From: a virus | Reading direction: 5' to 3' (one strand) | Length of the DNA: 25,966 bases | Virus record (IMG/VR): IMGVR_UViG_3300020162_001361 | Span: 1-25,966 of that record | In this document: in pieces, positions 1-25,966 of the stretch | Layout of the letters: every line of letters starts with the position of its first letter | How positions within the stretch are numbered: the stretch's first letter is position 1 | Position numbers and translations under genes: made by a program | Notes under the pieces: generated by a model | Database searches by the model: none | What the model was told of the DNA's origin: nothing | The model's input: only the letters and a program-made list of their open reading frames with translations

Positions 1-89
1 GCCTGGGAATCCATGAGCGTCTGCGCCGGATCAATCCCCATCCGAGAGATCACCCCATCGCGAATGGATTTGTAAGAAGTCGTCCTCAT
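1..89 (-). CDS. Head-tail adaptor-like protein, N-terminal fragment (runs off window)
   Basis: The reading frame opens with an ATG that overlaps the portal stop codon in an ATGA arrangement and stays open to the window edge. It gives about 29 residues, beginning MRTTSYKSIRDGVI and followed by a short SRMGIDPAQ stretch. A Y-x-x-I-R-D-G-V start followed by a G-(L/I)-D-P turn is what I associate with small head-completion or tail-adaptor proteins encoded just after podoviral portal genes; this is family knowledge and was not searched. The position directly behind the portal gene and the translational coupling support a real gene. The function stays tentative because most of the protein is outside the window. 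Confidence 0.6.
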   Translation of the reverse strand, partial: MRTTSYKSIRDGVISRMGIDPAQTLMDSQ

Positions 90-2173
90 TGTTGGGGGGC
101 TTGTTGCTGCATTTGCTCGGCGACCTTTTGGAGTCCAGGCTGGGCGCCGACTCGGCCGATTTGGGCGTTCTGTTGTTGCTGGAGCTGGAAGCTGAACGAT
201 TCCATGCGGGCGGTGAGCATCGCGGCGAAGATTTGATCTTGTTGCAGGCGCTGCTGGATCGCCGGATTGCTCTGAATGATGTTCTGGAGAGTCTGCAACC
301 GGAGCTGGAAGTTTTGGCCTTCGCTCTTGAGCGGTGGCTCGGCGCCGGCAGCGATCTTTGTGAATTGCACCTGCTCGTCGTCCATCTCCTGCTGGCTCGC
401 CGCATCCGCATCGCGAATGAGTAGGCCGGCCAAGTTTGGATCGATGGACCCGAAAAGAAATTTGACCAATCCGGCGCGGTCGATCACGCCCTGCGTATCG
501 AGCGGGATGAGCTGCGTGAGCCCTTGCAACTTGATCTTGAGCGCCTCGGAGTCGAGCGTGCGGGCATCGAAGTCCAGACGCAAATCGTACTTGCCCTGGA
601 TGTCTTGACGACTAGCGCGGAAGGGGGTGGGCAGGCCGCCGGCAACGCGGACGAATTGGATGTCGTCGAGGTACTGCTGACAAAGCTGAAAGGTCTGGCC
701 GAGGATGAGTGCCATGTCGGCGAGCCAAGTATCGACCAAATCTTGCTGGGCGAGGAGTGCCCGCTGGGGGGCCATGTCGGCACGGGGGATGCCGAAATAC
801 TCGTCAACGTCTCGCCGAGTCGCCGCCTCGATCTCAATCGTGCCCATGTCATTTGCAGGTGGAGCCATCCATTGGAATTCGCCTGGTCGGCGCTCGGGGA
901 GTTGTTTTGCCGGCCCGAGGACGATGTCCATCTTCCCGCGATTGGCGGGAACTTTGAGCGGGGGCAGAATAGTGAGCGAGGCGCGGTCGCTGCGGTAATC
1001 GCGCTGTACCTTGATCTCGCTCTGCTGAGTGGCGACGAGCTCTGGAACGCCTCGGCTCTCGATGAGAGGGCGAGAGGTGCGCTCGAGCGGCAACTCAACA
1101 AACGGGTAGTGGCCGTGCTCGTAGCCCATCGCTTCGCTCTTGGCGACGCGGTCAACGACACTGGGTTGGATGTGGGTACACCAGACCTCCATCGCGCCGA
1201 TCTGCTCATTCCATTTCTTCTGATAAACGCGCCACACCTCGATCATGTCTCGCTCGTCGGAGAGGAGGAGGGAGTCGGTGACGCGGTACATGTTCCGAGC
1301 GTTGCGTCGATTGACGCCGGTGTGCTTGACGGCCTCCTCGATCCAGCGTGGGTCGTAGTCTTCGGTGACTTCGCGTTCGCGGAGCTCGTCCTCGCGGAGC
1401 AGCTCGCGGCAAGCGATGAATGGCGCCCGCTGGAGGTCGTAGGTGGATGGTGGGAAAATGATGTCCTCCCAGGGCTCGTAGGCTTGCCAGTCGGGGAGGT
1501 TCTCAAAAATGTAAGGCGAGTCGTAATCAAACGCGCCGGTCTCGCGGAGCTTGCGGACATTGGCTGCTGTGCCTTGTCCTGGCAGCAAGGCATCCATCTC
1601 GCGTGCGACGGCCTCTTCCTGTGTGGGGTCGAGGATGGCCTCGATGATGAGGGCGAGCTGCGGGTCGCCGGTCTCCATGTACTGCATCTGGAGGGACTCG
1701 AGGGTAAAAGTGATCTTCTCGTTGCGTGTGCTGCGGCGCCAGAAGACGCCCATGACCGCAAGGCCGTAGGTCTCACGGATATTTGCAGCGAGCTCGATCT
1801 CGCGCTTCGTCATGGCGGCGCAGTGAGAGTTCAAAATCCATTGGATGACGGTCTCGACTTTCCGGCCGGCCATGATGTCGGTGGTCTCGGTCGGCATGAC
1901 GGCGAGACGGGCGCGGGCGAAGGAGTTTTTCATCAACCGCACACGCTCGTTGACGATCATGTCGCTCAAGCGGATCTTGGCGTCGGAGGCGCCGTCCCAG
2001 GGGAACGCTTGCTTACCGAGATTCGCGGAGTACTTGCGGCCGGTCTCATCTTGCCCTGCCCAGAGGCAGAACCGCTGGTTGTAGTTAAGATTCTTACGGG
2101 TCCAGTACGACGCTGCGTCTGTCTCCGCTTGCTCGACGAGGCCGATGAGTTCTGAAATGGCGGAAGATTTCAT
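86..2173 (-). CDS. Portal (head-to-tail connector) protein, podovirus type
   Basis: A 695-aa protein that should form the ring at the capsid vertex through which DNA is packaged and ejected. The middle carries a portal-like run (SRGVPELVATQQSEIKVQRD, then an SDRASLTILPP segment) and a later GIPRADM helix region, followed by a Q-rich helical C-terminus (QLQQQQNAQ, MQQQAPQQ) like the barrel end of large podoviral portals. The length fits the 600-750 aa podovirus class. I chose the ATG at 2173 because it overlaps the upstream stop in an ATGA; the frame is open further upstream to 2266, but that part is low-complexity shadow sequence (RRHHHLQADHRR). Unusually, the gene lies downstream of scaffold and capsid rather than directly after the large terminase. 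Confidence 0.85.
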   Translation of the reverse strand: MKSSAISELIGLVEQAETDAASYWTRKNLNYNQRFCLWAGQDETGRKYSANLGKQAFPWDGASDAKIRLSDMIVNERVRLMKNSFARARLAVMPTETTDIMAGRKVETVIQWILNSHCAAMTKREIELAANIRETYGLAVMGVFWRRSTRNEKITFTLESLQMQYMETGDPQLALIIEAILDPTQEEAVAREMDALLPGQGTAANVRKLRETGAFDYDSPYIFENLPDWQAYEPWEDIIFPPSTYDLQRAPFIACRELLREDELREREVTEDYDPRWIEEAVKHTGVNRRNARNMYRVTDSLLLSDERDMIEVWRVYQKKWNEQIGAMEVWCTHIQPSVVDRVAKSEAMGYEHGHYPFVELPLERTSRPLIESRGVPELVATQQSEIKVQRDYRSDRASLTILPPLKVPANRGKMDIVLGPAKQLPERRPGEFQWMAPPANDMGTIEIEAATRRDVDEYFGIPRADMAPQRALLAQQDLVDTWLADMALILGQTFQLCQQYLDDIQFVRVAGGLPTPFRASRQDIQGKYDLRLDFDARTLDSEALKIKLQGLTQLIPLDTQGVIDRAGLVKFLFGSIDPNLAGLLIRDADAASQQEMDDEQVQFTKIAAGAEPPLKSEGQNFQLRLQTLQNIIQSNPAIQQRLQQDQIFAAMLTARMESFSFQLQQQQNAQIGRVGAQPGLQKVAEQMQQQAPQQ

Positions 2174-2502
2174 TGTACGACGATGGTCGGCTTGGAGGTG
2201 GTGGTGACGACGGTGTGCGGGTTGCTCTTCTTGAATTCCTCGCGGAATCCCTTGTCCTTCCAGCAACCAGGAAGAAGGTTGTTCCAGTAGATGTAGGAAT
2301 CGAAATCAATCGACATCGTGTGCTGGCCGATGCCATCCACGGTGCCTCTCGCCGCCTCGAGCCTGTCGCTGGCGGCCTTGATGCGTTGCTGGCGTAGCTC
2401 GGCGGTGACCATGCTGGCGTGCCATCCGGTACGGAGTTCTTCCGTAATCAATGGTGCAAGGTCACCGAGATCGGATTCGAGTTCTACAGCGAGATCGGAC
2501 AT
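2170..2502 (-). CDS. Small conserved-type virion-operon protein, unknown function
   Basis: A 110-aa protein encoded between the major capsid and portal genes, with its stop overlapping the portal start (ATGA), so the two are probably translationally coupled. The N-terminal half is acidic and helical (SDLAVELESDLGDLAPL, then AELRQQRIKAASDRLEAARG). The second half has an aromatic segment (IDFDSYIYWNNLLPGCWKDK) and a basic, Thr/Val-rich tail. No family is recognised. The position suggests a head-associated protein such as a head decoration or connector accessory protein, but nothing in the sequence proves this. The start has no Shine-Dalgarno; the leader is A/T-rich (AATTTTTTTAA before ATG). Confidence 0.7.
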   Translation of the reverse strand: MSDLAVELESDLGDLAPLITEELRTGWHASMVTAELRQQRIKAASDRLEAARGTVDGIGQHTMSIDFDSYIYWNNLLPGCWKDKGFREEFKKSNPHTVVTTTSKPTIVVQ

Positions 2503-2524
2503 TTAAAAAAATTGGCCGCAATTT

Positions 2525-2565
2525 GGTGGGGCGCTCGTATGTCTAGGGGGAGAGAGCGCCCCACC
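2525..2565 (-). terminator. Stem-loop after the major capsid gene (attenuator or weak terminator)
   Basis: A perfect 12-bp inverted repeat (GGTGGGGCGCTC at 2525-2536 against GAGCGCCCCACC at 2554-2565, 17-nt loop) lies in the 87-bp gap downstream of the capsid stop. On the transcribed strand a run of seven T follows, but only about 11 nt after the stem, so it is not a textbook terminator. A partial terminator or mRNA-stabilising hairpin behind a capsid gene is a common way to give capsid mRNA excess over distal genes; that role is inferred. Confidence 0.55.
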
Positions 2566-2589
2566 ACCTATGCGGGGGAGGTTTTTATA

Positions 2590-3612
2590 TTAAGCAGTCG
2601 GAGCGAACTTCCCGAGGGCGAGTGGGCTCTTCACGCAGAGGGCGCAGATGGCGTCCACGATGCCGCGTGATCCACCGCCACGGTCTTCCAACTCTTGGTA
2701 GCGGGGCTTGCGGTTGTAGCGCAGCTCGACCATGTCCATGTCGAGTACATAGCCGCGTCCGTTTTTCACGGCAGAGGCAGATGCGCCGGTCGCGTCCTGA
2801 GCGAGGAACAACGATGGGATGAGCTCGAGAGTACCGAAGTCACCCTCGAAGATGTCCACGGTCGAAGTGATTTTGTTTTCGTCTTTTTGGTTCAGCACGC
2901 GGATGGCGCTGGCCACGTTCGTGCTCGCAAATTGAGTGCGAGTGAAAGAGGTGAACTGGCGCTTCAATACTGGGCCGCAAATGAGGCTGTAGGTATTGGA
3001 TTTGCCGGTCTGCTCGTAGAGGGACTGCAACATGTCCTGGATGTTGTTCTCGGTGAGCGAAGCTGTGGCTGTCGCATTGATCGAACCCGCTGGGGTGCGG
3101 TACGCCGCGTTGACAGGGAGGTCAGCTTGAGCGCCATTTTGGATCCACTTGCCAAGACCACGGGTCTTGTAGGGAGTCGCTCCGGACTGCTCGACGCCTT
3201 CTTGGTCGGAGCAGAATGCAGCTTCCATCGAGCGCTTGAGTTGCTCGAGGCTCTTGCTTACAGCGCGGGCCATTTCCTTTTTCTTGCCGATTCCTGCTAC
3301 TTCAGAAACGTGTTGCGCCAGATCGTCCACTGAGGGCACTTCTCTAAACTTCTGAATACGAGCGCTTAATAGAACGCGATTCGCGGCGTTGTCGATGAAG
3401 TCGGATGAAGAAACATCCGTGTTGGAGAGGACTCCGGCAGGAACGGTCACGGCGTTGAAGCCGTCGGCTTGCCATTGTGTAAGGGGGTTGATCGGCTCGG
3501 CGCCTTTCTTGGCCATCGAAACGACGGGGCAAGTTTTTGCGTCAACAACAGCGATGAGATCGCTGAGATCCTGGCGGATGCCAGTCTGGGAGGTAATAAG
3601 TGTAGCTGCCAT
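2590..3612 (-). CDS. Major capsid protein, SU10 MCP-like (HK97 fold)
   Basis: A 340-aa protein resembling the SU10-type major capsid family (Pfam SU10_MCP). It opens with a T-G-I-R-x-D-L-S-D-L-I-A-V-V-D segment followed by T-x-P-V-V-S-M, the pattern at the start of this family, and later has the capsid-like GRGYVLDMDMVELRYNRKPR run near residues 285-305. The E-loop-like region and the NTYSLICGPVLKRQF segment also fit. It lies directly downstream of an acidic coiled-coil scaffold gene, as expected. The start at 3612 has no Shine-Dalgarno; the leader is CACCCCCCTTAACATT. The copy number implied by such a gene may be supported by the hairpin behind it. I did not run a profile search, so the family call rests on pattern recognition and gene order. 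Confidence 0.85.
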   Translation of the reverse strand: MAATLITSQTGIRQDLSDLIAVVDAKTCPVVSMAKKGAEPINPLTQWQADGFNAVTVPAGVLSNTDVSSSDFIDNAANRVLLSARIQKFREVPSVDDLAQHVSEVAGIGKKKEMARAVSKSLEQLKRSMEAAFCSDQEGVEQSGATPYKTRGLGKWIQNGAQADLPVNAAYRTPAGSINATATASLTENNIQDMLQSLYEQTGKSNTYSLICGPVLKRQFTSFTRTQFASTNVASAIRVLNQKDENKITSTVDIFEGDFGTLELIPSLFLAQDATGASASAVKNGRGYVLDMDMVELRYNRKPRYQELEDRGGGSRGIVDAICALCVKSPLALGKFAPTA

Positions 3613-3648
3613 AATGTTAAGGGGGGTGTTTAGATTTTTTGGGTTTGG

Positions 3649-4659
3649 TTAGAGTGCGCCTTCTAAAAAGGCCGCGATGTCGTCCGTCTTGAGCGAGGAT
3701 CCACGCTTGAAAAGCGCTTGCGCTCCTTCGCGGGTTGCAATGTCTTGGGCAGGTACTCTGGCACCCTTAGCAGGACTAGGCGGGGAACTGGCTCTCACAT
3801 TCGACTTCGACTCAGCGGGCTTGCTTGCATTTTTTCTGGATTGATCGGCACGGGCGAAGCGCATCTTCATGCCCTCCATCGCGTCGCCGATGATCATCTC
3901 CAGGTGCGGAAGATTCCGCAGATAAGGATGCTCCTTGAGCGTCGCCTTGAGCATGTCGTGCTCCTGCGTGCCAACCTTGAAGAGTGCGGGGTAGAATTGC
4001 TTCGTCTCCGGCATGACCATATCGCGCTGCGCGATCCATTCCTTGCGCTTCGGCGCGTGCTCGGTGAGGAGCTCGTCGGCCGTGGCTAGGTACTCGCGCA
4101 CCTGAGAAGGCTCGTAGTAGACCTCTTCGCCGCTGGCATTCTGGACCGTACCGCCCTCGAGATTCTTGATCGCCCAGGCGCGGATTTTCTTCGCGGTGGA
4201 GATCCGGTCATCAAGTTGGTCCGACGTCTCCACGTCGGCGAGCGGATTGCTCGGGGAGGGAGTGATCTGGACCGGCGTGGAGGCTTCGAGCTTGGCTCGT
4301 AGCTCACTGACCTCGGTCTCGAGCGTCTCGGCACGTTCCTCGGCCTGTCTGCGCTTGGACGTGATCTTATCGATCCGTTTCAGCAGCTTCTCGGACGTAG
4401 GTGTCTTCTCTTCTTCTGGCTCGGCGTCGTCTTTCTCGGCGTCGTCGGGCTTTTCTTCTGAGTCGTCGTTATCTTGTGAAAGATCGGTCTCCGCATTAGG
4501 ATCCTCCGTATCGGTCGCCTCGGGCGCTGGCTCGTTGTCGGGCGCGTCCTCGGTAGCCTCTGCGGCGGTGTCCTGCGGTGTGGTCTCCTCGAGATCGAAC
4601 CCGATTTCGGATGCAATGTCGGAGAGCGTTATTTGGGTGTCTGTGGTGTCTGTCATCAT
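3649..4659 (-). CDS. Capsid scaffolding protein
   Basis: A 336-aa protein (335 aa if the second Met is used). Residues about 20-85 are almost entirely acidic and low-complexity (PEATDTEDPNAET, EEKPDDAEKDDAEPEEE). They are followed by a charged coiled coil near 88-125 (KRIDKITSKRRQAEERAETL, EVSELRAKLE), a helical middle, and a basic, Ser/Pro-rich C-terminal part (KSNVRASSPPSPAKGAR) before a short acidic end. An acidic, coiled-coil, poorly structured protein directly upstream of the major capsid gene is the usual signature of a scaffold that directs procapsid assembly and binds the capsid through its basic C-terminus. No protease motif is visible, so it is not an obvious protease-scaffold fusion. 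The start lacks a Shine-Dalgarno. Confidence 0.78.
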   Translation of the reverse strand: MMTDTTDTQITLSDIASEIGFDLEETTPQDTAAEATEDAPDNEPAPEATDTEDPNAETDLSQDNDDSEEKPDDAEKDDAEPEEEKTPTSEKLLKRIDKITSKRRQAEERAETLETEVSELRAKLEASTPVQITPSPSNPLADVETSDQLDDRISTAKKIRAWAIKNLEGGTVQNASGEEVYYEPSQVREYLATADELLTEHAPKRKEWIAQRDMVMPETKQFYPALFKVGTQEHDMLKATLKEHPYLRNLPHLEMIIGDAMEGMKMRFARADQSRKNASKPAESKSNVRASSPPSPAKGARVPAQDIATREGAQALFKRGSSLKTDDIAAFLEGAL

Positions 4660-4774
4660 GGTAATCCAACCAAGTGGGGCAGTGCCTTTTTGCGAGTGGC
4701 ACAGGGGGTCTCGTTGGCGTGACCTTGCGATTTAAAAACGCACTGGCAACACGCCGAAACCCACACCGACAGAC

Positions 4775-4804
4775 ATCGACCTATATCGACCTATAACGAC
4801 CTAT
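4775..4804. repeat. Three tandem 10-bp repeats upstream of the scaffold gene
   Basis: The unit ATCGACCTAT occurs twice exactly and once as AACGACCTAT, back to back. The period of about one helical turn puts each copy on the same face of the DNA. It sits in the 158-bp gap between the 95-aa orphan gene and the scaffold gene, where no other gene is seen. The rest of the gap holds a short GTGCC/GGCAC inverted repeat near 4682-4702. A protein-binding site or a slippage-generated satellite are both possible. Confidence 0.75.
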
Positions 4805-4817
4805 AATAATCGCAGAA

Positions 4818-5105
4818 TCACCCCACCCTGCTCGCCTCGTCGATGCGAATCATCAGGTCGCTTTCGAGCGCCCGCAGGGCGTCGAGCGCCCCTGCGCAAT
4901 GCGCGAGCTGCCCGTGCTCGGTCGCGGTCTTGATGCTGCCGACCAACTCGACCGCGTCGTCGATGTGGTCGCGCAAGACCTGCAACACCGCCTGAACAAC
5001 CAGCGGCTTGGTCCCAGGCATGCACAGCGCGGTCACCATGTCGTCGTCGTCCAGACGCTCGGGAGTCATGTATCGGATAGGTGGTTTTTTTGTGAGGTTG
5101 AACAT
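4818..5105 (-). CDS. Small helical protein, unknown function
   Basis: A 95-aa protein with an N-terminal segment (NLTKKPPIRYMTPERLDDDD) followed by three predicted helices: MVTALCMPGTKPLVVQAVLQ, DHIDDAVELVGSIKTATEHG and AGALDALRALESDLMIRIDE. No motif or family is recognised. It starts 5 nt after the stop of the HTH gene and is followed by a 158-bp gap before the scaffold gene. The operon position suggests a head or packaging accessory role, but this is only by association. The start has no Shine-Dalgarno (AATAAAAACT before ATG). Codon use and the helical amphipathic pattern make it a credible gene. Confidence 0.65.
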   Translation of the reverse strand: MFNLTKKPPIRYMTPERLDDDDMVTALCMPGTKPLVVQAVLQVLRDHIDDAVELVGSIKTATEHGQLAHCAGALDALRALESDLMIRIDEASRVG

Positions 5106-5110
5106 AGTTT

Positions 5111-5302
5111 TTATTGGAGTTGAAATTGCTTGATGATGCTCGCCAGCGTGAAGGTGTGCCGCGTGCCTGCTGGCGCTGTAATGGGCCGCAGGAGACCGAC
5201 AGAGACGTACGTCTTGTACGTCGCCTCGCTGATCTCCAGCAACTCCATGACGTCCCGCTTCCGCAGCGTGCGAGCGCTAGTAAGACCCGCCGCCCGTAAC
5301 AT
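5111..5302 (-). CDS. Small helix-turn-helix DNA-binding protein (MerR/excisionase-like)
   Basis: A 63-aa protein whose core (TLRKRDVMELLEISEATYKT, then YVSVGLLRPI) reads as a winged HTH of the HTH_17/MerR type: a first helix, the LEIS turn, a recognition helix and a G-L-(L/I) wing start, then a T-R-H-T-F segment and a final helix ending SIIKQFQLQ. The start at 5302 lies 26 nt inside the end of the terminase gene and has AAGGAGG eight nt upstream, one of the better ribosome sites in the window, though those bases also encode terminase residues. The frame is open to 5542, but the extension is a shadow of terminase. Possible roles are a late regulator or a packaging-site binding protein; neither is shown. 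Confidence 0.65.
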   Translation of the reverse strand: MLRAAGLTSARTLRKRDVMELLEISEATYKTYVSVGLLRPITAPAGTRHTFTLASIIKQFQLQ

Positions 5303-6887
5303 GGAGACGCCCTCCTTCCACGTTCCCGACCCCAGATGTAAGGAGGTAGCGGAGGCAGTCGATGGGGTCCTTGCTGGCTCCCTTCTGTCCGTCGCTTCCG
5401 GTCCACTCTTTAAGTGCCCAGATGGTATTGGTACAGCACTCGGAGACGTAGAGCTTCGGTGCGTTGAGGTGGTCGATTTTGTGTTCTTCATTGTAAAATA
5501 GTGCGTCGTTAATGAGGCCGACTCCCTCCTCGATGTTCTCACCAGGGCACGCTCGGAAACTCATCCCCGCGTCCTCGAGCTCCTCCAAGAGCGTCGTGCT
5601 TTGCTCCCGCGTTCCGGCGACCGTCGTATTCGCATACCTCGAGTCTATCCACCGCTCAAAGACCTCGACCCCGTCGAGCTTCTCGACCCGCTCGATCTCG
5701 CCCTTGTACGCGAGCAACCCGAAACCGAAACTCTTCTGCCCGTCTCCGGCCTCGCCGTCCGCCTTCTTCCCGCTCGATACCGCCCACGGCCCCGCATGCC
5801 CGACCCCCTCGATGTAGGTATCGCACTGCGGCCACTCCCGATACACCCACGCCCGCTCGCCGGCATCGATGCGGATCCACAACATAAACCAGTTTTTCCC
5901 GCCCGCCGGATCGCAGAAAAGGTAGTTCGTCCCGTCTTTCGGGATTTGGTCCGCCTGGACGACATGCACCGCCTCGCGGAAGCGCGGAAAACGGGTCGCG
6001 GTCGCTTTTATGGGGACGCCGTAAGCGCGGCAGAGGATTTTTTCCCGCGGTTGCTTCGCCAGCTCGGTCTTCATCCGGCCGTAGCCTGCCCACGGGTTGT
6101 TTTTTGTCTGGAAATAAATGACGCCCGCATTCCGCGTCGTGCATTCCTGCACCACCGGCACCATCTCAAAGCCCTTCCCGTTTTTTTTAGGCAAAAGCTC
6201 CGCCTCGCTCTCCTCAATCGTCTTCGCTCCCTGAAGATAGTTTTTGACCGTGGGTGAGTAGCCCTCAATGGGCGTAAACGTCACCAGCAGGATGCCATTT
6301 CGGTCGAGAAGACGGAAACGGATCGTCTCGAGCCAGTCCAACGGCACCAACTCGTCGCACCAGGCTAAATCGATCTCCCCGCCCTCGATGGTGGTGATGT
6401 CTTGCGCGTAATTCCGAAACCACACCTGCGATTTGTTCGGAAGGACCGCCGTATTTTCCGAAAATCCGTTCTTTTGAGTGTAACTGATGTTCGTGACCTT
6501 GTTCCGCTTCGCGACCCTCAGCTCCCGAGGCATGAAATTCCACACAATCGGCTGCTGCATCGAGATCGAGTTGTCGTTCGTCGTCTGAAAGCACCACACA
6601 CGGCTCGCCGGCTTCTCCAGCAGGGTGCGGACAACCATCTTCCCCGCCCAAGTGCTCTTCCCCGAGCGGTTCCCGCCCAGCACCAAGAGGTCGCGGTAGC
6701 GTTTGGCGATCTTCTCCGCCTTCGTCCAGTGCTCCGGCTCGTACCCGTACCGCACCGGATCCTCCTTCTCGCTCGAAATCCGCTTCTCCCGCTCGACCAA
6801 CAACCTCTTAGCCCCCTCAGGGTCCGCTAAAAAATGCTCCGGCGGAATAAACGGCAACAACGGGTGCGGTGATTGAGTAAAGGTCAC
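5277..6887 (-). CDS. terL: Terminase large subunit
   Basis: A 536-aa packaging motor and nuclease. The ATPase domain has Walker A GGNRSGKST (71-79), Walker B with catalytic acid IDLAWCDE (172-179) and the coupling motif LVTFTP (201-206). The nuclease domain begins around YLFCDPAGGKNW (first acidic residue D326) and ends with a DPIDCLRYLL helix that supplies a late acidic residue, as in RNase H-fold terminases. It should bind the portal and the small subunit, pump DNA and cut concatemers. Its start overlaps the HNH stop (ATGA), and its end overlaps the small HTH gene. Length and motif order are normal for the family. I cannot tell the cos or pac strategy from the sequence, although an adjacent HNH gene is often linked to cohesive-end phages. 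Confidence 0.96.
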   Translation of the reverse strand: MTFTQSPHPLLPFIPPEHFLADPEGAKRLLVEREKRISSEKEDPVRYGYEPEHWTKAEKIAKRYRDLLVLGGNRSGKSTWAGKMVVRTLLEKPASRVWCFQTTNDNSISMQQPIVWNFMPRELRVAKRNKVTNISYTQKNGFSENTAVLPNKSQVWFRNYAQDITTIEGGEIDLAWCDELVPLDWLETIRFRLLDRNGILLVTFTPIEGYSPTVKNYLQGAKTIEESEAELLPKKNGKGFEMVPVVQECTTRNAGVIYFQTKNNPWAGYGRMKTELAKQPREKILCRAYGVPIKATATRFPRFREAVHVVQADQIPKDGTNYLFCDPAGGKNWFMLWIRIDAGERAWVYREWPQCDTYIEGVGHAGPWAVSSGKKADGEAGDGQKSFGFGLLAYKGEIERVEKLDGVEVFERWIDSRYANTTVAGTREQSTTLLEELEDAGMSFRACPGENIEEGVGLINDALFYNEEHKIDHLNAPKLYVSECCTNTIWALKEWTGSDGQKGASKDPIDCLRYLLTSGVGNVEGGRLHVTGGGSY

Positions 6888-7363
6888 TGCGCCTCCTTTA
6901 TTAGTTCTCTAAAATCGTTAGCCCACTCATCCCATGCCTTTCCTTTTTTTCCTTCAGAGAGTTTAAATGCAGCGCCCGCTGCATCGCACACAACAGAACC
7001 GCCATAAAGCGTTTTGCAGTAATAAATATCTGGACAATCATCACTGGAGCGTTTCTCAATTCTTTCAAGAAGCAGCACCGGATATTCCCAAGTCTCGGAT
7101 TCTTCAAAAACTACCCAAGGGACCACAATCCCAATAGAATCCTCCCAAAAATGCCTTTTTGTGTGGCAGTGATTGCAATATGTTATCAAATCCTCGTTCG
7201 GATATTCCCACGGCCTTTTTCCTTTTGCGTAGTATGTGTGGTGAACGTGCAGCTCTGAATTTTTGTCGCCACATAAGCAACACTTCCATCCGTCACGCTC
7301 AAAGATTTGAAGACGCTTGCGTTGCCACCTTGGATTTCTTAATTGATCGCTATACTTAATCAT
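6884..7363 (-). CDS. HNH endonuclease
   Basis: A 159-aa HNH nuclease. The zinc-ribbon pairs are CCLC (C28 and C31) and CNHC (C63 and C66), with the catalytic HVHH at 39-42 and a H-H-T-Y-Y...PWEYPNEDL stretch typical of this subfamily. The N-terminus (YSDQLRNPRWQRKRLQIFER) also matches the usual opening of these proteins. The C-terminal part (about 75-159) is unassigned. The start at 7363 is fixed by an ATGA overlap with the upstream gene; the frame continues to 7393, but that part overlaps the neighbour. HNH proteins beside the large terminase often assist genome-end cleavage, and a homing role is the alternative. G+C is visibly lower than in flanking genes, which suggests later acquisition. 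Confidence 0.87.
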   Translation of the reverse strand: MIKYSDQLRNPRWQRKRLQIFERDGWKCCLCGDKNSELHVHHTYYAKGKRPWEYPNEDLITYCNHCHTKRHFWEDSIGIVVPWVVFEESETWEYPVLLLERIEKRSSDDCPDIYYCKTLYGGSVVCDAAGAAFKLSEGKKGKAWDEWANDFRELIKEAQ

Positions 7364-7527
7364 TTTTTTGTAGCCCTCTGGAGGGACCTCCAATCATCAA
7401 CCGCTTTGCATGCCTTCGCGTAGGCGTCCATTGCTCGCTTCATCGCATCAATCGCCTCGTCTCGCTCGCGTTCTAATTGGCGGGATTTGACTGCATAATC
7501 TGTCTCTGGTTTAGTTTGTTCGTTCAT
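7360..7527 (-). CDS. Short coiled-coil protein with QLERERDEA motif
   Basis: A 55-aa protein with a sharply heptad-like centre: QLERERDEAIDAMKRAMDAY, followed by a lysine-rich end (SLQRATKK). It carries an ETD at residues 8-10, like the T-P-E-T-D openings of its neighbours. Both ends are coupled: its ATG lies 17 nt inside the upstream gene and its TGA overlaps the HNH start. The region coding for the motif is a near-copy of sequence in the upstream gene, so it looks like a duplicated fragment of that family. Function is unknown; small T-P-x-T-D/LERERD proteins are frequent in phage genomes. Confidence 0.7.
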   Translation of the reverse strand: MNEQTKPETDYAVKSRQLERERDEAIDAMKRAMDAYAKACKAVDDWRSLQRATKK

Positions 7528-7741
7528 TTTGTTTTTCCGTTTTAATAAGCCCCTCTTTACAAAGAGTTCTAATGGTCCATTTTTTTTGGCTTTCAGCTAC
7601 ATCGTGAACCCACTTCAAGTATTTTCTTGCCTCTCTCCACCCCTCCATCGCCTCGTCACGCTCGCGTTCAAGTTGCTGCGCTAATACCACAAGCTTGATG
7701 ACGCTTGCCAATTTCGCCTCTTCTCGCTCGCGTTCCAGTTG
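7453..7741. repeat. 27-bp motif present three times in two adjacent genes
   Basis: Near-identical 27-bp segments lie at 7453-7479, 7649-7675 and 7715-7741, sharing the cores CGCCTC and CGCTCGCGTTC. On the minus strand each encodes QLERER(D/E)EA. The second and third copies are exactly 66 bp (22 codons) apart inside one gene, and the first lies in the next gene in the same coding sense. Conservation at the DNA level points to recent duplication. Confidence 0.8.
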
Positions 7742-7810
7742 CTCGGCCCACTCGGTCGGCACAACGTGGTTCCCCCGTGCGATGTCGTCAGTCTCTGGCG
7801 TTCCACTCAT
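7511..7810 (-). CDS. Coiled-coil protein, TPETD/LERERDEA phage family
   Basis: A 99-aa protein that opens SGTPETDDIARG and has two copies of the QLERER(D/E)EA heptad motif, at residues about 24-32 and 46-54, separated by a hydrophobic ASVIKLVVLA segment. It ends in a basic helical part (RKYLKWVHDVAESQKKW) and a polar tail. Small proteins with a T-P-x-T-D start and an LERERDE coiled coil are common in phages, and their function is unknown to me. The start at 7810 is set by an ATGA overlap with the upstream gene; the longer frame to 8023 is Gly/Glu-rich shadow sequence. Confidence 0.72.
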   Translation of the reverse strand: MSGTPETDDIARGNHVVPTEWAEQLEREREEAKLASVIKLVVLAQQLERERDEAMEGWREARKYLKWVHDVAESQKKWTIRTLCKEGLIKTEKQNERTN

Positions 7811-8085
7811 CCCTCGTACCCCCCGTGCAACAACACAGATGTCTTCGGCTTCACGTCCACCAACGCCCCAGCCGGATCCTTCCCCACCACCACCGGCTCG
7901 TTCGCCCTGTAAAATGAATTGTTCCTCACCGACACATTCACCACCACCCCCTCGATATCCACCCGCAATATCCTCGGGTTCTGTGGCTGTCTCCCAGGCG
8001 CCGTCTTTCCCCTCTTCGGCCACTCAGGTAACTCCATCTGCTTCGTTTCAGTTTTACTCTCTTGCTTTTGGTTCGTGTTTTTCAT
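7807..8085 (-). CDS. Hypothetical 92-aa protein, first gene of the packaging/head cluster
   Basis: The first 30 residues are polar and lysine-rich (KNTNQKQESKTETKQ, ELPEWPKRGKT). They are followed by a compact beta-rich part (RILRVDIEGVVVNVSVRNNS, then EPVVVGKDPAGALVDVKP) and an ending VLLHGGYEG. No family is recognised; the V-x-V pattern suggests a small beta barrel. I chose the ATG at 8085 because the upstream extension to 8166 runs into a G-tract leader and has no gene character. The gene follows the promoter-like gap at 8086-8219 and is coupled by ATGA to the next gene. Confidence 0.6.
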   Translation of the reverse strand: MKNTNQKQESKTETKQMELPEWPKRGKTAPGRQPQNPRILRVDIEGVVVNVSVRNNSFYRANEPVVVGKDPAGALVDVKPKTSVLLHGGYEG

Positions 8086-8164
8086 AAAATTTTTCGGGGG
8101 CTGGACGAGTGGGGGTGAAAATCGTGGGGCCAGAAACCGACCCCCCTCCCCCCCTCTTTGACCC

Positions 8165-8198
8165 ATAACTTCTTATAACACCCATTATACATAATTCT
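8165..8198. other. lox-like 13-8-13 site
   Basis: The left arm ATAACTTCTTATA (8165-8177) matches the P1 loxP arm ATAACTTCGTATA at 12 of 13 positions. After an 8-bp spacer, the right arm TATACATAATTCT (8186-8198) matches the other loxP arm at 9 of 13. The spacer sequence differs. The site overlaps the TATAAT element. The only tyrosine recombinase in the window is the integrase, which has its own att region, so this may be chance in an AT-rich gap. Confidence 0.25.
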
Positions 8199-8215
8199 CG
8201 GCTGTTGTGTTGCAA
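8184..8215 (-). promoter_or_regulatory. Candidate promoter for the packaging/head operon
   Basis: On the minus strand a perfect TATAAT (8184-8189) lies downstream of TTGCAA (8210-8215). The spacer is 20 bp, longer than the usual 16-18, so the -35 assignment is doubtful. Transcription from here would give a leader of about 90 nt containing a G-tract (minus strand of 8141-8154) that can pair with C-rich stretches nearer the first gene. It is one of the few gaps over 100 bp in the minus-strand operons, which is where a promoter would be expected. Confidence 0.4.
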
Positions 8216-8219
8216 TCAC

Positions 8220-9017
8220 TTACGAATTCACCTCAGTAATATCACCCTTTTTAGTGCCCTTATTGAGACTGGAAGGTAGTGCCGGACGAGAGTTTGCCGG
8301 AGGGACCCGCTCACCGTTACTGGTTCCCTCGGGGGTATCGATGGTGTACTCGGCGTCTACGTCGTCGAGCTTCTTGGGGATGGAGTTGATGAGTTCTTCG
8401 TAGCTGAGGCCGTTGATTTTGTGCTCGATGTTGATGGTGAGTTGGGATCCACCTTCGGAGTCGCGGACCTTGTCTTGTGCGGTGCCGGCGATGAAGTTGA
8501 GCTCGGCTGCTTTCATCTTGTCTACCTGGTCTGGGTCGTTGAGTTTGTCTCGGATGGCATCGACTGCGAGGCGTCTGACGTCGCGCCAAGCGTTGCTAGC
8601 GACTTGGGATTCTTTGTCTTTGGTGTCGGGGTGGTTTGCGATGATGCGAGCGATGAGGGCTGGATGGACGCCGATGCGGGATTGGATGGTGCGGTGGGTC
8701 ATGCCCATGAGGTAGAATTCTGCGACGATATCGCACAGGGCGCGGAAGTTCGTAGACATGCCGTCCCAGTTAACGTCTTCTTCGCATTCTTTGGCCTGTT
8801 CTAGGGCATTTTCAAACCGACTAGGACGTTTACCCTCCTTGGTCAGTGTAGCGTCCGCTTGACGCTGTAGCTTCCATTCGACGGCTTCCTCGTAGTTGAC
8901 TGGGCAACCGGCACGGAACCATTGGACGGCTGTCTGTTGTCGAACCTTGAAGCGGGTCGCGAGTTTGACGGAGATGGAGTGTTCGGTTTCTGGTTTGGCT
9001 GTGCGTTGGGGTTTCAT
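8220..9017 (-). CDS. Putative terminase small subunit (two HTH regions)
   Basis: A 265-aa DNA-binding protein. Residues about 15-45 form a Nu1-like winged HTH (VKLATRFKVRQQTAVQWFRA, then GCPVNYEE). A second HTH is seen around MGMTHRTIQSRIGVHPALIA. The C-terminal half has a long helix pair (LAVDAIRDKLNDPDQVDKMK, then AAELNFIAGTAQDKVRDSEG) resembling the oligomerisation part of small terminases, and an acidic, disordered tail. The start at 9017 is set by an ATGA overlap with the upstream gene and has GGAGAG nearby. It lies four genes before the large terminase rather than next to it. A replication-linked DNA-binding role is the main alternative. Confidence 0.5.
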   Translation of the reverse strand: MKPQRTAKPETEHSISVKLATRFKVRQQTAVQWFRAGCPVNYEEAVEWKLQRQADATLTKEGKRPSRFENALEQAKECEEDVNWDGMSTNFRALCDIVAEFYLMGMTHRTIQSRIGVHPALIARIIANHPDTKDKESQVASNAWRDVRRLAVDAIRDKLNDPDQVDKMKAAELNFIAGTAQDKVRDSEGGSQLTINIEHKINGLSYEELINSIPKKLDDVDAEYTIDTPEGTSNGERVPPANSRPALPSSLNKGTKKGDITEVNS

Positions 9018-9265
9018 GGTTTGGCTCTCCAGTTGGATGCTTCGACTACGAGGCGTCGGGCCTCTTCGAGGGAGTGGAAGTAGATTTCTTGTTCGCCGAT
9101 GTCGCGGGTGTATTCTGGGGGATTGATGTGAGCGATGGCCCAGCGGAGGGATTCGGCGAGATCGGTAGCGAGTCGGCAGGTGTGCCGGATGCCTGGGTGG
9201 TCTTGCCATTCTTTGTTGCAGGACGGGCAGCCGATGTTGGGGTCGATGGAGTAGGGTTTTGTCAT
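9014..9265 (-). CDS. Small protein with a possible zinc site, unknown function
   Basis: An 83-aa protein with ATGA overlaps at both ends, which is strong support that it is translated. The N-terminal part has CPSC (residues 13-16), then H at 23, H at 28 and C at 30 in NKEWQDHPGIRHTCR, which could bind one zinc ion. The remainder is helical (LATDLAESLRWAIAHINPPE, then a SLEEARRLVVEASNW helix). No family is recognised. It sits between the TGT-like gene and the putative small terminase. Confidence 0.65.
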   Translation of the reverse strand: MTKPYSIDPNIGCPSCNKEWQDHPGIRHTCRLATDLAESLRWAIAHINPPEYTRDIGEQEIYFHSLEEARRLVVEASNWRAKP

Positions 9266-9897
9266 ATGAACTGAAGTTGAGGTCTAGAATCTCCGTGAGT
9301 GCTTTGAGCGAGATATCGGTTTAACTCTAGCAACCTGTCATCGCCTCCACGCACCCATCCGGTTCCATCGCAAGATTCGGCTCCGGCCTCATGGGCCATC
9401 CAAAGCAAACGCTCGGAGTTTACTCTGCCGACATGCACTCTAGGAAAATTGTCAGTCCATGATCGAAGGTGACGCCATTTCCAATCTGTTGAACCTCCTA
9501 CAAAAACAACATCTGCTTCGTTAGGGACATCATTTGGCGTCATGCCGTCTTGCACAGCAAATGCAAATCCAACTCCGTGCAGCAGGTTCTTTAGTTGTGG
9601 CATCCACTCATTCCAACGAATTATTGTTGCCTCTTTATCTGTAACAACGTCTGGAACAACAACCCATGACGGCTTATGTGCGGAATTTGATTTTTCAATC
9701 AAATTAAGGAACGCATCAGCATCCCATTCTCGGTCATTAGCCCATGCACCATAAGCCCCATTGTCCAAGGCATATGGCATCCATGATGGCGGCTTTCTCC
9801 ACCCGTCTGGAGATATTAGCCAGCCTATACGATTTTCGTATTTGCCTGCTAGATATCCTATTTCGATACCAGAGTTATTTGAGGGCATAACAATCAT
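9262..9897 (-). CDS. Miniature TGT/DpdA-like guanine-exchange protein
   Basis: A 211-aa protein. Five short motifs occur in the order of the tRNA-guanine transglycosylase barrel: YALDNGAYG (D45, compare TGT LTDSGGF), VVPDVV (D83, compare the FDE segment), FAVQDG (Q116, compare VQGG), VFVGGS (134-135, compare the GGL loop) and ESCDGTGWVR (D177, compare the nucleophile loop DCVLPTR). A HVGRVNSERL segment precedes the last motif. The zinc-binding C-x-C-x2-C of classical TGT is absent, and the protein is about half the usual length. Phage relatives (DpdA) insert 7-deazaguanines into phage DNA to escape restriction; a tRNA target or another reaction cannot be excluded. No preQ0 synthesis gene is visible here. 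It is coupled by ATGA to the helicase and the next gene. Base composition is more AT-rich than in neighbours. Confidence 0.55.
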   Translation of the reverse strand: MIVMPSNNSGIEIGYLAGKYENRIGWLISPDGWRKPPSWMPYALDNGAYGAWANDREWDADAFLNLIEKSNSAHKPSWVVVPDVVTDKEATIIRWNEWMPQLKNLLHGVGFAFAVQDGMTPNDVPNEADVVFVGGSTDWKWRHLRSWTDNFPRVHVGRVNSERLLWMAHEAGAESCDGTGWVRGGDDRLLELNRYLAQSTHGDSRPQLQFI

Positions 9898-11168
9898 TTC
9901 GTGCGCCCTTCAAATCTAGATATATCTCCGCGCATGGTGACTGGGATGGCTCGGTCTCGTTCTCCGTCGCGGTTCTTGGCGATGTGTACAGCGGATCCGT
10001 CTTCACCTTTGCGGATGAGCCAGACGTGGTCGGAGTGGTGGCCGATGGCGCGAGACTCGCGGAGCCGGCCCTCCTCGTTGAGTTGGGATGCTGTGGCTAG
10101 GGCGAGGTTGAGTTGCAGGGCGATGGCTTTGAGGCGGCGGGTAATTTCGGAGACGTGTTGTTCTCTTGTCTCGTTGGAGTTCATGTTGCGGAGGTGGACG
10201 AGTTGGATGTAATCGACGACGACGAGGTCGGCCCTGCCTTGGCTCGCGAACTCACGGATAGCGCTTTCGATGCTGTCGAGGTCGGAGTAGCCGGACTCGA
10301 CTTGGATATTCATGCGGGAGATGTCTGAGGTGGCTGCGTTGAATCGGTGGAGTTCTTGGGCGTTGGGGTCTTGCTTGATGCGTTTGATCGGGAATCCGGC
10401 GAGGTTGGAGATGAATCGGGCGAGGACCTTCTTGGCCGGCATCTCGAGGCTGAAGATTAAGACGTGCTTGCCGGCACGCATGGCCTCGAGGGCGATTTGG
10501 AGCAGGAGGATGGTTTTACCGCCCGAGGTTTCGGCGGCGATGGTCATCAGTTCCCCAGGCTTGACTCCACCGGAGGCGATTTCGTCTAGGGCGTAGATTC
10601 CGGTGCCGTAGGACACGGTGGGTACTTTGTCCTCGAGCTCGGAGACGAGGTCGTTGATGTGGTCCTTGGTGGATTTGCGGGGCTTGTCGAGTTGGGCAGC
10701 GCACTCGGAGAGGGCAAGGCTGACGGATCCGATGTCGCCGGTCTCGTCTCGGAAGGACTCTTGAGCCTCGGCGAGGATCTTGGAGGCGTGGCGGTATCGA
10801 GCCGAGTCTACGAGGTAGGCTCGGTGCCATCGGGTCGTCTCGGGGTCGGATGGGGTATTGGTGATGTATTCGGCTAGGCTTCCGATGGATTCGAGGAGGC
10901 CAGTGCGCTCGAGCTCGGCTTGGACTGCGAAGAAGTCATTCTTTCCTGACCCGCTTTCGTGGCACTTTTTTGCGGCAGCGAGGATGGTTCGGTGCTTGGG
11001 GATGAAAAACAAATCTTCTGGCCAGCTCATGGCCTCGAGGTTTTGGTTGTTTGCCAGGATAGCTGAGATGGCAGCCTTTTCGGAGGATTCGTTGAATGGG
11101 ACGGCTTTTTGCATCGGCTGGGTAAGGAGGTCAGAGTCTGGCCATCTGGTTGCGAGATTGGTTCTCAT
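9894..11168 (-). CDS. dnaB: Replicative DNA helicase, DnaB-like
   Basis: A 424-aa hexameric helicase. The N-terminal helical domain (about 24-125, starting FNESSEKAAISAILANNQNL) is followed by a linker and a RecA-fold domain with YGTGIYALDEIASGGVKPGE, Walker A AETSGGKT (212-219), the FSLEM segment (239-243) and Walker B LVVVDYIQLV (315-324). The later ATASQLNEEGRLRES and HHSDHVWLIRK segments correspond to DnaB motif 4 and the arginine-finger region. It should unwind the phage origin and recruit primase. It follows the winged-helix replication gene by 6 nt, which fits an initiator-helicase pair. The start at 11168 has the A-rich leader CCAAAAATG. M19 is a possible alternative start, just before the conserved domain. 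Confidence 0.95.
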   Translation of the reverse strand: MRTNLATRWPDSDLLTQPMQKAVPFNESSEKAAISAILANNQNLEAMSWPEDLFFIPKHRTILAAAKKCHESGSGKNDFFAVQAELERTGLLESIGSLAEYITNTPSDPETTRWHRAYLVDSARYRHASKILAEAQESFRDETGDIGSVSLALSECAAQLDKPRKSTKDHINDLVSELEDKVPTVSYGTGIYALDEIASGGVKPGELMTIAAETSGGKTILLLQIALEAMRAGKHVLIFSLEMPAKKVLARFISNLAGFPIKRIKQDPNAQELHRFNAATSDISRMNIQVESGYSDLDSIESAIREFASQGRADLVVVDYIQLVHLRNMNSNETREQHVSEITRRLKAIALQLNLALATASQLNEEGRLRESRAIGHHSDHVWLIRKGEDGSAVHIAKNRDGERDRAIPVTMRGDISRFEGRTK

Positions 11169-11174
11169 TTTTGG

Positions 11175-11609
11175 TTAGAGGCAGGTTCTGAATGTGGGGG
11201 TCGTAGACCCCTTTATATTCTCTTCTCTAGGTGACGGTGAGACCGTGAGGGAAGCGTGAGGTTTAGCGTGATAATGCTTCTGACTCCTCTTGGCACTTAA
11301 AGCCCTCTCCTTTGCTGTCTTACCATTATGCCTCTCAAACTTAGATAGCGTAATTGACTTACCGGAGCGCAGGATCCAACCCACGTTTACCATGGCCTCG
11401 ATGAACCCCTCAACGCCAACCTCGCGATTTAACAACGCTGACACCGTGAGAGAAGCGTCGCCATTTTTGGTGTGTCCATCGAACCATCTCCAGACCCGCA
11501 TGAGCTTCCCGACGACCGCATCGGGGTCCAGATTTAGCGTTGCCGCTATGTCGTGGACCTCCTGCTTGTCGGGGGTCGTTGTTTCAAATTTAATCCAATC
11601 TCCTGCCAT
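11175..11609 (-). CDS. Winged-helix phage replication protein
   Basis: A 144-aa protein of a type common beside phage DnaB helicases. It starts GDWIKFETTTPDKQEVHDIA and continues LDPDAVVGKLMRVWRWFDGH, with a later GFIEAMVNVGWI helix and the conserved ending FERHNGKTAKERALSAKRSQ. The pattern is a winged-helix domain (about 1-95) with a basic, disordered tail. Such proteins act like the lambda O N-terminal domain or a helicase loader at the origin; that role is inferred. It begins one base after the stop of the upstream gene. No iteron array is visible inside the gene. Confidence 0.7.
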   Translation of the reverse strand: MAGDWIKFETTTPDKQEVHDIAATLNLDPDAVVGKLMRVWRWFDGHTKNGDASLTVSALLNREVGVEGFIEAMVNVGWILRSGKSITLSKFERHNGKTAKERALSAKRSQKHYHAKPHASLTVSPSPREENIKGSTTPTFRTCL

Positions 11610-11610
11610 A

Positions 11611-11817
11611 TTATTTACCCTTCTTAAAAAGTGCCTTGAGTTCGTTGCGTTGGCGCTCGAGGCGCCGGCTGCATTCGCGGAGGGGGAATGACCAGAGGGA
11701 TCCCGATGCGGCGACGGCGGCCTCGGTCTCTGGGGTGTCGCTCACCCATGCGCTCTCGGGGAGCGCTTCGGCTCGGTCTCGGGCTTCCTCTATCTTGGTC
11801 CAGTCTGGCTTGCTCAT
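11611..11817 (-). CDS. Small TPETE/LERQRNE coiled-coil protein
   Basis: A 68-aa protein with the segment SDTPETEAAVAASGSLW followed by ECSRRLERQRNELKALF, which matches in layout the T-P-E-T-D plus LERERDEA proteins encoded at 7360-7810. The C-terminus is basic (KALFKKGK). Function is unknown. The start is set by an ATGA overlap with the DUF551-like gene; the long frame to 12075 is an artefact of a neighbouring gene. The lysine-rich end also supplies AGAAGGG upstream of the next gene, which may act as a weak ribosome site for it. Confidence 0.7.
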   Translation of the reverse strand: MSKPDWTKIEEARDRAEALPESAWVSDTPETEAAVAASGSLWSFPLRECSRRLERQRNELKALFKKGK

Positions 11818-12017
11818 TCCTCGTCCTCCGGAGGGAGTGGGAGCGGCATCCAGTGCAATACAGGTTCCTCTTCGTGAATTCGTGCGCCTGATACATTGCG
11901 CCAGACGTTGCCGTCGAGAAAGCCTGTCCAGACCTCGCCGCCGAGTGTGTGGATGATGACGGTCTCTCCGTCGTCCGGTGGAGTCGTTGCCGGAATCCAT
12001 GTGATTGTTGTGCTCAT
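11814..12017 (-). CDS. DUF551-like protein
   Basis: A 67-aa protein with the DUF551 layout: W-I-P-A near the N-terminus (TTITWIPATTPPDDGETVII), a central G-G-x-V-W-T-G-F-L-D-G-N-V-W-R run, and the C-terminal hallmark HWMPLPLPPEDE. This family is frequent in phages and has no known function. The start at 12017 overlaps the stop of the 30-aa membrane peptide (ATGA), and its own stop overlaps the next gene. Confidence 0.75.
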   Translation of the reverse strand: MSTTITWIPATTPPDDGETVIIHTLGGEVWTGFLDGNVWRNVSGARIHEEEPVLHWMPLPLPPEDEE

Positions 12018-12106
12018 ATATTGTCGTCGTTTTCTTGGATCGCCCACAGGAAGACTCCCGAGAAGACGATGCCAATTGCTAAGATGCTGAAGATGATTGC
12101 TTTCAT
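12014..12106 (-). CDS. 30-aa single-span membrane peptide
   Basis: A very short frame encoding one membrane segment (AIIFSILAIGIVFSGVFLWA) with a lysine before it and an acidic tail (IQENDDNI), so the N-terminus is probably cytoplasmic. It is below normal gene-finder length. Its ATG overlaps the RuvC-like stop and its TGA overlaps the DUF551-like start, both as ATGA, which supports translation. The role is unknown; lysis control, superinfection exclusion and membrane anchoring are all possible. Confidence 0.6.
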   Translation of the reverse strand: MKAIIFSILAIGIVFSGVFLWAIQENDDNI

Positions 12107-12537
12107 TTTGTATCGAATGCGTAGACGGCTACCGCGAGTGCCGCCCAGAGGTGGCTCTTCATGCCGTAGGTCGGGCCTGGGGACTTCTTCGTGCCTTGTG
12201 GCCCGAGTCGGTCGATGAGCGCCTGCCGGACGTTTCCGTCCTTGGCTCTCGGGGAGTGGCAGAGGTGGAGCTTGACGTCGCGCCGGTAGCAGAGCCGTGG
12301 CTCGACCCGTGCCACCTCGGTGAATCTCCCTATCCACACGCAGGTCATAAAGACCTCCTTGCCAACGGCCATGCCGTAGGAGGCGATCATCTCACAGGCC
12401 GCCGCGTCATATTCGCGTCCGATGAGGATCTGTCTGATCTCCGCATTCGGCAGGTGGTCGGCGTCGATGATCCGGCGCCCGTCCCAAAGGACAAACGCCG
12501 TCTCCGTAGTGCCAGGGTCAAGGGCAAGGATGGTCAT
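12103..12537 (-). CDS. RuvC-like Holliday junction resolvase
   Basis: A 144-aa RNase H-fold nuclease. The first strand carries ILALDPGTTETAF (D7), the second acidic residue is in AACEMIASYG (E49), a third lies in AKDGNVRQAL (D100), and the last helix KSHLWAALAVAV has H129 where many RuvC proteins have Asp. It should resolve branched DNA before packaging or act in recombination. It lies directly after the SSB-like gene with one base between them. The final D-to-H change is found in some phage RuvC-like proteins and need not abolish activity. Confidence 0.8.
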   Translation of the reverse strand: MTILALDPGTTETAFVLWDGRRIIDADHLPNAEIRQILIGREYDAAACEMIASYGMAVGKEVFMTCVWIGRFTEVARVEPRLCYRRDVKLHLCHSPRAKDGNVRQALIDRLGPQGTKKSPGPTYGMKSHLWAALAVAVYAFDTK

Positions 12538-12538
12538 C

Positions 12539-13039
12539 TCAGAACGGGATGTCGTCTCCGTCGGCGGTTTTGTTGGCGGGCTTTGTCGGCACCTTCACGT
12601 CGTCGCCACGGTCGATGGTCGAGAGACGGTCGATGAGTTTTTCGATGAGCTCGGGATCGACCTCGTTTTTCGGGGCTTGTTCCGCAGGGTTGAGCCAGCG
12701 AGCCTTGAATCGGGTCTCCCCGTTGTACTCCTCGGTCTCAACGGTGAGGGAGCATGCCTGTCCCGCGAAGGTCGCCGTGCCGCTGGCGAGCGACTTGATG
12801 TCCCAGTTTTTGCCGAAGCAATCGTCGAGCGTGAGCATCGTGCGCTTGGCGGCCTTCTCGGTGAGGTAGCCGCGCCAGACGATTTCGCGCCCGTTTTGCG
12901 ATCCCGCGTCGGTCACTACCGCCGGCACTCGGATGAATTCGCTGCCGGAGTCGGTGACGCCGATCCACCCGTTCCCTGGGGCCTTCACCTTGCAAAGGAA
13001 TCGGCCCGTTTCGTTGACGTATCTATTTTCGTTATCCAT
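12539..13039 (-). CDS. Single-stranded DNA-binding protein (SSB-like, DUF669-like)
   Basis: A 166-aa protein with a beta-rich N-terminal region (GRFLCKVKAPGNGWIGVTDS, then EIVWRGYLTEKAAKRTMLTL) and a segment TFAGQACSLTVETEEYNGET followed by RFKARWLNP. The long polar linker ends in the acidic tip DGDDIPF, which is close to the DDIPF of bacterial SSB. The pattern recalls the DUF669-type phage ssDNA-binding proteins found beside Sak4 ATPases and RecB-like nucleases. Function is inferred from the tail and the neighbours. The start has no Shine-Dalgarno (AACTAAAAACAAT before ATG). The 98-bp gap upstream holds only weak inverted repeats (GGTCCG/CGGACC). Confidence 0.6.
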   Translation of the reverse strand: MDNENRYVNETGRFLCKVKAPGNGWIGVTDSGSEFIRVPAVVTDAGSQNGREIVWRGYLTEKAAKRTMLTLDDCFGKNWDIKSLASGTATFAGQACSLTVETEEYNGETRFKARWLNPAEQAPKNEVDPELIEKLIDRLSTIDRGDDVKVPTKPANKTADGDDIPF

Positions 13040-13137
13040 ATTGTTTTTAGTTGTTTGGTCCGCGTTTTTTGGGATGCGCGGCCCCCCTTTGCCCCTGATC
13101 TCCTACGGGACGGACCGTTGTAGGTTTATCGAGGAAA

Positions 13138-14184
13138 CTAGTTTTTCAGCTTGGGTTGCTTGGGTTTCACCTGGCGGAGTTGTTTGCTTGGGGATCCGGT
13201 GCGGATGTGGGATGGGAGAGGTTCACGGCCGAGCGCGGCCGCCCACTCTCGGTAGGACTTGCCAGACATCTTGCCGCCCATGGCGAGGATGATGCTCTCG
13301 ACGGGGGCATTTGTTTCTCTGGCAACAAACAAGATCGCCTCAACGTCGAAAAATTCGCGCCCATTCACCTCGGTGAGCTTCCAGCCGTCTACCTCGCCGC
13401 CCTCATCGAGTAATCTCCTGAGCTCATCGAGGGCCGGCTCGGCCACCGCCTTCTCGACGGCCTTCCACTGGGACGCGAACTGAGCCAGAGTTTCCGGCGT
13501 AGCCATCACCCGCTCGAGGATCTCGGGCACCGAGGTCTTAGGCACATCGATGACGGCGAGCCCCTCCTCGATGGGCTGGACCACGGCAGGGCATGTGGCA
13601 TAATTCGCGCACCAGGTGCAGTATTCCGACGCTTGGGGTTGGGAATTCGGGTCCAGTGCAGCGTCCTTTATCGTGTCGATAGTTTTCTGCGCCTGTTCCA
13701 GCGTCCAGTTGTAGCTCAGCACCTTCTGCTGGTCGCAGTAGATAACGTGGGTCGCCCAGACCTGCTCAAACGTGCGCACCATACAAGACAAGGCGTAGGC
13801 CGCCATCTGCGGAAAGTAATTGCGCATCTGGCCCGTCTTGAGATCCCCTACCCAACCGGTTCGGTCGCAGAGGATATCGGCCGTGCCGACGTGAGGTAGC
13901 CCAGGCACAGGCATGGCTAGGTACTCCTCGCGGGCCTCCAGCGTGCCGTTGCACTTGTACCTCTCCACAAGGTCGATAGCCCACTGCACATTGGCTCCGT
14001 CCTCGGGAGGTAGCGCCTCGAGCTTCGAGCGGTCGCCCATCACGGCGAAACGGAATGCCTCGTCCATACGGGTGCCCCGCTCCGCAGCCGGACCCGCAGG
14101 TCCAGGCTTCGGCCGGTACTTAGGGCACTCCCATAGCTTCGGGAGCAGGGACGGACGGATGTCTTTTAATGTCAATGGGTTCAT
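13138..14184 (-). CDS. RecB/Cas4-like PD-(D/E)XK nuclease with iron-sulfur cluster (DUF2800-like)
   Basis: A 348-aa nuclease. The catalytic core is HVGTADILCD (D103) followed by WVGDLKTGQ (D114 and K116), then a PQMAAYALS helix (Q126), as in RecB-family exonucleases; the earlier AERGTRMDEAF segment takes the place of the usual G-x-x-x-H motif. C20 together with C189, C192 and C198 (YCTWCANYATC) forms a Cas4/AddB-like set expected to hold a [4Fe-4S] cluster. The C-terminal third is helical and ends in a basic tail. It would resect DNA ends for the Sak4/SSB recombination system next to it. Its start overlaps the upstream stop (ATGA). Confidence 0.82.
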   Translation of the reverse strand: MNPLTLKDIRPSLLPKLWECPKYRPKPGPAGPAAERGTRMDEAFRFAVMGDRSKLEALPPEDGANVQWAIDLVERYKCNGTLEAREEYLAMPVPGLPHVGTADILCDRTGWVGDLKTGQMRNYFPQMAAYALSCMVRTFEQVWATHVIYCDQQKVLSYNWTLEQAQKTIDTIKDAALDPNSQPQASEYCTWCANYATCPAVVQPIEEGLAVIDVPKTSVPEILERVMATPETLAQFASQWKAVEKAVAEPALDELRRLLDEGGEVDGWKLTEVNGREFFDVEAILFVARETNAPVESIILAMGGKMSGKSYREWAAALGREPLPSHIRTGSPSKQLRQVKPKQPKLKN

Positions 14185-14438
14185 GTTTTTAAGTTTTTTG
14201 GTGTCTGTATCATTTGCTTCATCGCTTGCTTCATGTAGGCCACGCCGTAGGGCATCTTTTTGCGTTTAAAGAAGGCATTGCAGGCGGAATTGATCTCGGC
14301 GCACTCGGCACTAGTCAGGTAGTCGATTCCCGTCCTCGCATCGTCGTAGCTAAGACACGTCCAGTTCATGTTGGTCGGCGTAGAATCATGACCCCGTCGG
14401 AAGACAGGCCTGTCGCGAGCGAGATCGACGTCCTTCAT
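14181..14438 (-). CDS. Hypothetical 85-aa protein between ATPase and nuclease
   Basis: ATGA overlaps tie this gene to the Sak4-like gene upstream and to the nuclease gene downstream, so it is very probably translated. The sequence begins KDVDLARDRPVFRRGHDS, has a central NWTCLSYDDARTGIDYLTSA, and ends in a basic helix with repeated Met/Lys (YMKQAMKQMIQTPKNLKT). I recognise no family. The position suggests an accessory factor of the recombination module. The frame continues upstream to 14540, but that part is a shadow of the ATPase gene. Confidence 0.65.
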   Translation of the reverse strand: MKDVDLARDRPVFRRGHDSTPTNMNWTCLSYDDARTGIDYLTSAECAEINSACNAFFKRKKMPYGVAYMKQAMKQMIQTPKNLKT

Positions 14439-15382
14439 GCCCGCTCCACGCAGGAAGCCTTCCACGCATCCACCGCATCGAGGAACTTTGACGGCGTCGC
14501 ATGCACTTGGGCGATGTAGTCCAGCGGAGCATCGGTCCACTGCTGGTCATCTCCGATCTTGCCTCGGTAGCGCAGGAAGGCCGTGATCTCGTCGCCCTTG
14601 TCCTTGAATTTTGCCTTGAGGATATCCAGCGGGGCGATCTGCTGCACCGGAACCTTGGTCGGTACGCTCGAGACAAAGAGCGACTCGATGCTCGCCCACT
14701 CCATCGGGAGCTCATCGGCCAGAGCCGAGCGGGTCTTCGCGTCGTAGGCCGCCGAGTGCGAGGTCAAGATGATGCGCTCCTTGCCGCCTCGTCCCTTCGC
14801 CTTGCCCGATTCGCTCTCCACCACACGGGTCTTGAAGTTGAGGAAGAAAAGATGGTCCACCCATTCTTTGATGAGAGGCGACGCCTGCTTCGTTAGCTTC
14901 AACTCGTATCTGTCGTAGGGGAGCACTTGGTCGGGCGGCTCCTGACGCTTCACCTGGGCGTGGCCGATCAGCACCACATGGATCCCAGCCTCGATGAGAA
15001 GATCGAGCGACGCTAGGAATCGAGCCATCCGCTCCGCCGCCATGACAAATCCCTTCCCGTACGGGATCTCCTCGAGCGATTTGATCTTCTTCTCCTCCTT
15101 CAGAGCTTCGTGGTTCAAGCGCTCGGCCCAGTCAATAGAGTCCAGCACCACCGTCTTAAAGTCGTGCTTCTCCGTCGCCAGCTCCCGCACCGCTTCATTC
15201 AGCGCAGCCCAAGTCGGAGTCGCCACCCGAGGCACATCGAGATGCGAAGTGCCGTTCTCGACATCGAGGAAGAGAGGTGCCGGCGCCTTGGCGGCCAGCG
15301 TCGTTTTGCCGACGCTCTCCACCCCGTAAAAGCAGACCCGCTGGGCCCGCTGGATTTTTCCAGTTATGATTTGTAGTTTCAT
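14435..15382 (-). CDS. Sak4-like recombination ATPase (AAA_24)
   Basis: A 315-aa RecA-fold ATPase. Walker A is GVESVGKTT (20-28), followed by the PLFLDVENGTSHLDV segment, Walker B VVLDSID (78-84) and a GIHVVLIGHAQVKR sensor strand; the WVDHLFFLNFKTRVV stretch also fits the AAA_24 phage nucleotide-binding family. Members such as Sak4 bind single-stranded DNA and promote annealing with help from the phage SSB. The C-terminal 70 residues form a separate helical part. It heads the recombination block of ATPase, orphan, nuclease, SSB and resolvase. The start has no Shine-Dalgarno; the leader is AAAAAACACAAAAC. Confidence 0.82.
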   Translation of the reverse strand: MKLQIITGKIQRAQRVCFYGVESVGKTTLAAKAPAPLFLDVENGTSHLDVPRVATPTWAALNEAVRELATEKHDFKTVVLDSIDWAERLNHEALKEEKKIKSLEEIPYGKGFVMAAERMARFLASLDLLIEAGIHVVLIGHAQVKRQEPPDQVLPYDRYELKLTKQASPLIKEWVDHLFFLNFKTRVVESESGKAKGRGGKERIILTSHSAAYDAKTRSALADELPMEWASIESLFVSSVPTKVPVQQIAPLDILKAKFKDKGDEITAFLRYRGKIGDDQQWTDAPLDYIAQVHATPSKFLDAVDAWKASCVERA

Positions 15383-15394
15383 GTTTTGTGTTTT

Positions 15395-15553
15395 TTATTG
15401 TGTGAAATTGTCCTCGTCCTCGAGGCGGCGGTTGCGGCGGTTGCGAAGCATCGTCACCCAGCGGTGGCGCTCCTCTTCCACCCCGAGCCGGTAGCAGGCC
15501 CAGCACGACCCAAAGGTCAGCACGACCAGGCAAATGCCGAAGGTCGCCGTCAT
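15395..15553 (-). CDS. 52-aa single-span membrane protein
   Basis: One hydrophobic segment at residues 3-22 (ATFGICLVVLTFGSCWACYR) is followed by a highly charged Arg-rich tail (MLRNRRNRRLEDEDN). Positive residues after the span place the C-terminus in the cytoplasm. The start overlaps the stop of the upstream membrane peptide (ATGA). Three cysteines lie within the span. No family is recognised; lysis, exclusion and membrane tethering of phage DNA are possible roles. Confidence 0.6.
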   Translation of the reverse strand: MTATFGICLVVLTFGSCWACYRLGVEEERHRWVTMLRNRRNRRLEDEDNFTQ

Positions 15554-15669
15554 TTCCTTGCACCCCCCAGGGCAAAGAAAGTGACGTAGAGAGCGCCTGC
15601 CACCGGACCCACCAAAGTTAGAAAATCCAGCGAGTACTGGAGGTTGCGGAGTATGTCAGCGTGTTCCAT
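15550..15669 (-). CDS. 39-aa single-span membrane peptide
   Basis: The peptide has a polar start (EHADILRNLQYSLDF), one span (LTLVGPVAGALYVTFFALGG) and a basic end (ARK). It is coupled by ATGA to the following 52-aa membrane protein, and the pair may work together. It starts 8 nt after the stop of the HTH gene. No family is recognised. Confidence 0.58.
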   Translation of the reverse strand: MEHADILRNLQYSLDFLTLVGPVAGALYVTFFALGGARK

Positions 15670-15677
15670 AATCGTGA

Positions 15678-15851
15678 TTAGGCGACAAGGCCGGACTCCA
15701 CCGCCGCGTCGATCTCGGCCACCTTCAGCAGGGTTGCCCCGCCGAGTTTGTAAAATTTAAGAATCCCAGCACCCTTCAGCGCGTAGAGAGTCGTGATGCT
15801 GATCGAGAGGTACTCCGCCGCCTCCCGTGGTTTGAGGTAGGCAGGGGTCAT
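15678..15851 (-). CDS. Excisionase-like HTH_17 DNA-binding protein
   Basis: A 57-aa protein with the HTH_17/MerR-like pattern: YLKPREAAEYLSISITTLYA (first helix, turn and recognition helix), then the wing LKGAGILKFYKLGGATLLK and the final helix VAEIDAAVESGL. Such proteins act as excisionases or small transcription factors. It is near the integrase and coupled by ATGA to the RHH gene upstream, which fits an Xis or early regulator. GGAGG lies eight nt before the ATG. It is a different protein from the HTH encoded at 5111-5302. Confidence 0.78.
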   Translation of the reverse strand: MTPAYLKPREAAEYLSISITTLYALKGAGILKFYKLGGATLLKVAEIDAAVESGLVA

Positions 15852-16006
15852 TTCGAGGCCCTCCGCTTCTCAGCATTGAATGCCACACGCACCGCTTGAG
15901 AGACCAACCGCGAAAGGGGGATCCCCTGTCCAGCCGACTTAGCCCTCAGATATTCCATGAGTTCCGTTGGGAGACTCACACTTGTTTTCGTAAATGCACC
16001 TTGCAT
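15848..16006 (-). CDS. Ribbon-helix-helix regulator, leftward (CopG/Arc-like)
   Basis: The RHH core is a strand (TKTSVSLPTEL), helix A (MEYLRAKSAGQ), a turn (GIPLS) and helix B (RLVSQAVRVAFNAEK), with a basic end. It should dimerise and bind a short operator. The start is uncertain: in-frame ATGs exist at 16006, 16012, 16030 and 16066. I prefer 16006 (52 aa) because the operator-like sequence at 16011-16027 then lies just upstream of the start, as it does for the divergent RHH gene; 16030 would put the operator inside the coding region. It is the first gene of the leftward early operon and may be an anti-repressor or Cro-like partner. Confidence 0.72.
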   Translation of the reverse strand: MQGAFTKTSVSLPTELMEYLRAKSAGQGIPLSRLVSQAVRVAFNAEKRRASK

Positions 16007-16010
16007 GGTC

Positions 16011-16027
16011 ATACTCGTATTACTGGT
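16011..16027 (+). promoter_or_regulatory. Operator-like site O1
   Basis: ATACTCGTATTACTGGT, with the inner palindrome ATAC-TC-GTAT. It differs from O2 (16172-16189) only by the absence of one G. It lies beside the start of the leftward RHH gene. The pair probably binds one of the two RHH proteins. Confidence 0.55.
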
Positions 16028-16065
16028 CATACCGCGCTGACAAGAAAAAGTTTTAGAATAAATCA

Positions 16066-16090
16066 AGTGGGGTATTCACCTACCCTCACT
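16066..16090. promoter_or_regulatory. Inverted repeat in the RHH intergenic region
   Basis: AGTGGGGTA on the left and TACCCTCACT on the right form an inverted repeat with one inserted base, around a short TTCACC spacer. A second small palindrome, CGAAAA-TAT-TTTTCG, is at 16128-16142. The intergenic segment also holds TTGACA at 16097-16102 on the plus strand, but no well-spaced -10 follows, so I do not place a promoter. Confidence 0.45.
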
Positions 16091-16171
16091 TTTCTATTGA
16101 CACGCTGATAAATACTATCTCTGCGGACGAAAATATTTTTCGGTTTCTGAAAAGAAAATTTGCTTTTTGGA

Positions 16172-16189
16172 ATACTCGGTATTACTGGT
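16172..16189 (+). promoter_or_regulatory. Operator-like site O2
   Basis: ATACTCGGTATTACTGGT, with the palindrome AATAC-TCG-GTATT counting the preceding A. It ends six bases before the ATG of the rightward RHH gene. It matches O1, about 160 bp away, in the same orientation, so occupancy could block expression of either RHH gene or allow a DNA loop. Confidence 0.55.
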
Positions 16190-16195
16190 GGTCTT

Positions 16196-16468
16196 ATGAA
16201 AGGCAACGAAAATGTCTCCAAGTTCACCATATCGCTAGAAAAAGATCTCTTCGATTGGGTCGAAGCGCAGGTCATTGCGATCAACAAAAAAGACCGCAGA
16301 GCCAAGAGCAGCCGGAGCGCCGTCATCGCGCATGCTGTTCAAGCCATGAAAGAATCAGAAGAGGGAAAAGCCAAGCCGGTTGTTGGTGTCGTGATCCGAC
16401 CAGCCTCCGAGAGTTCCGTTTCTGGGCGCTCAATTCCTACGAGGAAGAGCTCCCGCAAAACTGGGTAG
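16196..16468 (+). CDS. Ribbon-helix-helix regulator, rightward (candidate repressor)
   Basis: The only convincing plus-strand gene in the window. The 90-aa product has an RHH-like N-terminus: strand VSKFTISLEKDL, helix A FDWVEAQVIAI, a basic loop NKKDRRAKSS, helix B RSAVIAHAVQAMKE, then a polar, Ser/Arg-rich tail. It is transcribed away from the integrated early operon and towards the integrase gene, with which it converges. Single leftward-opposed regulators of this kind are usually the lysogeny repressor; that role is inferred. I chose the ATG at 16196, because the upstream frame to 16160 runs through the operator. The 103-bp gap to the integrase stop shows no clear terminator. Confidence 0.7.
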   Translation: MKGNENVSKFTISLEKDLFDWVEAQVIAINKKDRRAKSSRSAVIAHAVQAMKESEEGKAKPVVGVVIRPASESSVSGRSIPTRKSSRKTG

Positions 16469-16571
16469 GACAAGTCCACAACCTTACCTCGTCTCCAGAT
16501 TATAGCCCATGCAAGACTGGGAAGATTGCGGGGGGGTCATCACATTGATTTAAGCACTTTGTATTTCTAAC

Positions 16572-17579
16572 TCACAGCGCCCACCACTTCTCTGCATCGC
16601 GGCGGGATACAAGATTTGCGTATGTGGCGTAAAGTAAGTCCGGCGAAGTTCCCATCTCAAAGGCCGTTTTCGTGGCGTCCTTAAAATGGGCCAGATGGTA
16701 AGAAGCAAACGAATGTCGCAGGCAATTCGTAGGCCACCCCAGAGAGACATCCACGCCAATAACCATGCACGCCTCCTTCGCCGTCCGTTCCCAGCCCTTC
16801 TTCCACCACCCATCAACAAGCGGCCCCACACGCCTCGGCATGTGTCGCGCAAAAGGGTCTTGAATGGTAGCCGAGCGAGGACGCGCCGCCTCGCCCTGCT
16901 TTGCATCCTCGCGTCGGATCACGATCTCCTTGTACTCCCAATCAATGGCCGAGTTGTCCACCGCAAAGATCTCTCGCGTTCGGAGTCCAGCAAAGGCGCC
17001 AGCAACCAACCAAGACTTGAACCACACCGGCCACTCATGGGCCAACAGCGCCTTCATTTGATCCAGAGTCAGGATCGGCAACCTCGCGCCCTTATCTCGT
17101 TTCGGCGGCGCATCGTTGAACGGATTAGCCGACACAGCCTCACGACCAATCGGTGAGTTAAAGAAATCGCGGCAGACCGCAAACACATTCCACCTCCCGC
17201 GAGTCGTCAGCGGCAAAGAATCGATCCAGGCACGCATGTGTGCCGGCTTTAGGTCTGCCGGACGCTTGCGCCCCCACTTCTGGCACAGCAAATTTATGCC
17301 CCACTTAATTTGGCGCAGCGACACCGGCTCCACCTCGAGAGATTTCTTAGCGAGAAACTGAGCCGCAAAGAAAGCCACGCTTTCCCCCGCCTTCGTCGTG
17401 CTCGGCAAATCACCCGTCAGAGTGAGCGAATAAATGAGATCCGCATGCGCCCGATTCGCCTCTTCCGCTGTTTTAAAAAAATATCTTTTACGAATTCCCT
17501 TATTCAGCGAGCTGGGAACATCGATTTTCCATCGCGCTTTCACCCTATCAAATTCCGGCAATAGCTTTTGTAAGTCCAT
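16572..17579 (-). CDS. int: Tyrosine recombinase, phage integrase
   Basis: A 335-aa integrase. The N-terminal arm-binding part (about 1-60) includes RKRYFFKTAEEANRAHADLI. The core-binding domain (about 65-150) is followed by the catalytic domain with box I AGAFAGLRTREIF (R200), box II TNCLRHSFASYHL (R288) and the nucleophile in LLYATYANLV (Y320, nine residues after T311). Two usual histidines are replaced: H-x-x-R is N285-x-x-R288 and the G-H before the nucleophile is G-T (311). The L-R-H-S-F-A-S-Y-H and A-E-K-W-W-A-L end pattern is one I associate with Verrucomicrobiota integrases. The att region lies directly upstream. The start lacks a Shine-Dalgarno. It should integrate the phage at a tRNA 3' end. 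Confidence 0.94.
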   Translation of the reverse strand: MDLQKLLPEFDRVKARWKIDVPSSLNKGIRKRYFFKTAEEANRAHADLIYSLTLTGDLPSTTKAGESVAFFAAQFLAKKSLEVEPVSLRQIKWGINLLCQKWGRKRPADLKPAHMRAWIDSLPLTTRGRWNVFAVCRDFFNSPIGREAVSANPFNDAPPKRDKGARLPILTLDQMKALLAHEWPVWFKSWLVAGAFAGLRTREIFAVDNSAIDWEYKEIVIRREDAKQGEAARPRSATIQDPFARHMPRRVGPLVDGWWKKGWERTAKEACMVIGVDVSLGWPTNCLRHSFASYHLAHFKDATKTAFEMGTSPDLLYATYANLVSRRDAEKWWAL

Positions 17580-17588
17580 AAAAAGTCA

Positions 17589-17615
17589 GTGCCAGAACGG
17601 TGCCACACGGTGCCA
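17589..17615. other. Cluster of GTGCCA repeats, candidate integrase arm sites
   Basis: GTGCCA occurs at 17589, 17600 and 17610 on the plus strand, spaced by 11 and 10 bp, and again beyond the core at 17786 (plus) and as TGGCAC at 17767 and 17820. Short, phased repeats on both sides of a core are the usual arrangement of integrase arm-type sites. This is inferred from spacing and position. Confidence 0.5.
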
Positions 17616-17634
17616 CTTTTGTAAATCTATCGTT

Positions 17635-17707
17635 TTTTTTCGAAACCTTTCAGAACCCTCAAGACCCTCACCAACACTGGTTCTGCGGTCTTTTTTCGAA
17701 ACCTTTC
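17635..17707. repeat. 17-bp direct repeat in the att region
   Basis: TTTTTTCGAAACCTTTC is present at 17635-17651 and at 17691-17707, 56 bp apart, and the similarity continues into AACCCT after each copy. It lies between the GTGCCA cluster and the att core, so it is a second candidate set of integrase, Xis or IHF-like binding sites. Confidence 0.75.
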
Positions 17708-17721
17708 GAAACCCTTCGAAA

Positions 17722-17745
17722 TGGCGGAGGGGGTGGGATTCGAAT
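17722..17745 (-). other. attP core, tRNA 3'-end-like
   Basis: Read on the minus strand, the segment ends CCCACCCCCTCCGCCA after a TTCGAAT T-loop, so it looks like the T-arm 3' side, the acceptor strand and the CCA of a tRNA, most like tRNA-Ser (acceptor partner GGAGGGG). The 5' half of the T stem does not pair (GTAGA against CCCAC), and no tRNA body lies upstream, so this is not a tRNA gene. It is the pattern expected of the phage copy of a tRNA attachment core. Confidence 0.65.
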
Positions 17746-17785
17746 CTACCCACTTCCTAGGGGAATTGGCACCGTTTTGGCATCA

Positions 17786-17825
17786 GTGCCAAATTCCGTG
17801 GGTCAGGACCCCACGGAATTGGCAC
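17786..17825. repeat. Long inverted repeat beside the att core
   Basis: GTGCCAAATTCCGTGGG (17786-17802) pairs with CCCACGGAATTGGCAC (17810-17825), one unpaired base and a 7-nt loop. No T-run follows on either strand, so it is not an obvious terminator. Its arms contain the GTGCCA element, which also appears outside the hairpin at 17762-17774 as GGAATTGGCACCG. Confidence 0.75.
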
Positions 17826-17859
17826 CGATGGGACACGCTTTGTCTTACCACTTGGCAAC

Positions 17860-17892
17860 AAAAACGCCCCGACTTTTTAGGGTTCGGGGCGT
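17860..17892 (-). terminator. Rho-independent terminator of the virion operon
   Basis: On the minus strand ACGCCCCGA and TCGGGGCGT (17884-17892 and 17864-17872) form a 9-bp GC-rich stem with an 11-nt loop, followed directly by TTTTTGTTG. It lies 43 bp after the stop of the last virion gene and separates that operon from the att region and the integrase. TCGGGGCGT occurs once more at 17922-17930, so an alternative pairing is possible. Confidence 0.85.
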
Positions 17893-17935
17893 GTTGATTG
17901 GTGTTTAAATTAGAGTCAGGCTCGGGGCGTTGTGA

Positions 17936-18133
17936 CTATTCCTTGCCTTTGGACGTCGAGGCGTCTTGTCGCGGGGAGATTTTGGCGTTGCGAATTCCCA
18001 GGGCGACGAACGCATCATTCTCGCCCAGCTCCTTGCCGATGCTCCAGGCACCAGGGCGCGAAAACTTAGCGTTGAACAGGTCAATGTTTTCCTGCTGCTT
18101 GCGCTGCTTTTCTATGAGTTCTTGTTGAGTCAT
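17936..18133 (-). CDS. Small helical protein at the end of the virion operon
   Basis: A 65-aa protein. It begins with a strongly charged helix (TQQELIEKQRKQQENIDLFN), then has AKFSRPGAWSIGKELGENDA and a basic, polar end. No family is recognised. Its ATG overlaps the stop of the giant gene (ATGA) and has GGAGGT six bases upstream, so it is clearly set up for translation. The terminator follows. It may be a small virion-associated or chaperone-like partner of the giant protein, by position only. Confidence 0.65.
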   Translation of the reverse strand: MTQQELIEKQRKQQENIDLFNAKFSRPGAWSIGKELGENDAFVALGIRNAKISPRQDASTSKGKE

Positions 18134-21100
18134 TGTGCTACCTCCGTCTGTGACATATATCCCATAAGGTCGGCCGCGTCAATCTCGTCAAACGCCCTTT
18201 GTGGGTCATAACGGTCGGCAATCTCGGCTCGGCGTTTACGAATACCATCTTTTGCAGCTTTAGAAAATGCCGCCTCTTGGTCTCGCAGAGTTTTGGCTGT
18301 TTCGCGGGCTTGCTTGATGTATCCAGAGACGACTTTTTTGTCTTCCGCTGGCAACGCTTCAAATTTTGTTTTCTTGCCGCTGACATAATCGGCAAATGCC
18401 GACTGCATTTTTTTAGTTCCTGGGATTTCCATCGACTGCCCAGCGCGAGCCAGCGCTTGGTCAGCAGACATGCTTTCGCTTTCAGTTATTGCTTTGGCAA
18501 GTGCGTCCAACTCCTCTCGGCCAATAAACATCGTCTCGTTTTTCTTTAAGCGAGATTTGAGATTGGCCTCAACATTTGCCGTTTGCATTACCGATGTTGG
18601 CGCGTTCGCTGCAATGCCGCTGACGGCTTTATCGTAAAACAATTTTTGCACGGCGTCTCGGAATGGGCTGGGTGAAACAGGGTCCGACGAACGGTAAGAC
18701 GGAACGACCATTTTTTCTGATGTGGATACCGATATCCCATGTTTTGCCATCACTGCTTGAATAGCGGATTCGCTGTTAAGAACCGCTTGCATAAAGTCAC
18801 CATCATAGAACTGGCCGCCGATAAACACACCTTTGTCTGAAGGTGTGTAGCCGGTGAAAATTCGGTTGCCGTTGCTGTCTCGGATTTTTGCCAAGTCAGT
18901 AACAAACGCCGTTCTTTGCGCGGTTGTCATTTGACCTGTTTCAAATGAAACAACAGGCTGCTTTTCTACGGCTGGGTCATACAATTCCTTGGCGCTTGGC
19001 CGGCGGAAAATGTTGCCACCTTGCTGCTCGACCGCTTCGTTGACGACTTGCATCAGATATTTGGTGTCGCCCCTGTCGCCACGGACGATGGCTGTGATCT
19101 GGGGTGTTTCGGTGTAGACGCCGTCGTCCATCGTAAACCCGCCAAGATCGGTTTTTACCGAATCAACTTGCAGCTTGATGCCGTGCTGTGTTGCCAAGCC
19201 GGTCAATTCATCGGCCAGATTATTGGCAAAGTGTGCTGTGAGCCTTGCGAGCGACTGCTTGTCTCCGGCTTGCTCCATTGTCTGAAGTGCCGAGTTGATC
19301 GCTGTAGCGGTGCGCCCTGTGCCTACCGTCGCTACCTCGAACGGCAGTTCTTGCCTTGCCATTGCAGTATAAGCTCTCTCCATCGCGTCGAGCACTTGCG
19401 CTCCACGGACATTACGTTGCCCTCCTGTGCCAGCGATTGCTTGCAGCTCCATCTTGAGCGGTTGGATGCTGTCGCTGAAAAGAGACAGGTCGTTGTTGGC
19501 AAGAATTGGGTTATCTTTCTTTTCAATGGCCCACAGGATTTCTTGCGCATTACGCGCCTTCAATTTTTCTTTGCCAAACATGGATGCTAGACCACGGCGA
19601 TTTAGTTCGTCGGCCAACAACCCATCGATAGCTTGCTGCGCATCGTAAAGGCGCCCGCCACCTCCAGGAGACAATCCAGCATCGGTGCCTGCGGTGTAAG
19701 TCGTAAAATCTGCACCGGCAAACGGGGCCTCGCTATCTAAGCGGGCTTTCCATGTTTCTGCGGTCCAATCAAAGTTACCTTCAATGCCAAGCGTTCTGGC
19801 TTGCTGATAACGAAGTTCTGCTGGCGAATTGATAGCGAGTTCTTTTGCAACTTTGGCCCAGCGTGGAGATCCGATTGTGTCCTTGGCTGCTTTGCTTTTT
19901 TGCGTCCACTCAAATGGCTGTTTCAAATCTGACCGTTTTTTAGGATCAAGAATAAACCCAGGCACCGCAACACGCTTGGCTGCCATGTCCCACATATCGA
20001 TGGTTGCTTTACCATCCAAGATTCGCTCGGTCTCTGCGAGTTGCTGCGGCGTTAGCTTGGACGCATTGGGATCAACAAGTTTGAGTGATTTTGCAGCGCG
20101 TGTTTGAAGCATTTCTGCCGATGCAGTGTCGCCGTTTTTGCGAGCAGATTCGATCATCTCCGAAAGGCCATTGATGTAAAATGTTCGGACCTTGTCTTGG
20201 ACGCCTTTGATATCCAAATCAAAGTGTTTTCCGGCATTAAAATCCGCCTGACTTTGACGCGTTGCGCGTTGAATCTCTCCAAATCCCATTTTGTATCCGG
20301 CTGTAAATTCCCCAAGCGACGCTGCCGCAGCGCCAGCCGATTTAGTGCTGTTAACAGGAACATTTGTGCGAACGCTACCAAGTGCTAAGTACCGAAGCAT
20401 TTCGTCAGCGCGATTGAAACGCTCGATTCCGGTGATTTGCGGATTGATGATTTCGGCCAGAGTTACGGCTTCGGTTCCCATGTCGGAATAAAATCGAGCG
20501 CTCTTCTGCGCAAACTCAGTTTCCCGCAGTCCGGTGTCGTGAACACGATCTGCCAGCAACTTCACCAACTCACGCACTTCAGTGAAGTTTTTTGGCATGC
20601 CAGGAGCATTGCCAATGAGTCCATATCGAGGCGGTAGGACTACACTTCCTTTAACTGGATTTTGTGGATAGAGCGCCGTGTCGCGGTCTTTGGCAAGTAG
20701 GCTTTGATCGTATACAGAGTGAATCATCCGCGCAGATTCTTCAATCGGGTGGATATCCGGCATGGCTTGGCCTTGGGGATTGTATAAGGCGTCTTCTGTG
20801 GTTTTGGGTAAAGATATGAGCCGGTCTCGGGAGTAGCCGGAGAGCTCGTTCATGTCAGTGATTGGATGTAATGACAGCTCGTCACCCATTTCGTGAGCTC
20901 CCCACATGCGATCTCCGTCGGACCATCGGCGGGCGACATCGAGTGCGCTGGATGGTTGTTCGCCGTGTTTTCTTAAAAAGGAACTCAACTGCCGATCTGT
21001 CATTTGTTCGATTGGCTTTAGAGGTTTTGCATCCGGCATGGCTTGGCCGGTTGGCAGGTCTCTTGACAAGTCCGGCAGCGGTGTAGGGATTTCGGGGAGG

Positions 21101-24100
21101 AGGTTGTTGTTGGCTTTGTCGTAGTCGAAGTGGAAGCCTTGGCGTCCGGTGCCGACGGCGGCGTCCACTCGGTCGAGGCGGAATTGCTTGATCGCGCTGC
21201 TGGGGCCGGCGATTTTGCCGCTGAATGGGTTTGCGGCTTTGTTGATGTTGGTGCCAATGCCGATGAGGGAGTTGATGGCGTCGCGGCGTTGCTCACCGAT
21301 TTTGTTGGAGCCTGGGAGGTCGTTGCGGTGATTGTCCATCCACTGCTTGAGGTCGGCCTCGATGAGTTTGATGTCGTTGTTGTAGAGACGACCGATGTTC
21401 GGTTCGCCGGCGTTGATGGCTTTGATGGCACGGTTGCGGAATTGGGTAAGGTCTAGGACGGATGCGAGGAGATTGTTTGGTCCGCTGAGTTCCCAGCCCC
21501 AGGGGATAATTTCGCGTGTGATGGCCTCGAGGTTGCCGAGCTTTTTGATCTGGAATGCGCCGGTGTCTCCGCTGCCGATGGAGTGGTAACGGACCTGCAT
21601 GCTTTCGCCGGTAGCGGCAGCAGTTTCAAATTGGCGAGCGAAGCCGCGTTGGTGTTGCGCGAATCCGTTGAGGAAATCGAACTGCTGCGGGAGTATGCGG
21701 CCTCGCACGGTGACGCGGCCGTCGGCTGTCTTCTTCGGGCCGAGATTTGGGTCGGTGGCTGGAATGAGCTTTGAGCCGACGAGCGTTTTGACCTGTTGCT
21801 GGCGCTTGATTGTTTCGGCGGTGATGTCGCGCTGTTCGCGGAAGACGGCTTGTCCGGTGGTTGGATCCATGCGGGCGAATTCATTAGCCATGACGCCGTT
21901 CCCATAGTCGTGGAACGTGACCTGGGGATTGTTTGCGAGGTCGCTTGCTCGTCCTGCTGGGGCCACACGGACGCCTCGGGCTTGGGTCTGCTCTGGGTGG
22001 TTGATCCAGTTGCGGTAGTTGTTGAGGTATTGGTCTAGCTGTTTTTTGAGGACAGGATCGGTCGCCAGGATGGGGTTCGCTTTAAAGAGGGGGTCCGGCT
22101 GGCCGGTGACAGGGTCGATGCGGACGCCCGAGATCGAGAGAGCGTTAGCCTGGGCACCGAGGAAGTTCTCCATGCTCCCGAGCCATGATCCGTCTGCTGG
22201 AAGGTGGCGGCGGATGCCGGCAAAGTCCATCGATTGGCTGGCTTGTCGGAAGTCCTCTGCAAAGATTTCGTCCCGAGCCCAGTCGAGTGGATCCATGTCG
22301 CCTCGGAGGAGTCCAGATTGGCCGAGCTCGTCCATCTTGGCGCTTATGGATGCAGGAGTGACAGGGAAGTTTTGCCCAGGGAATTTGGCGGCGTTTTCGT
22401 TTTGGATCATTGCGGTCGCGTATTCGCGGCCACGGGCTTCGACTCCGGCTTGGGTGTAGCGGCGGGTGGTGAAGGAGCGAATCGTATCGGCTTGGGCGCT
22501 GCCGAGGGCTCCGCTCTTGAGCAGGGCGTGCCCGAGTTCGTGCGGCACGATGCCGTCGCGTTTGGCGTCGAGGTTGACAAAGACACGGGCCTTTTCTCCT
22601 GGAGGCGCTTGGATGAAAAGTCCAGCGGCGCCATTTTGAAATTGAACTTTTGCGTTTTTGATGAAGTCGCTGTCTCCCGCTCGTTCTATGCCATCCAGCG
22701 GCACGAAATCCACCTTGTCGCGGAAGAATCCCTGCATGGCGGCGAGGTCGCCGAGTTGTTGCTTGGAGTAGGTCTGAATTGTCTTGGTGACATCGCCGCC
22801 GGCGAGCTCGACATCCATGAGCATGCGGGCGGTGTCAAAGGCGCGGGACTCGGCGCGGCGTTGCTCGAGGCCGGTGAATCTGCCAGCGGCTCCGCCTAAG
22901 GCGCCAAAACCAACGCCCATGCCGAACATATTTGCTGCGGCTTTATCCTCGTCGGCATTGAGTGCGAGGGCAACGAACGGGGCGTTGGCGACGGCGCCCT
23001 TTACCGCTCCGGTGGCTACGGCAGACGTTCCACGCACCCCTTGGACGATGGCGGGTGATGCGAGTGCGTCGGCGATGGCGCGGGTCTGCTTGCCGAGTCG
23101 TGGGTCGGCAGCGAGACGAGCTGGGGTGGACTCGATGGGGCGAAATCTGGTGGGGTTCTCGAGAGCTTCGCGTACCAAGGACAGCTCTGGAAAAGCCTCG
23201 AGCTTGGTGGCGACGGAAGCTTGAGCTATGTCGTCAAATCCCTCGCCGGCATCCGAGGCAACGCGCAGGATGGTGGCCGTGGGGCCAGCGATTTTCTGGA
23301 CCGTGCGTAGGACACCGAGTCCCGCTTTGTAGCCTAGGTAAGCGCCTCCGATGAACTTTGCCGCGTCCTGTGCTTGGGCAACTCCTGGTATATCGCTATC
23401 CAAGCCGAAGAATCCTGCACCGATGCCGCCAGCGGCAGACCACTTGGCCATCTTGATCTGGTTCTCTGGAGAAATCTTTGTGCCTTTTTGGATGATCTCT
23501 TGGAATTTTGCGGCACCAGTTTCCATGCCGGCGATGCCTTTGGCTGCGGCACGGTCAAGCACGCGGGCTGCTCTGGCACCACCCGCTTTAGTGAGACGGG
23601 AGAGGCCAAGGGTTTTTGCGCCTGCGCTAAGAGGGACGCCCATTGTAGCGATGTTGGTCGGCTCAAGTAGGCCGCCAGCCAGCTCCGAGGTGGCCTGCAT
23701 GGGTTGCTCGGTTTGGTTGCGACCTGTGACTAGTCGGGTGACGAACTCGGTGGGTGCAGTGGTAGATGCGACCCATTCTTCGAGTTCTTTTTGCCGTGAG
23801 CGCTCCATGACAAATCTGTCAAACTCTTCGTCCTTGAGGTCTTCTTCGGTGACGGCGCGAATGGATCGGCCTTGCCCTGCGGCGGCTTGTTGCTGGCCAG
23901 CGAGCACCTCCGCATCCGAGCGACCTGCGCCGGATTGACCGAATACAAACTCGCCCGTTTGCTCATCACGGCCGATAGGCGTGGGGGCATTCGTCTGGCG
24001 GATCCAGCGGGTCACAGCGTTGGTGTTGCGCCACGATTTCTTGGCCGTGGCTTTCATTGTCGCAGGGGAGCGGGCGAGAAATTCGCCTGGGTCATCCGAG

Positions 24101-24606
24101 ATTTCGTGGATCGTATCGCCGATTGTTTGCAAGAATCCTTGAGCTCCTGTCGCCGCGTCTTCAAGCAGCCCAGGTATTTTGCCTTCGGATTTCAGTCGAG
24201 CCTTGAGTTGCTTGGCCTCGAAGTATTCGTCGCGTGTCGGGATGTAGGTCGGGTCGTCGTAAACGGATGCGACTATTTTTTGATCGATTTCGTCGGGCGT
24301 AAATTTTGGGACGCTTTGATCGTAAAGATCAAGCTCTTCTGGAGTATAAGCTCGGCTGGGATCCAGTGATTTGATAGGCCCCATAGCGGGCCCGCGAGAC
24401 GGCTCGGGAATGGAAAAAGAAGTCCCGTCCCCGACGGCCAACTCGGGTGAGCCTGTTGCTTCAGGCGCTGTTGGTGCGCTTGCTACGGGGGCAGCAGAGG
24501 CGGTGCGGGAAATTTCTGGATTCTCGACCGGCAGCTCGGCGGCGGCCATTGCATCGAGTTCCTCGACGGTGTATTTCCTATCGTGCGACAGAGTATGTTC
24601 GGCCAT
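18130..24606 (-). CDS. Giant virion/ejection protein with zincin-like HELGH motif (polyvalent-type)
   Basis: A 2158-aa protein. The N-terminus is Pro/Ala-rich with repeated Y-T-(V/P)-E-E-L-D motifs (12-18 and 86-93). Glycine-rich hydrophobic stretches (GGIGAGFFGL, GGAYLGYKAGLG, MFGMGVGFGALGGAAG) fit a membrane-penetrating ejection protein. HELGH at 689-693 in GIVPHELGHALLKSG, with an EIFAEDF segment further on, is a zinc-metallopeptidase signature. A linker GQAMPD occurs at 1187-1192 and 1279-1284. The C-terminal half contains segments such as WDMAAKRVAVPGFI and WAIEKKDNP and a coiled-coil end. Large phage polyvalent proteins with zincin domains are thought to enter the cell with the DNA. The gene overlaps the upstream gene by 29 nt. 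The exact family is not proven. Confidence 0.6.
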   Translation of the reverse strand: MAEHTLSHDRKYTVEELDAMAAAELPVENPEISRTASAAPVASAPTAPEATGSPELAVGDGTSFSIPEPSRGPAMGPIKSLDPSRAYTPEELDLYDQSVPKFTPDEIDQKIVASVYDDPTYIPTRDEYFEAKQLKARLKSEGKIPGLLEDAATGAQGFLQTIGDTIHEISDDPGEFLARSPATMKATAKKSWRNTNAVTRWIRQTNAPTPIGRDEQTGEFVFGQSGAGRSDAEVLAGQQQAAAGQGRSIRAVTEEDLKDEEFDRFVMERSRQKELEEWVASTTAPTEFVTRLVTGRNQTEQPMQATSELAGGLLEPTNIATMGVPLSAGAKTLGLSRLTKAGGARAARVLDRAAAKGIAGMETGAAKFQEIIQKGTKISPENQIKMAKWSAAGGIGAGFFGLDSDIPGVAQAQDAAKFIGGAYLGYKAGLGVLRTVQKIAGPTATILRVASDAGEGFDDIAQASVATKLEAFPELSLVREALENPTRFRPIESTPARLAADPRLGKQTRAIADALASPAIVQGVRGTSAVATGAVKGAVANAPFVALALNADEDKAAANMFGMGVGFGALGGAAGRFTGLEQRRAESRAFDTARMLMDVELAGGDVTKTIQTYSKQQLGDLAAMQGFFRDKVDFVPLDGIERAGDSDFIKNAKVQFQNGAAGLFIQAPPGEKARVFVNLDAKRDGIVPHELGHALLKSGALGSAQADTIRSFTTRRYTQAGVEARGREYATAMIQNENAAKFPGQNFPVTPASISAKMDELGQSGLLRGDMDPLDWARDEIFAEDFRQASQSMDFAGIRRHLPADGSWLGSMENFLGAQANALSISGVRIDPVTGQPDPLFKANPILATDPVLKKQLDQYLNNYRNWINHPEQTQARGVRVAPAGRASDLANNPQVTFHDYGNGVMANEFARMDPTTGQAVFREQRDITAETIKRQQQVKTLVGSKLIPATDPNLGPKKTADGRVTVRGRILPQQFDFLNGFAQHQRGFARQFETAAATGESMQVRYHSIGSGDTGAFQIKKLGNLEAITREIIPWGWELSGPNNLLASVLDLTQFRNRAIKAINAGEPNIGRLYNNDIKLIEADLKQWMDNHRNDLPGSNKIGEQRRDAINSLIGIGTNINKAANPFSGKIAGPSSAIKQFRLDRVDAAVGTGRQGFHFDYDKANNNLLPEIPTPLPDLSRDLPTGQAMPDAKPLKPIEQMTDRQLSSFLRKHGEQPSSALDVARRWSDGDRMWGAHEMGDELSLHPITDMNELSGYSRDRLISLPKTTEDALYNPQGQAMPDIHPIEESARMIHSVYDQSLLAKDRDTALYPQNPVKGSVVLPPRYGLIGNAPGMPKNFTEVRELVKLLADRVHDTGLRETEFAQKSARFYSDMGTEAVTLAEIINPQITGIERFNRADEMLRYLALGSVRTNVPVNSTKSAGAAAASLGEFTAGYKMGFGEIQRATRQSQADFNAGKHFDLDIKGVQDKVRTFYINGLSEMIESARKNGDTASAEMLQTRAAKSLKLVDPNASKLTPQQLAETERILDGKATIDMWDMAAKRVAVPGFILDPKKRSDLKQPFEWTQKSKAAKDTIGSPRWAKVAKELAINSPAELRYQQARTLGIEGNFDWTAETWKARLDSEAPFAGADFTTYTAGTDAGLSPGGGGRLYDAQQAIDGLLADELNRRGLASMFGKEKLKARNAQEILWAIEKKDNPILANNDLSLFSDSIQPLKMELQAIAGTGGQRNVRGAQVLDAMERAYTAMARQELPFEVATVGTGRTATAINSALQTMEQAGDKQSLARLTAHFANNLADELTGLATQHGIKLQVDSVKTDLGGFTMDDGVYTETPQITAIVRGDRGDTKYLMQVVNEAVEQQGGNIFRRPSAKELYDPAVEKQPVVSFETGQMTTAQRTAFVTDLAKIRDSNGNRIFTGYTPSDKGVFIGGQFYDGDFMQAVLNSESAIQAVMAKHGISVSTSEKMVVPSYRSSDPVSPSPFRDAVQKLFYDKAVSGIAANAPTSVMQTANVEANLKSRLKKNETMFIGREELDALAKAITESESMSADQALARAGQSMEIPGTKKMQSAFADYVSGKKTKFEALPAEDKKVVSGYIKQARETAKTLRDQEAAFSKAAKDGIRKRRAEIADRYDPQRAFDEIDAADLMGYMSQTEVAQ
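20755..21048. repeat. 18-bp in-frame direct repeat within the giant gene
   Basis: ATCCGGCATGGCTTGGCC occurs at 20755-20772 and at 21031-21048, 276 bp (92 codons) apart. On the coding strand both give GQAMPD. DNA on the two sides differs in composition: G-rich codon use to the right (N-terminal half of the protein), more AT-rich to the left. Confidence 0.8.
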
Positions 24607-25468
24607 CAGGATTTAGTATTAATTTTTGACCACCAGGATAAATGCGAACAGCTGGTAGCTGGGTTTGTGGGGCTTGTTGGAAAGCGGGGGCGGAGTTTGG
24701 TTGGGCGGCCGGCTGTACTGGCGCTTGGGATGGTGCAGGTTGACCTGCACCTTCGATGCGTGTCTTGGCATCCAGCAGGTAGTCCTTCCAGATCATTTCG
24801 TTCTGGTGGAGACGCGGCGTCATGCTCTTGAGGAATTTCAATTCGTCCTGGGAGACTGGCTTGAGGAATTTGGTGAGCTCTAGCACGTCGTTATTGACGA
24901 GGCGCTCGAGCTCGGCACGCTGCGCTGCCTTGGCATCGTTCCAGCCGCCAGAGTCAATCATCGCCCCTCCAGACCCATCCCACTTGCCCACCAGACCGTC
25001 CATCGATGTATACCCTTTTGCTTTTGGGTTTGTGTATTTTTCGATCTTTCCAAGGACGAGTTGCTTGCGCACATCGATCTCGGCTTGTTCCTTCGCCTTG
25101 GCGATGGTTTCTTGCTCTAGCTTGCCGATATCGAGTTGGGTTTTCCGAGAGGTCAATTGAGCCGCTTGCGATTCCGCTTGAGCTTTCGGCGTGTTTTGCT
25201 CGCGGAGTCTTTTGTCAGTCTCGGTTACGAACATGGCCATCTGCTCGGGGCTCATTTGGAGGTCTGGATTTTCTTTGAGGTGGTAAAGCAGTTCTTGCTG
25301 AGGGCGTGAAAGAGACTCAAAGCCTTCGGTTTGCAAGCGAGCGGTGAGGCCATTGAAATCAAAAGACAACCCCTTGGATTGGCGCTGTGGCGGTGGGGGT
25401 GTCATCTCTGCAACGGGGGTCACGAAATCTGCCATATCCTCTGCGGTGGGATTGGGTTGAGGTGTCAT
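24578..25468 (-). CDS. Virion-associated coiled-coil protein, possible ejection protein
   Basis: A 296-aa protein with a Pro-rich N-terminus (TPPPPQRQSKGLSFDFNGL), a long charged helix around residues 90-140 (SQAAQLTSRKTQLDIGKLEQ, ETIAKAKEQAEIDVRKQL), a helical region with ERLVNNDVLELTKFLKPVSQ and a Gln/Pro/Ala-rich linker before a short end (AVRIYPGGQKLILNPDGRTY). The long coiled coil and Q/P/A linkers are like internal head or ejection proteins of podoviruses. It lies just upstream of the giant gene, so the pair with the preceding Gln/Ala-rich protein looks like a three-protein ejection set. No family is firmly recognised. Confidence 0.62.
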   Translation of the reverse strand: MTPQPNPTAEDMADFVTPVAEMTPPPPQRQSKGLSFDFNGLTARLQTEGFESLSRPQQELLYHLKENPDLQMSPEQMAMFVTETDKRLREQNTPKAQAESQAAQLTSRKTQLDIGKLEQETIAKAKEQAEIDVRKQLVLGKIEKYTNPKAKGYTSMDGLVGKWDGSGGAMIDSGGWNDAKAAQRAELERLVNNDVLELTKFLKPVSQDELKFLKSMTPRLHQNEMIWKDYLLDAKTRIEGAGQPAPSQAPVQPAAQPNSAPAFQQAPQTQLPAVRIYPGGQKLILNPDGRTYSVAR

Positions 25469-25474
25469 AATGTA

Positions 25475-25966
25475 TTATTGCCGATTAGGGACGAACTGAC
25501 GCCAATCTTGAGCTGGAGCTGCCGCAGGGGAGCCCTGCGGTTGCGCAGCTGGGGCGGTGGTGCTCATAGGCACTTGGTTAGCGGGAACTTGGTTTTGAAT
25601 GGCATTCCGCTGCCCAAAGCCTTGAATCTGCGCGGTGAGGTATTGGTTTTTCAGAATTTGATCAAATTGCGCCTGTTTTGGGACGATCATGCCTTGCTTG
25701 GCACCGAGAGACATCTTGCTGAATTTGTCTAGCTCATCTTGAGACATGAGAGGAGTTTGGCCGTCAATGCCTGGCGTTTGGGAATATTGGCCGGCCAACG
25801 AATCCAGATACTCAGATGTCATCTTGTTCTCGCCGGCCTTCGTCATCCCCCCCGCGATGGATCCTGCGGCGGATTCGAGGCCGTCGGAGATGCCTTTGGA
25901 AAATTGTTGCATGCCTTGCATGTAAGATTGCGCGGAGTTGGCTCCGGCGTTGGCGAGGATGTTGCC
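25475..25966 (-). CDS. Gln/Ala-rich virion protein, partial (5' end outside window)
   Basis: The frame is open to the window edge and adds GNILANAGANSAQSY before the first internal Met, so the true start lies beyond the window; 163 residues are visible. The visible part has a Gly/Ser/Ala amphipathic helix (FSKGISDGLESAAGSIAGGM), then a helical region (SQDELDKFSKMSLGAKQG, FDQILKNQYLTAQIQ) and a Gln/Pro/Ala-rich end (PAAQPQGSPAAAPAQ). The N-terminal A-N-A-G-A-x-x-A-Q-S-Y run resembles openings of phage internal or DNA-transfer proteins. It precedes the 296-aa protein gene by 6 nt. Confidence 0.6.
   Translation of the reverse strand, partial: GNILANAGANSAQSYMQGMQQFSKGISDGLESAAGSIAGGMTKAGENKMTSEYLDSLAGQYSQTPGIDGQTPLMSQDELDKFSKMSLGAKQGMIVPKQAQFDQILKNQYLTAQIQGFGQRNAIQNQVPANQVPMSTTAPAAQPQGSPAAAPAQDWRQFVPNRQ

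Follow-up and report, generated by a model that had tools for sequence, protein, structure and literature searches.

The 211-residue protein encoded directly after the replicative helicase gene of this phage is probably a minimal DpdA-type DNA transglycosylase, a TGT-superfamily enzyme that would carry out base exchange in phage DNA. The window, by which we mean the whole stretch of DNA analysed, is the entire IMG/VR record (25,966 bases) and the record is a genome fragment, a quarter of which is taken up by one 2158-aa ORF at 18130-24606. A sequence-only reading of the window had placed a TGT/DpdA-like gene inside the replication operon, and genes for a replication initiation protein (PHROG 2509, 7e-46), an SSB-like protein and a DnaB-like helicase do lie nearby. 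The large terminase subunit is encoded nearby too, as is an AAA_24-type AAA protein. The features on which the argument turns are as follows.

9262-9897, minus strand: mini-DpdA gene (211 aa), ATG start, predicted active-site residues D45, D83, Q116, G134-G135, H155 and D177.
9894-11168, minus strand: DnaB-like replicative helicase gene, upstream of dpdA (Pfam DnaB_C, 2.1e-38).
9014-9265, minus strand: 83-aa ORF downstream of dpdA, its start overlapping the dpdA stop (ATGA).
9266-9921, no strand: one-gene cassette holding dpdA, absent from six close relatives (blastn).

The ATGA coupling to the DnaB-like gene proposed in that reading is real, the start of dpdA overlapping the stop of the helicase gene at 9894-9897; a second ATGA, at 9262-9265, joins the dpdA stop to the start of the 83-aa ORF. 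dpdA looks cotranscribed with dnaB, and the enzyme would then be active during replication.

The structure prediction that had been suggested as a check gave a TIM barrel that agrees with TGT along the full domain. The AlphaFold2 model is of high confidence (pLDDT 92.5, pTM 0.89, with 26 family sequences), and in a Foldseek search of the PDB the first-ranked match and the whole of the listed top 50 were TGT-family chains at probability 1.00, Cap10 included. VIA-align placed 205 of the 211 residues on a TGT bound to preQ1 (Z 15.4, rmsd 3.3), and viral-model matches that carry names are mostly queuine tRNA-ribosyltransferases. The sequence-only reading had named a confident hit on some unrelated family as evidence against itself; none emerged, and the only profile link found is to phage DpdA.

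All the motifs listed in that reading are present: D45 (LDNGAY), D83 (VVPDVV), Q116 (VQDG), G134-G135 and D177 (SCDGTG). In the model they follow the C-terminal ends of the strands at 42-44, 78-80, 110-115, 130-133 and 175-178, and the C-terminal strand ends are where the active sites of TIM barrels lie. The Asp/Gln/Gly-Gly set thus appears in TGT order at successive strand ends. Across 60 diverse members of the family, invariance is confined to 17 positions (D45, N46, G47, P82, D83, Q116, D117, G118, F132, G134, G135, K140, H155, G157, R158, V159 and D177), and every one of the listed motif residues is among them. This invariance and the fold led us to reject chance occurrence of the motifs. 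Comparison of the window with relatives indicates strong purifying selection (pN 0.10-0.26 per site, pS saturated), on which ground we rejected a degenerate or non-functional gene.

TGT enzymes employ an Asp nucleophile that acts on C1', an Asp pair that binds and activates the base, and a Gln and a Gly-Gly that line the pocket. In the mechanism we propose, D177 would attack C1' of deoxyguanosine and guanine would leave. The 7-deazaguanine that replaces it in phage DNA would be bound and activated by D83 and D45, in a pocket lined by Q116 and G134-G135.

Sequence comparison points to the DpdA branch of the superfamily. Pfam and NCBIfam scans of the 211-aa protein returned nothing at E up to 10, the Pfam TGT family PF01702 included, and phmmer and profile hmmsearch of PDB sequences gave chance hits only and no TGT. 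The protein does match PHROG 15826 (2.5e-33) and, at 5e-4, PHROG 887, the phage queuine tRNA-ribosyltransferase family. Aligned by hhalign with phage DpdA (9g, SHIN8, R29Z and 7-11), the family profile reached E 2.9e-7 with a score of 54.3, against a best E of 0.034 and score of 21.5 from 60 column shuffles; the reversed profile and unrelated QueD, QueC and NDT profiles gave no match in this test. The pairs aligned with 9g DpdA are D45-D72, D83-D114, the Gly-Gly pair with GG162-163, H155-H196 and D177-D215. Q116 has no exact alignment with a Gln of 9g DpdA, which counts against the DpdA reading. According to Hutinet and colleagues, His196 is a conserved residue of DpdA that DpdA2 lacks (PMC6884629), and its counterpart H155 is invariant in the family.

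A small tRNA-type TGT, which would tune translation during infection by placing 7-deazaguanine in the tRNA of host or phage, is an unlikely alternative. The fold is the same as that of the tRNA TGTs, and genes that supply 7-deazaguanine would serve tRNA equally well. Against it, the profile homology is to DpdA and not to TGT (hhalign with nine bacterial TGTs gave no significant match), the histidine that marks DpdA is present, and the zinc site and C-terminal part with which bacterial TGTs handle tRNA are missing. The setting also argues against tRNA: in the window the gene lies among replication genes, and in Vibrio phage R29Z its counterpart lies between clamp and DNA polymerase. The small size and the missing zinc-binding cysteines had been noted in the sequence-only reading; neither a CxCx2C motif nor the full zinc motif of bacterial tRNA TGTs (CxCx2C...H) occurs in the sequence. 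The DpdA proteins of phages 9g and SHIN8 likewise have no CxCx2C motif, so its absence is no argument against DpdA. We infer DNA as the target of the mini-DpdA from (i) the homology to DpdA; (ii) the DpdA histidine; (iii) the absence of a zinc region for tRNA binding; (iv) the place among replication genes.

The mini-DpdA differs from each of its known counterparts. Like the preQ0 DNA transglycosylase of 9g and Seuratvirus (PHROG 887), it has the D/D/GG/H/D residues, no zinc cysteines and a linkage to QueD, QueC and FolE genes. It is shorter (211 aa against 317), stopping soon after the catalytic Asp and lacking the C-terminal region; identity is about 20%, it belongs to a separate PHROG (15826), and it is usually accompanied by one pathway gene only, or by none. 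The DpdA proteins of Salmonella phage 7-11 (234 aa) and Pantoea phage MED16 are also small and without pathway genes. Among single sequences, that of 7-11 gives the best profile match (E 6.4e-6), but it falls outside the close family of mini-DpdA and has other residues around the motifs (MED16 was not part of this comparison). Bacterial TGT (EC 2.4.2.29) shares the fold and the order of the active-site motifs, and differs in its length (375 aa in E. coli), zinc site and tRNA substrate, with no profile match at the sequence level.

The family is not unique to this phage. At least 125 matching stretches were found in IMG/VR viral contigs in one scan, 80 of which were kept as IMG/VR loci for the neighbourhood counts; tblastn located members in 24 phage records, and ten bacterial or MAG contigs also carry them. 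Actinophage members are already annotated as 'DpdA-like tRNA-guanine transglycosylase'. Those of Mycobacterium and Arthrobacter phages belong to PHROG 15826, whose entry lists the function as unknown, and share length and motifs with the window protein at about 31-34% identity; GreaseLightnin 55 and Aoka 40 are of this type and ReqiPine5 gp03 is in the same family. The member in Erythrobacter phage ZS04 (L083 7935-8576) is labelled 'DarB-like antirestriction protein', probably a misannotation judging from its sequence; a DarB-like role is unsupported and the ZS04 protein shares the DpdA motifs. A 499-aa protein of an uncultured marine virus (BFVD A0A0F7L9Z1) has a mini-DpdA-like domain fused to another part (31% identity, 209 columns).

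The neighbourhoods of these genes link the family to 7-deazaguanine synthesis. With gene calls in which family members were forced, and profiles built from the neighbour genes, queD lies within 2 kb of mini-dpdA in 58 of the 80 IMG/VR loci, its start usually falling within the last codons of dpdA; as IMG/VR records are fragments, a missing queD need not mean that the phage has none. The neighbour is a true PTPS/QueD (PF01242, 1.5e-30) whose catalytic and metal-binding Cys, His and Glu positions are conserved in 67 copies. As a control, 106 mutually related loci were fetched with the window terminase and DnaB: five of the six that carry mini-dpdA also have queD, and the 100 that lack it have no queD. 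Because of that relatedness the counts are given without a probability. In the mini-DpdA tree the window sits in a supported clade of 30 rows, 20 of them with queD, and the queD label switches at least seven times on well-supported branches. QueC adjoins mini-dpdA in five loci (L041, L042, L051, L104 and L110) and FolE in L063, and the gene orders seen include dpdA-queD, dpdA-queD-NDT, queD-queC-dpdA, queD-NDT-dpdA and dpdA-folE-queD. We found no earlier description of the mini-dpdA-queD pairing in the literature searched, outside which recent subscription papers may fall. PAPS-reductase-like genes also recur near mini-dpdA in unrelated phages (L007, L053, L054, L082 5625-6659 and L084 8661-9578).

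In the actinophages Aoka, ReqiPine5 and GreaseLightnin the partner is, in contrast, not queD but the gene for a membrane protein of the VUT family (PF02592, with a score above gathering), to which the preQ0 transporter YhhQ belongs. These genes (L082 7089-7616, L084 7417-7950 and L085 7424-7981) lie just upstream of mini-dpdA or overlap it, and the two make a candidate scavenging pair.

A search with phrog_887 detected no full-size DpdA in the IMG/VR relatives, which are fragment records, beyond the mini protein itself. The mini protein is therefore the only candidate exchange enzyme seen there, and a full-size DpdA doing the work in these relatives finds no support. Escherichia phage SHIN8 and Vibrio phage R29Z present a different arrangement, possessing the preQ0 pathway, a full-size DpdA and a mini copy (L113 11738-12330 and L086 4767-5351, respectively). 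The mini copy adjoins clamp and DNA polymerase genes, and in SHIN8 consists of two overlapping ORFs. Its presence beside full DpdA hints at a distinct role, at least in these two phages.

Pathway-gene linkage is a property of the family and not of the window fragment, in which the proposed search for FolE, QueC, QueD and QueE homologues found no QueC, QueD, FolE or QueE-type radical SAM gene, nor a VUT gene. The sequence-only reading had supposed a scavenged base, and a base acquired from outside fits the lack of synthesis and VUT genes in this fragment record. Since no synthesis or import gene is seen in the window, the base used by this phage would be a host-made 7-deazaguanine (preQ0 or a close derivative), produced for tRNA queuosine; in most relatives the adjacent queD would boost the supply. 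In many relatives QueD stands where the window has the 83-aa ORF, but this ORF does not encode QueD and has no Pfam or PHROG match. We rejected the notion that it is a decayed QueD, as it is an ordinary conserved ORF found directly after dnaB in relatives without dpdA.

Those relatives also bear on how the gene arrived. When window 7800-12600 was searched with blastn and the junctions were read, matches ended at 9265 and restarted at 9919-9925 in six close relatives (L131/L197, L132, L134, L133/L198, L161 and L199), with identities of 91-96% in the flank that holds dnaB and 81-94% in the opposite flank. Because these relatives lack 9266-9921 and have the 83-aa ORF within a few bases after dnaB, the window can be said to carry a one-gene cassette. 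The dnaB product also ends differently, with FEGRTK in the window and FELR or FEIR in the cassette-less relatives, as would be expected if the exchange started within dnaB. The order dnaB-dpdA-queD is found in L214 and L230, among other loci. In L021, whose terminase is 97% identical, dpdA lies downstream of the terminase gene and none is present at the dnaB site; by this reading the gene entered this phage group at least twice.

The AT-rich composition from which the sequence-only reading had suggested recent gain is borne out, dpdA having a GC content of 46.5% and GC3 of 38% against 58.4% and 72.7% for dnaB, a GC within the lowest 2% of stretches of the same length. With the clean empty site, this supports mini-dpdA as a recently gained accessory gene. 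Loss in the relatives is less likely, as the deviant composition speaks for gain. The HNH endonuclease gene at 6884-7393, beside the terminase gene, is AT-rich too (GC 43.9%, GC3 42.9%) and is probably another recent arrival.

Two further accounts of the protein deserve mention. One is that it attaches deazaguanine to protein, or removes it, as a relative of Cap10 of type IV CBASS, possibly as a counter-defence enzyme. Cap10 is reported to belong to the TGT family and to help conjugate a 7-deazapurine to a protein (PMC11996544). Foldseek places Cap10-CdnD structures (9ntn) near the top, with the highest sequence identity of the matches listed (20-22%, against 12-15% for TGTs), but their alignments are poorer than those of TGT in rmsd (7.2-7.6) and TM-score. 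Cap10 acts on protein from a defence operon, and no such context is seen around mini-dpdA: no PADLOC model matches the protein, and no CD-NTase or Cap9 was noticed adjoining it in neighbourhoods that were not scanned gene by gene for CBASS. We regard this account as highly improbable. Least probable of all is that in relatives the protein acts with an NDT-like protein on free bases or nucleotides, the modified base entering DNA through the dNTP pool: an NDT-like gene (PF05014, 1.5e-9) does accompany queD and mini-dpdA, in several orders, in 18 of the 80 IMG/VR loci and in L105 (L044, L050, L052-L056, L058-L061, L064-L067, L076, L077, L079 and L105), but it is absent from the window and most of the family, and exchange inside a polynucleotide agrees with the TGT fold and the conserved nucleophile.

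If the mini-DpdA does exchange guanines in DNA, the modified bases would probably hide some sites from restriction enzymes, and the gene is probably a compact accessory for concealing viral DNA from the defences of the host. The extent of modification may be small. Among phages with DpdA alone, mycobacteriophage Orion has no detectable modification, while low levels of dADG were measured in the DNA of 7-11 and MED16, with about 0.02% and at most about 0.3% of guanines modified, respectively (PMC6884629, PMC8306585). As DpdA-only phages range from none to well under 1% of guanines, the suggestion in the sequence-only reading that this phage may hyper-modify its genome is probably too strong.

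It is about evenly balanced whether the family as a whole forms a large and uncharacterised DpdA branch, made up of minimal enzymes of some 200 residues, close to a bare barrel, which spread between phages as cassettes of one to three genes. Each member would have a single supply gene as its partner, differing between phages (queD, queC, folE or a VUT-type importer); there would be no such partner where the host supplies the base, and a deoxyribosyltransferase would sometimes be present too. Earlier work left 76 DpdA-only phages without a predicted modification and found no correlation of YhhQ homologues with any phage group (PMC6884629). The mini-dpdA-queD pair and the actinophage pair of mini-dpdA and transporter make the source of the base in DpdA-only phages directly testable. 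If the proposal is true, DNA guanine exchange needs this barrel only, and the partner gene reveals which precursor is limiting in each host. A near-minimal unit for swapping bases in DNA would inform the TGT superfamily and would offer a compact tool for writing modified guanines.

Follow-up and report, generated by a model that had tools for sequence, protein, structure and literature searches.

Multi-effector proteins are presumed to be delivered by phages, and the mechanism behind the rapid change of their domain sets is a question that we address here for a giant gene in a 25,966-base virus record (the window, to which all unlabelled coordinates refer). The gene, a single open frame on the minus strand (18130–24606; all parts of the giant listed below lie on the same strand), encodes the 2,158-aa protein P0001, denoted W in comparisons with its relatives, whose loci are labelled L001, L002 and so on. 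The initial annotation had described this 2,158-aa ORF and an HELGH motif at residues 689–693, and both are present, on the minus strand. The protein is composed of a fixed core (residues 1–1186) followed by exchangeable cassettes, here an 86-aa cassette and a terminal module. Our analysis suggests that the giant is probably a polyvalent protein of phage that is hypervariable and owes its diversity to recombination at a linker present in repeated copies; its core/tail structure, the positions of the breaks, the repeated exchange and the conserved zincin residues are established at the level of sequence comparison.

The window encodes an SU10-type major capsid protein (PF17236, E = 1.8e-44), a terminase, a DnaB-like helicase, an exonuclease (phrog_69; 13138–14184, minus strand), a Sak4-like single-strand annealing protein (phrog_124; 14435–15382, minus strand) and, downstream of the giant, an integrase (phrog_1; 16572–17579, minus strand), and was therefore assigned to a tailed phage. 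Two further products, encoded at 6884–7393 and 9262–9897, are by eye presumably an HNH-type endonuclease and a protein recalling deazapurine/tRNA-guanine modification enzymes. An upstream ORF overlaps the start of the giant (24578–25468, minus strand), and its homologues in relatives also lie upstream of the gene. The location in a virion operon proposed in the initial annotation gains indirect support from two relatives, in which the giant lies behind tail spike/fibre and structural-type genes, but the two upstream ORFs of the window itself belong to no named family. A PAPS-reductase-like gene lies between the giant and the tail genes at L001:5454–6605 and L009:5576–6649.

The window giant has no Pfam match at E ≤ 1, no PHROG match and no PDB sequence match. 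Searches with the whole giant, the cores of two relatives or the terminal module yielded no relatives among 50,697 phage records, and two scans detected no relative of the giant in genome contigs of 84,980 species. The relatives described below all come from uncultivated contigs, and no isolated relative was found. These relatives were gathered by protein search alone, without the junction DNA motif, yielding 91 proteins that reach the end of the core and, after collapse at 97% core identity, 52 proteins, that of the window included.

The N-terminus of the core has three copies of a short repeat, (F/Y)TxEE(L/I)D, comprising YTVEELD (residues 12–18; 24553–24573), YTPEELD (residues 87–93; 24328–24348) and FTPDEID (residues 102–108; 24283–24303), and possibly acting as a docking motif. 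Two to three copies occur in 18 of the 52 members, with 45 of 50 occurrences inside the first 160 residues. Hydrophobic, Gly-rich stretches follow at residues 390–580 (22867–23439). The glycine-rich hydrophobic segments reported earlier are present, at residues ~390–450 and 529–580, but are only partly Gly-rich and only moderately hydrophobic, the best Kyte–Doolittle mean over 21 residues in the giant being 1.48. A zincin-like domain (residues 582–799; 22210–22863) contains HELGH (22528–22542) and a helix, DWARDEIFAE (residues 775–784; 22255–22284), in which Glu780 or Glu784 is the candidate third zinc ligand.

Conservation and predicted structure both bear on the zincin assignment. Among the 52 non-redundant members, the motif reads HExxH in 47, HExxxH in four (L178, L185, L186 and L187) and a degenerate HEYFE in one. 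Any HExxH arises in 1.2% of 2,000 residue shuffles of the window giant. In an earlier alignment, H689 and E690 were found in 28 of 28 rows and H693 in 26, with Glu in the other two; E780 and E784 were present in 27 of 27 aligned rows, marking a second conserved Glu helix, DWxRDEIxAE. An AlphaFold model of residues 430–1187, of moderate quality (mean pLDDT 67), has a predicted three-stranded sheet and two helices, in the order three strands, HELGH helix (model residues 257–268) and Glu helix (346–361) with the candidate third ligand. Iyer 2017 (PMC5512222) describes the same strand/helix order in polyvalent zincins. Lethal-factor-type zincins in the PDB match residues 582–799 (Z ~6, rmsd ~5, ~160 residues), a similarity that is weak alone; Foldseek of the core model against the PDB returned nothing at E ≤ 0.001, and the core profile against PDB sequences yielded only E = 0.54 and worse. 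Among viral models, the top fold matches (best E = 4.1e-10) include uncultured-phage proteins carrying the names ART-PolyVal-like and large polyvalent protein. At E ≤ 10, none of 15 records matched the MPTase-PolyVal model (PF18818). The conserved HExxH, the Glu helix and the zincin-like predicted fold therefore point to a polyvalent-type zincin, an idea already published (Iyer 2017), and, with the viral polyvalent matches and MPTase-PolyVal unmatched, to a zincin-like domain of a polyvalent-type protein that lies outside the Pfam model. The metallopeptidase signature of the initial annotation is thus borne out as a gluzincin-like, zincin-type domain by the conserved residues, the predicted sheet and helices and the lethal-factor-type matches, and its polyvalent-protein idea gains support from ART-PolyVal cassettes in relatives and from the named viral matches; many unrelated domains, the zincin included, are joined in one phage polypeptide. 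By extension, the putative zincin domain would carry out zinc-dependent proteolysis, and the giant would be delivered into the cell along with the DNA.

The last part of the core, ahead of junction 1, may adopt a WYL-like fold (residues 929–1168; 21103–21822) according to predicted structure alone: a PDB structural match reached Z 9.1 with rmsd 3.2 over 93 residues, and the WYL domain model PF13280 matched 0 of 18 relatives' records at E ≤ 1. Structural matches of this region include BrxR and CapW. Both are WYL regulators linked to phage defence, BrxR to BREX according to PDB titles.

The feature overlooked in the initial annotation is an 18-bp repeat, GGCCAAGCCATGCCGGAT, present in the window gene in two identical in-frame copies, a pattern seen in no shuffle; module exchange at this repeated junction, the main feature of the gene, was likewise absent from that annotation. 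Junction 1 (GQAMPD, residues 1187–1192; 21031–21048) closes the core. It is followed by cassette A (86 aa, residues 1193–1278; 20773–21030), a family 6 module found too in L001, L007 and L115, then by junction 2 (GQAMPD again, residues 1279–1284; 20755–20772) and by the family 3 terminal module (residues 1285–2158; 18133–20754), which is without known fold or function. Across the 52 proteins, [GA]Q[GA]MP[DE] occurs 79 times (GQAMPD 48, AQGMPD 17, GQAMPE 8 and AQAMPD 6), distributed over 40 proteins with one to five copies each, where shuffles expect 0.065 across all 52. GQAMPD is the 6-mer most frequently repeated within one protein (9 of 52), and its DNA pattern lies in the coding frame in 48 of 48 matches in giant genes; by our own estimate, ~12 matches of the pattern outside giants look like chance. 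A first motif census used the DNA pattern itself and was biased, and the statistics cited here come from the protein-found set, except that the Met/ATG and Shine–Dalgarno counts below rest on 92 DNA-pattern contexts. Not every junction has the motif, because 12 of the 52 proteins are without any copy, including L008 and L002, which have the terminal module of the window. Some proteins are tail-less cores that stop near the junction, for example with ...NNNMMPDVAR in L186.

Beyond the core, the tails of the 52 proteins split into 38 module families in 42 architectures, counts that include tails cut by contig ends (for example, L166, L121 and L171), with small cassettes internal and large modules mostly terminal. 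Of 242 ends or starts of BLAST alignments between proteins, 134 lie no more than 6 aa from the motif in each of the two proteins, compared with a mean of 0.4 and a maximum of 4 in 300 draws with positions redrawn within tails, the pairs not being independent; the remaining 108 ends fall off the motif. The same step is visible in DNA. W and L007 agree at 112 of 120 positions left of the motif and 17 of 18 within it, then at 7–11 of 30 per block, and the comparison of W with L005 gives the reverse pattern, with a sharp identity step at the repeat. A motif thus borders a hypervariable C-terminal region, as in CdiA.

On a core tree of 51 rows (without L015), in which 40 of the 48 inner branches have good support, 39 changes of the terminal module are required, against a shuffled mean of 40.8, with 37 of 200 shuffles as low, a result that is inflated because the 97% core collapse removes pairs inheriting the same tail. 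In the pair counts, from which nine loci repeating a contig and tails <60 aa were first dropped, 109 pairs of different contigs have cores at least 95% identical, and of these 75 share none of the tail, 16 part and 18 all; at core identity of at least 99%, tails are the same in 10, partly shared in two and not shared in four. For 105 of 159 pairs of modules from one family, module similarity exceeds core similarity by 15 points or more, and the opposite holds in 13. L152 and L190, from different samples, have cores of 26% identity and a terminal module identical at 524 of 524 positions. Separately, the family 3 terminal module carries single in-frame stops in two relatives (L003:12417–12419 and L006:3894–3896; TAG and TAA, respectively), with the frame open on both sides of each stop codon.

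The modules, by inference, would act on the host. ART-PolyVal matches 7 of 17 tested records, one of them over the cut-off, DUF7178 matches one tail (E = 6.7e-7) and an 'endolysin' PHROG matches another (the record of L068, E = 5.2e-13). A lytic transglycosylase SLT domain (PF01464), considered for module family 4 on the strength of that PHROG, was rejected with 0 of 8 records matching. An ASCH match in the L001 cassette is weak (E = 0.0058, under the cut-off), and PADLOC returned one weak HORMA match among 33 scanned. The terminal module of the window has no match to a known function; against PDB sequences it hit just 9x1x and 9x1w, 92-residue chains, at E = 0.012, and a PDB fold search gave nothing above Z 7.8. 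One common domain for all large terminal modules was also considered, and was dropped after a profile comparison of 14 tail families, in which one partial link, between families 11 and 14, reached a probability of 54.

A small protein unrelated to the giant likewise has differing halves joined at GQAMPD, as seen in 13 of the 16 distinct sequences kept by the filter. L060 has the motif too, and W, L115 and L125, which are without it, were left out by the filter, the copy in the window being encoded at 16151–16465 on the plus strand. This protein is called ribbon-helix-helix-like mainly by eye, Pfam RHH_1 matching one of six under the cut-off (E = 0.0098). In the small gene the peptide is coded mostly GGC CAA GCC ATG CCC GAC. 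A repeat common to unrelated genes of one lineage favours its spread as DNA, selected to stay in frame. In the giants, GAT and CCG each make up 43 of 48 motif codons, against background usage of 0.37 and 0.39, respectively, and the first two motif codons track core clade (GGCCAA 25/31, GGGCAG 21/25); since the copies share ancestry, this codon bias is no proof of a DNA-level role. The small protein lies near the giant at loci including L013, L030, L060, L073, L080, L109, L116, L124, L126, L129, L134, L140 and L142, among others; its N-domain is of three types and its tail of several, with GQAMPD at the joint in most copies. In addition, L075:538–7587 (minus strand), on the contig of L177, encodes a second, different giant of 2,350 aa with HEAGH, in which GQAMPD and similar MPD peptides stand at possible module borders.

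Alternatively, GQAMPD might serve chiefly as a signal in the protein, being cleaved by the resident zincin or by some other protease to free the modules as from a polyprotein. The peptide is indeed kept although its synonymous codons differ by clade (GGC CAA versus GGG CAG) and recur in another spelling in the small gene, it sits at module borders in 40 of the 52 proteins, Iyer 2017 (PMC5512222) proposes processing of polyvalent proteins by the zincin, and in CdiA the VENN junction has to be removed for toxin entry, as described in PMC9424206. However, the motif persists where the zincin is degenerate (L040, with HEFGE, has four copies and L048, with HEYFE, three by the wider pattern), which argues against the cis form of cleavage; the small regulator-like protein has no evident need for release, and the synonymous motif positions vary less than would be expected from codon usage. 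We therefore hold this reading to be rather unlikely as the main role, and a cleavage role in addition to the DNA role to be possible. A still more doubtful proposal, offered as speculation, combines the two: the 18-bp in-frame repeat would be a universal protein-building plug, used in the giant, in the small regulator-like gene and possibly in the second giant, both as a DNA exchange point and as the peptide cut by the resident zincin, which would split the delivered polyprotein into effectors.

In integrons, a gene cassette plus one recombination repeat is the exchange unit, and the tail of the giant resembles this arrangement, its modules being cassette-like with one repeat apiece; with an integrase gene adjoining the giant in the window, the 18-mer might be an att- or attC-like site for integron-style site-specific recombination. 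Unlike integron cassettes, those of the giant are in frame within one ORF and their repeat is without inverted-repeat arms: five versions of the 18-mer share no conserved inverted repeat (longest stem 2–4, shuffled means ~3). Moreover, the motif tolerates base changes, and integrase homologues lie beside just 14 of 51 relatives, counting either strand in the available DNA. Lacking an inverted repeat and a general integrase, site-specific recombination is very unlikely. That the motif ATG is an internal translation start, from which modules are made as separate proteins too, would fit the coding of the motif Met by ATG in 88 of 92 contexts and is nonetheless highly improbable, with a Shine–Dalgarno-like core 5–14 nt upstream in only 4 of 92, with ATA, TTG and GTG replacing the ATG in some variants, and with the complete ORFs of <900 aa at these loci including fragments only, and no intact gene for a module by itself. 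As the relatives are uncultivated contigs throughout and the repeat is short, metagenome assembly could in principle have produced chimeras at the repeat; the recurrence of identical core–tail combinations in different samples (L161/L162, L158/L159, L168/L170, L146/L147/L148 and L176/L177) speaks against this explanation, which we regard as extremely improbable.

We therefore return to recombination at the repeated linker. The giant has a conserved core (hydrophobic segments, zincin-like domain and WYL-like fold), and its variable tail consists of internal cassettes of small size, in part ART-like, plus usually one large terminal module. Core and modules are connected by (G/A)Q(G/A)MPD, encoded by the near-invariant, in-frame 18-bp direct repeat. 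Since every junction would offer equal short, frame-preserving homology, one crossover could swap the tail and two could add or excise a cassette. The route we favour is homologous exchange between copies of the repeat, mediated by functions of the phage, the likeliest enzymes, by inference, being the Sak4-like annealing protein with the exonuclease as its possible partner. Annealing proteins of the Sak4 kind reportedly recombine sequences that are short or divergent and contribute to phage mosaicism (PMC5499656 and PMC8093625). Against this route, Sak4 homologues lie beside only 5 of 51 relatives and exonuclease homologues beside only 3 of 51, counts taken over short flanks.

Much of this setting has precedents. 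Iyer 2017 (PMC5512222) had already described polyvalent proteins together with their zincins and mosaicism, had raised the possibility of processing and had also suggested cassette recombination for a kinase-bearing locus. Their proteins share with the window giant a giant multidomain phage architecture, a zincin hub domain including an HEXXXH variant, ART-PolyVal and other effector-type domains and extensive mosaicism; in contrast, the window family has variable tails on one fixed core, a zincin outside MPTase-PolyVal and a repeated junction peptide, of which the accessible text of that paper contains none. Phage N4 virion RNA polymerase and P1 DdrB, as covered there, are likewise giant phage proteins with a zincin domain, but the window giant has no family match to either. 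In the CdiA/CDI toxins, according to PMC9424206, a conserved short peptide (VENN) borders a hypervariable C-terminal region swapped by recombination, and by analogy the window junction may act like that border, the likeness extending to the border only: the window family is a phage gene whose protein can have internal cassettes and as many as five copies of the junction, and no secretion apparatus is known for its giant. In the literature outside subscription papers, GQAMPD occurs in no paper, and work on conserved-linker domain shuffling, giant ejection proteins and polyvalent cassette recombination yielded no description of such a junction; what appears new relative to print is a junction that is marked and repeated, together with several in-frame cassettes that can be swapped. 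The family combines dozens of tails with a core that is fixed and a junction that is marked, which makes exchange countable and testable, and, because the junction delimits modules objectively, it provides a list of uncharacterised candidate anti-host domains.
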